From Afipia sp. (GTDB taxonomy: Bacteria > Pseudomonadota > Alphaproteobacteria > Rhizobiales > Xanthobacteraceae), in contig JAFVHU010000020.1 of NCBI GenBank assembly GCA_017474385.1, positions 1 to 61,912 on the forward strand: DNA of 61,912 nt, in the 5' to 3' direction. The notes under the pieces are model-generated. The model did no database searches. It had not been told where the DNA came from and was given only the letters and a program-made list of their open reading frames with translations. Below, piece by piece: positions 1 to 61,912 of this stretch. A program made the position numbers and the translations under genes. Every line of letters begins with the position of its first letter. The stretch's first letter is position 1.

Positions 1-666
1 ATATTCCTTGGCCGAACCGTCGCGTTCTGTTGTGAGGCGCGCATGCTCGGAAGCGAGCGTGTCGATCTTGTCGCGATCCTCTTTGAGGGTCGTGAGCTCT
101 TTCTTAAGGTCCACGAGTTCTCCCGACCGCTTCCCCTGGCGAAAAAACGCATCAGCCTCCGACCTTGCAGTATCAAGCCTCTGGCTGAGGTCGGCGAGTC
201 CTGCGGTCGCTGAAAACAGTAAGTGACCGAGGTCACCCCTGCTCGCGAGGATGCTCTCGCCACCCGCCTCAAGAGTCTCGTCATCAAGGCAGAACATCGT
301 TTGGTAAGCTCCTCGATCGAGGCCACCAAAATTGCCTAACAGGGCAGTATCAGGCACCGGTTGCTCGGAATCGCCTAGCAGGCTGTTCTGTGAACGCTTG
401 ATCCGCGACAATCTGCGGACCTGACCTGACTGCTCGACATCCGCATCGATCCGCATCGCCGCGTAGGGATGGAGGAAGTTGAACTTGCTTTGCGGTAAGA
501 TGCCAAACAGCAGATCCAAAAACGCCGACACTGCTGTCGATTTGCCAGATTCATTCGGTCCATAGACGATGTGCAAATCTGGAGCGCCGGCTGTCGTTTC
601 GCCGAAATCAATCGCGACGTCCGTGAACCGGCCATAGCGTTTGAGGCCAAGACTACGGATGCGCAT
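1..666 (-). CDS. YhaN/Rad50-like AAA ATPase (partial, 3' end outside window)
   Basis: The gene starts at 666 and runs off the left edge; 222 codons are visible. The N-terminus reads MRIRSLGLKRYGRF and is followed by a Walker A motif, GPNESGKST, at about residues 36-44. This is the arrangement of SbcC/Rad50/YhaN SMC-like ATPases. From about residue 165 the sequence becomes heptad-like and charged, as at the start of a coiled-coil arm. Its ATG overlaps the stop of the SbcD-like gene (TAATG), so the pair is probably translated together as a nuclease-ATPase complex acting on DNA ends. The Walker B and signature motifs would lie in the missing C-terminal part. YhaN is favoured over SbcC because of the 'YGPNESGKST' type of start, but this is inference. 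Confidence 0.85.
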   Translation of the reverse strand, partial: MRIRSLGLKRYGRFTDVAIDFGETTAGAPDLHIVYGPNESGKSTAVSAFLDLLFGILPQSKFNFLHPYAAMRIDADVEQSGQVRRLSRIKRSQNSLLGDSEQPVPDTALLGNFGGLDRGAYQTMFCLDDETLEAGGESILASRGDLGHLLFSATAGLADLSQRLDTARSEADAFFRQGKRSGELVDLKKELTTLKEDRDKIDTLASEHARLTTERDGSAKEY

Positions 667-1946
667 TACCGCTTTCCTTCTACGTTGGCTGCGGCAAGGC
701 GGGCAAGCACCTCCTCCGAGCCTTCGTTGCTCAACTGCTCGACGAAGCGAGCAAACCCGTCATCGTTGGGAGTCAAGGTTCGTCGGCATTCCGATGGCAA
801 CTGGGAGAGCAGTTCCTTTGCGATCTCCTCCGCCTCCCCGAGGAACGCCTGTGAGCCAATGATGTCGTCGTTCACCACCTTTCGTAACTCCTCGAGTGGA
901 TCGGCGCTCTGTCCCTCAGTCTTCGTTGCAGGACGTCGACAGTCAGTATCGAACTTTTCGATCCAGATATTCCCGATTGCCGAGGCCCGGCTCTCGGCCT
1001 CGGTGCGGAGAAGATCGGCGTCCCGTCGGATCGTCCAAGCAAGTGGCGTCGCACCGGAAACTAACAAGCGTGCGACGAGATGTTCTGAAGCCGTCTTTTC
1101 TGCGGCGTCACCGAGGGCGATCTCGAGGCCGGCGACGAGATCGGGCCAAGTGGTCATGGCGGTGGCATCGACCGCTACGCGCTCGAACTGCGCCACGCTG
1201 ACCACGCGCTCCTCCATCGTGACGCTGCCGTCGTCGAGCACGCTCACCAAGGTCACGGATTTTGGCCCACTTTCTCCAACATCACGGCCTTGCGGGATGC
1301 CTGGCATCACGATAGCGCAGGATCCTTCCATCGCTGAACGCTTATGAATGTGTCCCAGCGCCCAGTAGCGAAAACCAGAATTTGCAAGATCGGACGAACT
1401 GCAGGGCGCATAGACGTCGTGGTTAGCCGAGCCGTCGAGGCTCGTGTGCATCAGCCCAATGTTGATCGCGCCTTCGATGGGCGGTCGGTATTTTTCAAGT
1501 AGGCTGTCGGCGACCTGTGGCCTCGCGAAGCTGAGGCCATGCACTATTATCGGCCGGTCACCGCGCTCTCGCACGACTTCGACCGCCTCGGCTCGGCCAC
1601 CAAATATGTGAACAGTCTCGGGAAATACGAGTTCCTTGGTGATTTTCGAGAGCGCGTCGTGGTTGCCACGGATGATAAATACCTTGATGCCCGCGACGTG
1701 CAGGCGACGAAGTTGCTCGGCGAGAAAGCGCGCGGTCTTCATCGAAGTCTGCTCGCCGTCATAGAGATCGCCGGCGAGCTTCAGCGCCTGAACACGCTCA
1801 TCGAGGCATAGATCGATGATTCTCACAAACGCTTGCCGAGTCGCGTTGCCAATGAGCTCCGCGAGCTGTGGATTACGCAGAGCAAGTGACCGCAGAGGCG
1901 AATCCAAGTGGATGTCGGCGGCATGAACGAAACGGTAGGCGGGCAT
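666..1946 (-). CDS. SbcD/Mre11-like DNA exonuclease (YhaO type)
   Basis: This 426-residue metallophosphoesterase shows the phosphodiesterase motifs in order. They are VHAADIHLD (residues 7-15), GDLYD, RGNHDA, the histidine of LMHTSLDG, and GHIHKR. The order and length match the SbcD/Mre11/YhaO family, which forms a Mn-dependent nuclease with an SMC-like ATPase partner. That partner is the overlapping gene on its left. The start is the ATG at 1946; no gene lies between it and the E1 gene that ends at 2115. The roughly 168-bp gap and shared orientation leave open whether it is read through from the ubiquitin-like operon. In this defence-rich setting it could be a nuclease module rather than the housekeeping SbcCD. 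Confidence 0.88.
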   Translation of the reverse strand: MPAYRFVHAADIHLDSPLRSLALRNPQLAELIGNATRQAFVRIIDLCLDERVQALKLAGDLYDGEQTSMKTARFLAEQLRRLHVAGIKVFIIRGNHDALSKITKELVFPETVHIFGGRAEAVEVVRERGDRPIIVHGLSFARPQVADSLLEKYRPPIEGAINIGLMHTSLDGSANHDVYAPCSSSDLANSGFRYWALGHIHKRSAMEGSCAIVMPGIPQGRDVGESGPKSVTLVSVLDDGSVTMEERVVSVAQFERVAVDATAMTTWPDLVAGLEIALGDAAEKTASEHLVARLLVSGATPLAWTIRRDADLLRTEAESRASAIGNIWIEKFDTDCRRPATKTEGQSADPLEELRKVVNDDIIGSQAFLGEAEEIAKELLSQLPSECRRTLTPNDDGFARFVEQLSNEGSEEVLARLAAANVEGKR

Positions 1947-2114
1947 CAGGGCGACTCACTGAGGCAAAGAATGATGAGGCTTGCAATATATCTCGCTACA
2001 CGCAAGGATTGTGAGCCAGTTTCCGAGCATCACGCCGCTGCTACGCTGCCGTTAGACATTCTGCCACTAAGGTTCGCGCCGATCGAACGCGCTGCGGCGT
2101 AAGATGCTTCTCGC

Positions 2115-3020
2115 TCAGAGAAAGAGGGCGTTCGTCCAACTTCGGACAGAGCGAAGGATCCAATCCCTCCACCCCAGGGGTGCGTGCTTGGCACTGACGT
2201 CGCCGGCTACAAACTTGCGGATGTCGAAGCTCGGGTCTCCGACCGCGGTATGCGGATAGTGCGAGCAGGAAGCGGCGTTCCAGCGTCGAAACCGTTCCGC
2301 TTCGGTGACCAAGCCGGAATTGCCGTCGTACGAAAGATAGGCGCCAGGCCGGGCCCGTCGACTCCACGGTGTGACCATCTGCACGACCAAACCGACCGCC
2401 AACGAGGCGAGCACACCGTTCGACCACACCACCTGCGGACGTCCGCCGGCGGCACCATACTTGCGGGACTCTTCGGCCAGCGCCTCGTCGGTGACAATGC
2501 CCATGCAGCGCAGGCACGGGCTTCCCGGCTCCGAGAGAACAACTTGGCCCGCGACCAGATGGCCGTGGCCGCGGTCCAGCTTGTGCACGTCCATGCCTTG
2601 GTCGATGTAGGGGATGAGGAAACGGCGGCAAAAAGCATCTAGCTCGTCCTTGCCCCGCACGTTATCGAGACCGCCCACGATCACGTCGCAACGCTTGAGC
2701 ACATCACCCGCAAGCTGCCATTGCTTCGGATGGGTTTCGATGCGGGCTTTTGGATTGATGGCGAGGATCATCCTTTTCATGATCGCAACCTTGGCCGTCC
2801 GCTTGAGCACGTACCACCAAGTACCGCCGATCAGCCTGTTAAGGTTGGTCAGCGAGATATGGTCCATGTCCGCCAGTACGAAGTTGCCGACGCCCACGTG
2901 CGCAAGCTGCTGAGCGACATGCGAATTTCCACCGCCAAGGCCCACCAGGCCGACGGTCACCTCGGCCAGCCGCTGTTCGCTATTGGCGCCGAGAAAACTT
3001 TGACGATCAAGCCAGCTCAT
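2115..3020 (-). CDS. E1-like ThiF-family adenylating enzyme of a bacterial ubiquitin-like system
   Basis: A 301-residue ThiF/MoeB/E1 fold protein. The nucleotide-binding glycine loop GLVGLGGGNSH is at about residues 24-34. It is followed by LADMDHISLTNLNR (the E1 'D..NLNR' motif) and GGLDN, the conserved aspartate region. A CLRC pair may bind zinc. In the family this enzyme adenylates the C-terminus of the ubiquitin-like protein and passes it to the E2. An in-frame extension to 3125 exists, but the ATG at 3020 (MSWLDRQSF) overlaps the JAB stop by 14 bp and gives a normal E1 N-terminus. It is the last gene of a four-gene operon with multiubiquitin, E2 and JAB. The catalytic nucleophile cannot be assigned with confidence. 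Confidence 0.88.
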   Translation of the reverse strand: MSWLDRQSFLGANSEQRLAEVTVGLVGLGGGNSHVAQQLAHVGVGNFVLADMDHISLTNLNRLIGGTWWYVLKRTAKVAIMKRMILAINPKARIETHPKQWQLAGDVLKRCDVIVGGLDNVRGKDELDAFCRRFLIPYIDQGMDVHKLDRGHGHLVAGQVVLSEPGSPCLRCMGIVTDEALAEESRKYGAAGGRPQVVWSNGVLASLAVGLVVQMVTPWSRRARPGAYLSYDGNSGLVTEAERFRRWNAASCSHYPHTAVGDPSFDIRKFVAGDVSAKHAPLGWRDWILRSVRSWTNALFL

Positions 3021-3525
3021 ATTTCGCACCCCATTGCTCGACGATTGGTTGATCAATACGGATGAAGCGGTCGATCGACACGGAAGGTTTGCCGGATTCA
3101 AGCCACAGAAGGCCCGTCGCACCATTGTCGCTCAGCACCAGCAGTCCGTGCGGCATCTTCGGGCTTGATTGAAAGAATCCCGGTACGAATTCGTTGCCGC
3201 TCTCAAGGTCCACCCCGCTGAACCCGGGAAGGCCCCGGCCGCCGTGGGTGTGGACATGCAGGAGGGCCGAGGCGGGTCGATAGGCGACCTGTACCGCCTT
3301 CCGCATTGCGTTGGAGCCGATCCGCGCCCCAACCTTGGGAGCGAACTCGTAATCCTCGTCGGCGACAGGCATGTACTCGCGCACAAGCAGCATCAGACCG
3401 CCCGGCACCGCGGCCGCCCCTGCCGTCAGGAAGCCGACGCGCTCGTGTGCGAAAGCGTGGGGCCGGGCGAGGTCGCGTCGGACTAGATCCAGCAGCGCAC
3501 TGGTGATTTTGACTGCCGCTCTCAT
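3007..3525 (-). CDS. JAB/MPN-domain metallopeptidase (deubiquitinase-like)
   Basis: A 172-residue protein with a JAMM-like centre. E28 lies in AHERVGFL, then LLHVHTHGG (H90, H92, H94), and S103 and D106 in GFSGVD. Classical JAMM has HxH-x7-SxxD; here the spacing from HTH to the serine is one residue longer, which is tolerated in prokaryotic JAB proteins. In ubiquitin-like operons such enzymes mature the modifier or remove it from targets. The start is the ATG at 3525, which overlaps the E2 stop (ATGA); the longer frame to 3564 would overlap the E2 gene further. The multiubiquitin protein next door ends in VGQSS rather than a free diglycine, so a processing role is plausible but unproven. Confidence 0.82.
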   Translation of the reverse strand: MRAAVKITSALLDLVRRDLARPHAFAHERVGFLTAGAAAVPGGLMLLVREYMPVADEDYEFAPKVGARIGSNAMRKAVQVAYRPASALLHVHTHGGRGLPGFSGVDLESGNEFVPGFFQSSPKMPHGLLVLSDNGATGLLWLESGKPSVSIDRFIRIDQPIVEQWGAKYELA

Positions 3526-3851
3526 TTGAGTTGTCCTAGGTGTATGGCGAGGATCTCGGACCACGGCAGCGATGCAGACACCTTGTTGAACGACATTGTG
3601 TGCCAGGCGCGACCCATGATGTGGTGCACGGTCCAGTTCTGGCCGCGGTTCGGAAAGGGCTGTGACAGGAAAAGCCGCGTGGTGTAGCTGCCATGGCTGC
3701 GGGGGCAGAGCAGACCGTCCACGGGCACCTTGTCTCCACTGTGCTGGATCTGCATGCTCGGCAGGTAGACGAGGGGATGCCCCCCCTCGTCCCAGAGTTC
3801 GGCACGGCGGTTGATCCGCCGCAACGCGACGAGTTGAAATTCGGCAGTCAT
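3522..3851 (-). CDS. Prokaryotic E2-like ubiquitin-conjugating protein
   Basis: A 109-residue protein resembling the prokaryotic E2 family E type. It has HPLVYLPSM near residue 25, then GLLCPRSHGSYTTRLFLSQP, then GRAWHTMSFN near the end. C49, the only cysteine in the protein, is the likely thioester residue. It overlaps the multiubiquitin gene upstream and the JAB gene downstream, both through ATGA, so stoichiometric coupled translation is expected. Assignment rests on the motif pattern and on the E1/JAB/multiubiquitin neighbours; alone the sequence would be hard to call. Confidence 0.8.
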   Translation of the reverse strand: MTAEFQLVALRRINRRAELWDEGGHPLVYLPSMQIQHSGDKVPVDGLLCPRSHGSYTTRLFLSQPFPNRGQNWTVHHIMGRAWHTMSFNKVSASLPWSEILAIHLGQLK

Positions 3852-4555
3852 GAGGACTGTCCCACCGGCGGATGGGAGGCGAACTCCATGCCGTCCTTGA
3901 CCTTGAGGCGTTCGCCCGGAGCCATCTCGCGGAAGACGCCGTCGGAAGCGATGATGTCCAGCTTGTAGCCGGCGGGAACGCCGAACACTGTCATCAGTTG
4001 CTCGGTGGTGTACACGCGGCGCTCGAGTTCAAACTCGACGTCGCCACCGTAAATCACCGTCACCGTCTTCTTCCGGTGGCGAAGCTTAAAGCGTTCGACG
4101 CCACCACCGCCAATATCGACCTCATCGTCATCGTCGAAGACCTGATCAATGCCGGGCCGCTCCAGCGTCAGAGCCTGATCGTCGCCGGCGCCGGCGAGGA
4201 ACTTGATCTGCGAAGCGATCAGCTTCTGGTGCGGCCATTCCATCGCCAGTCCCTCGACGAAGAAGCGGTGCGTGTCGCCGCCCTTGACGACGAAGAAGCG
4301 GCTGACCTTGTTCTTATCGAGATCAGTGGTCTCGGTGGGGCGGAGCGTTTCCAGTTCGCCCGTCCCGAGATGCCGCAGAACGCCATAATCTTCAACCGGG
4401 TGTCGGCCGACGGCCATGCAAAGCTGGCCGCCGGTAACCTTGGCGTCGTCGAACGCAACCGCGAGGAAGTCGAAATTTTCGTCACCGATCTGGGTTTCGA
4501 ACGTGGGAGCCTGTTGCTGCGGCTCGCGATCGACACTCTTCAACACCGTATCCAT
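3848..4555 (-). CDS. Multiubiquitin-domain protein with three ubiquitin-like repeats
   Basis: A 235-residue protein. After a 20-residue leader, three diverged beta-grasp-like repeats can be laid out at about residues 26-92, 95-162 and 163-230. Their shared pattern is a hydrophobic strand, 'xTxxQLxxxxG', 'LxxxxxG' and a closing 'ERFxx' or 'EFASHPP' strand. This is the pattern of the multiubiquitin family, which is the modifier or carrier protein of bacterial E1-E2-JAB operons. The C-terminus is HPPVGQSS, without a terminal GG. A Shine-Dalgarno GGAG lies about 8 bases before the ATG at 4555. The gene heads the operon and is transcribed away from the Xre/RES pair, so its promoter is in 4556-4709. 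Confidence 0.82.
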   Translation of the reverse strand: MDTVLKSVDREPQQQAPTFETQIGDENFDFLAVAFDDAKVTGGQLCMAVGRHPVEDYGVLRHLGTGELETLRPTETTDLDKNKVSRFFVVKGGDTHRFFVEGLAMEWPHQKLIASQIKFLAGAGDDQALTLERPGIDQVFDDDDEVDIGGGGVERFKLRHRKKTVTVIYGGDVEFELERRVYTTEQLMTVFGVPAGYKLDIIASDGVFREMAPGERLKVKDGMEFASHPPVGQSS

Positions 4556-4634
4556 GCGTATTCTCCAATCTCGCGCGCACGGACGGGCGCCGTCAGGCTT
4601 GACGAAATCCCGGAAGAGACCGATGATCTCGAAT

Positions 4635-4697
4635 CAGTCCGTAATGGGACTGTATCTAATCGGACCCAAACTTTAAATCAAGTCCTATTTGGGACTT
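4635..4697. promoter_or_regulatory. Two matching inverted-repeat operators upstream of the xre/res pair
   Basis: Two inverted repeats share the same arms and the same 6-bp spacer. One is CAGTCC-N6-GGACTG at 4635-4652 and the other is AAGTCC-N6-GGACTT at 4680-4697, with centres about 45 bp apart. They lie between the divergent multiubiquitin and antitoxin starts; the second ends 12 bp before the antitoxin ATG. Xre-type antitoxins usually repress their own operon, so these are probable antitoxin or complex binding sites, and they might also influence the divergent ubiquitin-like operon. Confidence 0.6.
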
Positions 4698-4709
4698 TTG
4701 AGAACCCCT

Positions 4710-5111
4710 ATGGACATCAACATGGACGCAAACAATCGGACACAAACGACAGAGCAGCCCCAAGGGGCCCCCCCATCATCACTCGACTTCTTCTTCAAAC
4801 TCGCAGAGATCTGGGATTTGAGCACTGATCAGCAGATGAAGTTGCTGGGATCACCGGCCCGCTCGACCTACTTCCGCTGGCGTAAGGATGGCGGCGACGT
4901 TTCGGCGGATACTCTCGAGCGGATTTCGCACCTAGGCTCCGTGTACAAAGCCCTCAGCATTCTGCTCGACTCGCCAGAGGCCGCGGTGCGCTGGATTCGC
5001 CGACCAAACCGATATTTCGAGGGGGCACCAGCGCTCGACATCATGTTAAGCGGAAATTTGAGTGACATCATAAGGGTACGACAATACGTCGATGCCCAGC
5101 GCGGGGGTTAA
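4710..5111 (+). CDS. Xre/MbcA/ParS-type antitoxin (DUF2384)
   Basis: A 133-residue protein. An N-terminal helix-turn-helix region (LAEIWDLSTDQQMKLLG, then STYFRWRKDG) is followed by the DUF2384-like part (LERISHLGSVYKALSILL, AAVRWIRRPN, YFEGAPALDIML). This is the antitoxin that normally binds a RES toxin and represses its own promoter. ATG 4710 is chosen because the alternative TTG at 4689 lies inside the second operator. The 3' end overlaps the RES gene by 20 bp. Confidence 0.85.
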   Translation: MDINMDANNRTQTTEQPQGAPPSSLDFFFKLAEIWDLSTDQQMKLLGSPARSTYFRWRKDGGDVSADTLERISHLGSVYKALSILLDSPEAAVRWIRRPNRYFEGAPALDIMLSGNLSDIIRVRQYVDAQRGG

Positions 5112-5814
5112 GTTGGCGTACCCGCAAATCTCAATCGATAACCGGTATCGCCGGTTGATCCCCTCGAAATGGCCGACGATCGACATCTACGAGAAATTCG
5201 GTTCTCGCGAGATGCAATCGTTTGCTGCCGAACTCGAGGCGGTTACCAGCCCGCGCCTTGCGGCCAAAGCCCGCATCACCGGCGGCGACATTTCGGCCGA
5301 CTCCAACTCTCCCAGGCTGCAGAACTGGAATCATGCGCCGTTCGCGTACCCCATGCCGGAGGGGACGTATTCACTTCCGCCTCCCTACTCGGTAATGGAG
5401 CTCGCCGTCGACGAGCGGGGCGCTCTCGGTCGGGCAATCCTGCGACGCGAGGAATTTCTTTCGCGCACCGACGAGCCGGCCTGCGGCATCGACATGAGGA
5501 TGATTGCGAACAGGGTCGTCGGAAAATTCGTTGATCTCCGCGGATTGCCGCCCGACACGTCGCAAACCGCGAGGTGGATGATGGGTCACCGCCTATATGA
5601 GGATGGTGTTCACGGCGTTCTCTTCAAAATGACCGAGCTGCCAGGCAGCGAGTTCATCTGTGTTTTCACCAATGAGGTGCTGGTGGACCATGGCGTGCAA
5701 GGCGCACATTATCGTTTCCGCTGGGACGGTCAGCGTATCAGTCGCATTTATGACTTCGCTGCGGACCGCGACATCGATCGCAACGACATTATCGCTGGGT
5801 CGATGGCAGCATAG
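5092..5814 (+). CDS. RES-domain toxin
   Basis: A 240-residue protein whose N-terminus has the RES signature YRRLIPSKW (arginine) and, further on, FAYPMPEGTYSLPPPYSVMELAVDER with the conserved tyrosine and glutamate. RES toxins are ADP-ribosyltransferase-like enzymes that deplete NAD+. It directly follows and overlaps the Xre-type antitoxin, the standard order for this pair. The C-terminal 70 residues look beta-rich and are somewhat longer than in many RES proteins. The start could also be a TTG at 5113 just after the antitoxin stop. Confidence 0.78.
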   Translation: MPSAGVKLAYPQISIDNRYRRLIPSKWPTIDIYEKFGSREMQSFAAELEAVTSPRLAAKARITGGDISADSNSPRLQNWNHAPFAYPMPEGTYSLPPPYSVMELAVDERGALGRAILRREEFLSRTDEPACGIDMRMIANRVVGKFVDLRGLPPDTSQTARWMMGHRLYEDGVHGVLFKMTELPGSEFICVFTNEVLVDHGVQGAHYRFRWDGQRISRIYDFAADRDIDRNDIIAGSMAA

Positions 5815-5940
5815 ATCAGCGCCTAGGTGAACCGCACAAGTCCGTCACCATCCTGAAAATCCGCTTCGCCATGCCGTCATGACAGCCGCTCGCGACGCCT
5901 ACCGAGCGCCGAGCAGCACCGAAGCAGAATGGACGCCGAG

Positions 5941-6120
5941 CTAGTGCCGACGGTGCGCCTTCAAGATTGCCCCTTTCGGAACGTTTATTTTCTGCACCTG
6001 CTCAGTCGTGACTATGGCGCGGATTGCCGGTTTGCGTAGTTGTTCAATCGCATCCATCAGCGCGACCGTTGCATCTAACGCGCTCCAAACATTCGCAAGG
6101 TTTTGTTCCGTGATACATCG
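5941..6120 (-). pseudogene. Protein-like open segment without a clear start (possible gene remnant)
   Basis: The stretch 5815-6331 holds no recognisable gene, but one minus-strand frame from 6120 to the stop at 5941-5943 reads like protein (NLANVWSALDATVALM, then IRAIVTTEQVQKINVPKG). An in-frame TGA lies directly upstream at 6121-6123, and the first ATG is only at 6057. A second frame upstream (MSFGDFNDHTVDD) ends within this segment. The simplest reading is the 3' end of a small frameshifted gene. No family is recognised. Confidence 0.3.
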
Positions 6121-6331
6121 TCAACTGTATGGTCATTGAAATCGCCAAACGACATGCGGTCCATAGAGCCGCATTTCGTCGGTAGTTTTAATCTCAACCA
6201 TTCGGAAGCACCGCAATCACTCTACACGCAGCACTTCCCGAGGCAATTCGCTAAGGCATCGTTGCTATATCGCCAGCCGAGGCCGGTCGGTCACCCATGG
6301 CCGAATTAGAACAAAACTCAAGACGGAATCG

Positions 6332-7186
6332 CTATCTTCCAGCGGAATATTTCGCGATGGAGGTTACCAAGGCTTTGTCCCTTCCAGCGAACATCTTTGA
6401 CTGCTTCGCGATTGTTCGATTGATGTGCCGAACCCCCTCTGCAGATATGGACAGAACGCGGTTCAACGTATTGTTAGACGCCAAGATGATCGCAACATTC
6501 GGATCGATCGCAAACCAAACTTCGACCTCTGGATCACTGAGTTCCGACCGACCGATGGGAGTCAATTTCATCACCGGAAAACTTCCGAGCAAAAAACTCC
6601 GGTTGCGCGCCGTCCGAGCGAAAAACAGACCTTTTGCTGACAACACATCGAGCGCGGTACCGCTAGTGCGCGACAGGGACAAAACCCGAGCACGTTGTCG
6701 CTCGGCTTTCAGGTAAGCTGGCGACGCAAATTTCTCTTTTTCCTCAGGCGTGAGGGCGCGAAACTTCTGTTCGTATTGATCGATAGCCTCTTGCAACATC
6801 GCCGCGAACTCATCGTCAGAAATCATTCGTTGATATAATTCGGGCACGCGCCGCCACTGCTCATACACATAGAGATTGAGCAAATCGCGTTCGTTCGGCG
6901 AGAGGTTCGGATATTTCCCCGACAGCACTTGGGGGACGATCTTCTCGATCAGCAAGTTCATGAAGCCCTCAAGCTTGGAGTAGCGCGTCTCCAAGCTCCA
7001 ATCGCGGGTCCCGTCACTGTTTTTAAGGGTGTATTGGCCACCCCGAACGAAAAGACTGTTCGGAGAGGTATCTCTGACACCACGATCTGGCCGATCGTTG
7101 TCGAAAAACCAGAGCATGCCGCGCTCGTCGGTGAAGCGCCGTTGCAACATCTCGGGAACAGAATGGTGACGTTTTGGCTCGTTCAT
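6332..7186 (-). CDS. DUF4238-family protein
   Basis: A 284-residue protein starting MNEPKRHHSVPEMLQRRF. The 'KRHHxVPxxLxRxF' opening is the hallmark of DUF4238. Later there are FFDND, 'LSPNERDLLNLYVYEQWRRVPE' and a C-terminal TNRVLSISAEGVRHINR-like region. The molecular function of the family is unknown; members are often found in accessory or defence regions. ATG 7186 is preferred to the upstream in-frame start at 7246 because the family motif begins there. The gene stands alone and converges on the region after the RES toxin. The roughly 480 bp on its right, up to 7662, show no convincing gene. Confidence 0.72.
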   Translation of the reverse strand: MNEPKRHHSVPEMLQRRFTDERGMLWFFDNDRPDRGVRDTSPNSLFVRGGQYTLKNSDGTRDWSLETRYSKLEGFMNLLIEKIVPQVLSGKYPNLSPNERDLLNLYVYEQWRRVPELYQRMISDDEFAAMLQEAIDQYEQKFRALTPEEKEKFASPAYLKAERQRARVLSLSRTSGTALDVLSAKGLFFARTARNRSFLLGSFPVMKLTPIGRSELSDPEVEVWFAIDPNVAIILASNNTLNRVLSISAEGVRHINRTIAKQSKMFAGRDKALVTSIAKYSAGR

Positions 7187-7662
7187 CTGAATAACTCGAT
7201 CAAGGATTCGCGCGCGAACGTTCGTCGACCATTCGCAGCGTTTCATGTGCCACCCATGTCACATGGAGCAATTGGAAAACGGATGATAACGTCCGCCGAA
7301 ATTTCAAGAAACCGTTGGTAATGCTGCGTAACTCTATGTCCCGTTTAGAAACGATACTCGGCACATGAAATTTAAGGAAAATCGGCCCTAAGTCATTGAA
7401 AAACATTGGAGCGCGTGAAGAGAACCGTTCAACGCTGAAAACTCATGGTAACCGCCAAGAACGCCGGGCCTCGTCTTTCAATGCGAGGTCCTAAGTTGCT
7501 GTTGAGGTTTGCAACTCTACTCATCTCCTCGCGAGATACCGGTCCTGGCAAAGCACTAGAATTTGAAAACTTTCCGCCTATATGGGGCTTTCTGAAGGGT
7601 ATTTTCCTTGAACTCCCCCAGTGGTTGCGATTGGATGCGGCCGTTAGCTGGGGAATATTTTA

Positions 7663-9294
7663 ATGGATTTGGGATCGGTTCGCGCCGCGGCGTCTCAGCG
7701 GCTAAATGGGTTGAGCAACCCTATCAGAATTTTGGTGATCTTGGCGCTCTGCCTCATCGCGGGCATTGTCCTGCTGTGGCTGTTCAACCAAGTTTTCTAC
7801 TACTATTTGGCGCGTAGCTACGTTGATGAAATTTCCGATTCCTTCAACCTCAATCGAGGATTTGCAACCGCACTCATCTGGATCAGCTTTGCGCTGATCG
7901 TCGTTCTATCGGGGTGGGCGTTCTCGCTGTCCAAAAACAAGCGCAACGCCGGTTATGCGGGTTTGCTGGCACTTCTGGTTGCTCACTCCGTAACAATCGG
8001 CATGGCCGACAAAAACTTCAAGAGCAGCGGCCAAGCAGAAAAGTGTTTTGTCATGGAGCGAAACAACGTGAAGATCATGAACCGCGTCGGTATTGATCCC
8101 GACACTGGTCGTGAGTGCCGGGCACTAACCACGGTAATGGCCGAGAAAATTGAGCTCTATAAAACCGGCAAGCGCCCCACACGTATAACGTCAAACAACC
8201 CGGCGTTTTTCAGCGCGATCAGCGGCGAGCCTGTCGTCTGGTATGCAGCCGACAAGGGCGGTTCGGTCGAGTTGTATGACCTGATGGGGTATCACCCACA
8301 GACAGCCGAAGAATTGCGGCCGGTCACACCGCAAGTGGTCGAAACCTGGAAAGAGCAGAATGACCGCACCGCAAAGCGAATTCCCGTCAGGATCGATCCG
8401 AAAATCTATGCCTTTTTTGATCCCATGACCGGCGCAGCACGTGTCTGGTACTGGCGTAGCCAGAGCGGCGAATGGGAATTCTACGATGGCCCCGGCTTCC
8501 ATGCACGAACCGGAGAGCCGCTCAAACTGATCAACCGTGATGTGATCGCTGAATGGAACGCTGCGCTTCAAGCAGCGGAAGCGAAGAAGAAAGCCGACGC
8601 GGAGCAAGCTACCCGGGACGCACGCGAACGCGCCGCTGCGGCCGAGCGAGAGGCTCGCGAGCGATCGGCAGCTGAACAGCGAGCACGTGAAGCGGAACTA
8701 GAAGCCGCAAAAGAAAAGCAACTTGCTGGCGCGGAATGCGATCGACTGGCCGCAAACCCCACCGATGCCAAACGCGCGGCGGATGGCGTGCCTTTCGATC
8801 AGCTCAAAGGTATCGCCGATCAGGCAATTGAGGCCTGTACCCGTGCCACTCAGGTATATCCCGATGAAAAGCGTTACCTGTATCAGTTGGGGCGGGCGAC
8901 GTATTTCAGGGATAAAAAGCGGGCATCCGAGATTTTCACGACCCTCGTTAGCGCGCGATATGCTGCTGCATTCGACAATCTCGGCAGCTATTTGCTCTAC
9001 GATAAAAGGGATATGACGGCTGCGATTCCGATCTTCAAGCAGGGGATTGCCCTAGGCGATGCGGACTCCATGGTGACCCTCGCAGACTTGATGGATAAAG
9101 GTTACGTCCCACAAACGCCTTCGCTAAATAAGTGGACCCTGTTGAACAGCGCGGCTCAGTTAAACCATTCAGGGGCGCAGAAAGCCGTGGCGAAGGAAAA
9201 GACCCGCCTCGAAGCGGAAGACGACTCCAGAGAGGCTGCGCGGCAAGCGGGCGAGATATTCAAAGATATTCTCTTGGGAGGGGTGCGACGATAG
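7663..9294 (+). CDS. Membrane protein with coiled coil and Sel1/TPR-like C-terminus
   Basis: A 543-residue protein. Hydrophobic segments at about residues 22-48, 68-86 and 98-112 suggest two or three membrane passes. Two similar modules follow, each with an 'xFFsxxxGxxxVWYxxxxGxxELYDxxGxHPxTxExL'-type pattern (about residues 180-215 and 245-285), so this region looks duplicated. A highly charged Ala/Glu/Arg coiled coil spans about 295-355. The C-terminus has cysteine-containing helical repeats (KGIADQAIEACTRATQVYPDEKRYL, then LGDADSMVTLADLMDKG) resembling Sel1/TPR units. No specific function can be assigned. It is the last clear multi-domain gene before the prophage. Confidence 0.7.
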   Translation: MDLGSVRAAASQRLNGLSNPIRILVILALCLIAGIVLLWLFNQVFYYYLARSYVDEISDSFNLNRGFATALIWISFALIVVLSGWAFSLSKNKRNAGYAGLLALLVAHSVTIGMADKNFKSSGQAEKCFVMERNNVKIMNRVGIDPDTGRECRALTTVMAEKIELYKTGKRPTRITSNNPAFFSAISGEPVVWYAADKGGSVELYDLMGYHPQTAEELRPVTPQVVETWKEQNDRTAKRIPVRIDPKIYAFFDPMTGAARVWYWRSQSGEWEFYDGPGFHARTGEPLKLINRDVIAEWNAALQAAEAKKKADAEQATRDARERAAAAEREARERSAAEQRAREAELEAAKEKQLAGAECDRLAANPTDAKRAADGVPFDQLKGIADQAIEACTRATQVYPDEKRYLYQLGRATYFRDKKRASEIFTTLVSARYAAAFDNLGSYLLYDKRDMTAAIPIFKQGIALGDADSMVTLADLMDKGYVPQTPSLNKWTLLNSAAQLNHSGAQKAVAKEKTRLEAEDDSREAARQAGEIFKDILLGGVRR

Positions 9295-9323
9295 ACAGAC
9301 GTCCGTCTCACGGTGTCGAAAGC

Positions 9324-9596
9324 ATGACCAGCGAGCTCGCGCAGATCAAAAAGTTATTCAGTGTCCTAAAACGCGCGCCGCAGACCAAATTTTTCGGGTT
9401 GCAGGCGTTCATCTGGATACTCCCGACAATCAATGCGATTACATTATTTGCAGCCATAGCGGTCAACGTGAAATGCGGAGATCATCCGAGCGTCCCCACG
9501 CTCTCCGCCACTTCTGTACCCTCCCTTTGGATCGAAGCGAACTACAGCGCCAAACGCGGTCAGACGGTACATGCCATAGCTCGATGCGCCGCGTGA
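9324..9596 (+). CDS. Small putative membrane protein
   Basis: A 90-residue frame beginning MTSELAQIKKLFSVLKRAP, 29 bp after the preceding membrane-protein gene. It has one hydrophobic segment (FIWILPTINAITLFAAIAV) near residues 28-46. The second half is less protein-like, and the frame may be a truncated gene. No family is recognised. The following 9597-9956 region contains no gene I can support. Confidence 0.4.
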   Translation: MTSELAQIKKLFSVLKRAPQTKFFGLQAFIWILPTINAITLFAAIAVNVKCGDHPSVPTLSATSVPSLWIEANYSAKRGQTVHAIARCAA

Positions 9597-9956
9597 TAAG
9601 GGCCTCCCTCATTGGGATACTCAGCAGCGAACTGCTTGGAGCGCCGCGTTCACGCATCCACTCGTTATCGGTTCATCGGGTGCGAATATCTGATGCGACA
9701 CGCGGCCCGGGATCGCAGGAAATTTCGCCGTGGACCGCCCTCGCCCTTGTCCACTCAATTAGATTTGGTGGCTCAGCGAATCCTTCGCGACCGGTAGCGT
9801 GATTTTCAGAGAACGGTAGCCGGCCGGTGCGGTCCAACCTCGTAACCCATTGAAAGATCGAATGCTTGATGGGACTGCATCAGGCAACGCCGTGGTACGA
9901 AGCGTGGTACGAAAGAAAATCTGGGGCAGTGAAAGCTAAGAAAGTCCCATTTTTGT

Positions 9957-9968
9957 TGGTAGCGAGAG
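9957..9968. repeat. Left attachment core (att) of the prophage
   Basis: TGGTAGCGAGAG here is identical to the tRNA-Met 3' end at 56272-56283. The next bases differ (GGCGC here, AGGGA in the tRNA), so identity ends at 12 bp. This short core is usual for serine recombinases. Sequence to its left, rich in 'cgtggtacga' repeats, would be the original downstream flank of the tRNA. Confidence 0.8.
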
Positions 9969-10120
9969 GGCGCTACGGCGCTGCACCCCCCCTGTTTTCT
10001 CTGCATTTCGTGGCTTAGAGCCGTAGTTCCATAGCTGCCGATCTTGTTCGCCCTTGGTTCCAGACTTTACTTAGAGGCACGACCGAGCGCACCAACCACC
10101 CCGTCAAGAACCTCGGCCCC

Positions 10121-10432
10121 ATGCCGTTTCGCAAGATGCCGATTCTGTCGCTGGCGTTCATCCAGCGGCAGGAACGGTTCGCCCACGAAATCGATCTGAG
10201 CGCCTTGCCGCCTCTGATCTCCGGCGGCGACCGGAAGGCCAGAAGCAAGGCCATCGCGGAACAGCAGAGCGGTCTACGAACGCCCCGCCGCGTCGCGCGC
10301 AACCCCTGGCAAGCCGCCTACGGTGCCCTGGCGGTGACGTGCAGCCATTGCCGGCACTGCATGCTGCTCGATCAGGAGTTTGATGAAACGATCCTCGACA
10401 TGCTCTGCGATCGATGCCACCGGACAGTTTAG
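10121..10432 (+). CDS. Putative small zinc-ribbon protein
   Basis: A 103-residue frame with a C-terminal CSHCRHC ... LCDRCHRTV pattern that could bind zinc. It is convergent with the next prophage gene and overlaps its stop by 4 bp. No good ribosome binding site is visible before the ATG, and the frame is open upstream to the stop at 10016-10018. In the excised phage that stop would be the one ending the integrase. It may be a real phage gene or a chance frame. Confidence 0.4.
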   Translation: MPFRKMPILSLAFIQRQERFAHEIDLSALPPLISGGDRKARSKAIAEQQSGLRTPRRVARNPWQAAYGALAVTCSHCRHCMLLDQEFDETILDMLCDRCHRTV

Positions 10433-10914
10433 GCCCGGCGAGCCTTCCGGCGGCGAGCCAGCGCCTTGCGGACCTTCTCAGCCTCGGCCCGGACCTGGTC
10501 GAGCGTGCGCGCCGGGCGCGGCGTCACCTTGCGGCGCGTGGCGTGATAAGCCTTCGGCGTCAAAGCGTCGAGCATCTGCGCCGCCAGGTCCTTTTCGAAC
10601 CGATCGTCGATCAGGATACCGAGGGCGCGCGATTCAGAAATGATCGCGGCACAGGCGTTGATATGTGCCTCGTGCGGATGGCCGCTTTTCGGATCAATGT
10701 CCTGGCCGGCGCGGAGGGCGATGTTGTGCCGATCGATGGCATCGAGATAGATCGACAGCCGCACCGGATTGTTGCGCCAGTTGAACTCGCCATATTCCGG
10801 CGCGCTCTGCGCGAACACCAGCGATGCCGCGATCCGCGCCACGTTGGGATAAAGGCCGATCGGCGCTTTCATCAATCCGAGCGCATCCTTGGGATTGGCT
10901 TTCTTCGCAGTCAT
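10429..10914 (-). CDS. dATP/dGTP diphosphohydrolase-like protein (DUF5664)
   Basis: A 161-residue protein with the pattern KDALGLMKAPIGLYPNVARI, EYGEFNWRNNPV, LDAIDRHNIALRAGQDIDPKSGHPHEAHINACAAI. This is the all-alpha MazG-like helix arrangement of the DUF5664 family, annotated as dATP/dGTP diphosphohydrolases in phages. The acidic and histidine residues (E in HEAH, D in QDIDPKSG) fit metal binding. The basic C-terminus is extra. It lies at the end of the late transcript, far from the other nucleotide genes. Confidence 0.65.
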   Translation of the reverse strand: MTAKKANPKDALGLMKAPIGLYPNVARIAASLVFAQSAPEYGEFNWRNNPVRLSIYLDAIDRHNIALRAGQDIDPKSGHPHEAHINACAAIISESRALGILIDDRFEKDLAAQMLDALTPKAYHATRRKVTPRPARTLDQVRAEAEKVRKALARRRKARRA

Positions 10915-10917
10915 GGG

Positions 10918-11139
10918 TCAGTCCTCTTTGGTGAAATTGAACTTTCGCCGCGCGGCGGCCGTGCGCCGGCGATCGACGCGGGTTTTGAACTGCACGCGCC
11001 GGCCGTCCTCGATCGCGTAGTCGGTGACGTGGACAAGGGCGCAGTCGCAGCACTGATGAATGAAGCCGCGTTTCACCGGCTCGATCCATTGATCCTCAAC
11101 GATCTGCTCGTAAGGCAGCGGACGCTTTCGCTTGGTCAT
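10918..11139 (-). CDS. Conserved small phage protein, function unknown
   Basis: A 73-residue basic protein with an HQCCDCALVHVTDY segment followed by 'RVQFKTRVDRRRTAAARRK'. The cysteines and the basic tail are typical of a small phage protein that sits beside the metallophosphoesterase in alphaproteobacterial prophages. Its ATG overlaps the stop of that gene (TGATG). Confidence 0.6.
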   Translation of the reverse strand: MTKRKRPLPYEQIVEDQWIEPVKRGFIHQCCDCALVHVTDYAIEDGRRVQFKTRVDRRRTAAARRKFNFTKED

Positions 11140-12350
11140 CAGATGTTGATCCGGTGCCGGCCGATCTCGCCGTGACGACGATGCAGCGTGATCGATTGGA
11201 GCGACTGGCCGCTGTTGTAGCCGGACGCATGGGCATGCGCGTCCTTGGCCGCAAGCGTCTGGAACGACTCGCAGCGAACGTCGCCGACTTCCTTCACCGT
11301 CTCATGGTGAATGTGGCCGAACAGCATCCAGTGATATTTCGTCGCGCCCCAGGCCTTGCGCTCGCGCGTCGCCATGGTCATGGCCATGCGATCCGGCTTG
11401 ACGTTGTGACCATGTACCGCGCCGATCAACGTCGCGCCGAACCGATAAAAGAACCAATCGCTCGGATCATCGTCGATCGTAACGCGCCGGTCATTGTGAT
11501 AGAACGCCTTAAGGGCGATCGTGAGCGCGACGCTGGCGTGCGGATCGTGGTTGCCGGGAATGTTGCGGACAAGCACATGCTGATGCTTGGCGAGCGCCAG
11601 TTCGATCACGCTCATCATCAGCCGGACGCCCGTCGTCAGAATTTTATAATACCGGCCATCTACATCAAGCAGATTTCCAGATCGCGGCGTCATGTTGCGC
11701 TGATCGTCAGTGTGCTGCCAGTCGCCGAGATTGAGAATGATCGCACGCGCCGAGCGCGGCGACTGCGCGATCAGCCGTGCCGAGGTGTCGAACAGCCGCT
11801 TCGCGCCGATGTCAAGATCATAGGCCTCGCCGGTCTGCCGCCCCCAGGCCAGCAGGCCATTGTGCTGATCGGCGATCGGATACACCGACAGCTTGTCACG
11901 ATCGACGCGGCGCGGGACCGGCACCGGCTTGGCGCGGCCCTTGTAGCTGTCGAACACACCCTTGAGCGCCTGCACGAGCGCCGGCACGGCGGTATCGCCC
12001 TTTGTCTTGATCCACTTGGCGCGCGTGCGGCCGTCGGCATCGACATAGGCGGAAACGCCTTTGAGGATTTGCCCCTCGGGAATCTCGAACGGCGCGCCGG
12101 ATTCCTTGTGCTGCGTGACGAACTCGCCCTTGAACTTGCCCGCACCGTCATATTGCGCCGTTGTCCGCTTGATCTCATAGCCGGGAAGTACCGGCTCGGT
12201 GCCGAGATAGCCCTTCTCGGCCGCCCGCGTGAGGCGCAAATGAAAATTCGTCTTGGGCATGCCGGCGGCCTTGGCCGCCGCGCGCTCTGTGCCATACAGC
12301 TTGTAGAGATCAGCCGCGCGGCGGGCCTCATCGTCCGAAATCTGCGTCAT
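11139..12350 (-). CDS. Phage helix-turn-helix / metallophosphoesterase protein
   Basis: A 403-residue two-part protein. Residues 1-50 (DEARRAADLYKLYGTERAAAKAAGMPKTNFHLRL) look like a helix-turn-helix. Residues about 165-390 are a calcineurin-like phosphoesterase with ADQHNG, LGDWQH, IPGNHDPHAS and FGHIHHE motifs. Phages carry such fusions late in the genome; the substrate is unknown. The opposite strand is also open for 403 codons, a codon-structure shadow. Confidence 0.8.
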   Translation of the reverse strand: MTQISDDEARRAADLYKLYGTERAAAKAAGMPKTNFHLRLTRAAEKGYLGTEPVLPGYEIKRTTAQYDGAGKFKGEFVTQHKESGAPFEIPEGQILKGVSAYVDADGRTRAKWIKTKGDTAVPALVQALKGVFDSYKGRAKPVPVPRRVDRDKLSVYPIADQHNGLLAWGRQTGEAYDLDIGAKRLFDTSARLIAQSPRSARAIILNLGDWQHTDDQRNMTPRSGNLLDVDGRYYKILTTGVRLMMSVIELALAKHQHVLVRNIPGNHDPHASVALTIALKAFYHNDRRVTIDDDPSDWFFYRFGATLIGAVHGHNVKPDRMAMTMATRERKAWGATKYHWMLFGHIHHETVKEVGDVRCESFQTLAAKDAHAHASGYNSGQSLQSITLHRRHGEIGRHRINI

Positions 12351-12707
12351 TCACGAAATCCTTAAGATGCGCAGGAACAGCGCCTTGATGTCCGCGCCCC
12401 AGGTTTTCAAGCCGAGGCCGATAATGGCGAGCGCACCGCCGATGATCAGAGAGGCGACAAACAGTTTCTTGCCGTGGTCCTCAACGATCGGCTCGATGCG
12501 ATCGACCCGCTCTTTCAGCGGGCCGATTTGCTTGACGCCATCCGAAAGCGTTTTCAGTTCCTCGCGAACTTCTTTCCGATATGTCGCGCTTGTCTGCCGA
12601 TCGAGATCACGTTGCTCGCGATCCTGATCGACAGACTTGATATGCGACTCAATGAGGGAACGGAGCGCGCCTAGCTCATGACTCACGGGATCAATCACCG
12701 GAACCAT
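12351..12707 (-). CDS. Small coiled-coil membrane protein of the lysis region
   Basis: A 118-residue protein with an amphipathic, charged N-terminal half (EQRDLDRQTSATYRKEVREEL) and one transmembrane segment near residues 82-102 (LFVASLIIGGALAIIGLGL). It resembles short phage proteins of the DUF1515 type, though family membership is uncertain. ATG 12707 lies two bases after the Rz1 stop, so it belongs to the lysis transcript. The longer in-frame start at 12752 would overlap Rz1. Confidence 0.6.
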   Translation of the reverse strand: MVPVIDPVSHELGALRSLIESHIKSVDQDREQRDLDRQTSATYRKEVREELKTLSDGVKQIGPLKERVDRIEPIVEDHGKKLFVASLIIGGALAIIGLGLKTWGADIKALFLRILRIS

Positions 12708-12709
12708 GA

Positions 12710-13015
12710 TCAGCGCTCGCCCGCGAGGCGGCCGCGCTGGCGCTCCTCGCATTCCGTGCGTGCGTCGCTCTTGGCGTTCGCCTCGCCGATCGCGCCGGCC
12801 ATGCGGCCCAACGCAACACGCCGTGACAATCCGGTGACGTTCGGCACCGGCGTCTCACGGGACAATTCCTCGCAGGCGCTCGATGATTGAACCGCCGCCT
12901 TGCTTGGCGCGCCGGTTTCCGCGAGAAATTTCGTGCAGCCAGCGCTGCTCATCAACACTAACGCGATCGTCGCAGATTTCAGGCAGCGGCGGATTTTTTG
13001 CCAGTTCATCCTCAT
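12710..13015 (-). CDS. Rz1-like outer-membrane spanin lipoprotein
   Basis: A 101-residue protein read in another frame, mostly inside the Rz gene. Its N-terminus MRMNWQKIRRCLKSATIALV is followed by LMSSAGC, a lipobox with the cysteine near residue 26. Together with the overlapping Rz it forms the classical two-component spanin pair that fuses the membranes at lysis. An AGAAGG sequence lies before the ATG at 13015; the ATG at 13009 is an alternative. Confidence 0.7.
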   Translation of the reverse strand: MRMNWQKIRRCLKSATIALVLMSSAGCTKFLAETGAPSKAAVQSSSACEELSRETPVPNVTGLSRRVALGRMAGAIGEANAKSDARTECEERQRGRLAGER

Positions 13016-13400
13016 ATTTTTTGACCTTCTCTGAAATTGCCGACACTTCCGCGCGCGACCGCTCGGCCAGAGCCGTCTTGTCGCGGGCCGTGGCCTGTTC
13101 GTTGTCGAGTTGGAATTGCAGAAATGCGTTATCGACCCGCGCCTGCACAAGATCGTTGCGCCTGTCCGCGATGCGGTATCCAAGATTGAGCACAAAGAAA
13201 AACAGGCAAAGCGTGGCGACCGGCTTCGCAAAGGCCCGATACTGGATCGGGATAAGCGGCACCACGGCATAGAGCCGCAGGGCAAGGGCCACTCCGAGCA
13301 GAATGGCGAGCACGAGGCCGGATGTCGCGATGTTCCAATAGGCATCAACGATCTGATTGCCGATCGACTCCGCGACACCGCTCAAGAATTTATTGATCAT
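12855..13400 (-). CDS. Rz-like inner-membrane spanin
   Basis: A 181-residue protein with hydrophobic segments at about residues 25-47 and 58-73, then a long charged coiled coil (DNAFLQFQLDNEQATARDKTALAERS onward). This is the arrangement of an i-spanin or Rz-type protein. The Rz1-like lipoprotein is nested in its 3' half in a different frame. ATG 13400 (MINKFLSG) is chosen; a GTG at 13409 is possible. Confidence 0.7.
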   Translation of the reverse strand: MINKFLSGVAESIGNQIVDAYWNIATSGLVLAILLGVALALRLYAVVPLIPIQYRAFAKPVATLCLFFFVLNLGYRIADRRNDLVQARVDNAFLQFQLDNEQATARDKTALAERSRAEVSAISEKVKKYEDELAKNPPLPEICDDRVSVDEQRWLHEISRGNRRAKQGGGSIIERLRGIVP

Positions 13401-13430
13401 GGCGCGCACCGCTTTCGAGGATTGAGGAGA

Positions 13431-14021
13431 TCACCTGAAAGCACCCTCTTTGATGCCCTCGCGGCAAAGATCGCGCTCGCTCTTGCGCGCGTCGCCGGGA
13501 CGGCCACTGCGGCGAGCGATCAGGCCAGGCCGAACGACGCCGGCGCTTCGAACGTACCAACCAGTGAAGGCGTTACACGCGCCCGGCAAATCGCCGGCAT
13601 TGAGCCTTGCCATCATCGGCGACTTACAAACCGCGCCGTTGCCGGCGTTATAAGCCGCGTCGGTGAGCGCAGTCCAAACCTTGACCGGGATCGATTTCGG
13701 ATCGAGGGGGCCGCGATAACAAGACACAACGCCGTCGAGGTATTTCGGCAGGCTCTTGGCGATCTGCACGTCGCACTCGGCCTTGGTGAATTTCTGGCCG
13801 GGCTTCACGCCAGAGGCATCGGCCGGCGTTTGCCCGTAGCACCATGTCAACGGGTGGCCGGTGCCGATCTTGTCGAAGCGCGCAACCTTATCCATACCCT
13901 CCCACGTCGGGGTGAAAGTGACATTCTGATTAATGATCGCGGCATACATCGACGCACCGAGCAATGCAGCGGCCGAAACTGCTCCACCGACCTTGTGCGA
14001 CGTTTTCAACTGCATAGCCAT
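13431..14021 (-). CDS. SAR-type endolysin (GH24 lysozyme)
   Basis: A 196-residue protein. Residues 11-30 (VGGAVSAAALLGASMYAAII) form a weakly hydrophobic Ala/Gly-rich segment typical of signal-anchor-release endolysins. The GH24 active-site region follows: WEGM with the catalytic glutamate, then GTGHPLTWCYGQT, with the Cys/Thr positions of the E-D/C-T triad. The enzyme cleaves peptidoglycan after release from the inner membrane. The gene lies directly after the holin and before the spanins. Confidence 0.85.
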   Translation of the reverse strand: MAMQLKTSHKVGGAVSAAALLGASMYAAIINQNVTFTPTWEGMDKVARFDKIGTGHPLTWCYGQTPADASGVKPGQKFTKAECDVQIAKSLPKYLDGVVSCYRGPLDPKSIPVKVWTALTDAAYNAGNGAVCKSPMMARLNAGDLPGACNAFTGWYVRSAGVVRPGLIARRSGRPGDARKSERDLCREGIKEGAFR

Positions 14022-14429
14022 TTACTCAAACTCCTTTTGCGCAACGAAGCGCGCCCCGAACGCGGCGACGGTGACAAGGCCGGACAGCACCGCGAAGCGG
14101 CCCGGCTCGATCGGCGGGTGATCGACGAAAGCTGCGAATGCGACCTCCATGCCGGACAGCGCGGCCGACAGCGCGAGCAGCCGGATCGACCAGGCGCAGC
14201 GCAGCACAAGTCGCCAGTTCTCGTGCGCAAAGATGCGCGCAACGAATGCGGCGGCAGTGACGACAAATGAAACGCCGGCGAACGCGCCGCGAGAGATCGG
14301 CGGATTGTCGGCAAAGACCGGAATGACAACCTCAAGCCCCGACAGCACGGCGGCCAAGATGATCAGCCGGATTGTCCAGGCGTGCCGGAGCAAGCGCCGC
14401 CAATCCTCGACGATCGAAACGAACTTCAT
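14022..14429 (-). CDS. Holin-like membrane protein with an internal duplication
   Basis: A 135-residue protein built from two clear tandem copies of about 62 residues. Copy 1 is DWRRLLRHAWTIRLIILAAV... ending FVARIFAHE. Copy 2 is NWRLVLRCAWSIRLLALSAA... ending FGARFVAQKE. Each copy has two transmembrane segments separated by a short 'DNPPI' or 'DHPPI' loop. Single-copy relatives are phage holins, and the position directly before a SAR endolysin supports that role. ATG 14429 is used; upstream in-frame sequence overlaps the previous gene and lacks the pattern. Confidence 0.75.
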   Translation of the reverse strand: MKFVSIVEDWRRLLRHAWTIRLIILAAVLSGLEVVIPVFADNPPISRGAFAGVSFVVTAAAFVARIFAHENWRLVLRCAWSIRLLALSAALSGMEVAFAAFVDHPPIEPGRFAVLSGLVTVAAFGARFVAQKEFE

Positions 14430-14448
14430 TTTTGCGTTTCCAGATTTT

Positions 14449-14826
14449 CTAAAGCGCGCGCAGCCTGGCGCGGCCGAGCGGCCGGACACGATCGCGAACC
14501 GCATTGCCGTCATTTCCTGAAATCATGCGGACCATTCCGCCGCCGAGGCATGCGGTGATCTCGCCGACGTGATGTGACCACACGGCAATGAGGCCCGGCC
14601 GGCAAACGCTGGCCGGCGAGCCAAGGTCCGCCCATTCGCGCGCCTTGTCGAAACGCTGATCGGCGATGCCGTGACGAATGCGAAGCCAACAACCGCACCA
14701 CGGGATGCCCGCGCAGGCCGCCGGTTGCCCTCTTTCGAGCGCGAAATGCCGACGAGGCCGCGCATCCGCATCGCCGATCATGGCAACGCAAAGCACGGCC
14801 GCCGCCACAAGCGAGCGCGTCCGCAT
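14449..14826 (-). CDS. Exported NlpC/CHAP-like small protein
   Basis: A 125-residue protein with a signal peptide (MRTRSLVAAAVLCVAMIGDADA). The body has IPWCGCWLR, ADLGSP, WSHHVGEIT and ISGNDGNAV. The Cys, His and 'SGNxGNAV' spacing resembles TIGR02594/CHAP-like peptidase proteins common in this bacterial group. A peptidoglycan-related role in lysis or entry is plausible. It lies between the tail-fibre genes and the holin. Confidence 0.6.
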   Translation of the reverse strand: MRTRSLVAAAVLCVAMIGDADARPRRHFALERGQPAACAGIPWCGCWLRIRHGIADQRFDKAREWADLGSPASVCRPGLIAVWSHHVGEITACLGGGMVRMISGNDGNAVRDRVRPLGRARLRAL

Positions 14827-14871
14827 GATGGATTTTCCGAAGGAAGCGAGCCGTTGAGGCCGGCGGTTGGT

Positions 14872-15507
14872 TTAGGCGAAAGCCGCGTCGATCTCGGCGA
14901 ACGTCGTCACCGTGCCCGCATCGATCGCCGCCTTAACGCTTCGCTCGATCGAGAATTGAGCCGCGATATGATCACGCGCCGCAAGACACACCGCACCCAT
15001 ATCGGCATTGCTCAGATCGACCCAATCGTCGCCGAGGAATTTCCACGGCGAGGGATCGGCGCGCATGCCGGCTGTGATCGCGACAAACTCGGCGAGCAGT
15101 TTCGCTTGCCCGTTTTCGCGGTTGGTATCGATAACATGCCCACCCCACGCGACGCCGGCGATCTCTTTGCGCCAGCGCGCGGCGGCGTTGTATGCGGCAA
15201 GCTCGATCACCGTCGGCGGCGACGCCGGCGGCGCAGTCGGACTCAAGCCCAACAGACTAGGCTCGCCAAGCGCAACAATTTCAGAGCGCGAGCCATCGCC
15301 GGCAAACCACACCTCGCCGCGATGATCGGCCACGATCAACCACGCATCACCGTGAAACAGCGGGACTTGATTCGCGCCACACACCGGCGGCGCGACAGGC
15401 GTCGAAAACGCTGGATGCAAGAACTCGCCGGCGGCCATCGGATCAGGATCGGCGAGGCCGGCACCGGCCAACTCGCCAGTCTCGTGACTGTAGAAATAAA
15501 TCTTCAT
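14872..15507 (-). CDS. Tail-fibre accessory protein with DUF4376 domain
   Basis: A 211-residue protein beginning MKIYFYSHETGELAGAG, a common opening of phage fibre-associated proteins. The second half (ARWRKEIAGVAWGGHVIDTN, SPWKFLGDDWVDLSNADM, AARDHIAAQFSIERSVKAAID) matches the DUF4376 pattern. Such proteins assist fibre assembly or sit on the fibre tip. The ATG at 15507 is chosen over the in-frame upstream region to 15633, which would overlap the fibre gene. Confidence 0.7.
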   Translation of the reverse strand: MKIYFYSHETGELAGAGLADPDPMAAGEFLHPAFSTPVAPPVCGANQVPLFHGDAWLIVADHRGEVWFAGDGSRSEIVALGEPSLLGLSPTAPPASPPTVIELAAYNAAARWRKEIAGVAWGGHVIDTNRENGQAKLLAEFVAITAGMRADPSPWKFLGDDWVDLSNADMGAVCLAARDHIAAQFSIERSVKAAIDAGTVTTFAEIDAAFA

Positions 15508-15520
15508 GACAGAGCGGCCC

Positions 15521-16855
15521 CTAGTATTTGATGCAGGCAAGAAATGCGATGTTTTTCGGCCGCGTTTCGCCGCCTCCGGTTGATCCCGTGTTAGCTGTTC
15601 CGCTTTGCGCCACCTGCACAGCCGATCCGACATCTAGGAACGACCAATCGGCTAGGGCATTCTGTGTGTGAGTGTGCGCTTTCAAATCATCCGCCTGCGA
15701 CGTGCCGATGCCTCGCCCGATATCGACGCCACGGCTGTCGTCCCACGCGCGGAAGAAATAGCCATTGACGTAAGGGATGCGGAAAGTCGTAGAACCATCG
15801 CCCGGCGAGAACTGTCCGAACAACGAGCCAGAGGTCCACGCAGCGTCGGATGCAGCGAGGTTGCCGCTTGATTGCGCGTACGTCCACAAGGGCGCGTATG
15901 TGACGCGCGACAGAAGCGCACCATTCGCCTTAATCTTTCCAGAGGGCGCAGCGTTCCCCGCGTGAAGCGAAATCGCGCCGACACTTTCGCCGCCCGCAGA
16001 AAATCGCGCATCATCGCCCGCAGCAACCGTGCCGGAAGCCGTACCAACATTGAGGAGCGCAGCACCGCCGAACGCGGGCTTTCCGGTGATCGCCGACCAC
16101 GCAGCCGAGGCCGCGATGTTCGTCAGCAACGAGCCATCAAGCGCCGGCAGTTTTCCGCCGGTGCTCACTTGCACAAGATTGCCGACGGATGCTCCGGCAT
16201 TGAGTGCGGCAGCGGTGCCGAACGTGAATCCAACAGCCGCCTCGATCTCGGCGAGCGTGAGAGTGCCCTCAATCTTGAGCCAGTTGTCGGCATAGGTCGA
16301 GGCCGAGGCGTCATCGACGATCGCAAACAGATCATCGCCGACGCTAAACGATTTTCCGTTGACGGTGCCGGCAACACTCACCTTGTAGAACCAGCCGACC
16401 TTGCGGCCGGTCGCGCTCGGAAACGTGCCGGCCGAGGCGTCCCATGCGCCCTTGAAAACCAACGCGCCCGAAAGCGCAGTGATCAGCGCATCGGCATAGG
16501 CTTTTGTCACCGCGTCGCCCGGCGCGGTTGGCGTGCCGAGGCCGGTGACCTTGTTGCCGCCCATAGCCAGCGGGCCGGCCATGGCATCGCCGGATTTATT
16601 GAGCGCGCCGAGCCGCGTCACAACGTCGGACTCAGCCATCATCGCGATCAGGACACGCCCAAGCGCCGAGAGCGCAGTCAGCCCGCCCGACAGATCGGAC
16701 TTGATATAAGGAACGGCGTCCGGTTGCGGCGCGAGCGGCAAGAGAGAGCCGAGAACGCCGTCAACCTCATGAACATCATTCCAATCTTGCGATTGGATCG
16801 CATCCGCGTCTGGTGTTTGCGGCCGCGTTGCGACTCGCTTGTGCTTGATACCCAC
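15521..16855 (-). CDS. Tail fibre protein with C-terminal collar/tip domain
   Basis: A 444-residue protein starting with GTG. The N-terminal part (about 1-110) resembles the attachment part of fibres. Repeats such as GDAMAGPLAMGGNKVTGLG and 'DAVTKAYADA' follow, typical of phage fibre shafts. The C-terminus (GQFSPGDGSTTFRIPYVNGYFFRAWD, then GGGETRPKNIAFLACIKY) matches the tail-collar/tip fold. It should determine host attachment. Confidence 0.82.
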   Translation of the reverse strand: MGIKHKRVATRPQTPDADAIQSQDWNDVHEVDGVLGSLLPLAPQPDAVPYIKSDLSGGLTALSALGRVLIAMMAESDVVTRLGALNKSGDAMAGPLAMGGNKVTGLGTPTAPGDAVTKAYADALITALSGALVFKGAWDASAGTFPSATGRKVGWFYKVSVAGTVNGKSFSVGDDLFAIVDDASASTYADNWLKIEGTLTLAEIEAAVGFTFGTAAALNAGASVGNLVQVSTGGKLPALDGSLLTNIAASAAWSAITGKPAFGGAALLNVGTASGTVAAGDDARFSAGGESVGAISLHAGNAAPSGKIKANGALLSRVTYAPLWTYAQSSGNLAASDAAWTSGSLFGQFSPGDGSTTFRIPYVNGYFFRAWDDSRGVDIGRGIGTSQADDLKAHTHTQNALADWSFLDVGSAVQVAQSGTANTGSTGGGETRPKNIAFLACIKY

Positions 16856-16888
16856 AGCGGAAACCCTTTTTCAAAAGAGAGATTGCGA

Positions 16889-17116
16889 TCAGGCGGCCGG
16901 CAGCGCCGGCGGCTCATATTCGCGGATCACACCGAACTCACCGTCGAGCGCACGCTCGAAAACTTGACGGCCATGCGGCTCGGGATCGGTAGGAGCCGCC
17001 GCGAATCCCATCAAGCCGAGGTGCGGCATTTGCTCCCATTCACAATCGATGATCAGGAACGTTTTCTGCGCATTGCCCCAACGCGGCGAGGATGCGCGAA
17101 CAAGTGTCAAAGGCAT
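16889..17116 (-). CDS. Small phage tail-region protein, function unknown
   Basis: A 75-residue protein (MPLTLVRASSPRWGNAQKTF... ending EYEPPALPAA) between two fibre genes. The even composition and the position in an otherwise gapless operon support it as a gene. No family is recognised beyond similarity to short hypothetical fibre-associated proteins. ATG 17116 avoids overlap with the previous gene; the longer frame starts at 17209. Confidence 0.6.
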   Translation of the reverse strand: MPLTLVRASSPRWGNAQKTFLIIDCEWEQMPHLGLMGFAAAPTDPEPHGRQVFERALDGEFGVIREYEPPALPAA

Positions 17117-17127
17117 GTTGCTCTCTC

Positions 17128-18306
17128 CTACGCCACGCGCTGCATCAGGGTCAGATAAGGCCCGCCGTTTGTGGAAATATCGAGTGTCAATTCCGACAAC
17201 GAGCGCCACAAGCCGGTGTAAGAACTCGGCCCACTGGCGAAATCGAGCATTTGCGTGTCATAGACATATTGCCCGTAAACGTAACCAAGCGCCGGCCCCC
17301 AACCATTCAAAAGATGGAATGCCAGCGGGCCAGGACCGTACCCCTGCGAGGCCAAGAACTCCGACGGATCGATATAGATTTTGCAGAATGCGAGCGAACC
17401 GATCGCGCCCGGCTCCATCAACGGCGGCCCCGATGCCAGCGCGCTCGTTTTGCTGATGATGCGGAAATTCGTTCCGTCAAATTCCATCAGCAACAAATCG
17501 CCGCTCATCGCAAACTTGTTGGACAGATCAACGCCGTTCGCATCCTTGAGGCCATAAGGCCCATGACTATCCGGCGCGAACGTCGTCACGCCCTGAATGT
17601 TGGCGATCAGCTTCACGCTGAACAAGTCACCGGCTTGCGGCGTTGCCGTTGTCGGCGAGTATGTCGCAACGATCGCCGTCGGTGTGCCGGTTGCCGTCGC
17701 GATCGGCACCCGGAAGCCGGTGCCACCACCCCCGGCCGTGCGATCGACATGCGTCGCGACAAGCTGAAACCGCGTGCCGTCATCGTTCAAATCCGCGATG
17801 CCGTTAGCGACGAGATCACCGGGCGAGAGCGCCGAGCCGTCGGCCTTCTTGACATCACGCAAGCCAAGCCCGTTGACATTGATTTGCGTCGCGCCGGTGT
17901 TTGTGACCTTCACCTTGACGCGCAGCTTGACGCCGGCCTTGTATTCCCGAAGGGCCGGGGTGAGCGAGACAACAAGCGAATTTGCCGCGCCGGTGTCCAC
18001 CGCATAGGAATTTTGCGCACGCTGAATCAATTGCTGAATGGCCTTCGTCAAGCCATTGTCATCGGTGCCGACATCAGGAATGACATCGGTCGCCGCATCG
18101 GCGAGCTTGCCGTTCGAGCGCCACAGCGCGCGCAACTGAGCAAGCAACCCGTTAAAGAAACTCGCCTTGATGTCGGTGCCGTCATCGGCCTCGATCGACG
18201 AGCAATCTTTAAACCACGTGTCAAGGGTGCTAAAGGTGCGATCCTCGGCCGGGCGTTCCGTGGTCGCAAACGGGGTATTTTGAGCAGGGCCAAGAATGTC
18301 AGCCAT
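17128..18306 (-). CDS. Phage tail fibre / appendage protein
   Basis: A 392-residue protein opening with RPAEDRTFSTLDTWFKDCS and LLAQLRALWRSNGK, a pattern seen in Mu-like fibre proteins. The central part is beta-rich with Thr/Asn repeats. It follows the gp48-like baseplate gene and precedes the second fibre gene, so it probably links baseplate and receptor-binding fibre. Confidence 0.65.
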   Translation of the reverse strand: MADILGPAQNTPFATTERPAEDRTFSTLDTWFKDCSSIEADDGTDIKASFFNGLLAQLRALWRSNGKLADAATDVIPDVGTDDNGLTKAIQQLIQRAQNSYAVDTGAANSLVVSLTPALREYKAGVKLRVKVKVTNTGATQINVNGLGLRDVKKADGSALSPGDLVANGIADLNDDGTRFQLVATHVDRTAGGGGTGFRVPIATATGTPTAIVATYSPTTATPQAGDLFSVKLIANIQGVTTFAPDSHGPYGLKDANGVDLSNKFAMSGDLLLMEFDGTNFRIISKTSALASGPPLMEPGAIGSLAFCKIYIDPSEFLASQGYGPGPLAFHLLNGWGPALGYVYGQYVYDTQMLDFASGPSSYTGLWRSLSELTLDISTNGGPYLTLMQRVA

Positions 18307-18310
18307 TTGC

Positions 18311-19054
18311 TTATTGCCTCATATATTCGATTTTGATTTCAGCGTGCACGACTCGCGCGAGTAGGCACTCCAATGGAAGAATTTCGCTCATCAGCGGATC
18401 GAACGGACAGGACAACCGCCGGCCAACCTTGAATGCGCCAACTTTCGGCTTGCGTCGCCGGCGGCCGCTCGTCACGTAGGCCGGGCTTTCGTTGAGATTG
18501 ACCACGATCGTAAGAAGCGAGGCGCGGCGGATGCGGCCGGGTTTCATCCGGCCGGCTTTTGAAGTGCGATCGCCGAGCCGCGTGCCGCATTGATTTGCGG
18601 AATCCTCGCACGAGATCGACCAGCCGGCGCGCGCGGCCACATCGGCATAATACTCGCAGCGCGTACCGCCGAGCGCCGCAACCTTGGCGCACAGATCGGG
18701 AAACGGATCGCACGGATCAGGCAAGCCATATTCGGCCATCCATAGATCGTGCGTTTCCTTATGCGTCGCGCACCAAAACTCAAGCCGGAGATCGCAGATG
18801 CGTCGATTGACAAAGGCGTACACATCGGCGATGGCTTGCCAGAATTTGTGCAAAACCGATCCGCGCCGCGAGCCGGTTGCGAACGCGTCGGAATACGGCC
18901 CTGCGGCAAATGGCGGATCATACCCCGCCACAGGCCCGCCCTCGTTGGATTGCCACGCGCGGCCGCGCGGCAACAGCGCGAGCGCGGATTGCAGCACCTC
19001 GCCCGGCGACGGACACCGGAACGGTGCCGGCCGTGCGCCTTGACATTCACTCAT
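18311..19054 (-). CDS. Baseplate protein, Mu gp48 / DUF2313 (YmfQ) family
   Basis: A 247-residue protein. The N-terminus LQSALALLPRGRAWQSN and the middle WQAIADVYAFVNRRICDLRLEFWCATHKET ... MAEYGLPDPCDP carry the DUF2313 signature. It then has a long insert with many arginines and a hydrophobic C-terminus (LLARVVHAEIKIEYM). In Mu-like phages it is part of the baseplate wedge next to gp47. Confidence 0.82.
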   Translation of the reverse strand: MSECQGARPAPFRCPSPGEVLQSALALLPRGRAWQSNEGGPVAGYDPPFAAGPYSDAFATGSRRGSVLHKFWQAIADVYAFVNRRICDLRLEFWCATHKETHDLWMAEYGLPDPCDPFPDLCAKVAALGGTRCEYYADVAARAGWSISCEDSANQCGTRLGDRTSKAGRMKPGRIRRASLLTIVVNLNESPAYVTSGRRRRKPKVGAFKVGRRLSCPFDPLMSEILPLECLLARVVHAEIKIEYMRQ

Positions 19055-19068
19055 GACAAATTCGCCTC

Positions 19069-20199
19069 TCAGATAAAGGCCACGTTTCCAAGCGTCGGCA
19101 TTTCGCCGATCTCAAGCGTGACATCGGCAGCCGGCGCGATCAGCGCGTGCCGCTCCTCACCGCTCGCATTGGCGATCGCTTGCCAAATCCACGATCGCGA
19201 GAACGTCGCCGGCGACGCCAGATATGGCATGCCGCCGATCGCCGTATCGCCGCCGGCAACGCGCGACAGCCGCCGAAACATCGCCCGCAATTCGGCGATT
19301 ACCGCCTCTTGCACGTCGGTTGTGTTTGGCGCGAGGCCGGCGATCGTCACATCGATCACCCGCGCCGCCGGCGGCGAGATCGTGACCAGCGCACCCGCCG
19401 GCCGGACGGTTTCGATATATTGAGCAACGCGCGCGATGTTTGCGCCGTCTGGCACACCATTCGCAAAGAGATCGTCCATCAACAGAAACACGCGAACCGT
19501 GCCGACGCCGGCCCATAGACGTTCCACAAATACCCGCGTCACTCCGGAAACATCGGATGCCCATTGCACATAATCATGCGCCGCGCCGCCATGCGGTGGA
19601 TTGCGCTTGCGAAACAGGATGCGCCCGCGAAATGTCCCAAGATCGGACGTGAACGGCGCGCCGTCCGGCTCGATATCTGCCCCGCCGGTAATCGCATCTG
19701 TCGAAACCTCGGCGGTCGCGGTATTGTCGCCGGTCAAGCCGGACACGATTTCGAGCGGTGTGCCGGCAATCGCCGACGTGATCTTGCCTTCGGTTGTCGA
19801 AATAACCTCGATTTCGACGACGCCGGCACCCGGCAACGAGCCTCCCGCAGTGGCCTTGTACTCCACCCCATCACTACGCCGAAAAATCGATGCAACAGCA
19901 AAGGTGACAGCGCCAGGCGAAGTGACAGTGACGAAACCACGCGCCGGCGCAGTCGGGCGGCGTGACAGGCCGAACTCCTCGCCATGGAGATCGAGGTTTT
20001 CACCATCGGCCGTCAGGGCGAATTTCTGACGCTGAATATAGTCCATGAAGCCGAACACCTCATGGGTCATTCCACCGATGACTTTCGCGGTCGGATTGAT
20101 ATTGTTCGGCCAGAGCCAGGCGTCGGAGCCAGACAAGTTGCTGCGAAACGCCCGACGCGCGCGCTCGACAAGTTCCTTGAGTGTTTCGATCCTGAACAT
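19069..20199 (-). CDS. Baseplate J-like protein (Mu gp47)
   Basis: A 376-residue protein. The N-terminus LKELVERARRAFRSNLSGSDAWLWPNNINPTAKVIGG and 'LTADGENLDLHGEEFGLSRRPTAPARG' are typical of the baseplate J/gp47 family. It forms the baseplate wedge. Its ATG overlaps the gp46 stop by one base, consistent with coupled translation. Confidence 0.88.
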   Translation of the reverse strand: MFRIETLKELVERARRAFRSNLSGSDAWLWPNNINPTAKVIGGMTHEVFGFMDYIQRQKFALTADGENLDLHGEEFGLSRRPTAPARGFVTVTSPGAVTFAVASIFRRSDGVEYKATAGGSLPGAGVVEIEVISTTEGKITSAIAGTPLEIVSGLTGDNTATAEVSTDAITGGADIEPDGAPFTSDLGTFRGRILFRKRNPPHGGAAHDYVQWASDVSGVTRVFVERLWAGVGTVRVFLLMDDLFANGVPDGANIARVAQYIETVRPAGALVTISPPAARVIDVTIAGLAPNTTDVQEAVIAELRAMFRRLSRVAGGDTAIGGMPYLASPATFSRSWIWQAIANASGEERHALIAPAADVTLEIGEMPTLGNVAFI

Positions 20200-20753
20200 T
20201 AACTGGCCACCTGATTCCAGAGCAGATCAAATTTCCGATCGAACACATTCTGTCCGTCGCGTCCGAATAGACGCACGGTCAAATCAAGCCGAGAACGCAG
20301 TTCGTTCGCAGTCGCCTCGACCTCGATTCGAACAACCGCGCCCTGCGCCTGCAAGGGCATCAGCGCCTCGATCGCGAATTGCTTGGCCCACTCGGCGGCG
20401 GAGACGTTGCGGATGGTGAGCGGCGCGCGTTCCAGCAACCACAGATGCGAACCGAGCGCACCTTCATGCAGATCGTCGCGCACATCGATCGCATCGCCGA
20501 AATAGCCGCGCGGATCACCATCGGCGAGAAAGTACAGCGGATGCGTTTCCTCGATCCGCTTATCGGTAAACAGCGCCAGAATCACAGCCGTGGTGATCGC
20601 ATTGCCGGCCTGCAATCCACCGCGATTCAACGGCTCTGAACCGTCGCTCAATTTCCAGTCCGCGAGACCGCGATCGGCATCCCACACCGAATCCCACAAC
20701 GCATAGGAGTCCGGCGCGCAGCCCTCGGCAGCGCGGATCACGACATCAGCCAT
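20199..20753 (-). CDS. Baseplate protein, Mu gp46 family
   Basis: A 184-residue protein with GLADWKLSDGSEPLNRGGLQAGNAITTAVILALFTDKR, then GDPRGYFGDAIDV and GSHLWLLERA, the gp46 pattern in Mu-like phages. ATG 20753 is used because it follows the gp45 stop by one base; a TTG at 20762 is a weaker choice. Confidence 0.85.
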   Translation of the reverse strand: MADVVIRAAEGCAPDSYALWDSVWDADRGLADWKLSDGSEPLNRGGLQAGNAITTAVILALFTDKRIEETHPLYFLADGDPRGYFGDAIDVRDDLHEGALGSHLWLLERAPLTIRNVSAAEWAKQFAIEALMPLQAQGAVVRIEVEATANELRSRLDLTVRLFGRDGQNVFDRKFDLLWNQVAS

Positions 20754-20754
20754 G

Positions 20755-21279
20755 TCAGCCAATCTTTGCTTTGACGTTGATCGAAGGGCCGCCCTCGGTC
20801 ATTACGAAAGCATAATCGCCATCCTCGCCGTCGCCGCCGAGATAGACCATTTTGCCGTCACCGGGCTTCACCCACACTTTGTTATCCCGCGAGTGAACTT
20901 CGACCTCGCCCTTTTTCGCATTGACGCGAATACCAAGGTCGCCCTTGGAAAAAATCACATTGCCCTTATCGTCATACAGCACGGCAGTGCCGGCCGGACT
21001 GTTTTTCGGTCGATGGTCTTTATGCTCATAGCCGAGCGCAACCATGCGATCGGCACGGCCACCGAGCGATAACAATAGACCTTCGGAACCTTCCGGCGGG
21101 TGTGAGGAAAAGCCGTGCGACTGCGGCCGATACACATCCTCGGGAGCCTCGGATTTCAGGCCGCGCAATTTCCTGAATATCTGTTGCGACCCGCTGTCAT
21201 CGATCTTCTGCACGGTGCCGCGCCGAAGTGTACCGATCGTGCTGGCGCGGTTTTCGGGATAGCTGTCGAATGCGCCCAT
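20755..21279 (-). CDS. Baseplate spike/assembly protein, Mu gp45 family
   Basis: A 174-residue protein. It carries the gp45/gpV pattern VYRPQSHGFSSHPPEGSEGLLLSLGGRADRMVALGYEH, followed by a C-terminal beta-repeat (KGDLGIRVNAKKGEVEVHSRDNKVWVK). It is the membrane-piercing spike candidate. ATG 21279 (MGAFDSYPE) overlaps the gp44 stop; the upstream extension lies in that gene. Confidence 0.84.
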   Translation of the reverse strand: MGAFDSYPENRASTIGTLRRGTVQKIDDSGSQQIFRKLRGLKSEAPEDVYRPQSHGFSSHPPEGSEGLLLSLGGRADRMVALGYEHKDHRPKNSPAGTAVLYDDKGNVIFSKGDLGIRVNAKKGEVEVHSRDNKVWVKPGDGKMVYLGGDGEDGDYAFVMTEGGPSINVKAKIG

Positions 21280-21280
21280 G

Positions 21281-22342
21281 CTAATCCTCGCCGCCGGCAT
21301 CTGTCGCCCAGGCCGCACCGGCCGAGCCGCCCTTTGTGCCCTTGGCGCCGAGGGCGCGCGGATCAACCAGCGAAATCACGCTTAATGATCCCTCGCCGCG
21401 CTTCTGCGAAAACGTCACCGCCTCAACCGCCATGTCCTGACGAATATCGAGAAACGGACTCTCGGTAAAAATCAGCCAGCCTGGTTCCCACAGCTTGCCG
21501 CCGTCATCGCGAAATCCCTGCACGGTTGTGTTGGCCTTGAGGCTGTTGCCGGCCTCGCGGTCACGATGCGACGCCGCTCGCTTCTTGGCGCGCTTCTTGT
21601 CGGTGTCGGCATCCTGCACAACGATGATCGGCCGGTAACGCGACATCTGTGCATCGCGGGCAATGCCTTCGATTTCCAGCGCATCCGCACCATGCCCGAA
21701 CGGCCGTTGACCGCGAACCGTTACCTCGCTGTGACGGACTGAAAAATTGTGATCCGCATCGCCGCCGATCATATTGACGCCCTCTTTGATCGCGCCGGCA
21801 TGCTTCGACTGGCCGGCCTTTGTGATCATGATCGAGCCGTCGGCCTGGCCGACTGGAAACACCCCCTGATCGCGGCAGAGTTTTTCGACCACCCGATAGG
21901 CGCGCTCGCCTGGGGTCACCCGGCAGACCGGCACCTTTTCAAGCTTTTGATCGGTCGCAATCCCGACGCCGAACTTGTCCAGTTCCTTGCCGATCTCCTC
22001 TGGCGTTTTGTCCTTGAAATGCCCCGTCGGATGCACGGCGCTTGAGTCGATCATATCCTGCGATTTCGATCGCCCCGAGATCGAGATCGATGCCTGCTCG
22101 TGGCCGTCAATCCTCGGCTGGTATCGATCGACGTAGCCTTTGCAGACCAGATCGCCATTAAACAGGATCGAAATTTCGGTTCCAGCCTTGAACGTCCAGG
22201 CCGCCGCCGTCGGCCCATTCTCTGCCGCCGCATCAATCTGAAACGACCGCGCACCATCCTGGAACGACGCACGCACCATCACACGCTCCCAGGCGGTCCA
22301 GAGCATGCCGCCCGCGAGAATGGAGACAACCTCGGGACCCAT
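21281..22342 (-). CDS. Baseplate hub protein, Mu gp44 (gpP) family
   Basis: A 353-residue protein starting MGPEVVSILAGGMLWTAWE. It shows the hub features FQIDAAAENG, GTEISILFNGDLVCKGYVD, ISISGRSKSQDMIDSSAV and GERAYRVVEKLCRDQGVFPVG. This is the Mu P/gpD-like hub protein that trimerises around the tube end. The in-frame start at 22441 overlaps the preceding gene. Confidence 0.86.
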   Translation of the reverse strand: MGPEVVSILAGGMLWTAWERVMVRASFQDGARSFQIDAAAENGPTAAAWTFKAGTEISILFNGDLVCKGYVDRYQPRIDGHEQASISISGRSKSQDMIDSSAVHPTGHFKDKTPEEIGKELDKFGVGIATDQKLEKVPVCRVTPGERAYRVVEKLCRDQGVFPVGQADGSIMITKAGQSKHAGAIKEGVNMIGGDADHNFSVRHSEVTVRGQRPFGHGADALEIEGIARDAQMSRYRPIIVVQDADTDKKRAKKRAASHRDREAGNSLKANTTVQGFRDDGGKLWEPGWLIFTESPFLDIRQDMAVEAVTFSQKRGEGSLSVISLVDPRALGAKGTKGGSAGAAWATDAGGED

Positions 22343-22346
22343 ATCG

Positions 22347-23573
22347 TTACCTTGACAGCGCCGAAATGACGCGCGGCATGTAAGAGGGATGCCGCACCTC
22401 GTTGCGCGCAACCAGTTCATCGGCGCGCAACGGATCGGCATAGAGCCGATAGGCGAGATAGAGCGACGGCAGAATGCGCGCCGTCTCGACTGTGATAATC
22501 GGCGCGAGATCGGTAATCACCCGCGACAGGTAGTCGATCACCTTGCCGCGCAAATCATCGATCGCGAGATAGAGCGCCGCGTTTGCCGCGCCAGCGGTAT
22601 CATATTGTTCATTCTCGAAACGCTCAGCCACCTCCGCCCGCGCGGTGACACCGTCTGGCCGCGAGGCATAGCTGCGGCGGATCACGGCCTCGCTATAAGC
22701 CGTGAGGCCGGCGAGCCGCGCCAACCTGGCCACCGCTGCAACATTGTCCGCCGCCCGCATGCCGGCGGGCGTGAGATAACCCGGCGCGCCGATCGCCTCA
22801 AATGCCGATACAAATTGCAGCATGGCCGTCACCGCGGATTCCGGCGGTATCGCATCCGCGAGGGATCGCGCTGCACCGACAAGATCGGCCGCGATTGCAA
22901 GCGCAGCATCCGGCGTGTCGGTGTCAGCCGTGAGCGCGCGTGGGGCATCCAGAATGATGTCGGCGAGCACATCGCGGATCGTCGCCGACGCCGTCGGATC
23001 GACACGATAAGATGATCGGATCACATCAAGCGTCGCCGCCGCGCGCAACATTTCATGGACGGCACTTGCGACAACATAGTCAGGCTGGCCGAACGTCAAG
23101 ATCGAAGCCGGAAACAGGCTAGCGACTGCGGCAGCCAGCGTTTCAGCCGCTCCAAACGCGCTGTTCATCGCGAGCGGGATCGAGATCAGTCCCGAGGCGG
23201 CACCATCGCGAACGAATTTGATGTCGAACGCGACATAGCCGAGCTTATCGCGCTGATGCTGGCGCTTGAACGACTGGCAATGAACCGTGACAGGGCCGGA
23301 CAGCGGAACAACCAGTGTTCCCGCTCCACGCGACGCCAGGGCTTGTTTGAGCGACGATTCCAGCGAATCGACATCGTCACCATGCACATAAGCCGCGCCG
23401 GAGAAAAAACGCGGCTCCTCGCCAAGATCCTCAATGAACGGCTGGTCGCGGTTCGGAAACTTGTGAATGACAAGCCCCCGCCCGCCCTCCTCATCATCCG
23501 ATTCGAAATAGAACGGAACGCCCTTGAAGGATACAGCCCAAAGCGTTGTGAGCCAGTCGCGGCAATCGGGCAT
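22347..23573 (-). CDS. DNA circulation protein, Mu gp43 (DNA_circ_N) family
   Basis: A 408-residue protein. The N-terminus TTLWAVSFKGVPFYFESDDEEGGRGLVIHKFPNRDQPFIEDLGEEPRFFSGAAYVHGDD is the DNA_circ_N signature. The gene is in the standard position between tape measure and gp44 and is a probable baseplate component despite the family name. Confidence 0.86.
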   Translation of the reverse strand: MPDCRDWLTTLWAVSFKGVPFYFESDDEEGGRGLVIHKFPNRDQPFIEDLGEEPRFFSGAAYVHGDDVDSLESSLKQALASRGAGTLVVPLSGPVTVHCQSFKRQHQRDKLGYVAFDIKFVRDGAASGLISIPLAMNSAFGAAETLAAAVASLFPASILTFGQPDYVVASAVHEMLRAAATLDVIRSSYRVDPTASATIRDVLADIILDAPRALTADTDTPDAALAIAADLVGAARSLADAIPPESAVTAMLQFVSAFEAIGAPGYLTPAGMRAADNVAAVARLARLAGLTAYSEAVIRRSYASRPDGVTARAEVAERFENEQYDTAGAANAALYLAIDDLRGKVIDYLSRVITDLAPIITVETARILPSLYLAYRLYADPLRADELVARNEVRHPSYMPRVISALSR

Positions 23574-23584
23574 AAGATGTGATC

Positions 23585-25762
23585 CTATTCGCTTGCCGCC
23601 GCATCCGGTGCAGACCGGCCAGTCGATCCGGCTGTTCCGGTCGAAGTAACGCCACTCGATTTGAAGGCGTTGATCCGGCTGTCGATCTTGGCGTCGATGG
23701 TTGACATGAAGTATGGCGACGGTGCGAGCGTCACCGTCGCATTCAACGTCGCATTACCCTCGACCTCGGCCTTGACGTTCTGTTCGCCAATTTTCGGAAG
23801 CCCAATCCGCTCGCGGTCGCTGTTGAAGGATTCGCGCAGGTGATCGAGCCGCGAGCCGCCTGATGCTCTTTTTGCAGCGTCAAGGCCGCTCATTCCGTCC
23901 GTGCCAGCATCCTGCTTGGCCTGTCGGTAGGCAATTAGGCCGCCGATTGTTGCGGCAGACGCGATGGCCGCTGGTAGAAACGGGATTGCAGCCGCGCCGG
24001 CCACCACCAACTTGCCGAACACACCCCCACCGGCGCCGGCCGCAGCCGCCCCGCCGGCAGCACCCGCCGCACCGCCGACAACCTTACTGGCGGCGTTACT
24101 GCCCGCGAGAGACGCCGCAGCCGCCGTCAGTGCCGCAGCACTCGAATTGAGAGCCGCAGCCGATCCGGTCAAGGCACCCGCGCCGGTGAACCATTGATAA
24201 ATTCCCTTGCCTGCCATGACGCCGCCGGCAATCGCGCCGCCGCCAAGCATCGTTGTGCCGAGCGCCATCCCGATTTTTTCGCCTCGGTCGCCCGCGCCAA
24301 AACGTTGCGCGGCCGCACCGATCGCGCCAGACAGCGAATTGAGCACCGACGTTGCGACCGGGAACACCGGATCAGTCAGCGACGCCGCAAAATTCTTGAG
24401 CTGCGAAATAAAGCCCTCAGCCGCGACGAACGGATCACGGCCAGGCAACTCGCCAGCAGCCGCAAGGCCTGGCGCTTTTTGATACTGCGCATCCTTGCCC
24501 TGATACTGCGTCTTTTGCAGGATCAGCTTGCCGAACAGATCGGCGACGGTGCGATTTGAAAATGCCTTCGACAAGAACTCAGTGACAGCCGTGGCGTCAT
24601 CCACGTTGATGCCCTTCGCCTGCATCGCCGGAATCAACTTGTTCCAGGCATACCGATCGGGATCGGACTGCATCAGAGCCTTGTCGCGGAAATTGCCCTT
24701 GGCATCCCGCAGTCCTACGCTCTGCTGAAAGGTCTTTGATTCCTTGGTGGCGCGGCCGCCGATCGCTTGCGACAGGCCGGACGCCAGCGCGGTGCCGACT
24801 TGCGGCGCACCCATGTCCCCGATCAGGCCGGGCACCGTGCTCATCAGGAAGCGATCGGACAATGCCAGGCCGGCGGCACGCGATTGCTTGGCAACCTGGA
24901 ACACATCGCCGAGATTGAGATCGGCACCCTCGACACCGAGCGCCTTGACATAGCCGTTGAACAGGCCCTCGACTTGTTTCGGGTCCATGTTCTTGCCGAG
25001 CACGTCGAGGCCTCGGAAGAACTTGCGCCCTTCTTCAACCGCCTGATCCTTGCCCTTCAAGGATTGCAGAACAACCGTTCCCTTGGCAATGGCCTCGGAT
25101 ACCTCGAACGCCTTATCGACCGAACGCATCGACATCGACGTGTCGCGCAGACGCTCATGGAGCGTGGTCGAGGTGATCGACGGATACTGCCTGGACAACT
25201 CACCGGAGCGCGACTTGAGCCGCGACGATTCACCCTCAGTCAAGCCGGCCAGATAATCCCGCGCGCCCTCGCGCAGCGATTCGCTGCCCGCGCGAACAGC
25301 GCCGCGAAAGCCCCGGTTCGCGGCATAGGCCGCTGATCCGACGCCGACAGCGCCGACAGCCATGCGTGCGCCACGGCCGATCGGACCCACTGCACCCATG
25401 AGCCTGCGCCGGGCGGCCTCGTGACGTTCCATTTCGACGCGAACCGCACGCAGATTGCCGATCGTTTGCTCGCGCCAGAACGAAAGAGAGTCAAAGAACC
25501 TTGAGGCCCGCATGGGACCGCCGCTTTTCAAGGCCGCCTGAAAATCCCTCGCGCTCTTGTTAATGATCTGCATTTCAGCAGCGGTTGCCTTGAGGTCCCG
25601 CAGCGACTTGGAAAAATACGCATCACTCATTCCGCCAAGCGGTTTGGTGCCGATCGCTTTCGCCGAGGACGCGATTTCCTTGAATTTTCCAGCGATCTTG
25701 TCGAATACGCCGCCGGTCTTGTCGGTTGCGGAGATGACCGCACGGGCTTCAATCACAGCCAT
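23585..25762 (-). CDS. Tail tape measure protein
   Basis: A 725-residue protein, the longest in the tail cluster. An N-terminal helical part (SATDKTGGVFDKIAGKFKEIASSAKAI) is followed by long helical stretches, two Gly/Ala-rich hydrophobic regions near 495-610, and a short C-terminal domain. The position after the frameshifted tail chaperone is diagnostic. The protein sets tail length and is ejected with the DNA. Confidence 0.88.
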   Translation of the reverse strand: MAVIEARAVISATDKTGGVFDKIAGKFKEIASSAKAIGTKPLGGMSDAYFSKSLRDLKATAAEMQIINKSARDFQAALKSGGPMRASRFFDSLSFWREQTIGNLRAVRVEMERHEAARRRLMGAVGPIGRGARMAVGAVGVGSAAYAANRGFRGAVRAGSESLREGARDYLAGLTEGESSRLKSRSGELSRQYPSITSTTLHERLRDTSMSMRSVDKAFEVSEAIAKGTVVLQSLKGKDQAVEEGRKFFRGLDVLGKNMDPKQVEGLFNGYVKALGVEGADLNLGDVFQVAKQSRAAGLALSDRFLMSTVPGLIGDMGAPQVGTALASGLSQAIGGRATKESKTFQQSVGLRDAKGNFRDKALMQSDPDRYAWNKLIPAMQAKGINVDDATAVTEFLSKAFSNRTVADLFGKLILQKTQYQGKDAQYQKAPGLAAAGELPGRDPFVAAEGFISQLKNFAASLTDPVFPVATSVLNSLSGAIGAAAQRFGAGDRGEKIGMALGTTMLGGGAIAGGVMAGKGIYQWFTGAGALTGSAAALNSSAAALTAAAASLAGSNAASKVVGGAAGAAGGAAAAGAGGGVFGKLVVAGAAAIPFLPAAIASAATIGGLIAYRQAKQDAGTDGMSGLDAAKRASGGSRLDHLRESFNSDRERIGLPKIGEQNVKAEVEGNATLNATVTLAPSPYFMSTIDAKIDSRINAFKSSGVTSTGTAGSTGRSAPDAAASE

Positions 25763-25777
25763 AGCGATAATCTCCCT

Positions 25778-26205
25778 TTACTTCTTGGCGCGCCGCGCGG
25801 CACGGCCGATCCAGTGATCGATTTGCGTGATCGTCAACCGCTCGGCAGTGACCGCATCGACGATTCTCAGGTCAAAGACCAGAAAATCGACGCATGCGAT
25901 TAAGTCGTCGGTTGCCGAGCGGCCGAGAAAAAACCGTGAACGGCATCTCGCAACTTGAAGGTGTCGGGCGCATTGAGTTGCGTAAGTAACAGCGGATCGA
26001 CATCGACCAGCAGCCGCTCGATATAGGCCTTGATCACTTCGTCCTTTTCGGCGGTGTACACCATGCCAGCGGCGTCGCGGGCGAAGGCCGAAGGCTCGCC
26101 AAGCGTCATAATGTCGGTATAGCCCGGCTCGCGCAGAACAAGACTAGTGATTTTCTTGTCATGCGCGGTGATCGGCTTGCTCAGAGGGATCGTGATATCC
26201 GGCAT
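25778..26205 (-). CDS. Tail assembly chaperone, long form by -1 ribosomal frameshift
   Basis: The frame following the short chaperone is open in the -1 register. A slippery heptamer T TTT TTC lies at 25933-25927 on the minus strand, aligned to the zero frame as GGT TTT TTC. After slippage the product continues as LGRSATDDLIACVDFLVFD... to the TAA at 25778-25780, giving about 142 residues. Long caudoviral tails commonly express tail chaperones this way, and the next gene is the tape measure as expected. There is no usable independent start for the downstream part. Confidence 0.75.
25900..26205 (-). CDS. Tail assembly chaperone, short form (Mu gp41 / GpE family)
   Basis: A 101-residue protein starting MPDITIPLSKPITAHDKKITSLVLREPGYTDIMTLG, the typical opening of the phage tail assembly (GpE/gp41) family. 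It lies between tail tube and tape measure. The ATG at 26205 is 3 bases after the tube stop. In the family it coats the tape measure during tail assembly. Confidence 0.85.
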   Translation of the reverse strand: MPDITIPLSKPITAHDKKITSLVLREPGYTDIMTLGEPSAFARDAAGMVYTAEKDEVIKAYIERLLVDVDPLLLTQLNAPDTFKLRDAVHGFFSAARQPTT

Positions 26206-26207
26206 GA

Positions 26208-26588
26208 TCAGACCTCCTGATACCGCGAACCCTCGATCCGCAGGCCGGAAATCTCGCCATTGGACAGGTTCAATTTCGGCGCGCCGACAAGCCGCGCCGC
26301 CGTGAACAGGTGCGTGCGATTGTTGTCCTCCTCGACAATCGTCGCGTTGATCTTGCACTTGCGCATCTTGTCATTCATTTTCGCACCACAAGGCTTGCGA
26401 AATGTAATATCCGCGCCGAACAGTTTCGGCTTGGACGTAAACGCGCCCGTGCCATCCTGATTGGCCGTACCGGAAACCTCGACATTTGACACATCGAGCA
26501 CAACATCGGCCTCGGTAGGTGCCCATCGCTCACCATCGATCTCGATTGTGATGATGCCACCAAACGAGCCACAGCATTCATCAGCCAT
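26208..26588 (-). CDS. Phage tail tube protein
   Basis: A 126-residue protein with the GPM/tail-tube pattern: GGIITIEIDGERWAPTEADVVLDVSNVEVSGTANQDG, then DITFRKPCGAKMNDKMRKCKINATIVEEDNNR. It polymerises inside the sheath. GGAG about 9 bases before the ATG at 26588 decides the start over the GTG at 26597. Confidence 0.86.
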   Translation of the reverse strand: MADECCGSFGGIITIEIDGERWAPTEADVVLDVSNVEVSGTANQDGTGAFTSKPKLFGADITFRKPCGAKMNDKMRKCKINATIVEEDNNRTHLFTAARLVGAPKLNLSNGEISGLRIEGSRYQEV

Positions 26589-26663
26589 GTCGGACACTCC
26601 TCAATTTGAATTTTCAACGAAAGGCCGCGCGGCTTCTTGCCGCGCGGTACGAAGGTGGCCGAA

Positions 26664-28175
26664 TTAGCCGGCGATTGCGGCTGCGTCGGATGGCGATTGG
26701 TATTGCAGGAACGCGGTGACGTTGGCCCCAAACACACGCAACTGATTGACAACATCGACCGGGAGATAAGCATTGAGCCGGGTCGCGTTGTTCAGATCGC
26801 GCTCGACAACGACATATTGCGCAAACAGGTCCGCTTTTTCAGCGACGCCAAGAGCGACCAGATCGTTGTAGGCATGGATCAGCGTGTTGCGTACCGATCG
26901 CGGCGTCGCGATCTCGGCCAGATTGAAGGGATTATCATCCGCGAGCGCCTGACGGCCGTGGCGATTGGACACCTCGCCGCGCAAATAGCGCACAAGGAAC
27001 ATCAGTTGCGCCAGAGTTTCGACATCGCGATAGGTCGCATCCGAAACGCCGCTGGCGGTCTGCTGATAAGTGGTGACAACGCGGTCGATCCGAACGAGGC
27101 CATCGACAGACACCTTGTAACCCGACACTCCGTCCACATAAAGCGCCTGGCGATCTGGAATATCCCACCACAACGACCGATCACGCGGCGGCAGCACGCC
27201 GAGAAGCGGCAATGTCTGTAACGGCCGCGACAGTTCCGGCGCATCGCCGAGGTGTGCCACAGCCACAGCGGCAAGCGCGGCCGCCCATTCCCACTGAGGA
27301 GTCGGCGAAGTCTGCGACGCCATGATCGAGACGTGCTGATCGTTCCGCCCGTTGCCGAGCGTGACGTTTGCCGACAGCGTTCCGAAATTGGCGGTGAAGT
27401 AATGACCATACAACTGCTGGATCGGCGACCAGCGCCCGGCCGAGTCATCGAGAAAGTCACGAATCGCATTCAGCGAGGTCGCATCGGCATATGGCGCTGC
27501 GATGAAATCGAACTCCTCATCGCCCAGGTTAGCAAGCGCCGTGGTCAGAACCGGCACACCGGTGCCGGCCGCCAGCGCTACAATGGTCGTATTGGCTGCG
27601 GTCAGCGCATTTGGCTCATCCGCAACCAGCGCAACCTCTTGCGCGTTGCCAAGCGCGCCAACGTGACGTGCGGTGATGTTCACCTTGTAGGCCGTGGTAC
27701 CATCGACGGCCGCCGTCACGGGAAGGCCCATCGCATTGATGGCCGCCGCCAGATTGGTTGCAATCGCCGTGTTCGCATCGGCTGCATTGATCTGGAACGG
27801 AATGCGGCGGCCCATGATATTGACCAGACCCGCACCCGAAACCGCTGGCGCGGTGTTGATCGTGATCGAGCCGCCGGCAGCAACGCCAGCGGGATCGGCC
27901 AGCGGCAACGCCCAGATCGGCTGAAACGGCGCATTGCGGCGCGCAATGCGGAACATGAACGACAACATCGATCCAACGCCGAACAACGCATCGGCTTCAC
28001 GCTCAGACTGGATCGGGCCGACAGGGACGGCCGCCACGGCACTGCCGCCGGCGAGCTTCTGGCCCACAAGCAACAGACGCGGATTGCCTTCGAACGGCGT
28101 GCCGCCCGAGTTGATTTCAGCATACCAGAACGGGACAAGAATATTGCCCGGAACGTTGTTAAACAGCACCGACAT
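26664..28175 (-). CDS. Contractile tail sheath protein (Mu gpL family)
   Basis: A 503-residue protein. The N-terminus (FNNVPGNILVPFWYAEINSG, then LLLVGQKLAGG) and the C-terminal region (YRDVETLAQLMFLVRYLRGEV, then LFAQYVVVERDLNNATRLNAYLPVDVVNQLRVF) match the Mu-type sheath. It makes the tail contractile, so the phage is a myovirus. Confidence 0.9.
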   Translation of the reverse strand: MSVLFNNVPGNILVPFWYAEINSGGTPFEGNPRLLLVGQKLAGGSAVAAVPVGPIQSEREADALFGVGSMLSFMFRIARRNAPFQPIWALPLADPAGVAAGGSITINTAPAVSGAGLVNIMGRRIPFQINAADANTAIATNLAAAINAMGLPVTAAVDGTTAYKVNITARHVGALGNAQEVALVADEPNALTAANTTIVALAAGTGVPVLTTALANLGDEEFDFIAAPYADATSLNAIRDFLDDSAGRWSPIQQLYGHYFTANFGTLSANVTLGNGRNDQHVSIMASQTSPTPQWEWAAALAAVAVAHLGDAPELSRPLQTLPLLGVLPPRDRSLWWDIPDRQALYVDGVSGYKVSVDGLVRIDRVVTTYQQTASGVSDATYRDVETLAQLMFLVRYLRGEVSNRHGRQALADDNPFNLAEIATPRSVRNTLIHAYNDLVALGVAEKADLFAQYVVVERDLNNATRLNAYLPVDVVNQLRVFGANVTAFLQYQSPSDAAAIAG

Positions 28176-28243
28176 CGGCGTGGCTCCTTATTCGCCGCGC
28201 GTCGCCGCCGGCGTTCTAAACAATTGGCGTTAAGGGGGGTGAA

Positions 28244-28462
28244 TCAGGGGCGCGGCGCGTGGCCGGGCTCCTCTTTCTTGGCCAGCTTCACTTTCTCGGC
28301 CGTCGCATCGAGCACATCACCGTCCCGAATACGCCGACGCCAATACGTGGAAGCCTCTTTCCATTCGCCGCCGCTATCGAGCGGCTTCATATCGATCGGG
28401 TCACGCACAAGCACGGGTTTACCTTCACCATCTTTCGATGGCTTCAAGAACAGGTTCGACAT
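28244..28462 (-). CDS. DUF2635 protein (Mu gp38-like)
   Basis: A 72-residue protein, FLKPSKDGEGKPVLVRDP ... LDSGGEWKEASTYWRRRIRDGDV, matching DUF2635. The family always lies just before the sheath gene in Mu-like tails, as here. Its role in tail assembly is not known. Confidence 0.82.
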   Translation of the reverse strand: MSNLFLKPSKDGEGKPVLVRDPIDMKPLDSGGEWKEASTYWRRRIRDGDVLDATAEKVKLAKKEEPGHAPRP

Positions 28463-28465
28463 GAA

Positions 28466-29239
28466 TTATCCTTGCAGATTGGAAACATCCGCGACGACGG
28501 CCGATTCGCTGTCGGCTGGCGTTGAGGCCGTGCGCTGATCGGCGGTCAATCCGACGGTTTCGAGGTTCGTTCTTGCCGGCATGACCGGCGCAGCACCGGC
28601 AACGCCGACGGCGATCTTCGCAAGATAGGTCGAGCCATCGAGCGCAAGGGCGACTTCCTTCAACGCAGGCGGCAACCGATCAAGGCCTGTCGGCGGCGCA
28701 GCGGGCACGGCTTGATAACAGATATCCTTCACGTTGATTTTCGACTTGATGGTGCGCGCCGCAAGGCGAACGCCTTCCTGAGAACTACGCAGAGGCTTCG
28801 ACTGCCATGTCAGAAATGGCAGTTTGACTATCTTGCGGAACAACGCGCCAGTGGGACCATAATGCAGCGCGTGAAAGATTTGATCCTCAAACACATCCAG
28901 CGACGCTTCTAGCTCGGTATCGGTCACGGCGATGCCGGGCGTAAATTCTGTTTCACCTTCTTCGCGATCAGTCGCGATTACTGAAATTTCGAATGTCAGA
29001 TCGACGGCCGACTTGTAGAACAGCGGGCCGGATTGCGCGATGCGGTCTAGATCGCCGTCCTCGGTGTAGATCACGCCAACGGGCCTGCGCTCATCCTCCG
29101 AAACATCATCAATCGGATCGAGGCGGCTATCGAACCAGTATTTTGCGCCGAGTGTCGGCCACGGGCCATTCGCCGCAAGCAACACCGACGGTCGCACGGC
29201 TTCAAGCGCGCACAATCTGAGAAAAGTGCGCGCAAGCAT
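28466..29239 (-). CDS. Tail terminator/connector-region protein
   Basis: A 257-residue protein directly before the DUF2635 and sheath genes. It has LRLCALEAVRPSVLL, GVIYTEDGDLDR, a central beta region (YKSAVDLTFEISVIATDRE, TDTELEASLDVFEDQIFHAL) and a disordered C-terminus. The position and the N-terminal pattern fit Mu gp37-type or tail-terminator proteins, but the fold is inferred. Confidence 0.6.
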   Translation of the reverse strand: MLARTFLRLCALEAVRPSVLLAANGPWPTLGAKYWFDSRLDPIDDVSEDERRPVGVIYTEDGDLDRIAQSGPLFYKSAVDLTFEISVIATDREEGETEFTPGIAVTDTELEASLDVFEDQIFHALHYGPTGALFRKIVKLPFLTWQSKPLRSSQEGVRLAARTIKSKINVKDICYQAVPAAPPTGLDRLPPALKEVALALDGSTYLAKIAVGVAGAAPVMPARTNLETVGLTADQRTASTPADSESAVVADVSNLQG

Positions 29240-29242
29240 GCG

Positions 29243-29641
29243 TCAAATCCTGTTGAGATCGAGCCGCACAAATCCCGGCGACGACGGTAGCACCTCGGCC
29301 ACCTTGTATTTTCTGAGCGTCACCTTGCGGACAATAATGTCCCCAAGTTTGGATTCGTAGGGCAAGCGCCTGAGATCGAGCGAAATAAACGGTCGCGACG
29401 TGGCATGCCCAGGCCGCTCGGACTTCACGCCAGGCTCCCGGAACGCATCGGCGTGCGCACGCGCCGCGCTGTCACCCCACGGTGCCAACAGGTCCAGCAC
29501 CGGAGCACGATCGGGATCGACACCGAATGCCGCGAGCGGATCATCAACCGATCTCATCGGATGATATTCAAACGTCTCGGCCATAATGGCATCATGCGTC
29601 GCCGCCGCAGCGGCAACAGCAGCGGCAAACGGCGACGCCAT
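29243..29641 (-). CDS. Probable head-tail joining protein
   Basis: A 132-residue protein between the head-decoration and tail-terminator genes. It has an Ala-rich helix (FAAAVAAAAATHDAIMAETFEYHPMR) and a beta-rich second half (KLGDIIVRKVTLRKYKVAEVLPS). The location suggests a head-completion or joining role. No strong family call is possible. Confidence 0.55.
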   Translation of the reverse strand: MASPFAAAVAAAAATHDAIMAETFEYHPMRSVDDPLAAFGVDPDRAPVLDLLAPWGDSAARAHADAFREPGVKSERPGHATSRPFISLDLRRLPYESKLGDIIVRKVTLRKYKVAEVLPSSPGFVRLDLNRI

Positions 29642-29652
29642 GATGGTGATCC

Positions 29653-29991
29653 TTAACCGATCGCTGGGCCGATTTTCACGGTGCCAGTGGCATCGCCGCT
29701 TTGTGCGGCAGCGACAGCGACGCCGACGCGCGTATTGGCGGACGATGTCTTGGTGAACTTTTTCGCGGCGTCATCCCAATACAGGATGTCACCAACCGCC
29801 CAGGCCGCGCCGGTCGCTTTCGGCGCATCCGTGAAAACACCAGACACCTTGAGCGCGAGATCGGTGCCGCTCAACGCATCACCGACGGCGGAACCGAACA
29901 GCGCGGCACCGACGAGCAGAAACTGGCCGGATACAGTGTCGGCCGGCGCGGGAACGGTCAGCACGTTCCCGTCATTGAGAAAGTTTTTCAT
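29653..29991 (-). CDS. Capsid cement protein (DUF2190)
   Basis: A 112-residue protein, MKNFLNDGNVLTVPAPADTVSG ... AWAVGDILYWDDAAKKFT ... NTRVGVAVAAAQSGD. This is the DUF2190 pattern, a small head-decoration protein that follows the major capsid gene. ATG 29991 matches the family start; a longer frame reaches 30099. Confidence 0.82.
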   Translation of the reverse strand: MKNFLNDGNVLTVPAPADTVSGQFLLVGAALFGSAVGDALSGTDLALKVSGVFTDAPKATGAAWAVGDILYWDDAAKKFTKTSSANTRVGVAVAAAQSGDATGTVKIGPAIG

Positions 29992-30065
29992 GGGATTTTC
30001 CCGTGTGTGAGAGTGGTGGAGGAAGGCAGGCCGGCGGGCACAATTGCGCCCGCCGATTCTGGCGC

Positions 30066-31721
30066 TTAGTTGCCCGCGTTCTTGAACATGCCGCGCCAAT
30101 CGATCGCCTTGGCGGCAAAGTCGAGACGGCCTTTGATTTCCAGACCATCAATGTCGAAGCCGAGACGCTGTTCGGTGAACAGGCCCTCCTCGCCCTCAAG
30201 GTAGCCGTATTCGATGGTGTCGATCGTTGCAGGATCGGCGAACACGTACCAGGCATTGCCCGTCAGACGCGCCTCGGTGATCTGCGTCATCGAGCCGGCG
30301 AACGGGTTGACCTGGGCGTTGGCCGTCGGATAGAGCGTGGTCGCAAGGAACTGCTGTGCCTCGGTTTCCTTGTCCGGCGAAACAACCAGGAATGCCGGCG
30401 TCAGATTCAGCGGCTCGGCGTCCGCCGCCTTGGCAGCCAGCCCCTTCTGTTTGCGCATCGCCGCGCGCGCCTCGTTAAGCGAGGCAATCGCAATCGCGCC
30501 GGGGGTGCCGAGGTTGCCGTGGGTTGCGTGGAACATGGCAACGCTGTCACCCATGTTGGCGTTGGCGATGATGATCGCCCAGAACAGACCTGCCTCGGTT
30601 TCAGCCGCCGCGCGGCCGAGCAACATCGGCAGACGGTCGAACGCGCCGAGATCATCGTTGATCAGCGTCTGGCGCGTGATCGCCACCTTGCGGCCGTAGG
30701 TCGCCAGCGCATACTGCTCCTTGCTGTCGGCCAGGGCAGCATGGGTATATTCGCCGCCCTCCTTGATTAGCTTGAGGTTCGGCAGATTCGACAACTGCAT
30801 CACCGCGCGGGATTTGAAGTCAGGGGCGTTGGACTGGCGCGCCAGCTTTTTCCAGTTCTGCGGCGCGGTGTCATAGGCGCTGCGCAGCCGCTTGGACACC
30901 ACGTTGGCCAGGATGTTTGGAAAATCAGAGGTGGACATATTGCCGCCGGCGCGCAGGCCTGTATCGAGGCCGAGCAACCGCGTCGCCAGTTCCATCTTGC
31001 CGAGGCCCCGCATGCGGACGCCCGTGGTCTGCTCGGAAAAGGCGCGGCCCATTTCGAGCAGCGACATGCCGCGCCATTCGCGCGCCGCATCGTCGAGTTT
31101 CACGGCGGCCGGATTGGCGCGATGAATGATCGCATTTTCGAGCGCAGCGCGGATGGTGTCACCCTCATCGGTGATGACATGGGTGCGACCCGAAATGTTC
31201 AGGTCGGCGGCACGCTTGGCGACCTCATCAAGAACGAGGCCGCGAACAGCGTCAATCGACGTTCCCCGCGCGATATGATCGTTGATAAACGCAACCGGCA
31301 TCGCATGGCGTAGCGAAAGCGTGGTGATTTCAGCGGAACGCGCACGCTCCACCGCAACAGCATCGGCAGGCTGATCCGCCGGCAACGCTGCGATCCGCGC
31401 TTCCTCGACGCGAATGACTTCGGCCTTTGCGTCACGCTGGCGCACGAGTTCGGCGTGAGCATCTTCGATGGTGCGGACAGCATCAGCCGCCATGCCATCC
31501 TTGATCTCTGCGAACTTGTCGGCGATGCGTTTGACCAGATCGGCGTGCTCGGCACGCAGCGCCAGCAGTGCCGGCGATGCCTGGAACAGCAAGTGCGCGA
31601 CGCCGTGCTGATCGGCGGCGGTAACAGATGCGCCAGCCGCGAAAGCGTCCGGCGCAACAGCGAGAACAATGGCCGCCGCGATCGCAATCGTGAACGCCGC
31701 CATATATCCAATACGATTCAT
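30066..31721 (-). CDS. Major capsid protein with N-terminal scaffold-like region
   Basis: A 551-residue protein. The HK97-type capsid part occupies about residues 220-551 (STSDFPNILANVVSKRLRSAY; LPMLLGRAAAETEAGLFWAI; WYVFADPATIDTIEYGYLEGEEG). Residues about 50-130 are a charged coiled coil (AEHADLVKRIADKFAEIKDG), like the HK97 delta domain. The first 30 residues (MNRIGYMAAFTIAIAAAIVL, then AVAPDAFAAGA) look like a signal peptide or anchor, which is odd for a capsid protein. ATG 31721 is 91 bp after the protease gene; frames further upstream are implausible. Confidence 0.8.
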   Translation of the reverse strand: MNRIGYMAAFTIAIAAAIVLAVAPDAFAAGASVTAADQHGVAHLLFQASPALLALRAEHADLVKRIADKFAEIKDGMAADAVRTIEDAHAELVRQRDAKAEVIRVEEARIAALPADQPADAVAVERARSAEITTLSLRHAMPVAFINDHIARGTSIDAVRGLVLDEVAKRAADLNISGRTHVITDEGDTIRAALENAIIHRANPAAVKLDDAAREWRGMSLLEMGRAFSEQTTGVRMRGLGKMELATRLLGLDTGLRAGGNMSTSDFPNILANVVSKRLRSAYDTAPQNWKKLARQSNAPDFKSRAVMQLSNLPNLKLIKEGGEYTHAALADSKEQYALATYGRKVAITRQTLINDDLGAFDRLPMLLGRAAAETEAGLFWAIIIANANMGDSVAMFHATHGNLGTPGAIAIASLNEARAAMRKQKGLAAKAADAEPLNLTPAFLVVSPDKETEAQQFLATTLYPTANAQVNPFAGSMTQITEARLTGNAWYVFADPATIDTIEYGYLEGEEGLFTEQRLGFDIDGLEIKGRLDFAAKAIDWRGMFKNAGN

Positions 31722-31812
31722 GGTTTCATTTCCTCTTGTAAAACCAGGGCAAACGACTAGACCCCTACGACCCTGGCAGAACGTAGGCGGCGAGCAGAAA
31801 ACGATAAACGAA

Positions 31813-32454
31813 CTACCGAGAGATAGAGCGCATCCGCATGCGCGCGGCGGCGACTGCGACATCTGCAACCCGCGTCACGGTAAAGGGAAACAATTCGAGT
31901 TCGGCGGCGCGGGTTTGCGCATCTTTGTCGGCCGGAATGGTCACGAATGAGATTTCGTAAGGCGTCCAGCGCGTGATAATGCGCTTTTCGATTTCGCCGA
32001 TTTTTTCCGGTGCCTCGACCCGCACCTCGTTGATGGTGTAACCGACGGACACATTTCGAATGATCCGCTCTTTCACCATCGCGGCCATGCGATCAGCGTT
32101 CTCATCGACGCCCTTCGATGGAAACCGGATGGTCGCGAGGCCTTTGCCGGACTCGATCCGGGCCGCATCGACAACTCCGACTTGCGAAAATGTCGAATAC
32201 ATCGAATGGCTGTCGAGCGCCGGCGCGCCAGCAAGCAAACGTTCCATGTTCACGGCATCACGCGAGACGATAAGCGTCTCATCGAATGGAACGGCGGTAT
32301 CCCAACCGACATAACGGCGGCGGCGCACGGTCGCGCCTGTGGTAAAAATCACTTCGACGGTGCGGGCGGCTTCATCGAACGAATTGATCTCGCCGACACG
32401 GGTCTGCATCGGCAGGCCAGCGGGATCGGCATCACGGCTTTGCAGGGTTGTCAT
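31813..32454 (-). CDS. HK97-family prohead protease
   Basis: A 213-residue protein. It contains ALDSHSMYSTFSQVG with the catalytic histidine, and RNVSVGYTINEV with the catalytic serine, in the spacing of HK97 prohead proteases. It cleaves the scaffold-like part of the capsid protein. ATG 32454 (MTTLQSRDA) overlaps the portal stop by 23 bp. In some relatives the protease is fused to the capsid protein; here the two are separate. Confidence 0.82.
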   Translation of the reverse strand: MTTLQSRDADPAGLPMQTRVGEINSFDEAARTVEVIFTTGATVRRRRYVGWDTAVPFDETLIVSRDAVNMERLLAGAPALDSHSMYSTFSQVGVVDAARIESGKGLATIRFPSKGVDENADRMAAMVKERIIRNVSVGYTINEVRVEAPEKIGEIEKRIITRWTPYEISFVTIPADKDAQTRAAELELFPFTVTRVADVAVAAARMRMRSISR

Positions 32455-33958
32455 CTGTATTGTCCTCGGTCTGCTTGTCGCCCTTACCGATTGCCTTCGG
32501 CGAGATCGCCGGCCGGCGCGGATCGGTATCGAGCGCAATCTTGCGACGGTCTACATCCTTGAACCACTCCTCGATCTCATCGAGTTGCGTATCGGGATCG
32601 AGACCCCAGGCGGCGACAAATTGCGGCCAGGTCATGCGGCCTGTACGCACCGCCATCACATCGGCCTGCATGTCCTTGAGCGGATCAATCGGCTCATTCG
32701 CCGGCATGATCCATTCGACGGGATAGCCGACGGCGCGGCGCGGCAGAATGCCGGCGTCCTGCGCCGCCTCAGTCCAACGATCCCATAGCGGTTCAAGCAG
32801 CATCGCAACCAGCGTGTGATGCTGAAACTGCTCGATCATCCGGCGAAATTCGATCTTTCCGGCGCGCAGCGATGAAAAGTTTGCGCCACGAAGATCACCG
32901 GTTAACTGATCGTAGGTAATGCCCGCACCGGCCGCGAGCGTCAGCCAATTCGACATCAGCACCGATTCAAATTGAACCGATGCCGTCGGCGCGACCGTTG
33001 AAATCTTCTCGCCCGGCTCAAGATAATTGATCATGCCTGGCGAAAGGGCTTCAATCCGCCGTTTTGCGCCGTCGGGACCGGTTTCGGTTTTCGCCTTGTC
33101 AGCTATGGTGCGAGAGGCATCGGTTGTCTCCACGAACGCGGCCAAACAGGCCTCGATCCGTGACTTGACGACGACCGCCTCCTCAAGATCGGCGACATCA
33201 CGCCCCTTGAGAAGCACCGGCGCAACCCAGGGAACACCGCGCCCCTGGCCGATCCGGTCCTTGCGGTAGGCGTGCAGCATATCGCTCGCAGCGACACGAA
33301 CCGATGCGCTCGGCATCACAAGGCCACGTGCGCCGGGGTGCGTTGGATGAATCCAGTATCCCCTGCGCTTGCCGCGCCTGGTGTACTCAATTCCCTGATC
33401 GATAATGGTGTCGGATGTCATCACACGATCGCGCGAGGCGTCGAGGTGATCCGGCTCAAGCAACTGAAATTCAAGCGGCACAACGCCGGGCGGCACATCG
33501 TTGATTGACACACCAACCATGCGACCCAGCACCTCGCCGGATTCCACAATGCAACCGGTCGCGAGCGCGATCAGACCATCAATATGAAGCTGGCCCTCGG
33601 CGTCGCAATGCTTGCCCCATTTCTTCCAGGCTTTTTTGATCCGCTTGTCGAGCGCCTTGTTGCCGGTGTTCGGCTTCGGCATGATGCCGGCACCGACAGC
33701 GTGCGACACAACCGTCGTTTTGACGCGCGCGCCCCACCAGGTATTTCGCGACACATCCCGCGACCGAGCGCGCAGCGTCGGCAGCGCACCCTTGGTGAGA
33801 ACATTCGCCGAAGCTGTTGAGGAGCGCCAACCGGCGGTCCGCCGGCCAAACATCGCGCCATCGTAATTGCGCACATGGTCAAGGCTGATGCGCGCGGCCG
33901 CGCGACGCAGGCCACTCACCGGCGAAAAATAGCCGATGACGCGATCGAGAGCATTCAT
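32432..33958 (-). CDS. Portal protein (lambda B type)
   Basis: A 508-residue protein with an N-terminus SLDHVRNYDGAMFGRRTAGW and the portal pattern LRARSRDVSRNTWWGARVKTTVVSHAVGAGI, FQLLEPDHLD, GQGRGVPWVAPVL, GANFSSLRAGKIEFRRM. This is the lambda gpB family. It forms the dodecameric ring for DNA entry and exit. The proline-rich C-terminus is disordered. Confidence 0.9.
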   Translation of the reverse strand: MNALDRVIGYFSPVSGLRRAAARISLDHVRNYDGAMFGRRTAGWRSSTASANVLTKGALPTLRARSRDVSRNTWWGARVKTTVVSHAVGAGIMPKPNTGNKALDKRIKKAWKKWGKHCDAEGQLHIDGLIALATGCIVESGEVLGRMVGVSINDVPPGVVPLEFQLLEPDHLDASRDRVMTSDTIIDQGIEYTRRGKRRGYWIHPTHPGARGLVMPSASVRVAASDMLHAYRKDRIGQGRGVPWVAPVLLKGRDVADLEEAVVVKSRIEACLAAFVETTDASRTIADKAKTETGPDGAKRRIEALSPGMINYLEPGEKISTVAPTASVQFESVLMSNWLTLAAGAGITYDQLTGDLRGANFSSLRAGKIEFRRMIEQFQHHTLVAMLLEPLWDRWTEAAQDAGILPRRAVGYPVEWIMPANEPIDPLKDMQADVMAVRTGRMTWPQFVAAWGLDPDTQLDEIEEWFKDVDRRKIALDTDPRRPAISPKAIGKGDKQTEDNTDDNPAKP

Positions 33959-33967
33959 CTTGATTCC

Positions 33968-34177
33968 TCAATCGCGATAATGAGCGACGAACGACGAACG
34001 CTGCGGCCGCGATGACGGACTGATCTCGGCTTCAATGTCGGCCAGGGTGCGCTTCATGTCGTCGAGCGTGCGATACTCAACCTCGCGCGAGTCTGGACCC
34101 GCGCCGAACTTCACACGGCGCGCGCCAGACGCGATTGCAGCCTTGAGCGCATCACGATCGGCTGCGGTGTAGGACAT
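33968..34177 (-). CDS. gpW-like head-tail joining protein
   Basis: A 69-residue protein, MSYTAADRDALKAAIASGAR, followed by VEYRTLDDMKRTLADIEAEI, the two-helix gpW pattern. It lies between terminase and portal, as in lambda. It caps the portal before tail joining. Confidence 0.82.
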   Translation of the reverse strand: MSYTAADRDALKAAIASGARRVKFGAGPDSREVEYRTLDDMKRTLADIEAEISPSSRPQRSSFVAHYRD

Positions 34178-34340
34178 TGGTCAGGTCTTTCCATCATGAA
34201 TTCATCCCGCGCACACATGGCGCGCGGGACGCGCAGAGCTAAATCGCCCTGCGCTTGCTCGTGTCGCCCACGGCAACGCACCGGACTCGTTGAGAATGCT
34301 CCGGCGGGTACGACAGCCGCCTTCACTCCTCCGGTGCGAA

Positions 34341-36383
34341 TTAACGCTTGAGCCAATCGCCGACGTTACGACCGAGCCATTCAGGATCGGCCGGCTTTGG
34401 TTCCGGCTCATGTTCGGCAAACGGCGTCGCCGGCAATTCGACAGGTGGAATGCCCTGCCCCGTTTGCGACGCGAACAATGTTGGCTCGCTCAACTCCGGC
34501 GGCAAGCCACGGCGCAACGCAAGCTCGCGCCATTGCTCCGGCGTGATCTGCGAAATGCCGAGATATTCCGCCATCGCCGAATTGTAGATGCGGCAATCGT
34601 GGAAATGGTTGTTCTTGATCTGCGCCCAGCGTTGGCCCGCGACGCGGCCGTGGATTTTGACTTGCTCAAGCCGGTCGCCGACAAGCTGCTTGAAATAAAC
34701 CTCATCGGCGAACATGCCGAAGTGACAGTATCCGTCGGGATCAACGGGCTTGCCTTCCTTGATGCCAGGTTCGCGCAGGAAGGAATAGAAATTGGCTTTC
34801 AGCGGCCAGGTGCCGACACCCCACAGCTTTCCGCCCTGCTTGATCTTGCCACCGGCGAGATCGATATCGATCAGCTTCGGCTGTCCGATCGCGGGCTTAC
34901 CCCAACCCGGAATACCCTTGATTCCCAGGATCACGTCATAACCCGTATCCGGGTGCAAACGCTGATGCTCGCGAATCCAGGCGAAGCACGTATTCGGGCG
35001 ATAGCCGGTATCGACCGCCAGCGCATCGAGCCTGCGATGGCCGCCGAACGCGTCGGGAAATTCGCAACCGATCGTATGCTTGAGCACATCGTCCCAAAAC
35101 GGGCCACGATGGTTTGCGGTGTCGCCGTCGATGTAACGCGCATCGACCAGCCACGATTCCCGATTGGCACCCCATGCGACGATCTCAAGCCACCCGCCGC
35201 GCATCTGCACGTCGAGGGCGGCCGTGTATATCAGACCTTTTGGCGGGATGTGGCCGCGCTTGATCCACTCCTCACGCCGCAGCATGAGCTTTTCGTGGTC
35301 TGGCGCGTCGCCGCGATACTTGAACGGCAGTCCGAGAACGAGGTTCGAATAGTCCTTTTTAGCGGTTTCCGTCTTGGCTTTGATCTTGTCCTCGGCGATG
35401 GCCTCATAGGACATCATCTTGGAAATGAACGCATCGACATGAAAGCCAGGATGATCGCCATCCTCGCGCGTCTTGATCCAACTGCCGGCGTCGATCGCAA
35501 GGATACGCTCGGCGTCGGAAATATCGTGACCGCAGTCGCAGCGATAGACACTGCGATGCGGATGCTGCTCATCGACTTTCAGATTGTCGTCGCGATGAAC
35601 GAACAGCGAGCCGCATTCCGGGCACTGGCAATGCCAATAACGCTGATCCGACGACTTGAATCGGAGATCGATGCGGCAATGGCCCTCGGTCTGGCCGGTT
35701 TCGTCGCCGGTATCGACCTCAGGCGTCGAAATGTCGAGAATCTTGAACGTCTTGAAGCGGCGAAACGCCGTAAAACGTCCGAAAAACAGGTTTCCAGGGT
35801 CGCCATAGCCCGGAATGTCCGTCCATTTCGAAAATTCGTCGCGGACGCCCTTTTTGATGGTTTTCGACGACAGGTCCATCACGGCATTGGCGTTGCCGAG
35901 GTAAAGCCGGCCGCCGGGAAAGACCTTTTCAAACGTCGTCGAGCCAGCGCCGGAGCGCGCCGTCTGCGGCAAGATCACGGTGCGCTTGATTTGCTTCTGC
36001 CAGGCGTCGATCAGCGGTTGCAGCTTGCCGCTGTTGAGATCGCGCAGCGCCTCAATGCCCGGCACCGCGTACAACATGTTCGCCGGCTCACGATCGGCGA
36101 CATACAGACACCATCCAAGCGCCAGGATCGAGGCACCGGACTGTTGCGACTTGCGCACCGTCACGAAATTGCAGGGATGATCATCCGACAGACAGTCCGC
36201 GATCTCGGTGAGATACGGCGCTCCGATTGCATTCCACAACTGGCCGGCGGCGGGGCCGTCAACGAGCACAAGATTTTCCGACAGCCAGCGCGACAGCGGC
36301 ACCGCCTCGGCCGGATTGATGATGTGCGCCAGCCGCGCAGCGATAAACTGTCGGGCAGATGGATGATCGCGCACGGCACTCAC
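34341..36383 (-). CDS. Terminase large subunit (GpA family)
   Basis: A 680-residue protein with the GpA signature. It has an ATPase part with RKSQQSGASILALGWCLYVADREPANMLY and TFEKVFPGGRLYLGNANAV, a zinc-like CQCPECGSLF ... YRCDCGHD cluster, and the nuclease part with ALAVDTGYRPNTCFAW. The GTG start at 36383 overlaps the small-subunit TGA. GpA enzymes cut at cos sites, so a cos-type genome end is expected. Confidence 0.92.
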   Translation of the reverse strand: MSAVRDHPSARQFIAARLAHIINPAEAVPLSRWLSENLVLVDGPAAGQLWNAIGAPYLTEIADCLSDDHPCNFVTVRKSQQSGASILALGWCLYVADREPANMLYAVPGIEALRDLNSGKLQPLIDAWQKQIKRTVILPQTARSGAGSTTFEKVFPGGRLYLGNANAVMDLSSKTIKKGVRDEFSKWTDIPGYGDPGNLFFGRFTAFRRFKTFKILDISTPEVDTGDETGQTEGHCRIDLRFKSSDQRYWHCQCPECGSLFVHRDDNLKVDEQHPHRSVYRCDCGHDISDAERILAIDAGSWIKTREDGDHPGFHVDAFISKMMSYEAIAEDKIKAKTETAKKDYSNLVLGLPFKYRGDAPDHEKLMLRREEWIKRGHIPPKGLIYTAALDVQMRGGWLEIVAWGANRESWLVDARYIDGDTANHRGPFWDDVLKHTIGCEFPDAFGGHRRLDALAVDTGYRPNTCFAWIREHQRLHPDTGYDVILGIKGIPGWGKPAIGQPKLIDIDLAGGKIKQGGKLWGVGTWPLKANFYSFLREPGIKEGKPVDPDGYCHFGMFADEVYFKQLVGDRLEQVKIHGRVAGQRWAQIKNNHFHDCRIYNSAMAEYLGISQITPEQWRELALRRGLPPELSEPTLFASQTGQGIPPVELPATPFAEHEPEPKPADPEWLGRNVGDWLKR

Positions 36384-36997
36384 TCCGCCGACGAACTGTC
36401 CTCGGCCGGCTTCTCCGGCGCTCGGCGCGCCAGCGCATCAAGCGATGTGGCGATCTCCCCGAGCATCCGGTTTTCGATTTGCTTCAGGACAACGCGAAGG
36501 CCATGCGCGCCGTCGCGCGTCACAGCCGCTGAGATTGTGTCCGCTTCCGTTTGAAGTCGCCGAACCGTGGCGACGATCTCCGCACCACATTCATCAACCG
36601 CGACTGCAAGCTGATCGACCCGAATTAGCTCACCGATCTTTTCTTCTAATTCGAGCCGCTTGCGTTCTGCCTCGTACCACGTGCGCTTGCGTAGCGCTTC
36701 GTCATACGAGTCGGGATCGACAGTCGGCGGCGTTGGATCGTCAATCGGTGCCGGGCGCTGCGCCTTGCTTGGATCATCATGACGGCCGCGCAGATAGTCA
36801 TACTGCGGCAGATTCACGCGAGCGATGTGACCGCGCGCATTCCGCTCGACAGCCAAGCCATGCTCGATCAGGTCTTTGACTTTTTTCGAAACCGCCTGTT
36901 TCGAGATTCCATCACGCGCTGCGATTTCGGTGATCGAGGCGGTGACGGCCTGCGGCCCCGCGTCAACCTGGGGAGGCACCTCGGTCAACTCGGTCAA
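36380..36997 (-). CDS. Terminase small subunit (Nu1-like) with winged helix
   Basis: A 205-residue protein. Residues about 15-65 (VTASITEIAARDGISKQAVSKKVKDLIEHG) form a DNA-binding helix-turn-helix. The C-terminal half is helical and charged (YEAERKRLELEEKIGELIR), as in Nu1-type subunits. The start is a TTG at 36997 or 36988, or the GTG at 36979; the initiation site is unclear. The preceding 37000-37107 region is the natural place for a cos site. Confidence 0.78.
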   Translation of the reverse strand: MTELTEVPPQVDAGPQAVTASITEIAARDGISKQAVSKKVKDLIEHGLAVERNARGHIARVNLPQYDYLRGRHDDPSKAQRPAPIDDPTPPTVDPDSYDEALRKRTWYEAERKRLELEEKIGELIRVDQLAVAVDECGAEIVATVRRLQTEADTISAAVTRDGAHGLRVVLKQIENRMLGEIATSLDALARRAPEKPAEDSSSAE

Positions 36998-37107
36998 CCC
37001 TGAAAAAAAGTCTGCGCGACTGGAAAAATCTCGGGCGCGCTAACGCCCGCAAGGGGTAGGCCCCCAGGAAGGACCCGCGATCTTGGCACGCATCTTGCCG
37101 TCGCCCG

Positions 37108-37686
37108 TCATTTCGCCGTCCCGGAGAAGATCACCGACAGTTCATGATCGAGGCGAGCAGGCAGATCAGCCGCGACCGTGGCTTGAAAGATCGCAGCGCT
37201 TGCGCCGGTCACCATTTCCTCGGGTATCTTGAGGCCCGACTTCACTTGTTCGATCGGAAAGCGCTTCTTGCCGACGCGCCGCCAGACGTGGCCAGCCATG
37301 CCAGCCTTTGAAAATGGAACGCGCTTCCCCCAGCCCGCCTTCATGAACGCGCCGGGATAATGTCGCACCGCATTCCACGGCTTGGCATTCACGCCGCCGC
37401 CACCCTCGCGCGGTCCGAAGAATTGCACACGGACATCGCCGCCACGCGCACGAAGCACGAATGACAATGAACCGAAACCGGCCCGCGTCGCCTTAACCGC
37501 GCGCCGAATGACCTTCCGCTTGAGGCCGGTCTGCGCAGTCAGGACGCGAACGACCTGCGTGTCCGCCTTGTCGCCAGTATGATTCAGCGCGCGGGCGATT
37601 GCCTTTGGCGCGTTCTTTCCGGCGCGCTCAAATATCTTGCCAGCCTCAATGAACCCCGAGGCATCGACCTTGAGATCGGTGATCAT
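37108..37686 (-). CDS. Phage minor tail protein Z-like
   Basis: A 192-residue protein, FERAGKNAPKAIARALNHTGDKADTQVVRVLTAQTGLKRKVIRRAV, then a basic beta-rich part (RFPIEQVKSGLKIPEEMV). This is the gpZ-type (minor tail Z) pattern. It is placed upstream of the terminase rather than with the other tail genes, which is unusual. The ATG overlaps the previous stop (ATGA). Confidence 0.7.
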   Translation of the reverse strand: MITDLKVDASGFIEAGKIFERAGKNAPKAIARALNHTGDKADTQVVRVLTAQTGLKRKVIRRAVKATRAGFGSLSFVLRARGGDVRVQFFGPREGGGGVNAKPWNAVRHYPGAFMKAGWGKRVPFSKAGMAGHVWRRVGKKRFPIEQVKSGLKIPEEMVTGASAAIFQATVAADLPARLDHELSVIFSGTAK

Positions 37687-37880
37687 CGGACCTTGAGGCC
37701 ACTTTTCAGTTGCGCAAGACGCGCCGTGGCCGCGCTCTTGAGCGCTCCGCTGCGCACATCCTGCACGAGCGTGCGGCCGACAAATGCCATATTCTGCCCG
37801 GCGACCTTGACCTGTCCGCGCGCGATCGACGACGCCGCGCTTACCAACGCACGGCCGCGTTCATTGCATCGGCACGCCAT
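37683..37880 (-). CDS. Small phage protein, function unknown
   Basis: A 65-residue basic protein, MACRCNERGRALVSAASSIARG. It is coupled to the gpZ-like gene through ATGA and has GGGAG nine bases before its ATG. It may serve the tail Z protein. The sequence 37881-38107 to its right holds no other clear gene. Confidence 0.6.
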   Translation of the reverse strand: MACRCNERGRALVSAASSIARGQVKVAGQNMAFVGRTLVQDVRSGALKSAATARLAQLKSGLKVR

Positions 37881-38061
37881 GGTCACACACTCCCAAGGAG
37901 GACCGGCCCGTACACTTGCGTGCAGAGGAGCCGGCCATGTTGCCTTTGAATCTCAACCCGGCCGACGCCGCAAGCGTGCTGAATTTCTCAGTGCGTTTGC
38001 TTTGATCAGGAAATTGCGACGCGCAGCGCCGGCCGAATGAAGTCACCTCCGAACAAACGAA

Positions 38062-38091
38062 GCGGCCCGATACCGGATTGTATCGGGCCGC
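38062..38091 (-). terminator. Strong GC-rich hairpin, probable terminator
   Basis: A perfect 11-bp inverted repeat, GCGGCCCGATA and TATCGGGCCGC, with an 8-base loop (38073-38080). It lies 16 bp after the stop of the minus-strand gene at 38108. The following minus-strand bases are T-rich but not a pure T run, so termination may be partial. Confidence 0.6.
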
Positions 38092-38107
38092 CTGTTGCTC
38101 TCCTGGT

Positions 38108-38506
38108 TTATCTTGTATGCGAGCGCCGCAGCGACGCAATCTGATAGCGCATCGCGGCATCCGCGACACGATCGGGGATCGTTGTCACGACATCACCCGC
38201 GCCGACAAATACTTTCGTCACCTGATTGCCGCCGACAAATTCGACCTGCAACCAATCGCCGAAATTTCCGACCACGCGCGCCTTGACGAAAACAATATCG
38301 TTTTCATCGGCTGCGCAGAATGGTGCGGATGCCATGTCGCTCGATCCTTCAGGATAGTTGCCGCTGTTATCCGGCACAGCCACGAAACCGGAAAGCGCAC
38401 GCGGCGCTCGCTCTTGAAACGGTGTCCGATATTTACGGGCCTCGGGACCGGGCGTGTTCCAGATTTGCGATTTTAGTTCTGCTAACGTCACCGATGCGGG
38501 TGACAT
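38108..38506 (-). CDS. Conserved phage protein, function unknown
   Basis: A 132-residue protein, LKSQIWNTPGPEARKYRTPF ... VFVKARVVGNFGDWLQVEFVGGNQVTKVFVGAGDVVTT. The C-terminal half is beta-rich, possibly a small barrel. It stands between two hairpins, so it may form its own transcript. No family is recognised. Confidence 0.6.
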   Translation of the reverse strand: MSPASVTLAELKSQIWNTPGPEARKYRTPFQERAPRALSGFVAVPDNSGNYPEGSSDMASAPFCAADENDIVFVKARVVGNFGDWLQVEFVGGNQVTKVFVGAGDVVTTIPDRVADAAMRYQIASLRRSHTR

Positions 38507-38605
38507 GTCGTAAGACGATGTGAGTTTTGCAGTGAACTACCTGACCATTGCCGTGATCCTCGCAGATAGGAAGCTAGGAAAAGCGCCGCGTCCTGAAACG
38601 CGAAA

Positions 38606-38625
38606 CCCCGCCGTGGAGGGCGGGG
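38606..38625 (-). terminator. Hairpin terminator after the 38711-39631 gene
   Basis: CCCCGCC and GGCGGGG with a 6-base loop form a stable hairpin 85 bp after the gene stop. On the minus strand it is followed by TTTCG, so it should act as an intrinsic terminator separating the early region from the packaging genes. Confidence 0.6.
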
Positions 38626-38710
38626 CTTGCTGGCCTTTTCGTGCTTGTCCGGTGTAGGTCAAGCACCCCGTTCCGGCAAGGGAGGGTGCCAGAAATAGCC
38701 CTGTAACCCG

Positions 38711-39631
38711 CTATCCATGGGCAGAACTGGCCTTGCGCTCTTTCGCTAATTCGGTGCGCCGAGCAGCCGCACCGGCCCGCATCCGCGCCTCAATCTCCGA
38801 TTCGATGGGCTTGCCCGGCGCGTGCCGCTTCGGCTGCAAAGGCAGCTTGACCGTCAGCAGCCCCGGCGGCAATCCATCCGACAGCACACGCGACGCCGCG
38901 ACTTGCCCCGTGATCCACGGCATCGCACGTACCGCCGGCGCTGTCGGTTCAAACTCTTTCAGCTTGCCAGCGAGATCATTCGCGAGCGTCACAAGCGCGC
39001 AATGCCATGCGAAGTATTCCGCGCGCGCGTGCCCGATGTGAAGCACGGAAGGGTCCCAATGCAACGGCGAGCGTGGCGACATCCTGAAATCATACAAGCC
39101 ATCACGCGCAACAGCGCGGCCGCGATTGGGCATCAGCATCACCGTATCACCCTGCGCATCGGTGCCGTAGACGACGGGCCGATCGCGCAGCGCACCGATG
39201 CTGTCGCGAAATGTTGCTTTCATCTGGCGCGGTGTCGGACACTCAAAATCCCATGGCGGCCGCGCGCCGCCAATCGCCTTGCTGATGATCATCGCGCGAG
39301 GATTGAACTGCGCCTTGAGCAACGATGCGATTGCATCTTCGGCAATGGCGACGAGATCGCCGAACAGCTTGCCCACATTGTCCGCATCTTCAAAACGCGC
39401 CTCATCGGAAATCTTGCCGACAGCATCGGCGACAATTACCGCATCCTCATGCGGCGCACCGGGCACGAAACCGAATCCATCATAACCATGTCCGCTTGTT
39501 TGAATGCGCGCACCCAACTGGCCGTAGCTCATCACCACATCCCAGGCCGAGGCTGTCACCGGCTTGCCCTTCGGCAACTCCTCACGCATTGCCCATTGCA
39601 GCAATTTCTCGATATCGATTCTCTTTTTCAT
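38711..39631 (-). CDS. Conserved phage protein, function unknown
   Basis: A 306-residue protein, MKKRIDIEKLLQWAMREELPKGKPVTASAWDVVMSYGQLGARI ... YDFRMSPRSPLHWDPSVLHIGHARAEYFAWHCALVTLANDL. The length, even composition and start codon are convincing. It lies between the TGTCGGG array and the terminator, as the last gene of the replication region. Homologues, if any, are hypothetical proteins of alphaproteobacterial prophages; no function can be given. Confidence 0.7.
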   Translation of the reverse strand: MKKRIDIEKLLQWAMREELPKGKPVTASAWDVVMSYGQLGARIQTSGHGYDGFGFVPGAPHEDAVIVADAVGKISDEARFEDADNVGKLFGDLVAIAEDAIASLLKAQFNPRAMIISKAIGGARPPWDFECPTPRQMKATFRDSIGALRDRPVVYGTDAQGDTVMLMPNRGRAVARDGLYDFRMSPRSPLHWDPSVLHIGHARAEYFAWHCALVTLANDLAGKLKEFEPTAPAVRAMPWITGQVAASRVLSDGLPPGLLTVKLPLQPKRHAPGKPIESEIEARMRAGAAARRTELAKERKASSAHG

Positions 39632-39656
39632 CGTGGCTGTCCTGTTTCATCAATCA

Positions 39657-39943
39657 ATGTCGGGATGTCGGATCAATGTCGGGTTTGTTTTATCCGACAG
39701 CGATTGTTTTTCTGTTTCGATTCAATTCCTTATTTTCATTTCATGTCGGGATGTCGGGTTAGAGGGAGGGATACACATGAAAACATTTCTGAAAGTCGCC
39801 CCGCACCCCGCCGGAAAAATCCTACGTGTACACGCGCGCGACCCGACATCCCGACAGAGAAAAGACCTATCGCGTTGTCGCCGAAAGTGAATCGGCATCC
39901 TGTCGGGTTGCTACGTCCCGACAGCGACCCGACATCCCGACAT
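39657..39943. repeat. Mirror-symmetric array of TGTCGGG sites (two 103-bp arms)
   Basis: Ten exact TGTCGGG/CCCGACA heptamers and two one-mismatch copies lie in 285 bp. The left-arm sites start at 39658, 39666, 39677, 39693 (reverse orientation), 39744 and 39752. The right-arm sites mirror each of them exactly about position 39800 (39842, 39850, 39901, 39917, 39928, 39936). The sequence between sites has diverged between the arms. This suggests an inverted duplication whose protein-binding positions are kept, for example a phage replication origin or a regulatory complex site. It lies beside the primase and helicase genes. Confidence 0.75.
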
Positions 39944-40130
39944 GGCTACGGCCGGTTCCGCGACAAGCAGGGCAGCGAAACACAGTTTCAACGCTTGTCG
40001 CGCCCTCGATCGGTTCATAGAAAGCAGCGATCTCCTCCGGCATTTCATCCCACACACGCCCGGTGCCCGCGCAAGTCGGACACGCGCGACGCCCGCGAAA
40101 CTTCTTCGGCGAATCTGTATCTGCCCTCAT
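39867..40130 (-). CDS. Small double zinc-ribbon protein
   Basis: An 87-residue protein with CPTCAGTGRVWDE and FRCPACRGTGRS, two CxxCxGxG-type zinc knuckles like those of DnaJ. The ATG overlaps the helicase stop (ATGA). Its last third (HVGMSGRCRDVATRQD) is encoded by the right arm of the TGTCGGG array. It may be a DNA-binding or assembly accessory of the replication proteins. Confidence 0.68.
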   Translation of the reverse strand: MRADTDSPKKFRGRRACPTCAGTGRVWDEMPEEIAAFYEPIEGATSVETVFRCPACRGTGRSHVGMSGRCRDVATRQDADSLSATTR

Positions 40131-42043
40131 AGCGGCACCACATCCTCATCATGATCATGATTCGCATCGGCCGGATGCGGCGGTCTGTTGTCGTCGCGAT
40201 GATCACCGCGTCGCGGCTCCGGCACGTTTTGCAGCTTGACGTGCAGATACCGACGACCGCTATCAACGCGATCCTTTACAAATCCCTTCTGTGACATCGC
40301 AGTCGCGAAACTTTTCTCTTTCCACGCACGCACCGCATTGTGAGAACACCATGCCGAGAAAGCGTCATACATCGCGCGCGCGGTAACGACGGACGCAGGC
40401 TCGCCGGTTTTTCCATCAGCCGGCACCGCGACGACGCAATCGCCGACGAACGAGCCGACCGGGTCCATTTCCTCGCGATATTCCGCCGTCGCGTCGATCA
40501 CCTCTTGCGGCGTGCGCAGCCCATCGTTCAAATATTCGAGCGTACCGGCGACCAGCCAATTCAGAATGCCGCTGGCCTCGGCCCATAGCTCTTTCATCAC
40601 GTCATCCATCGGCCGCTTTTCCGCGTCGCTGATGGTGACGGGCCACGGCACGAAACGGATGCGCCGCCAAATGCCATGATCGACGCCGCCGATTTCCGGC
40701 TTGTGGTTGCCGGACAGCACAAGCTTGAAGTCCGGCCGGAACTCGAAAAAATCCTTGAAATTGTGCCGCGCCAACATCGGCTCGCCGCCGGTGAGCGACT
40801 TGATCAGCGCTTCCTTGAAATGAACATTGCGCTCCGGCTCCGATGCGCGCACGAGGCGCGCGCCCGGCAAGCGCGCGATGTCAGGCGAGGCCTGGCTGCC
40901 GCCCTTCTGCCCTTCACCAGACAGCGATTCAAACGCAAGCGTCATGCAATACTCGCCCATGATCCGCGACACGATTTCGATAAAGGTCGATTTCCAATTC
41001 GATCCGGTGCCGTAGTTGAACACAAGGCACTGCTCGCCGGTCAGGCCGGTCATGGCATAGCCGTGATAGCGTTGCAGAAATCTCCGCACCGCCTCGATCG
41101 GCTGAAAGCGATTGATCGCCACATCGAAGGCCGGACACGTCGCGACGGGATCGTAATGCACCGGCGCGGCCTTCGTCACATTGTCCGCGCGATTGTGCGG
41201 CCGCAGTTCGGCGCGCCAGCGCAGCTTTGTGAAGCCGCTGGCCTCGGTGCCGTCGGGATCGGGCACGGCCTCGCGGACAAAATGCACGGTGCCGTTGAGC
41301 ACGTTGAATGCCAACTTATCCTTGTCGAGGTCGCCAGGATTGATCGAGCGATGCGGCAAGGCCTGGTCGATCATGCCCTTGATCTTGCCGGCGTTGCCCG
41401 ATGACACCGCATATTTGCGCCGCGAGATTTTCCGCGCGTCGAGATACTCGCGCGCGATGTCACCCAGGCGCACCAAGCGCTCAAGACGCGCGATCTCGGC
41501 GTCCTGCGCGTCGCTCGGCTCCTCGACCTTTTCGAGATCGGCCAGCAGCGGCTTGGCCGCCTCGGCCTCCTCGATCGCCTTGCGCTCGCTCGGTGTGGCC
41601 GTCAGGAAATCCGCCTCAAGGGCGATGCGCGCGGCGGTGATCTGTGCCGAGCGCGTCGCGTGCTCGGTGCCGCCCTCGCGCCGCCAGTGCGTCTCTGCCC
41701 AGGCGTGCCAGCCGATCTCGCGGACGTGTAGCAGGCTGTCACCGAAGTAATTGAGCAGCCGCTTGCCGTTTCCGGTGTCGTTCTGAGGCTCCTCGGAACA
41801 CGCGGCGATCACCTCATCGGGAATATCCGCATCGGCGAGTGGCGGCATATGTTCCGGCATTGGAATGTCGTCGCCGTCAAAATCCGCATCAAACCCGCCC
41901 GCAAAATCCTGGGGGACCTCCCCCACGGCGGGGTGCGGGGCATCAGCGTCATAAGACGACGCGGAAAAGCCGTCGCCCTCCATCGCCGCAGCGATGTCTG
42001 CGAAGTCGGGACCGGATTCGGGAAACTGTTCGTTGCCGCTCAT
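40127..42043 (-). CDS. D5/P4-type SF3 helicase-primase protein
   Basis: A 638-residue protein. The first 100 residues are acidic and disordered. The D5 N-terminal part spans about 105-310. The SF3 helicase follows with FNYGTGSNWKSTFIEIV (Walker A), 'GARLVRASEPER' (Walker B region) and FKLVLSGNHKPEIGGVDHGIWRRIRFVPW (motif C and arginine region), plus a C-terminal winged helix. The Walker A reads GTGSNWKST where the family usually has NGKST. It drives phage DNA replication with the adjoining primase. Confidence 0.86.
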   Translation of the reverse strand: MSGNEQFPESGPDFADIAAAMEGDGFSASSYDADAPHPAVGEVPQDFAGGFDADFDGDDIPMPEHMPPLADADIPDEVIAACSEEPQNDTGNGKRLLNYFGDSLLHVREIGWHAWAETHWRREGGTEHATRSAQITAARIALEADFLTATPSERKAIEEAEAAKPLLADLEKVEEPSDAQDAEIARLERLVRLGDIAREYLDARKISRRKYAVSSGNAGKIKGMIDQALPHRSINPGDLDKDKLAFNVLNGTVHFVREAVPDPDGTEASGFTKLRWRAELRPHNRADNVTKAAPVHYDPVATCPAFDVAINRFQPIEAVRRFLQRYHGYAMTGLTGEQCLVFNYGTGSNWKSTFIEIVSRIMGEYCMTLAFESLSGEGQKGGSQASPDIARLPGARLVRASEPERNVHFKEALIKSLTGGEPMLARHNFKDFFEFRPDFKLVLSGNHKPEIGGVDHGIWRRIRFVPWPVTISDAEKRPMDDVMKELWAEASGILNWLVAGTLEYLNDGLRTPQEVIDATAEYREEMDPVGSFVGDCVVAVPADGKTGEPASVVTARAMYDAFSAWCSHNAVRAWKEKSFATAMSQKGFVKDRVDSGRRYLHVKLQNVPEPRRGDHRDDNRPPHPADANHDHDEDVVPL

Positions 42044-43350
42044 TTCAGCCTGTCATTCCAATCGGCCCCAACGCCGGGCCACATAAAGATTTGCTTGAGA
42101 TCAGATCGCGCGCGGCGCGCCTCGGCGCGTTTCATCGCGCATTGCGTGATAAAAGGATCGCTGTCGCCGTCGCACATATGGACCAGCGTCCGCGCACCGA
42201 TCGGCACCGGCATCGCCGGCGAATTGAGATCGGGATCGACGCCAGGCACCTTGCGTACGCGGCCGGCGGCCGTCTTGAGCGTCGGATGATTCAGCCGATC
42301 GAGCGCCTTGCCGGCGAGGTTGCCGAGATCGACACCGCTGCGGAAATGCGTGCGCGACACATCGCGGCCGGCGCGCACCAGAATGGTGAAGCCGGCGCAT
42401 GTGTTCTCGTTGCCCTCGCCCGTCACAATCCGCTCGGCCCGATCGGGAGCGCAGCCGCCGAGATCGATATAGCCGCCCTGCTTGGTGCCGCGCGATTTCT
42501 TGGCCGGTAGCAGCTCACCCGTATGCGGGTGACGGATCACGGCCTTGCCTTTCGGCTGCGACAGATCGAGCCAGGTGAAATGCAGTCCGGCGAACCGATA
42601 GCAATTGCCGCGCGCAATCTCCTCGGCCGGGCCGGCTGGATTTGGCCCCATGATCGGGCACAGCATTGCCGGGCCGCAATGCACCTCTAGCGGCTCATCT
42701 TCCTTGCCGTCAGCGAACATCGGGCAATCGGGCAGAAAGCCGATGCGCGCATTGTCCGGCACAAGAAGGCCGCGCAGCTTGAAATACTCGGCAAGCATAC
42801 CGCCGCCGTCCCAGCGCTCCGCTTTCAGCCAGTAATGCTCATGAAGCCGCGCGCGCTCCCGCTCGCGATACCGCGCGTTCGCCTCCTCGGCCGAGGCCCC
42901 GGCTTTCCATCCCTCATAGAACGCGCGCTTGAGATCATCGGGCCAGTCATCCGGCCGCGCATCCAGCGTCTTGCCGGCGCGATAGGCCGCACCGCCGGCG
43001 CGCTTGGCGCTCGCCGGTGTCTCGGAAATCTCGCGGCCGCCGCCGAGGTGATCGAGGATGGCGACAAAATCCTTTTTGGGATCGAGGCCCTTCTCTTTCG
43101 CGATGTAGCTGATTACGTCGCCGCCATCGGCGCAGGCGGCGCAAACCCACTTCTCGCCGTCGCACTCGAACCGGCCGTCAGTCTTGGACTGGAAATCTTT
43201 CGAGCAGAACGGACACGGCCCGACGCTTTTTCCGTGCGGCCATTTCCGGTCCGGCCGGCCGTTGCGGAGCCGCACAAGTCGGCCAGCGATCTCATCGACC
43301 CGGTTGCGATCCTTGATATCGAGGATCTGTTGATCTGACAGCCGGGTCAT
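42040..43350 (-). CDS. CHC2 zinc-finger / Toprim primase
   Basis: A 436-residue protein. The zinc finger near residues 45-75 has CPFCSKDFQ ... WVCAACADGGD, the CHC2 primase type. A toprim-like part follows, with IVTGEGNENTCAG (the glutamate) and MCDGDSD (the acidic pair). It primes phage replication. The ATG at 43350 is divergent from brnT; its 3' end overlaps the helicase gene. Confidence 0.84.
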   Translation of the reverse strand: MTRLSDQQILDIKDRNRVDEIAGRLVRLRNGRPDRKWPHGKSVGPCPFCSKDFQSKTDGRFECDGEKWVCAACADGGDVISYIAKEKGLDPKKDFVAILDHLGGGREISETPASAKRAGGAAYRAGKTLDARPDDWPDDLKRAFYEGWKAGASAEEANARYRERERARLHEHYWLKAERWDGGGMLAEYFKLRGLLVPDNARIGFLPDCPMFADGKEDEPLEVHCGPAMLCPIMGPNPAGPAEEIARGNCYRFAGLHFTWLDLSQPKGKAVIRHPHTGELLPAKKSRGTKQGGYIDLGGCAPDRAERIVTGEGNENTCAGFTILVRAGRDVSRTHFRSGVDLGNLAGKALDRLNHPTLKTAAGRVRKVPGVDPDLNSPAMPVPIGARTLVHMCDGDSDPFITQCAMKRAEARRARSDLKQIFMWPGVGADWNDRLK

Positions 43351-43370
43351 TGCCGGACCCCGGCATTTTC

Positions 43371-43411
43371 GTAGTTACATAATGCTTGACAGGCCGCATT
43401 TATGTAGTTAC
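43371..43411. promoter_or_regulatory. brnTA promoter and operator region
   Basis: A TTGACA -35 box at 43386-43391 lies between the arms of an inverted repeat, TACATAA (43376-43382) and TTATGTA (43400-43406). GTAGTTAC is also directly repeated, at 43371-43378 and 43404-43411. The -10 element probably lies in the second arm. BrnA antitoxins repress their own operon, so these repeats are candidate BrnA sites. The divergent primase promoter must share this 71-bp interval. Confidence 0.6.
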
Positions 43412-43421
43412 GTTTATTCCC

Positions 43422-43700
43422 ATGATGATCACATTCGATCCAGCCAAGCGCGATCTCACCCTGCAAATGCGGGGCCTCGATTTCGCCGACGCCGCAGAGG
43501 TTTTCGCGGGTGACCGCGCGACATGGACCGATGATCGTTTCAACTACGGCGAAGTGCGCCAGATCACGGCGGGATGGCTCAAGGGCCGAATGGTTGTTAT
43601 CGTCTGGACGCAGCGCGGCCCTAACACGCACCACATCATTTCTATGAGGTACTGCCATGCGAAAGAAGTCAGGAAAATCCGCAAGCGGTTCGGCCTCTAA
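43422..43700 (+). CDS. brnT: BrnT-family toxin
   Basis: A 92-residue protein, MMITFDPAKRDLTLQMRGLDFADAAEVF ... DDRFNYGEVRQITAGWLKGRMVVIVWTQRG ... ISMRYCHAKEVRKI. This is the BrnT signature (the 'FDPxK', 'RxxxxG', 'ISxRxAxxxE' elements), a RelE-like ribonuclease. In a cargo position on the plus strand against the surrounding phage genes. The ATG at 43422 is used; the upstream in-frame codons lie in the promoter. It overlaps brnA by 44 bp. Confidence 0.88.
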   Translation: MMITFDPAKRDLTLQMRGLDFADAAEVFAGDRATWTDDRFNYGEVRQITAGWLKGRMVVIVWTQRGPNTHHIISMRYCHAKEVRKIRKRFGL

Positions 43701-43962
43701 GGCCAGCCGTCGTGCACCCAACTGGCGCGACCCCGACGACGCGCCGGAGATCACCGACGCCATGCTTGACCGCGCCGAGATCGTGAAGGGCGGCAAGGTT
43801 GTGAGGCGCGGCCGACCGCCGCTCGGCGATAAAGCCAAAACATCGGTCACACTTCGACTCGACACAGAAGTCGTCACCGCGTACCGCGCAACCGGCGATG
43901 GTTGGCAATCGCGCATCAATGCCGATCTCACCAAGACCGCAAAACGCCTAAAGGCATCATAA
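43657..43962 (+). CDS. brnA: BrnA-family antitoxin
   Basis: A 101-residue protein. Acidic/basic N-terminus, then PNWRDPDDAPEITDAMLDRAE and the DNA-binding end GRPPLGDKAKTSVTLRLDTEVVTAYRATGDGWQSRINADL, which is the BrnA ribbon-helix-helix pattern. GAGGT lies before the ATG. It neutralises BrnT and represses the operon. Confidence 0.88.
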   Translation: MRKKSGKSASGSASKASRRAPNWRDPDDAPEITDAMLDRAEIVKGGKVVRRGRPPLGDKAKTSVTLRLDTEVVTAYRATGDGWQSRINADLTKTAKRLKAS

Positions 43963-43964
43963 CC

Positions 43965-44162
43965 ATGCGACAGACAGTCACAATTCGGATGCCCGATGAA
44001 ACCGAACCGCGCCGCTTTCACCTTGAAGCCGAGAAGGCGACGCGCTTCGCCGCGAAAGTAGAGGCAGCGGGCGGAACGGCGGCGATCGGGCCGCTCGAAC
44101 TGTCGGACGAATTGCGGGACACTCTCCAGCGCGCCGGTGTCAATCCGAGCATGGTTCGCTAA
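43965..44162 (+). CDS. Small protein co-transcribed with brnTA
   Basis: A 65-residue protein, MRQTVTIRMPDETEPRRFHL ... GTAAIGPLELSDELRDTLQ, starting 2 bp after the brnA stop. The close spacing argues for a three-gene operon. No family is recognised; a role in stabilising or modulating the antitoxin is only a guess. Confidence 0.55.
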   Translation: MRQTVTIRMPDETEPRRFHLEAEKATRFAAKVEAAGGTAAIGPLELSDELRDTLQRAGVNPSMVR

Positions 44163-44167
44163 CGACA

Positions 44168-45459
44168 TCACAGCGCCCTCGCCACATCGATGCGACGGCC
44201 AAGCCACCGCATCACGTTCGTCGCCATCGAGTTGCCGAGCGATTTATATCGCAGCCCGTCGGATGCTGGCTTTCCCCGGAACGGGATCAGAGTGTAGCCG
44301 TCACGAAAACCTTGAAGGCGCTCGCACTCGATCGGCATCAAACGACGAACAGCCCATCGTTCCGCGCCGAACGATGCGACGATGTTGCTTTCATCTTCCT
44401 GACGCCGGCCTGCATAGCCGCCCTTGCCGGACGATTCCGCGCCGCGCGTTAGCGTCGCGGCGATTGGCGGCGCATGAACTACGTATGATTCTAAGTCAGC
44501 CGCATTGCTGCAATTTGCCTTTGCCAACAAGGGATGCGCGACATCGTCGTTAAAGAAACCTCCGCGAAGCGTTCGCATCGGGATCAATGTTTCCGTCTCC
44601 GCGTCGATCCGGCCCATGCCGCCGGCGTTGAGACAAAGCGATTTCTCCGGAATACCCCCCCTGCAACGATCAGGCCAACGTCGCAATCGAAGTCTGTTCC
44701 AAGCCCGCCACCACCCTTAGAGCGTGCGCTAATTGTGGGAGCAACTGTTTGCCCCGGTTCCCGGCGCGGCGCAGGATTCCCGCACAGGCTTTCGCGCTCA
44801 AAAAGTACCGCTGCGGCACGTCGCCAGTCTCCAAGATATCCGACAACGAACACACGCCGTCGTCGTTGAGGGACAGCCCGGCCAAACCCGTCCACTCTGA
44901 CAAACTGAGCGTCAAGCACTCGCCATGCGAGGCCGTAAGCGCGTTCGTAGCCTGGGACAATTCCCGCAGATTGCCAGCCGCCGGCGGGGACTTCGATTCT
45001 GCGCCCGGCAAGCAATCCCAAAAAGCTTGCAAAGTCGCGTCCGGCGTTGCTCGAAAGGACGCCGGGGACGTTTTCCCAGACCAGCCACGCGGCGCGATAC
45101 TTGCGAGCAATGGCAGCGTAGGTAAGTGTGAGCGAACCACGGACGCCATCCATTCCAGCGCGGAGTCCGGCAACGCTGTAGTCTTGGCAGGGTGTTCCTC
45201 CGACGAGAAGATCGATAGCTGCATCGGGCCATTCCTCGAATTTTGTCATGTCGCCGAAATTCGGCGGCGCATTACCGCTCCACGCCGTGCCCGGCAGATT
45301 CGAGCCGTAGTGATGCGCCAGCACCGCCGACGGAAAATCAGGACCACGCGAATAATCGTGATCGGGATCGAATTGCGAGAAACCGAACGGCGTCCAGCCA
45401 AGCGGATGCCACGCAACCGTGGCCGCCTCGATCCCGCTGCACACCGAGAGATAATTCAA
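44168..45459 (-). pseudogene. C5 cytosine DNA methyltransferase, frame broken at a G7 tract
   Basis: The N-terminal part (45459 down to about 44655) has SVCSGIEAATVAW, LLVGGTPCQDYSVAGLR with the catalytic PCQ cysteine, WENVPGVLSS and FGRAVPQRRRRVFVVGY. After a run of seven G (plus-strand C 44655-44661) the frame turns into unrelated sequence. The proper C-terminus (IPEKSLCLNAGGMGR, RLMPIECERLQGF, KSLGNSMATNVMRWLG) continues in another frame to 44168. One extra G restores the whole enzyme. It begins with a TTG that overlaps the previous stop (TTGA). It could protect phage DNA from host restriction, or be phase-variable, or carry a sequencing error. Confidence 0.8.
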
Positions 45460-45635
45460 GCGCGCACCATATCGCTATAAGGCAGCGCGCCCGTCACATA
45501 CGGCTTGATCGACAGCCAGAGCCGCCGCTGTTCAAGTTGAAATTGCGCCCGCTCCCGCTCAATCGTCGTCCGCTGTGCCTTGTCCGTCAGGTGATGCATC
45601 TGCGTCTGAATCTGCTGCACTTGCGGCCGCGTCAT
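45456..45635 (-). CDS. Small phage protein, function unknown
   Basis: A 59-residue protein, MTRPQVQQIQTQMHHLTDKA ... YVTGALPYSDMVRA, which overlaps the previous gene and the TTG start of the methyltransferase. Highly polar helix then a hydrophobic end. Coupled translation suggests it may be an accessory of the methyltransferase. Confidence 0.55.
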   Translation of the reverse strand: MTRPQVQQIQTQMHHLTDKAQRTTIERERAQFQLEQRRLWLSIKPYVTGALPYSDMVRA

Positions 45636-46014
45636 CCGGTTTATCCTTTTCCTTGTGCGTTTCTGATTTCGGCGCGTCGATCGCATCGCGTGCCTTGGCC
45701 TCGGCCGCCAGTTCGCCGAGCCGCCGCACGATCTGCGGATCGGCGCAGCGTTCCGTGAGTTTCATGATCGCGTCATAGACATCGACCAGGCGCAGCCGCG
45801 TCTCGGCATAATCGAGCAGCAACTGCCGCGCCTCGGCCGTCAGATCGGGCGAGCCGGCGCGGTTGCGCAGATCGGCAGCGGCAATCGCATGCCGGCCGCT
45901 CTCGTTCTGCGCCTCCTCGAAAATCTCCTTGAACTTCACCGGCGGCCGTGCCGCATCGGCCGGGGGTGCGGGGGTTTTGGCGTAGCGCCGCGTTCCGGTG
46001 AAGATCGGCGTCAT
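45559..46014 (-). CDS. Phage protein, function unknown (acidic C-terminus)
   Basis: A 151-residue protein, MTPIFTGTRRYAKTPAPPAD ... FKEIFEEAQNESGRHAIAAADLRNRAG ... DYAETRLRLVDVYDAIMKL, ending in a low-complexity acidic tail. Helical throughout. The ATG overlaps the previous stop, so it is in the early operon; the 3' end overlaps the next gene by 77 bp. Confidence 0.6.
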   Translation of the reverse strand: MTPIFTGTRRYAKTPAPPADAARPPVKFKEIFEEAQNESGRHAIAAADLRNRAGSPDLTAEARQLLLDYAETRLRLVDVYDAIMKLTERCADPQIVRRLGELAAEAKARDAIDAPKSETHKEKDKPDDAAASAADSDADASPDGQGTADDD

Positions 46015-46382
46015 CGCTTGCTCCGCAGCTTCGCCATGGCGGCGGCCGAAATGACAAGGCCTGCGCCGTCGCACCACTCGCGGACCTTGAACGAGAGCGC
46101 GCGCTTGGCCGCATCGAGATCGAGCGCCGGCTGCATCGCCGGCGTCATGGGCAGGAAGCATCGCCACATGAAGGCGTGGCGCGCGCCCGTCGGATTGATG
46201 TAGATCGCGCCGACGGTCACCACGCCGAGGCGTGCATTGACCTGGCCGCCCTCCTCGACGAACGCGAGATCATCAGGAATCGGAGCGGCACGGCCTTGGC
46301 GGATGGCGTCGCCGGCGCGGCCGAACCGCCGCTCCTGCGCCGCACGCGCGCGATCCGTGTCAAAGGCCTTATTGATGCTCAT
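46011..46382 (-). CDS. Phage protein, function unknown
   Basis: A 123-residue protein, MSINKAFDTDRARAAQERRFGRAGDAIRQGR ... VNARLGVVTVGAIYINPTG ... FKVREWCDGAGLVI. Overlaps its neighbours by 4 bases on both sides. It has no recognised family. Confidence 0.58.
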   Translation of the reverse strand: MSINKAFDTDRARAAQERRFGRAGDAIRQGRAAPIPDDLAFVEEGGQVNARLGVVTVGAIYINPTGARHAFMWRCFLPMTPAMQPALDLDAAKRALSFKVREWCDGAGLVISAAAMAKLRSKR

Positions 46383-46783
46383 GCGCGCATTTCCGAAATC
46401 TCGGAATCTGCATCCTCGATCGGATCACCATCACCGACCGACCAATCGACTGGATAGCGCAGTGCACCGATCACGCCGAGGCCTGGCACCCGCCGCCACA
46501 GCCGCCATGCAAAGCGAACGCGATACATCGCACCGATGTAGTAAAGCATCATACCGAGCCACAACGCGTTCGCGATCACGATCGCAACACCGCCAGCGAA
46601 GGACCACCACTGTCCGAGGCTTGGATAGTAATAGAGATTCCAGAAGCCCCAGGACGTGAACACCGCCGTCGAGAACACGCTGACGCCAGCAAGCGCCTTG
46701 TCGCGGTACAACGCGCGGCAGTGATTCAGGATCAGCACGCCGCCGACGGCTTCAAAAAGACCGTTGATCAGATCGGCGCTCAT
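46379..46783 (-). CDS. Phage membrane protein (three or four passes)
   Basis: A 134-residue protein with hydrophobic segments at about 4-20, 31-51, 58-80 and possibly 81-90. It contains SVFSTAVFTSWGFWNLYYYPSLGQWWSFAGG, a pattern seen in small phage membrane proteins that superficially resembles half of a sugar-transporter (SWEET) unit. Its function is unknown; superinfection exclusion is one possibility. Confidence 0.65.
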   Translation of the reverse strand: MSADLINGLFEAVGGVLILNHCRALYRDKALAGVSVFSTAVFTSWGFWNLYYYPSLGQWWSFAGGVAIVIANALWLGMMLYYIGAMYRVRFAWRLWRRVPGLGVIGALRYPVDWSVGDGDPIEDADSEISEMRA

Positions 46784-47364
46784 GCTGGCACCCCGAATTC
46801 GATACCGGCCCGCATGAATTCAATGAAGGCCTGATCCGGCGACCAGCATTGGAGTTTCACACCCAGGCGATAGCCGCCGTGTCGCCACGGTGCCGGCGGC
46901 GGGGCCATGATCTGATCCATTTCATCATTGAGAATGTTGTTATCGAGGTCCTTAACCCACGCCGGCGCGGGCCAGTCAAAATTGAAGCGCTTGGAGATCG
47001 ACACCATCAAGTCATGTTCAATTTCCGCATAGTTCGTCAGTAGCCCCTTGATCGGACGCGGAACGTCGATCAGATAGGCCTCGCTGGCATCGTGCATCAG
47101 CACCGTGCGCAGGTCGCGCTCGCTGTTGCAAAGCCCATAGACTGGCTTGGTCGCTTCACGCGCCAACAGCACGCAATGTTCGGCCACCGAATAGAAGCGC
47201 AGGCAATGTCCGTTGTAACGCGTCAGCTTCGACAGAGCCGCCGCGATGTCGATGATTTTGTACGTGTTGCGATCGGGATCGAGCGGGAACACCTGCCCGC
47301 CGGAAAATGTCTGAATCCAGTCGCCGATGCGCGGAACGCCGTCTTTGTCTAAAATGGCGGACAT
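46780..47364 (-). CDS. HD-domain phosphohydrolase (YfbR-like)
   Basis: A 194-residue protein. HD motifs are NGHCLRFYSVAEHCVLLA and RTVLMHDASEAYLIDVPRPIKG. This matches phage HD-domain 5'-nucleotidase or dNTPase proteins of the YfbR/DatZ type with the 'QTFSGGQVFPLDP' opening. With the MazG-like and DUF5664 proteins it suggests control of nucleotide pools. ATG 47364 overlaps the previous stop (ATGA). Confidence 0.75.
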   Translation of the reverse strand: MSAILDKDGVPRIGDWIQTFSGGQVFPLDPDRNTYKIIDIAAALSKLTRYNGHCLRFYSVAEHCVLLAREATKPVYGLCNSERDLRTVLMHDASEAYLIDVPRPIKGLLTNYAEIEHDLMVSISKRFNFDWPAPAWVKDLDNNILNDEMDQIMAPPPAPWRHGGYRLGVKLQCWSPDQAFIEFMRAGIEFGVPA

Positions 47365-47510
47365 CACTTGTCTTTCCATCGTTCGAGAAAATTGAGAAAC
47401 GACCACGCAGCCAAGAGATCGGAGATTCCGACAATCAGAAGCGGGATCAGAATTGCGGCGATGCCCAGCAGGCCGAAGGCCTGCCAGGCGTTGACGTGTT
47501 CAAAACTCAT
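47364..47510 (-). CDS. Small single-pass membrane protein
   Basis: A 48-residue protein, MSFEHVNAWQAFGLLGIAAI and then LIPLLIVGISDLLAAWSF, with one long hydrophobic stretch. It overlaps the HD gene by ATGA and the upstream gene by 11 bp. It is too short for family assignment; the translational coupling supports it. Confidence 0.55.
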   Translation of the reverse strand: MSFEHVNAWQAFGLLGIAAILIPLLIVGISDLLAAWSFLNFLERWKDK

Positions 47511-47994
47511 GGGCGGAACGTGACACAGGAAAGGCCAGCGGCTCGCCGGTGATGGAAACACCGAGCGCGCGCGCAATGTCTCTGGCGTGATGCGCGCGGC
47601 CGAGCGCAAAGACGTGTTCCAATGCGTTCAGCGCGGTCAACATCTGCGGCAGTTCGTCGGGCAGCGCGAACCGCGCGCCAGGCGCGGCCGATGGCTCGCC
47701 GAGCCGCGCCGGCACGCCGAGCAGCGCGAACGACGCCGAGCCGAGCGTGGCGAGCCGGACACCGGCCGGGGTTTCTTGCCAGTAACTCAGATCGGCATAG
47801 GGAAGGATTTGGACGTTGCCAGTTTGGTGAAGTCTTTTCATTTCTTGATTTTCCCTTGGGCCGCGCGACATGGCGGCCTCAAGAGAAATTGTCGCTGCGG
47901 CCATTGCCTGGCCGCCATTCACCCTTCGACCATCCATTGAATCATGATTAAGAGGCGCGGCCGGGCGGCCTGCAAAGGTATCAGCGTGCAGCAT
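47500..47994 (-). CDS. Phage protein, function unknown
   Basis: Up to 164 residues. The best protein-like part starts at ATG 47841 (MKRLHQTGNVQILPYADLSY) and continues with GVRLATLGSASFALLGVPARLG and LPQMLTALNALEHVFALGRAHH. The first 51 codons from 47994 may be untranslated. No family is recognised. Confidence 0.55.
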   Translation of the reverse strand: MLHADTFAGRPAAPLNHDSMDGRRVNGGQAMAAATISLEAAMSRGPRENQEMKRLHQTGNVQILPYADLSYWQETPAGVRLATLGSASFALLGVPARLGEPSAAPGARFALPDELPQMLTALNALEHVFALGRAHHARDIARALGVSITGEPLAFPVSRSAHEF

Positions 47995-48289
47995 TGCGAA
48001 CGCCCTTCATCGGAGGAAGATCGCGCGAAGCGACAAAACCGAGCAGCGAGCGCATTTCGTTCTGATGATCGACCCGCCCGAGCGCATGGCCGTGAGCGAA
48101 ACCGACAAGGAAGCCGTCGAGCATGTCGCGATGATCGGGCAGCGCGAACGACTGCGATCCACCTTCAAGCGTCGGACTGCGCACCACGGCATAACCGATG
48201 AATGAATCATCGGGGGTATCGCCGCAGAACTCGAATCCGCCCTGCTCCTTGGCGCGCCAATATTCAACCGAAATCATGCTCGCCGTCAT
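47981..48289 (-). CDS. Phage protein, function unknown
   Basis: A 102-residue protein, MISVEYWRAKEQGGFEFCGD ... FIGYAVVRSPTLEGG ... HRDMLDGFLVGFAHGHALGRV. It overlaps both neighbours, as is usual in this early operon. It has no recognised family; even composition and context support it. Confidence 0.58.
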   Translation of the reverse strand: MTASMISVEYWRAKEQGGFEFCGDTPDDSFIGYAVVRSPTLEGGSQSFALPDHRDMLDGFLVGFAHGHALGRVDHQNEMRSLLGFVASRDLPPMKGVRNAAR

Positions 48290-48741
48290 GATGCCCGCTC
48301 CGCTTCGATCAGCGCGCGCGCCTTCGCCTTCATGTCGGCCGACATGAAATAGCTGGCCTCACCGCCGGGAATGAATGTCGAATCAACCCGAAGTCCAAAC
48401 AGGTTGATCATCTTGCGCATGTGGTGAACCTGCGCCTTGATCACGCCGCGCGGATTGCGCGGCTTGTCGCAATCCGGCATCGCGCCATAGATCGCGACCT
48501 CGATCGCCTCGCCCGTCACCGCGCCTTGCGCCGCCAGGATCATGCCGAAGATCGTCGCCTGGCTCGCCGTTAACGGCATCGTCGGCGGCAACACCGGCCG
48601 CATGCCGATCTGCGCCTCTAGCTCCTCGATCCGGTCCTGTTTGACCGCAAGTTCGGCGCGCAGACTACGGATCGTTTCGAGTTGCGCCTGGTCGCCCGAG
48701 GCGACGGCCTTGCATGTGCTGGCGGCGATCGAGGGCATCAT
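48286..48741 (-). CDS. Winged-helix (Trans_reg_C-like) DNA-binding protein
   Basis: A 151-residue protein. A coiled-coil segment (ETIRSLRAELAVKQDRIEELEAQI) is followed by LTASQATIFGMILAAQGAVTGEAI ... VIKAQVHHMRKMINLFGLRVDS ... GGEASYFMSA, the PhoB-type winged helix. It probably regulates phage genes or acts as a cofactor at replication sites. ATG 48741 is decided by the ATGA overlap with the micro-gene; the longer frame to 48828 is rejected. Confidence 0.65.
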   Translation of the reverse strand: MMPSIAASTCKAVASGDQAQLETIRSLRAELAVKQDRIEELEAQIGMRPVLPPTMPLTASQATIFGMILAAQGAVTGEAIEVAIYGAMPDCDKPRNPRGVIKAQVHHMRKMINLFGLRVDSTFIPGGEASYFMSADMKAKARALIEAERAS

Positions 48742-48812
48742 TTGGGCCTCGATCCGTTGCCGTAGCCAAGGAATGCGCCAAAGCCGACAAACAGAAGAAG
48801 GAAGGCGATCAT
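48738..48812 (-). CDS. 24-residue membrane micro-protein
   Basis: The sequence is MIAFLLLFVGFGAF then LGYGNGSRPK: one transmembrane helix and a short polar tail. The ATG overlaps the stop of the MazG-like gene (ATGA), and its own stop overlaps the start of the winged-helix gene (ATGATG). Without it there would be a 67-bp gap in an otherwise overlapping operon. This is the reason it is taken as real. Confidence 0.55.
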   Translation of the reverse strand: MIAFLLLFVGFGAFLGYGNGSRPK

Positions 48813-49174
48813 GGCCCGCCGCCCTCATCGGTCGCCACGAATGGCGAAGGCGGCACCGGCGTCTGCGGGGGTGCGGGGGGCGCTGTATTCGTCTTGACTG
48901 GTACGTCTGTCAGGAACCGGACAGCCATCGCGCCGACCTGCACGGCCTCCTCGCTGGCGCGCAGCGAGTCATTGCCTTTCACCTCGTCCCACAATTCGTC
49001 CACCTCTTCCTTGAGGACGGCAAAGCCCTCATGGGCAGAATTGAACGGCTTGAACTTGCGCGCGGCGCGGATCGCCTCGGCGCGAATGGCATCAATCGCA
49101 ACCTCGATCTTGGCAATGAGATCAGGATTGACCTCGCGCAGAATTTCGGCGGCATTATCTCGCGGATTTCCCAT
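48809..49174 (-). CDS. MazG-like nucleotide pyrophosphohydrolase
   Basis: A 121-residue protein. FNSAHEGFAVLKEEVDELWDEVKGN and EEAVQVGAMAVRFLTDV are the EExxE and ExxD helices of MazG-like enzymes. The proline-rich C-terminus is extra. It hydrolyses non-canonical or excess NTPs. ATG 49174 is favoured; a GTG lies at 49177. Confidence 0.7.
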   Translation of the reverse strand: MGNPRDNAAEILREVNPDLIAKIEVAIDAIRAEAIRAARKFKPFNSAHEGFAVLKEEVDELWDEVKGNDSLRASEEAVQVGAMAVRFLTDVPVKTNTAPPAPPQTPVPPSPFVATDEGGGP

Positions 49175-49431
49175 CACAGCATCCCCAGGGCTTGCATGTA
49201 GGTTTCAAGGATCGTCTCTTGCTCCTGCCGCTCATCGGCATCCTGCTTGCGCATCTTGATCACTGTGCGCAGCGCCTTCACATCGAAGCCATTGGATTTC
49301 GCCTCACCGAACACATCCTTGATGTCATCACCGATCGTCTTTTTCTCCGCCTCAAGACGCTCGACGCGCTCGACGATGGCCTTAAGTTGATCTTTGGCGA
49401 ACCTGTGCGCGGTATCCGTGTTGTCACCCAT
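49174..49431 (-). CDS. GapR-like DUF2312 nucleoid protein
   Basis: An 85-residue protein, [26 protein letters not shown], then [22 protein letters not shown] and [14 protein letters not shown]. This is the DUF2312/GapR pattern. Chromosomal GapR clamps over-twisted DNA ahead of forks. A phage copy beside SSB and exonuclease suggests a role at phage replication forks. Confidence 0.85.
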
Positions 49432-49442
49432 GGCAAGAACCC

Positions 49443-49919
49443 TCAGAACGGAATGTCATCATTCATGTCATCATTCCGCCCGCCGGCAGCGGAGCCGCCA
49501 GCCTGCGAAGGCGATGCGCCGAACCGCGTCGGGTCCTCGCCCGAACCGTCGTTCGGCGGAACACCACCCGATGCGCGATCGAGCAACTGAATCGACCCAT
49601 TGAAATTGCGCAGCACGATCTCGGTCACGTAACGCTCGACGTTGGCCTGATCTTTCCACTTGCGGGTTTCCATCTGGCCTTCGACATAGACCTTCGATCC
49701 CTTTTTCAGGTATTGCTCGACGATCTTGCAAAGGCCTTCCGAGAACACGACGACGCGGTGCCATTGCGTGCGCTCCTTGCGCTCGCCCGTCGTCTTGTCT
49801 CGCCAGCTTTCAGATGTGGCAACGCTGAACGATCCAATCGGACGGCCGTCCGTGGTTTTCTTGACCTCGGGATCGCCGCCGAGATTGCCGATAATGATTG
49901 CCTTGTTGACGCCAGCCAT
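49443..49919 (-). CDS. ssb: Single-stranded DNA-binding protein
   Basis: A 158-residue protein. OB-fold: [68 protein letters not shown]. The Gly-rich linker ends in the acidic tip DDMNDDIPF that recruits partners. ATG 49919 overlaps the exonuclease stop (TAATG). Confidence 0.92.
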
Positions 49920-50455
49920 TACGACACCACGCAATTGATTGGATTGCGGAGAGCCGCCGCGACGCACTTCACCTGATGCAACGCATCGTCGAGCGCGTTG
50001 TGATAGGTGCCCTCGCGCGGAAATGATTTGGCGTCGAAACCGAACACGTCATAGACGGTGCGGGTGTCGCGGATATTCCAGAACCGCCACGGCGCGGAAC
50101 GGCCGGCCGCTTCGCTCGCTGCTTCCCACAGCGGCGGATCGAACGATGCGCCCTGCCCCCAAACGAACGTGCCACCACCGGCGCGAAACCAGTGCGAGAA
50201 ATCGGTGGCAACCTGGTCGAGCGGGCGCTGATCCGTGGTCACAGCAGCGCGCGCCTCGGCGGATTGCTTACTCCACCATTCGCGGGTACGCGGATCGACT
50301 TTCAGTCCTGCGTCGATGCAGGATTTTCCGCTGATGTTGCGATAGAACGTCTCGCCGGTCCTTCCAGAAAAATCGAAAAACACCGCGCCGATCGACAGAA
50401 TGACCGATCCCGGCTTCGTGCCCATCGTTTCCAGATCGAGCATGACCTGTTTCAT
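49919..50455 (-). CDS. DEDD-type 3'-5' exonuclease
   Basis: A 178-residue protein. Motifs: QVMLDLETMGTKPGSVILSIGAV (DxE), SFDPPLWEAA (D), TYHNALDDALHQ (HxxxxD). It resembles phage exonuclease VIII-like or Rv2179c-like proteins with RNase H fold. It probably works with SSB in recombination or replication. ATG 50455 is decided by an ATGA overlap with the previous stop. Confidence 0.82.
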   Translation of the reverse strand: MKQVMLDLETMGTKPGSVILSIGAVFFDFSGRTGETFYRNISGKSCIDAGLKVDPRTREWWSKQSAEARAAVTTDQRPLDQVATDFSHWFRAGGGTFVWGQGASFDPPLWEAASEAAGRSAPWRFWNIRDTRTVYDVFGFDAKSFPREGTYHNALDDALHQVKCVAAALRNPINCVVS

Positions 50456-50949
50456 CGGTAGCACCCCGCATCAAACTTGCGCGCCATTGCCATCAACTGC
50501 TCATGACCAGGCGCAAGGCTGGTTTCGAGATCACGCTTGAGCCATAGGGCCGGCGCTGTCTGTTCGGCTTCGCTGTCCATTTCGGGATGCGCGCGGCGCA
50601 GCGCCTCAAGCGACTCGAAACAGGCGCGCGCATTGCGGTCCCCGGCGGATTCCCATCGGCGTTCCGATTGATCCATCTGCCGCATCAGGTCGCGATCGGC
50701 GGCGGCATCGATCACGCCGCCGTCGAGCACGATTTCGCTGACACAATTTTTCAGGAAGTGCGGCCGTTCGCTCGGCAGCTTGCCGGCGGCTTTGGCGTCG
50801 GCCCAAATCTCTTGCAGCCGGCGCTCGGAAAACACCCGCTTGAACTTGTCGCCATAGCTGCGGGCATAGCGGCGGATGATGTCGGCCGCCGTCAGAGGCC
50901 CGGAATACAGCGCGATCATGGTTTCGCGGAATTGCTGTTTCGGCGTCAT
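50452..50949 (-). CDS. Phage early protein, function unknown
   Basis: A 165-residue protein, FRETMIALYSGPLTAADIIRRYARSYGDKFKRVFSERRLQEIW, a possible helix-turn-helix, followed by a helical C-terminal part. It is in the early operon directly upstream of the exonuclease. No family is recognised. Confidence 0.6.
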   Translation of the reverse strand: MTPKQQFRETMIALYSGPLTAADIIRRYARSYGDKFKRVFSERRLQEIWADAKAAGKLPSERPHFLKNCVSEIVLDGGVIDAAADRDLMRQMDQSERRWESAGDRNARACFESLEALRRAHPEMDSEAEQTAPALWLKRDLETSLAPGHEQLMAMARKFDAGCYR

Positions 50950-51149
50950 CGGCGCGGCCCCAGGGAGGAGCGCGTGTCCGGCATGTCGCCGAACGGCGTG
51001 ACATAAGGATCGGCGGCGCGCGCGCGGATGGCTCGCAATCGGAGGGCCACGACAACGATCACATACGCGATAAGCGCGCCGCCAAAGACAACCAGGTTCA
51101 ACATCAGGAGGACGTGAGTCGCGTTGCGACAGGTTTCGGCGGTCAGCAT
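50946..51149 (-). CDS. Small membrane protein of the early operon
   Basis: A 67-residue protein, MLTAETCRNATHVLLMLNLV and then VFGGALIAYVIVVVALRLRA, with one transmembrane helix and a cytosolic basic tail. It overlaps both neighbours. Function unknown. Confidence 0.58.
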   Translation of the reverse strand: MLTAETCRNATHVLLMLNLVVFGGALIAYVIVVVALRLRAIRARAADPYVTPFGDMPDTRSSLGPRR

Positions 51150-51340
51150 GCGCGGCCCGCCTTCAATGTCGCCTCGATCGCGGCATCGGACACCTCTTGC
51201 GGTGTGCGCCAGCCGCAATCACAGGCCTCGCCGCAAAACACCGTGCAGTGCTTGACCGGCACCGGGGCATTAGCCGCCGGGAGCGGCCGGGAGTCCGCGT
51301 CGGACCATCCGCCGACAAATCCGTCCGATTTTTGAGACAT
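51143..51340 (-). CDS. First gene of the early operon, small cysteine-rich protein
   Basis: A 65-residue protein, MSQKSDGFVGGWSDADSRPL ... VKHCTVFCGEACDCGWRTPQ, with four cysteines that could bind zinc. AGGGGA lies before the ATG. It is the first gene transcribed from the repressor-controlled promoter. No family is recognised. Confidence 0.55.
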   Translation of the reverse strand: MSQKSDGFVGGWSDADSRPLPAANAPVPVKHCTVFCGEACDCGWRTPQEVSDAAIEATLKAGRAC

Positions 51341-51433
51341 GGCTTTCCCCTCGCCGGAACGGGGATTTCCCGCCCGGTCGCTGCCCGAAATCTGAGAACG
51401 CTGTGGAACCGGCCGAATCAGTACGTGATGCGA

Positions 51434-51476
51434 TTCGACAGACGGAATGTAGTCATATACACTACTTTTATGTCAA
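51434..51476. promoter_or_regulatory. Divergent lysogeny promoters with an operator between
   Basis: On the minus strand TTGACA is at 51476-51471, followed by a spacer that contains the operator; this would serve the early operon. On the plus strand TTCGAC (51434-51439) and TATACA (51456-51461) are 16 bp apart and serve the repressor. The operator is GTAGT-N7-ACTAC at 51449-51465, inside both promoters. The plus-strand start site would fall close to the ATG at 51470, as in leaderless lambda cI. Confidence 0.6.
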
Positions 51477-52210
51477 GTCAGGGTGCGTATCCCGTGGTTA
51501 CTGCGTTGGCCCATAACGGTTATTCCGGTGGAATGATCGAAAGGAAAAGGCGTCCACCGCCTGCCAAACAGCCGCGCGAGTATCCGAATCGCATCCGCGA
51601 ACTCAACAAGGAGCGCGGATGGACCTACGATTCCGTTGCGGAAAAGCTGGGCGTTCATCCCAAGACGATCGGCGCACTCGCTACCGGCGATGCCGAATTG
51701 ACCCTGACATGGATGCAGCGCCTCGGAAGGCTCTATGGCGTCAAGCCGATCGAGATCATCGAACGCCAAGTCATGGCCGGGCTTCGCAGCGTCGAAGTTG
51801 GCGGCAAGGTGCAGGCCGGCGTATGGGCCGATAACCACGCCTTCGATCCACAGGACCGCCGCACCGTTACCGTACCGAACAGCGCTGAGCTACGCGGCCT
51901 TGAACTGTATGCCCGCGAGATCGAGGGCGAATCCATGAACAAGCTTTATGCCCATGGATCAGTCGTGATTCTCTCGCGCCTGTCGCAGCGGCCAGGCGAG
52001 ATCATTGCCGGCAAGCGCTATCACGTCGCTCGCACGCGCGGCGATCTCCGCGAGGAAACGATCAAGACTTTGGTGCGTGATCGAGCCGGCGAATACTGGC
52101 TACAGCCCGAAAGCGATTCGCCGGAATTCACGGCATTCAAGCTCGCCGGCGACGAAAACGAGACTGTTGAGCTACTCGGTCGCGTCCGGTACGCTCTAAC
52201 GGTCGAATAA
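51470..52210 (+). CDS. CI/LexA-like phage repressor (HTH plus S24 peptidase)
   Basis: A 246-residue protein from ATG 51470. The helix-turn-helix is NRIRELNKERGWTYDSVAEKLGVHPKTIGALATG. A linker with QAGVW supplies the likely Ala-Gly cleavage site. The S24 part has EIEGESMNKLY (catalytic serine) and a lysine in EETIKTL. RecA-dependent self-cleavage would allow SOS induction. An internal ATG at 51533 (MIERKRRP) is the alternative start, with a weak GGTGGA before it. Confidence 0.86.
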   Translation: MSSQGAYPVVTALAHNGYSGGMIERKRRPPPAKQPREYPNRIRELNKERGWTYDSVAEKLGVHPKTIGALATGDAELTLTWMQRLGRLYGVKPIEIIERQVMAGLRSVEVGGKVQAGVWADNHAFDPQDRRTVTVPNSAELRGLELYAREIEGESMNKLYAHGSVVILSRLSQRPGEIIAGKRYHVARTRGDLREETIKTLVRDRAGEYWLQPESDSPEFTAFKLAGDENETVELLGRVRYALTVE

Positions 52211-52211
52211 T

Positions 52212-52277
52212 GGTAGCCGTTAAGACTACCTTTACGAGTTTATAAAAGTAGTCTAAAAGACTCCCCTGATTGAGGGG
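52212..52277. promoter_or_regulatory. Palindromes and hairpin after the repressor gene
   Basis: GGTAG-N9-CTACC (52212-52230), AGTCTAAAAGACT (52250-52262) and CCCCT-N5-AGGGG (52263-52277) follow the repressor stop. The first two contain GTAGTC-type half-sites like the main operator, so they may be secondary repressor sites. The last is a plausible terminator for converging transcripts. Confidence 0.45.
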
Positions 52278-52297
52278 CAGTCATGATCACTCAAACA

Positions 52298-52657
52298 TCA
52301 CCAAATGCCATTTTTCCGGCGCGGCAGCCTCCGAACGGCCCGCGCGAACGGCCGAAATATAGCATCCGGATCGTCAATCACCTCGCCAGTCTCCGCGCTG
52401 GCAAGCGCGACGATGCGATCAACGCGAAATCGGCGCTCACCAGCGCGCAACTCACAAAAACAATCCAGGTAGAGCGCCAATCCGCTCGAATAAACCCTTA
52501 TCGGTTGAACGACGCGTTCGCTCACCATGCCATCGGCATCGCGGTAATGCATCAAAAGCCGTACCCGAAATCGCGGATGAACCTCAGCAGCCTTAACAAA
52601 GAAACCCGCCGCTATCGCAGCGATAATCAGCAGACAGGTTATAGCGACGAAGGTCAC
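52298..52657 (-). CDS. Membrane-anchored WYL-like protein
   Basis: A 119-residue protein with a GTG start. A transmembrane segment (VAITCLLIIAAIAAGFFV) is followed by a WYL-like fold (VRLLMHYRDADGMVSERVVQPIRVYSSGLALYLDCFCELRAGERRFRVDRIVAL). WYL domains sense ligands in phage-defence and phage regulators; a membrane anchor is unusual. The gene converges on the repressor. Confidence 0.6.
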   Translation of the reverse strand: MTFVAITCLLIIAAIAAGFFVKAAEVHPRFRVRLLMHYRDADGMVSERVVQPIRVYSSGLALYLDCFCELRAGERRFRVDRIVALASAETGEVIDDPDAIFRPFARAVRRLPRRKNGIW

Positions 52658-52663
52658 GCGGCA

Positions 52664-53146
52664 CTATTCCAACGGACATTCCTTGACCAGATCGGCGAAC
52701 GCCTGGCGTGCGCCGCGCGTTTTGAACACATTGGTCGTAACCACACCGCGCGTCGTTTCGATCCTGACCGCCGTTTCCGCACCGTCGCGAATCGAACGCA
52801 CGGCATCCTTGTCCGTGGGTATCTGAATCAGGCGCTCGCTGATCGCCTTGCCGAACGCCTCGCGGATCGGCTGCTTGTCGGTGCGCAGCTTGAGCGCGAA
52901 CACGTCACCCGTGGCCAGCGGCTTAGGATCGTTGCTCAGATCGAGCAGCGCCAGCGAAAGCTCTTTCTTGATACAGCGCACCGCGAGGCCGAGTCCGGCG
53001 CTGCCGGTCATGGCAAGGAATGTCCCACCATCGCCGAACCGATCCGCCTCGCTGGTCACATACCAGTTGCCAATGACCCGCTGACCATCGCCGGCCATCG
53101 CTTGCGTCGCGCACAACAACGCAACCGCGATCATGAGTTTTTTCAT
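52664..53146 (-). CDS. Secreted phage-borne protein, function unknown
   Basis: A 160-residue protein with a clear signal peptide (MKKLMIAVALLCATQAMAGD). The mature part has WYVTSEADRFGDGG, two cysteines (AVRCIKKE, LVKECPLE) and a beta-rich pattern. GGAGG precedes the ATG. It resembles periplasmic 'invasion-associated' type small proteins of rhizobia in layout only. It may be a lysogenic-conversion gene, as it is co-oriented with the WYL-like gene. Confidence 0.65.
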   Translation of the reverse strand: MKKLMIAVALLCATQAMAGDGQRVIGNWYVTSEADRFGDGGTFLAMTGSAGLGLAVRCIKKELSLALLDLSNDPKPLATGDVFALKLRTDKQPIREAFGKAISERLIQIPTDKDAVRSIRDGAETAVRIETTRGVVTTNVFKTRGARQAFADLVKECPLE

Positions 53147-53181
53147 GCGCAATCCTCCCAGCCCAAGCCGGGGATTCTGCC

Positions 53182-53544
53182 ATGACCGAGCCTTGGTTTC
53201 TAGTCGGCCAGATGCTCGATCCCGGCGAATTGCCGGCACCATGCGCCGCCTCAATCCCGCTGCCACAGCGCCGCGCGCTTGAACTCTGCCTCGGCGGCGA
53301 GCGTCTCGACTACCGCCGCCGCAACGGCTGGCAACACCCTCAAGGTTCGATTCGCATTCACGATGTCACGATCGCGACCTTGGAGCGCAAGGGCATGCTC
53401 GTGATCGTCCGCCGCTCGCAATTCAAAAAGCATGCGCGGCTGACAAAACGCGGCACGTGGGTCGCGCGCACCCTGGTCACCCAGAAGATCGAGGCCGTCC
53501 GGCGCATCTGCGCCGAACAAAGAGATGCGGAGCGCACGCCATGA
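53182..53544 (+). CDS. Phage protein, function unknown
   Basis: A 120-residue protein, MTEPWFLVGQMLDPGELPAP ... GSIRIHDVTIATLERKGMLVIVRRSQFKKHARLTKRGTWVARTL. The second half looks like a winged helix (helix, recognition-like stretch, beta wing). It starts an operon towards the integrase. The divergent secreted-protein gene begins only 35 bp away. Confidence 0.6.
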   Translation: MTEPWFLVGQMLDPGELPAPCAASIPLPQRRALELCLGGERLDYRRRNGWQHPQGSIRIHDVTIATLERKGMLVIVRRSQFKKHARLTKRGTWVARTLVTQKIEAVRRICAEQRDAERTP

Positions 53545-53879
53545 CGCGCCGCAAGGTTTGCATCTGCCTGACCATATACGCGCCGAGCGGCGCGCTGATC
53601 GACACCATCGAAATCCCGACAGGCAAACGTGCGCGATGGACCCCGCGCCGGATCAAGAAATGGGCGCAACGCTGGCAAACCATCGGCCGCGTCACCCGTC
53701 ACAACGTGTTTGAAAACCGGAGGAGCCAAAAGGCCGAGGCCATGCGTCTCGCTGACACGATCACCGAAGGCCAAATCGGAATCTATGCCAGCGCTTTCGG
53801 CGGCGTCTTCTACGGCTATGCGATCAAGTACGCCAACAAGCCGGCTTATTTCGAGGAACCGACTGGCGGGGACGCATGA
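53541..53879 (+). CDS. Phage protein, function unknown
   Basis: A 112-residue protein, MTRRKVCICLTIYAPSGALI, then PRRIKKWAQRWQTIGRVTRHNVFE and FGGVFYGYAIKYANKPAYFE. The ATG overlaps the previous stop (ATGA). No family is recognised. Confidence 0.58.
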   Translation: MTRRKVCICLTIYAPSGALIDTIEIPTGKRARWTPRRIKKWAQRWQTIGRVTRHNVFENRRSQKAEAMRLADTITEGQIGIYASAFGGVFYGYAIKYANKPAYFEEPTGGDA

Positions 53880-54148
53880 CGCCGGACCCGCTCGACATCC
53901 CCGACATCTTTCGCATCCCGCCGGACGTGCGCCGCACCTCATGGAAGGGCCGCAAGCTGACGCGGCAAGGATCGGCATTCAAGGCGAAGCCGACAAAGAT
54001 CGAGGAGGCCGCCACGCGCGCCTTGCGCCGCGAAATCGAGGCGCGGGAACGCGCCAATGCGAAAGCCAAGGCCGAGGAGCGCAAAGAACAGCGCGAGGCC
54101 GACAAGCGGCGCGGCGTCAAGCCGATCCGCCATAGGAGGCGACGGTGA
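53876..54148 (+). CDS. Basic phage protein, function unknown
   Basis: A 90-residue protein, DIFRIPPDVRRTSWKGRKLTRQGS, followed by a long charged helix ending in RHRRRR. It is strongly basic, so DNA binding is possible. The ATG overlaps the previous stop. Confidence 0.55.
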   Translation: MTPDPLDIPDIFRIPPDVRRTSWKGRKLTRQGSAFKAKPTKIEEAATRALRREIEARERANAKAKAEERKEQREADKRRGVKPIRHRRRR

Positions 54149-54231
54149 TCACCACGCTGCAAATCTGTGTCCTCGCCGGGCTGATCGGCGCAGCAATCTT
54201 TGCCATCGTTCTTGCAATCCAACCGAATTGA
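54145..54231 (+). CDS. 28-residue membrane micro-protein
   Basis: GTG at 54145 overlaps the previous TGA. AGGAGG at 54134-54139 is a near-ideal ribosome binding site. The peptide (MITTLQICVLAGLIGAAIFA, then IVLAIQPN) is a single transmembrane helix. The strong binding site and the overlap support expression. Function unknown. Confidence 0.6.
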   Translation: MITTLQICVLAGLIGAAIFAIVLAIQPN

Positions 54232-54244
54232 GAGGGCGAGGCCC

Positions 54245-54535
54245 ATGAACGTCACGTCAGACAATCCGAAACATTGCTCAATCGACCCTGCCCCATGCGA
54301 AATCTATCTCGTTTGCTGCACTCAAGTCCTACTGCAAGACATCGGTGCGGCCGAAGCAACCCGCAATGATGTCGCGTTGACCTATTCAATGGCAATCCGA
54401 TCGGAAGTCGCCGCAGCCGACAAACCGGACTGGCCGACGATCAACGGCGCGATTCTCAAGCGCTGGAAAATGTCCGGCCTCGAATACATCAAGCTCCGCG
54501 CGCACGGCATTCTCAACGGCACCATTGCGGTTTAG
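54245..54535 (+). CDS. Phage protein, function unknown
   Basis: A 96-residue protein, MNVTSDNPKHCSIDPAPCEI ... DVALTYSMAIRSEVAAADKPDWPTINGAILKRWKMSGLEYIK. It starts 13 bp after the micro-protein. No family is recognised; it is in the integrase-side operon. Confidence 0.55.
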   Translation: MNVTSDNPKHCSIDPAPCEIYLVCCTQVLLQDIGAAEATRNDVALTYSMAIRSEVAAADKPDWPTINGAILKRWKMSGLEYIKLRAHGILNGTIAV

Positions 54536-54540
54536 CCCTA

Positions 54541-54702
54541 ATGGCCCGCGTCGCCCAGCAAAATCCCCCGAAAAGGCCGCCAGAGGAGTTTCTGGCGATC
54601 GTTCGGGCACTTGCCAAACGGCGCGCCCGCGAGGATCATGCGGCGGAGATCGCGCGACTCAAGTCATCGCAGCCAGCCCGCGCGGCCACGAAAAGGTCAT
54701 GA
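54541..54702 (+). CDS. Small protein coupled to the integrase
   Basis: A 53-residue protein, MARVAQQNPPKRPPEEFLAI, then VRALAKRRAREDHAAEIARL, positively charged and helical. Its stop overlaps the integrase ATG (ATGA at 54699-54702). Small basic proteins next to serine integrases are sometimes directionality factors; here this is only a hypothesis. Confidence 0.5.
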   Translation: MARVAQQNPPKRPPEEFLAIVRALAKRRAREDHAAEIARLKSSQPARAATKRS

Positions 54703-56315
54703 CCCGCGCCGCGATCTACGCCCGTTTTTCGAGCGACCTGCAAAAATGCAAATCGATCGGCGATCAGATCGCGCTGTGCCGCGAAGTCTGCGCCCGCGAG
54801 GGCCTGATTGTTGTCAGCGTTTTCGAGGATCGCGCGATCTCGGGATCGCACTCGATCAATCGGCCCGGCTTTAGCGACATGATGCGCGCCGCCGAGGCGC
54901 GAAAGTTTGACGTGATCGTGGCCGAGGACATGGATCGCATCTTTCGCGATCAGGGCGACTATCACACCGCCCGCAAGCGACTCGATTTCCTCGGCATCAC
55001 CTTCCACACCGCCAGCGGCAAGGTGAGCAAGATCGACGGCGCACTGCGCGCGCTCATGGGCGAGGTATTCATTGAAAACCTCGCGCTGCACACCCGGCGC
55101 GGACTTGAAGGCGTGATCCGCGATGGCCGTCATGCGGGCGGGCGCGCCTATGGCTATCGCGCGGTGCCGGGCAAAAAAGGCGAGCTTGAGATCATCGAAA
55201 ACGAGGCCGCGATCGTGCGGCAGATTTTCGCCGACTATCTGGCCGGCCGATCGCCGCGCGACATCGCCGGCGCATTGAACGGCAAGCGCGTCCGGCCGCC
55301 ACGCGGCGACACATGGAACGCCTCGACCATCAACGGCAACGCGCAGCGCGGCGGCGGCATCCTGCAAAACGAGATTTACGCCGGCCGCATCGTCTGGAAC
55401 AAGGTCCGCATGGTCAAAGACCCGACCACAGGCAAGCGCCTGTCGCGGCCAAATCCGAAGGATCAATATCGCGTCGCCGACGCGCCACATCTGCGCATCA
55501 TCGATCAGGCGACCTGGGAAGCCGCACGGGCCATCAAAGCAGAGCGCGGCGGCCCACATGAGCAGCACACGCGTCGCGCACCACGGATGCTGTCAGGGCT
55601 GCTGAAGTGCGGTTCATGTGACGGCAGTCTCACCTCGATCGGCGAACATAAAGGCGTCGCCCGCCTGCAATGCTCGACATTCCGCGAGAGCGGCACCTGC
55701 GATAACGGCCGGCGGATCAAACGCGACGACATCGAACGCGCCGTGCTGTCCGGTCTGCAAAGCGAACTCGCCAGCCCGGCCTACATCGCCGAATATGTGA
55801 AGGCCTATAATGAGGAACGCGCCAAGCTGGCGCGCACCGCCGGCGCTGATCGAAACCGGCTCGAAAAGCGACTTGCCGAGATCGGCCGCGAACTGGATCG
55901 CGCGATCAATGCCATCGTCAAGGCCGGTGTCGATCCGGTGACGCTCGCCGGCCGCATGCGAGAACTGGAAAGCGAGCGCGCCGAGATCACGGCCTCGCTT
56001 GAGAGCGCCGCAGAACAGCGCAACATCGTCGCCCTGCATCCGGCAGCCATTGAGCAATATCGCAGCGACATCGCCAGGCTGGCCGAATTGCTGCCAAGGG
56101 ACAAAGCCGGCGAGCGTGATGAGCTGATCGACACGCTGCGCAGCCTGATCGCATCGGTGACGGTTTACGCCAAACCGAACGAAACAGGGTTTGAATTCAA
56201 GATTGAAGGCCGACTAGAACAGTTGCTCGATCTGCCGGTGTTCCCGGCCCGTTCACCGGGGGGGAGATCGATGGTAGCGAGAGAGGGACTCGAACCCCCG
56301 ACCCCAGGATTATGA
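54699..56315 (+). CDS. Large serine recombinase (phage integrase)
   Basis: A 538-residue protein. The N-terminal catalytic domain has AIYARFSSDLQ with the nucleophile S11, then SGSHSINRPGF and 'AEDMDRIFRD'. The recombinase domain spans about 150-260 (YGYRAVPGKKGELEIIENEAAIVRQIF). A zinc ribbon follows (LLKCGSCDGSLT ... LQCSTFRESGTC), then a coiled coil around 375-450. The last 15 codons lie inside the tRNA-Met sequence and read ...VAREGLEPPTPGL. In the excised phage they would be replaced by a different tail. ATG 54699 is chosen from the family start. Confidence 0.92.
   Translation: MTRAAIYARFSSDLQKCKSIGDQIALCREVCAREGLIVVSVFEDRAISGSHSINRPGFSDMMRAAEARKFDVIVAEDMDRIFRDQGDYHTARKRLDFLGITFHTASGKVSKIDGALRALMGEVFIENLALHTRRGLEGVIRDGRHAGGRAYGYRAVPGKKGELEIIENEAAIVRQIFADYLAGRSPRDIAGALNGKRVRPPRGDTWNASTINGNAQRGGGILQNEIYAGRIVWNKVRMVKDPTTGKRLSRPNPKDQYRVADAPHLRIIDQATWEAARAIKAERGGPHEQHTRRAPRMLSGLLKCGSCDGSLTSIGEHKGVARLQCSTFRESGTCDNGRRIKRDDIERAVLSGLQSELASPAYIAEYVKAYNEERAKLARTAGADRNRLEKRLAEIGRELDRAINAIVKAGVDPVTLAGRMRELESERAEITASLESAAEQRNIVALHPAAIEQYRSDIARLAELLPRDKAGERDELIDTLRSLIASVTVYAKPNETGFEFKIEGRLEQLLDLPVFPARSPGGRSMVAREGLEPPTPGL
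56272..56283. repeat. Right attachment core within tRNA-Met
   Basis: TGGTAGCGAGAG matches the left core at 9957-9968. It encodes the CCA end and the 3' strand of the acceptor stem of tRNA-Met, so integration left the tRNA intact. It also lies within the integrase reading frame. Confidence 0.8.
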
Positions 56316-56348
56316 TTCCCGTGCTCTAACCAGCTGAGCTACCTCGCC
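56272..56348 (-). tRNA. tRNA-Met (CAT anticodon), prophage attachment site
   Basis: A 77-base cloverleaf read on the minus strand. The acceptor stem is GGCGAGG with TCTCGCT, the D arm is GCTC-AGCTGGTTA-GAGC, the anticodon stem CGGGA/TCCTG with loop ATCATAA, and the T arm GGGGG-TTCGAGT-CCCTC. CCA is encoded. The anticodon CAT is at 56314-56312. It looks like elongator Met. The gene remains intact after prophage insertion. Confidence 0.93.
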
Positions 56349-56495
56349 ACACGTCCAGACCGCCTTCGCGGTCGCGAACGGCGGCATATAAGAAGTCACC
56401 CAAATGCCTGTCAAGCAACGATGGCCGAAAGCGCCATCTGATTGGCTTTGCACACGCATTCATCCGGAAACAGCACGCCGCGAAGGCGAAAAACC

Positions 56496-56873
56496 TTACT
56501 TTGGCCGCACCGAGGGATCGCCGCCGGGGCTGCCGGGCGGCGGAATCACCGGCATCGTCCCGCCCTGAGGGGTCGGCGCATGCATTCCGGGGTCGACACC
56601 GGGCGGCGGGCAGAGCACGCCATCGGATTTCGCCAGCCTGTCGCCAAGCGATTCCGGCGCGCGCCCTGTCGTGGTCCCTCGCGGCGCGAGCGTGCCTTCG
56701 TGCGGAACAGCCTCGGTCGGCGTGCAATTCGACGCACGGTCGGGATTGGGCGGGGAAGTTTGCGCCGGCGGCGTTGCGGGTGCGGGCGGCGCCTGAGCAA
56801 ACGCGACAGCAGGCAGCAGCGCCAACGCGGCACTCATGACAGTGCTCTTGGCAATCGGGAGTTTCATCGTCAT
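56496..56873 (-). CDS. Exported proline-rich protein
   Basis: A 125-residue protein with a signal peptide (LPIAKSTVMSAALALLPAVAFAQA) and a low-complexity Pro/Gly/Thr-rich body with two cysteines (SNCTPTE, GVLCPPPG). Typical small exported protein of this bacterial family; function unknown. ATG 56873 is chosen so that the signal peptide starts near the N-terminus. Confidence 0.65.
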   Translation of the reverse strand: MTMKLPIAKSTVMSAALALLPAVAFAQAPPAPATPPAQTSPPNPDRASNCTPTEAVPHEGTLAPRGTTTGRAPESLGDRLAKSDGVLCPPPGVDPGMHAPTPQGGTMPVIPPPGSPGGDPSVRPK

Positions 56874-56925
56874 GGAACGGAAACGGCGTCGCGGCGCGGA
56901 TGTTCCCACAACGAATGAAGCGTGA

Positions 56926-57564
56926 TCAGCCTTTGCGATAGCGGATCAGCGAGAAATGCCCCATCGGCGCCATCGGGCGCCGCTCGACCAGCGTCACGCC
57001 GCCATGCTTTGCAGCCCAGTTCACCAGCCGCGCCCACGGAAATTCCGGTCGCCAGCCAAGCCGCCGCGCCAGCGGCGCGAACGCGAGTTCGAAAATCTTG
57101 CGCGGCCCGCTTTCCGCGCCGATGTGATTGACCAGAATCAGTTCACCGCCCGGCTTCAGCACGCGCATGAAATCGTCCAGCGTCGCTTCCGGATCCGGCA
57201 CTGCCGTAATGACGTATTGCGCCACCACCGCATCGAACGTGCCGTCCGGGAATGCGAGGTTCTTCGCGTCCATCACCGACAGGGTTTCGACATTGGTGAG
57301 GTTTTGCGCGCGCACGCGCTCCTGCGCCTTGCGCAGCATCGGCTCGGAAATATCGACGCCATGGAGTTTCGTGGTGCGCGAATAATCCGACAGTGACAAT
57401 CCGGTGCCGACGCCGACATCGAGCACGCGGCCTCCGATCGCATCAGCCAGCGCGATGGTCGACTTGCGTCCCTCGTCGAACACCTTGCCGAACACCATGT
57501 CGTAAACCGGCGCCCACGCGGCGTAGGCCTTCGCCACTCCGGCACGATCGATGTCGTTGGTCAT
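56926..57564 (-). CDS. pmtA: Phosphatidylethanolamine N-methyltransferase (PmtA type)
   Basis: A 212-residue SAM-dependent methyltransferase. AYAAWAPVYDMVFGKVFDEGR is the PmtA-type opening; motif I is VLDVGVGTGLSL; then GVDISEPMLRKAQERV and FPDGTFDAVVAQYVITAVPDPE. It methylates phosphatidylethanolamine towards phosphatidylcholine at the membrane. The closest alternative is a generic UbiE-like methyltransferase. It is a single gene between the exported protein and the first repeat. Confidence 0.78.
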   Translation of the reverse strand: MTNDIDRAGVAKAYAAWAPVYDMVFGKVFDEGRKSTIALADAIGGRVLDVGVGTGLSLSDYSRTTKLHGVDISEPMLRKAQERVRAQNLTNVETLSVMDAKNLAFPDGTFDAVVAQYVITAVPDPEATLDDFMRVLKPGGELILVNHIGAESGPRKIFELAFAPLARRLGWRPEFPWARLVNWAAKHGGVTLVERRPMAPMGHFSLIRYRKG

Positions 57565-57672
57565 GTCCCCGCCCTGCTACGCAATACTAGCTACTGTTCC
57601 AGCACGATCCGCACCGGAAATCCCAACCATTCTTGGAGGATCAAAAGTTATCCGGCAAGGGCTTCGCGCAAA

Positions 57673-57835
57673 CCAGTGTCCCGTATCCGACGTTCGTTTT
57701 GCCGTGCAACACCATCGTACGAACGTCGGATACGAATGGACACTGGCAAATGATGATTCTAGTGATCCTTTGGTCTGACATTCGCAAACAATGCTTGCTG
57801 AGATTACGGTGCGAATGTCAGAACCGGATCACTAG
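57673..57835. repeat. Structured intergenic repeat, copy 1 (two hairpins)
   Basis: Hairpin A pairs CCAGTGTCC-CGTATCCGAC-GTTCG (57673-57696) with its complement at 57720-57746, with a 3-base bulge. Hairpin B pairs CTAGTGATCC and CTGACATTCGCA (57759-57786) with 57810-57835. A second copy lies on the other side of mnmA at 59025-59189 in the same orientation. The last nine codons of mnmA are inside hairpin B. Confidence 0.82.
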
Positions 57836-58982
57836 CCGCGGGCCGGACGATGCGCGGCGCGGCGCTGATGAAGCCGCCGCCGAGCACGCGCGCCTGTCCC
57901 GCAGGGGCATCGTAGAACACGCAGGCCTGTCCCGGCGATACGCCTTCTTCACCATCGACGAGTTCGACTTCATAGGTCCCGCCGACACGGCGCAGCCAGG
58001 CCGGCTGCGGCGGACGGGTGGACCGCACCCTGACAAACATTTCGAGACCGTCGCCGATCGCACGATCAAGGTCGCCATCGCCGATCCAGTTGACGTCGCG
58101 CAGCAGAATTCGGCGCACGTTCAGCGCCTCGCGCGGTCCGACCACGACACGGCGCGTCTCAGCGTCCAGATGCACCACATACAACGGCGCATGCGCCGCG
58201 ATGCCGAGGCCGCGGCGCTGGCCGATGGTGAAACCGACGATGCCCTGATGGCGGCCGAGCACATGGCCATCGAGATCGACGATGTCGCCGGGCTCCATGG
58301 CGTTCGGCTTCAGCCGCTCGATCACATCGGTGTAGCGGCCGGTCGGCACAAAACAAATGTCCTGACTGTCGTGCTTGTCGGCGACCGACAGTCCGAAGCG
58401 GCGCGCGAGTTCGCGGGTCTGCGCCTTGGTCATGTCGCCGAGCGGAAAGCGCACGTCGGCCAATTGATCCTGCGTGGTCGCGAACAGGAAGTAGCTCTGG
58501 TCGCGGTCGGCATCGGCCGCGCAGACCAGCGCGCGCGATCCGTCCGCCAGACGCCGCGACGCGACATAATGTCCGGTGGCGAGCGCCTTGGCGCCGAGTT
58601 CACGGGCGGTCGCGAGCAGGTCGCGAAACTTGATCGAGCGGTTGCACTCGATGCAGGGCACCGGCGTCTCGCCGTGCACATAGCTCTCGGCAAAGCTCTC
58701 GATCACGGATTCGCGGAAGCGGCTCTCGTAATCGAGCACGTAGTGCGGGATGCCGAGACGCGCGGCGACATCGCGCGCATCGTGAATATCCTGGCCCGCG
58801 CAGCACGCACCCTTGCGATGGGTCGCGGCGCCATGATCGTAAAGCTGCAAGGTGATGCCGACCACGTCATAGCCTTCGGCCTTCAGCAGCGCAGCGGTCG
58901 CCGACGAATCGACGCCGCCGGACATGGCGACGACGACCCGGGTGTCTTCCGGGCGACCTTCGAGGTCGAGACTGTTGAGCAT
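57804..58982 (-). CDS. mnmA: tRNA 2-thiouridylase MnmA
   Basis: A 392-residue protein. PP-loop [16 protein letters not shown] near residue 18; [28 protein letters not shown]; the second catalytic cysteine region [14 protein letters not shown]; then the C-terminal beta domains ([21 protein letters not shown]). It thiolates U34 of tRNA Lys, Glu and Gln. ATG 58982 (MLNSLDLEG) is preferred to the frame start at 59198, which lies in a repeat. The protein ends with SDPVLTFAP, encoded by repeat copy 1. Confidence 0.93.
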
Positions 58983-59024
58983 GGCAGGGGCCGATCTTGC
59001 TGTTGCCGGGACCACTTTGGCCGC

Positions 59025-59189
59025 CCAGTGTCCCGAATCCGACGTTCGCTTCATTTTGCAGCGCCTTCCGGTGCGAACGTCGGATTCGAAAGGACACTGG
59101 CAGTTATAGATTCTAGTGGTCCTTTTGTTCTGACATTCGCAAAGCGCGCTGCTGAGGTGAGGTGCGAATGTCAGAACCGGGACCACCAG
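59025..59189. repeat. Structured intergenic repeat, copy 2 (two hairpins)
   Basis: Hairpin A: CCAGTGTCC-CGAATCCGAC-GTTCG (59025-59048) with 59074-59100. Hairpin B: CTAGTGGTCC and CTGACATTCGCA (59113-59141) with 59163-59189. Relative to copy 1 the paired bases differ in concert (TA to AA on one arm, TA to TT on the other; A-T to G-C in hairpin B), while the loops differ freely. The copy is directly upstream of mnmA and could hold its promoter or leader. Confidence 0.82.
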
Positions 59190-59446
59190 ACCGGTCATCG
59201 CTGGATTTGCACTTTATCTATAGTCCGACCCTACCTGAGGCAATCGCGGTCCGCCTTGATCTATTCCAATTAAAACCGGCCCTTTTGGGGGGAAAATCTT
59301 GCCGCCGGGCAGAAAACCCCCGGCCACGAAGCGTGCGTCGGCAACCGCAATCCGCTTCAAGCCATTGAAATAACTGCAATTTTTAATTCACCTCTGATGG
59401 CCCGGTCCTTGCTGAACAGAGGAAGCAATAACTTGAAAGGCCGCCC

Positions 59447-60988
59447 GTGTTCAGCGTTACCCCGGAACCAGCCGCATCCAAGCCAGCGTATGCCGGCTAT
59501 GACCCGCAGGCCAGACAAGCGCGCCCCGATCAGCCGCCGTCGGACGGCTTCGCAGCACTGGTGGACAGCAATTCCAGCGCAAGCTCCGATTCCCGCCCCG
59601 CGCCGGATAACGCATCCCGCCGCGACTCCCGCGATGCGCGGCAGGCCGATGCGCCCCCTCCAGGCAAGGACCGGCCACAGGCCGATGGCCCCGCCGCTTC
59701 CGCGAGCAACGATTCCAGCGCCGCGCAGCAGGATGCCAATTCATCCGCACCGGCCGACACGAAGGCGACCGGCGGCAAGATGGGCGGGAAAGACAAAACT
59801 GCGTCCACGGACACGAAAGCCGAAGACAAGCCCGGCAGCGATGACACAGCCGCGACGACCGCAACTCCGGTGATTCCGGCCATCGTGACCGATCCGGTCG
59901 CCGTCGTGATCGCCGCGGCTGCCGATCCAGCCGTAACACCGGGCGACGCGGCACCCACGGCAACCGTGACGGCCGCCGCTATCATCACCAGCGCCGCGGC
60001 CAGCGCCGCACAGGCTGATGCTTCTGTTGCGCAAACCGCGACCGATACTGACACCAAGGATGCCGGTGCAACCAAGGCAGACCTCGCAGCTTCTCTCGCC
60101 AATGGCAACGCGTCTGAAACATCCGCCGCGACAATCTCTGCCGCTGCGACCGTGACTAAATCCGACGGCGGCAAGACCGAAATCTCCGCAAAGAATGCAG
60201 AAACCACGCCGGCCAAAGACAGCAAGGACGGCAAGCAGGCCACCGATGCATCTGCGGCAAAGGCGGAGTCCGGACAAACCATCAAGCCGGAGACCGCTGC
60301 ACCGACTGCGGACGACAAGCCGGCGCCGCATGACAAGGCGGCCGCGGAATCCGGTACGACCGATGCCGAGCCAGCAAAACACGCCGCCAAGACAACGCCG
60401 CAGGCCGAGCAACGCGCCGCGGCTTCTGCGCCGCAGCCGGCGCTTCAGACCGATCCCGGCTTGCAGGTTCCTACCGGCATTCAACCGCAACCGGTTCAGA
60501 CCCATGCCGCCAATCTGACTGCGATCCCGGTGCCGGCGGCGAATACAACTCTCGCCGATAGCGCGCCGGTGCCGCTGAACGGCCTTGCGGCAGACATCGC
60601 GCTGCGCGCGGCGGGCGGCAACAGCCGCTTCGAGATTCGTCTCGACCCCGCCGAGTTGGGCCGCATCGATGTGCGCCTCGACGTCGACAAGCACGGCAAT
60701 GTCACCTCGCATCTGACAGTGGAACGGCCGGCGACGCTCGACATGCTGCGTAACGATGCGCCGAGGCTTCAGCAGGCGCTGGAAGACGCCGGTCTGAAGA
60801 CCGGCGACTCGGGATTGCAGTTCAGCCTGCGCGACCAGTCGTCGTCGGGGCGCGATAGCGACAACGGCTCCGGCCGCAATTCGCAGCGCGTCGTCATCAC
60901 CGAAGAAGACACCATTCCTGCACAGGTCGCGGGACGAACCTACGGCCGCATGCTCGGAGCGAGCAGCGGCGTCGATATCAGGATTTGA
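59447..60988 (+). CDS. fliK: Flagellar hook-length control protein FliK
   Basis: A 513-residue protein. The long N-terminal part is Ala/Thr/Asp/Lys-rich and disordered. The C-terminal domain (about 375-470) has SRFEIRLDPAELGRIDVRLDVDKHGNVTSHLTVERPATLDMLRND ... LQQALEDAGL, the FliK/flagellar hook-length domain. It measures hook length and switches export specificity. The GTG start has AAAGG 7 bases upstream. It is followed by flgD after 10 bp. Confidence 0.9.
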   Translation: MFSVTPEPAASKPAYAGYDPQARQARPDQPPSDGFAALVDSNSSASSDSRPAPDNASRRDSRDARQADAPPPGKDRPQADGPAASASNDSSAAQQDANSSAPADTKATGGKMGGKDKTASTDTKAEDKPGSDDTAATTATPVIPAIVTDPVAVVIAAAADPAVTPGDAAPTATVTAAAIITSAAASAAQADASVAQTATDTDTKDAGATKADLAASLANGNASETSAATISAAATVTKSDGGKTEISAKNAETTPAKDSKDGKQATDASAAKAESGQTIKPETAAPTADDKPAPHDKAAAESGTTDAEPAKHAAKTTPQAEQRAAASAPQPALQTDPGLQVPTGIQPQPVQTHAANLTAIPVPAANTTLADSAPVPLNGLAADIALRAAGGNSRFEIRLDPAELGRIDVRLDVDKHGNVTSHLTVERPATLDMLRNDAPRLQQALEDAGLKTGDSGLQFSLRDQSSSGRDSDNGSGRNSQRVVITEEDTIPAQVAGRTYGRMLGASSGVDIRI

Positions 60989-60998
60989 GGAGGCGATT

Positions 60999-61703
60999 AT
61001 GGCGGTCGATGCAGCAACCATGCCGACGATACCGACGTCGGCTCCCGCGACAAACAATTCGTCCAGCTCCAGTTCGAGCAGCTCCAGCAGCAGCACGACC
61101 GGCATCGCGGATAATTTTCAATCCTTTCTGAAGCTGCTGACCACTCAGTTGCAGAACCAGAATCCGCTCGCTCCGCTGGATACCAACCAGTTCACGCAAC
61201 AGCTCGTGCAGTTCGCGCAAGTCGAGCAGCAGCTCAAATCCAACGATCAGTTGGCATCGCTGGTTAAAATCGAGAAGGCCGCGCAATCGACGCAGGCGCT
61301 GGTGTTCGTCGGCCAGACCGTGGCCGTCGACGGCAGCACCGCGCGTTTCGACGGCAAAGCGACATGGAATTTCAGCGCACCACAGAACTCGAGCGCGACC
61401 ATTACCATCACCAATTCAGCGGGGCAGACCGCTTACACGGGCAGCTTCGCCATCGGCTCCGGAAATTCCAGCTTCGTCTGGGACGGCAAGGGCAAAGACG
61501 GCACCAAGTGGCCGGCCGGTGACTACAAGATGACGGTCACGGGCAAGGACACCAACGGCAAGGACGTTGCGATCTCCACGGAAGTCCAGGGCATGGTCGA
61601 TTCCGTGGATCTGACGGCAAGCCCGGCGCTGCTGTCGATCGGCGGCAAGAACTACACGCTCGATCAGATCAAGCGCGTCGTGAAGCAGGCCGCGTCGAGC
61701 TGA
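60999..61703 (+). CDS. flgD: Flagellar hook capping protein FlgD
   Basis: A 234-residue protein. After a poly-serine stretch (about residues 21-32) comes DNFQSFLKLLTTQLQNQNPLAPLDTNQFTQQLVQFAQVEQQLKSN, the FlgD N-terminal signature. The Ig-like part spans about 100-200 (WNFSAPQNSSATITITNSAG; WDGKGKDGTKWPAGDYKMTVTG). It caps the growing hook. An AGGAGG lies before the ATG; it forms an operon with fliK. Confidence 0.93.
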   Translation: MAVDAATMPTIPTSAPATNNSSSSSSSSSSSSTTGIADNFQSFLKLLTTQLQNQNPLAPLDTNQFTQQLVQFAQVEQQLKSNDQLASLVKIEKAAQSTQALVFVGQTVAVDGSTARFDGKATWNFSAPQNSSATITITNSAGQTAYTGSFAIGSGNSSFVWDGKGKDGTKWPAGDYKMTVTGKDTNGKDVAISTEVQGMVDSVDLTASPALLSIGGKNYTLDQIKRVVKQAASS

Positions 61704-61759
61704 CGATGTGACAATCCGCTGACACGGCGCGATTCTGACACAACATTTCGCATCCCGCA

Positions 61760-61783
61760 GGCTGGTTCTTAACGGAACCGGCC
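61760..61783 (+). terminator. Probable terminator after flgD
   Basis: A 9-bp stem, GGCTGGTTC and GAACCGGCC (one G-T pair), closes a TTAACG loop, 56 bp after the flgD stop. A TTTT run follows at 61791-61794, a little removed. It probably ends the fliK-flgD transcript. Confidence 0.5.
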
Positions 61784-61831
61784 TGTCCCGTTTTGGGCAG
61801 ATCGAAGGAGAATCGTATTGGAGGCTTGGGT

Positions 61832-61846
61832 TTAGGTAAATTTTAA
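61832..61846. promoter_or_regulatory. Possible CtrA binding site
   Basis: TTAG-N7-TTAA differs from the CtrA consensus TTAA-N7-TTAA at one base. It lies 58 bp before the ATG of the next gene in a flagellar neighbourhood, where CtrA control is common in this class. The match is short and could be chance. Confidence 0.3.
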
Positions 61847-61903
61847 GCCGCCGGGGGTAGCGTGTTCCCACGAGTTCAGTTGTTTCGAGTTTGTGAGTAC
61901 ACC

Positions 61904-61912
61904 ATGACAGAA
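61904..61912 (+). CDS. Start of a further gene (cut by the window)
   Basis: Only ATG ACA GAA is visible, after an AT-rich leader. GAAGGAG at 61804-61810 is too far to serve it. The product cannot be named. The location after flgD suggests, but does not show, a flagellar or cell-cycle gene. Confidence 0.3.

Follow-up and report, generated by a model that had tools for sequence, protein, structure and literature searches.

The origins of PICI lie 3′ of rep and consist of two sets of iterons that flank an AT-rich region, and their function was tested by deletion; according to the excerpted text of the source (PMC6092414), this organisation is shared by no other known bacterial replicon. SaPI origins are located directly downstream of rep and are recognised by the C-terminal domain of Rep, and the C-terminal domain of Cch2 binds its own repeats, as stated in the consulted parts of PMC7581432. 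Among the points made in the consulted parts of PMC4234260 are that the P4 alpha protein binds its origin repeats via a winged helix, that stem-loop origins have been proposed 3′ of similar SF3 helicases, and that phage BPP-1 is nearly identical to BIP-1.

Here we describe an array of short sites next to the gene of a P4-family helicase in a prophage of Afipia sp. It lies in a stretch of 61,912 nucleotides (contig JAFVHU010000020.1), the whole of which is called the window below. Coordinates refer to the window unless another record is named.

Results

A mirror-symmetric array of sites

The segment 39658-39942 holds 12 sites, ten of them exact copies of TGTCGGG/CCCGACA and two with one mismatch. 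They are arranged in two arms. The left arm (39658-39758), which is distal to the helicase gene, has six sites at offsets 0, 8, 19, 35 (reversed), 86 and 94: L1 (TGTCGGG, 39658-39664, +), L2 (TGTCGGA, one mismatch, 39666-39672, +), L3 (TGTCGGG, 39677-39683, +), L4 (TCCGACA, reversed and with one mismatch, 39693-39699, -), L5 (TGTCGGG, 39744-39750, +) and L6 (TGTCGGG, 39752-39758, +). The right, helicase-proximal arm (39842-39942) is the left arm mirrored about position 39800; it carries R6 (39842-39848, -), R5 (39850-39856, -), R4 (39901-39907, +, reversed relative to the right arm), R3 (39917-39923, -), R2 (39928-39934, -) and R1 (39936-39942, -). All six pairs are exact about 39800, the coordinates of mirror partners summing to 79600 and the partners lying on opposite strands, and the lone reversed copy of each arm obeys the same symmetry. 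The members of a doublet are 8 bp apart, and the third site follows 11 bp beyond. One extra site with a single mismatch (CGCGACA) occurs at 39959, beyond the array.

Exact TGTCGGG is present 21 times in the window, compared with 9.75 expected, and ten of these copies are inside the 285 bp of the array. The 14-mer TGTCGGGATGTCGG has four copies in the genome assembly (4.48 Mb, 84% complete), and all four are in the array. The mirror score of the array was 5.0. When the 1 kb around it was dinucleotide-shuffled 1,000 times, no score exceeded 2.0, which was also the highest value among 120 other tiles of the window. With six of six pairs in register and no shuffle above 2.0, the large mirror-symmetric array described in the initial annotation is real. 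The same annotation held that the DNA between the sites has diverged while sites and positions were kept, and this was borne out: the two arms are alike at 20 of 59 non-site positions. No switch in GC skew is seen at the array.

The helicase gene and its neighbours

The array is placed between the helicase gene and the late genes, all of which are on the minus strand. The helicase gene (40127-42043, -) encodes a P4-family primase-helicase of 638 aa, the proposed initiator and binder of the array; the protein includes a D5_N domain, an SF3 core and, towards its C terminus, a PF03288 region. The protein scores 209.7 bits with the model TIGR01613 'phage/plasmid primase, P4 family', above the cut-off of 108.7. 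The PF03288 match at residues 524-598 reaches 22.0 bits (cut-off 21.4), and we take this region to be a winged helix; the C-terminal domain as a whole covers approximately residues 476-638. The closest solved structures are chains of 'Putative primase C962R' (8iqh, E 2e-19); the helicase also matches 7ola 'DNA primase' (E 2e-10), which is presumably the Rep protein of SaPI5.

Upstream of the helicase is a gene for a primase-like protein (42040-43350, -; PHROG 'DNA primase', weak DUF7146). Primases resembling it were detected at 58 of the 84 other array loci from the searches described below (E 1e-3; flank lengths vary). The first gene beyond the array encodes a 306-aa protein of phrog_9306 (38711-39631, -) and is followed on the same strand by genes for a tail-completion protein and both terminase subunits, with that of the small subunit (36380-36997) about 2.7 kb from the array.

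The helicase stop and the start of the array are separated by 184 bp, and a small ORF for a CXXCXGXG zinc-ribbon protein (39867-40130, -) overlaps both. That the right arm codes for the end of this protein, as had been noted before, is correct for the four outer sites (39901-39942) but not for the inner doublet (39842-39856), which lies outside the ORF. The zinc-ribbon protein had also been considered as a binder of the sites. This is not supported, because tblastn found a homologue at none of the 84 other array loci (E 1e-3; flank lengths vary) and because only 86 bp lie between the helicase stop and the array in locus L061.

Several further observations were made around these genes. In the sister prophage introduced below, a cysteine-rich ORF of 71 codons (CTRC...CPRCGC; L088 8005-8220, -) occupies the place of the zinc ribbon; similarity of the two was not detected at E 1e-3. 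A BrnT/BrnA toxin-antitoxin pair (PF04365, PF14384; 43386-43962, +) interrupts the replication module, whose genes are on the minus strand. Two ORFs in different frames, 44584-45459 and 44168-44686 (both -, both PF00145), encode the N- and C-terminal parts, respectively, of a C5 cytosine methyltransferase. An ORF of 184 aa (44670-45224) with no Pfam match at E 0.01 overlaps 44584-45459 in another frame. The genome also has a second P4-family helicase (L331; G000 contig 120:38212-39147), in the 3′ region of which no mirror array was found above shuffles.

Close relatives keep the layout and change the site

The nearest relative is another prophage of Afipia sp. (L063; G001 contig 6, JANINQ010000006.1), whose helicase is 67-68% identical to that of the window. 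This sister prophage has twelve sites at near-identical offsets about one centre, with six of six mirror pairs. Its three readable doublets are spaced by 9 bp, compared with 8 bp in the window, and its sixth left site is two mismatches off. In L061 the site is TGTAGGG in both arms, with degenerate third and tenth places. Four other loci, L060, L089, L090 and L091, carry GAGGGTT, GCGAGCTT, GCGAGGGTT and GCGAGGGT, respectively, at the corresponding places (assigned partly by eye) and have detector scores of 9.0-10.5; the array is also present in L060 and L089, whose helicase makes up the last part of a much longer protein. Spellings of the site among relatives that keep the layout include TGTAGGG, GCGAGGGTT and ATGACGC.

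A comparison of the window with eight relatives gave 62-79% identity in site columns and 38-50% in spacer columns; the figure for the sites is lowered by the change of motif itself. Relatives without the sites, or with other spacing, were the case against the array named in the initial annotation. Close relatives were found to keep the spacing, and their sites change in concert; some distant relatives of the helicase have another layout or none.

The array is common 3′ of P4-family helicase genes

We scanned the kilobase 3′ of the helicase gene at 160 loci, the best 80 of more than 500 each from genome contigs and viral contigs. The detector applies a twelve-place mirror template to any 7-mer, with a threshold of 5.5; a first version without a low-complexity filter was overrun by GCGCGC palindromes. 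The template was derived from the window, G001, L060, L061 and L089-L091, and these match by construction. Of the 160 loci fetched, a redundant set, 159 could be tested, and 91 of them scored at least 5.5. No control reached this value: the maximum was 4.5 among 159 shuffles, one for each locus, and 5.0 among 151 upstream regions. A non-redundant set of 140 helicase loci was made from the scan loci, 13 further loci and the window, minus loci at least 90% identical in the helicase. Of these, 79 pass 5.5 and stand above every shuffled or upstream control. Loci with scores above the threshold include L120 of Xanthobacter sp. YC-JY1 (10.0) and L107 of Bradyrhizobium sp. BTAi1 (8.0). The other 61 are below the threshold; some use other layouts or places (A2, RR1-A), and others show no visible reason. 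The array is not universal with P4-family helicases.

Its geometry is conserved. In the 30 loci scoring at least 9, the mean offsets are 0, 9.0, 19.7, 36.0 (reversed), 85.9 and 94.8 with standard deviations of 0.7-1.8 bp, compared with 1.1-2.6 that the slack of the detector alone would give if the offsets were uniform. From end to end the array measures 285 bp (SD 5.7); outside the sites, its two arms are alike at a mean of 32% of positions. A single doublet spacing per locus (8, 9 or 10 bp in the readable doublets) was seen in 21 of 30 loci, and spacings differing by one in the other nine. Counted at one mismatch, the array and 60 bp on each side hold 11-16 sites per locus (mode 13); 'twelve' is therefore the template and not a strict count.

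For a phylum-wide sample, 40 of 62 listed matches were fetched and the other 22, the window among them, were left out; 13 of the 40 regions beat their own shuffles by more than 0.5 for at least one word length. Locus L328 (G121:C1:241700-244400), from the same phylum but another class, has the geometry of the window with the motif ACGTCCA and a score of 9.0. Another locus, L322 (G208:C126:1-680), has a mirror layout of five same-direction sites per arm without a reversed site, at offsets 0, 9, 20, 62 and 71 and with the motif GGTGACA. The best repeats in the P4-family 3′ regions L333, L335, L336 and L337 include GGTGAA, GTGAACA or GGTGAACA, words that resemble the P4 type I iteron. This iteron, GGTGAACAG, is absent from 39650-39950 of the window. 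Among plasmids, a locus of Methylobacterium currus (L104) scored 5.5, and two Bradyrhizobium loci (L102, L103), which are outside the 140, show degenerate repeats by eye only.

Search by DNA doublet

The array was also searched for independently of the helicase. The doublets GCGAGGGTTGCGAGGG and TGTAGGGATGTAGGG were used as plain DNA queries in viral contigs and gave 134 loci, some of them on contigs already in the helicase scan. Arrays were present at 51 of the 134, and 47 of these 51 have a helicase gene within 1.5 kb that points at the array. Three of the four arrays without a helicase are no more than 300 bp from where their stretch of sequence ends; for the fourth, L407, this distance is about 550 bp. 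Where the doublet occurred without an array, a helicase was present in 14 of 83 loci. The link between array and helicase gene is tight (Fisher p 8e-19, with relatedness left in).

The doublet of the window itself, TGTCGGGATGTCGGG, was found at 55 loci in viral contigs, and none of the 55 has an array or an adjacent helicase. We dismissed these loci as chance matches; what is conserved is not the motif by itself. When the DNA of the array region was compared with annotated phages, only short matches at chance level were obtained.

Other features of the array DNA

An AT-rich gap in the helicase-distal arm (39700-39743, GC 0.30) is a candidate unwinding element. The most AT-rich segment sits in the distal arm and not between the arms, the centre of the window's array having a GC content of 0.54 (flanks 0.61 and 0.55). 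Over 30 loci, this gap, which separates the fourth and fifth sites of the distal arm, has a mean GC of 0.34 and the centre one of 0.485, compared with 0.64 in the flanks. In 27 of the 30, the distal-arm gap has no higher GC than its counterpart in the other arm. In alignment, a stretch like TAAGTTATTGA recurs in the distal-arm gap of L105, L188, L205, L106 and others; it could be a site for a host factor or part of the unwinding element.

The centre contains an alternating purine-pyrimidine tract of 18 bp (39823-39840) beside the proximal inner doublet. The longest run of this kind at the centre has a mean of 13.8, compared with 6.6 in dinucleotide shuffles and with 5.6 and 6.9 in the two flanks. 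It is at or below the 5% level in 39 of 50 loci, and in 40 of 50 its start is no more than 25 bp from the inner site of the helicase-proximal arm. Alignment shows CGCCCCGCACCCCGCC (39797-39812, +) in the sister prophage too, similarly far from the centre. A plus-strand ORF of 37 codons (39777-39890), with a purine-rich stretch ahead of its ATG, begins in the array centre and reads through the inner right-arm sites.

Named phages

Ten of the 970 named phages that carry a helicase match were tested. AmM-1, Pan4, RR1-A, A2, CL2 and RcapNL beat their own shuffles (5 or 20 each). The far arm of RcapNL is cut off by the end of the record. In RR1-A, two genes and a distance of about 1.8 kb separate the array from the helicase, which is why this phage scores only 1.5 in the scan of the 3′ kilobase. 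Pan4 is mirror symmetric with other offsets and passes at 6.0. Pthi1 has repeats that are visible by eye but not to the detector (3.5, shuffle maximum 3.5), and its site is near-palindromic; phi105 is marginal (2.0 versus 1.5 in shuffles). BPP-1 has no array in the 1 kb tested, since its 2.0 versus 1.5 comes from two pairs and inspection showed no array. RcRhea gave nothing above shuffles.

Among the ten, only Lactobacillus phage A2 (AJ251789.2) has an annotated origin in the stretch examined. This rep_origin (32208-32717 of that record) begins at the 3′ end of the P4-family primase gene and contains a reduced mirror array of ACGGGA(G), with three mirror pairs and two unpaired sites. Its 6-mer score is 3.0, and the best of 20 shuffles gave 1.25. 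The annotation reportedly goes back to experimental work by Moscoso and Suarez in 2000. Phage CL2 has a similar reduced array with TGTGACGG (2.75 versus 1.5).

Site motif and helicase sequence

We compared the similarity of site motifs with the identity in five segments of the helicase (49 of 50 loci; 1,128 of 1,176 pairs). The partial rank correlation is strongest for the winged-helix segment, at 0.189, a value equalled or exceeded in 3 of 500 permutations. The SF3 core comes a close second (0.16; 6 of 500); there is no correlation for the D5_N segment (-0.07). Of 495 single columns, 594 ranks first and 595 fifth, both in the winged-helix segment, and the second to fourth ranks go to columns 309, 350 and 404, which lie outside it. 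The correlation is weak and no more than suggestive, and permutation leaves shared ancestry in place.

Discussion

We conclude that the 285-bp array is very probably the replication origin of the prophage and that the P4-family helicase encoded at 40127-42043 (-) is its likely initiator. The initial annotation had considered an origin, a partition-type complex or a looping regulator; the conservation of the array and the annotated origin of A2 speak for the first, and the other two found no support.

The helicase is also the best candidate for the protein that binds the array. Its C-terminal winged-helix region would recognise the site of about 8 bp, and the six sites of an arm would be the platform on which helicase subunits assemble. 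Because the arms are mirror images, two such assemblies would be set face to face around the centre, from where they would be dispatched in opposite directions, so that replication would start bidirectionally. The strands would likely first open at the distal-arm AT-rich gap and at the central alternating purine-pyrimidine tract. A more far-reaching version of this model is possible, and we offer it with considerable reserve: the DNA would fix the number and placing of the helicase subunits. Each arm would seat one hexamer, with a site for each of its six winged helices, and the mirrored pair of arms would make two hexamers face each other around a tract that would aid a change in the form of the duplex and its opening. 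The template would have been kept for a long time while initiator and site changed together, which would give each phage a private origin code on a common scaffold. Caution is needed in equating one arm with one hexamer, because some loci have extra sites and Pan4, A2 and L322 have other layouts.

Other functions of the array were weighed. In a transcriptional role, a phage regulator such as a late activator or the 306-aa protein would bind the sites and loop out the DNA that separates the late genes from the early replication genes. The location of the array between replication and structural genes fits such a role, and a homologue of the 306-aa protein starts 15-386 bp beyond the array at 32 of the 84 other array loci. 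However, this homologue was not detected at the remaining 52 loci (E 1e-3; flank lengths vary), and a scan for promoters of the sigma-70 type found none in 39500-40200. The layout follows the helicase gene, moreover, and its reduced form is in the annotated origin of A2, so that control of transcription seems very unlikely. It is extremely unlikely that the array is a site for packaging (cos/pac) or partition. Repeat arrays are found at sites of both kinds, and the terminase genes are on the same strand; but the gene for the small terminase subunit is some 2.7 kb off, no ParA or ParB was present among 19 window ORFs scanned with Pfam, and the array goes with the helicase gene even in L060 and L089, where the proteins are longer.

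The arms might instead extrude or fold as a large stem-loop, an origin in which the fold is recognised rather than the sequence of the sites, as proposed for pRN1 and Bordetella phage BIP-1. The single strand of the array folds much better than shuffles (z -6.56, 0 of 100 as good), and the consulted part of PMC4234260 proposes stem-loops 3′ of such proteins. It is mainly the sites that pair, however: the DNA separating them is not complementary, with agreement at 20 of 59 positions in the window and a mean of 0.32 in 30 loci. We therefore rejected the stem-loop as the main account despite the good overall fold. A stem-loop also needs neither reversed single copies at fixed offsets nor a doublet spacing that is kept throughout a locus. 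BPP-1, without a site array in the 1 kb tested, may have a different kind of origin. Together, these points make recognition of a structure very unlikely in the window.

If the array is indeed an origin bound by its helicase, the template can be used to locate replication origins, by sequence alone, in many phages that encode P4-family helicases. The organisation with two iteron sets, held in the excerpted text of PMC6092414 to be confined to PICI, has a related form that is common in alphaproteobacterial tailed phages, and L328, A2 and CL2 show such a form outside the alphaproteobacteria. The constant geometry with changing sites would be a natural library for the choice of DNA by winged helices, and six sites per arm would make the loading of a double hexamer directly testable with one purified helicase.

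The consulted parts of PMC6950654 and PMC7145576 contain nothing on a layout of six plus six mirrored sites, and a search of open-access titles and the beginnings of abstracts, a scope that subscription papers mostly fall outside, found none that describes it. What is new here is the 6+6 mirror template in tailed phages, the concerted changes of its motif and the alternating purine-pyrimidine tract at its centre.

Among the systems compared, pRN1 ORF904 and BIP-1 resemble the window in having an origin 3′ of the gene of an SF3 helicase, but this origin is a stem-loop without iterons in the consulted parts of PMC4234260. Cch2 of SCCmec is a helicase of the D5_N/Primase_Cterm kind that binds repeats downstream of its own gene via the C-terminal domain; it differs in having three iterons of 5 nt only, and the consulted parts of PMC7581432 report no mirror template. 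P4 with its alpha protein, ori1 and crr is similar in that the helicase of the window passes the 'P4 family' model TIGR01613; it differs in its type I iteron GGTGAACAG, which the array of the window lacks. A2 has mirrored ACGGGA(G) sites in two arms and a TATATA-rich centre at the 3′ end of a P4-family primase gene, but only three mirror pairs and other offsets.

The likeness to PICI and SaPI, as far as their published descriptions in the consulted texts go, lies in an array directly 3′ of the gene of the initiator helicase, in two sets of short iterons and in a self-loading helicase, that of SaPI5 being of the same Primase_Cterm/D5_N kind. Unlike these elements, the window holds a full tailed prophage, with both terminase subunits and a tail-completion protein adjoining. 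Its two sets are exact mirror images of six sites each at fixed offsets, a comparison made with the text on PICI and SaPI. The centre, with a GC content of 0.54 and an alternating tract, also departs from the PICI organisation given in the excerpted text, the AT-rich segment being in the distal arm. The array was not classed as a PICI origin because it belongs to a full phage and its centre is not AT-rich. On the analogy with these systems, the best reading is that the array would work like a SaPI/PICI or P4 replicon, as the origin of a self-loading initiator helicase.
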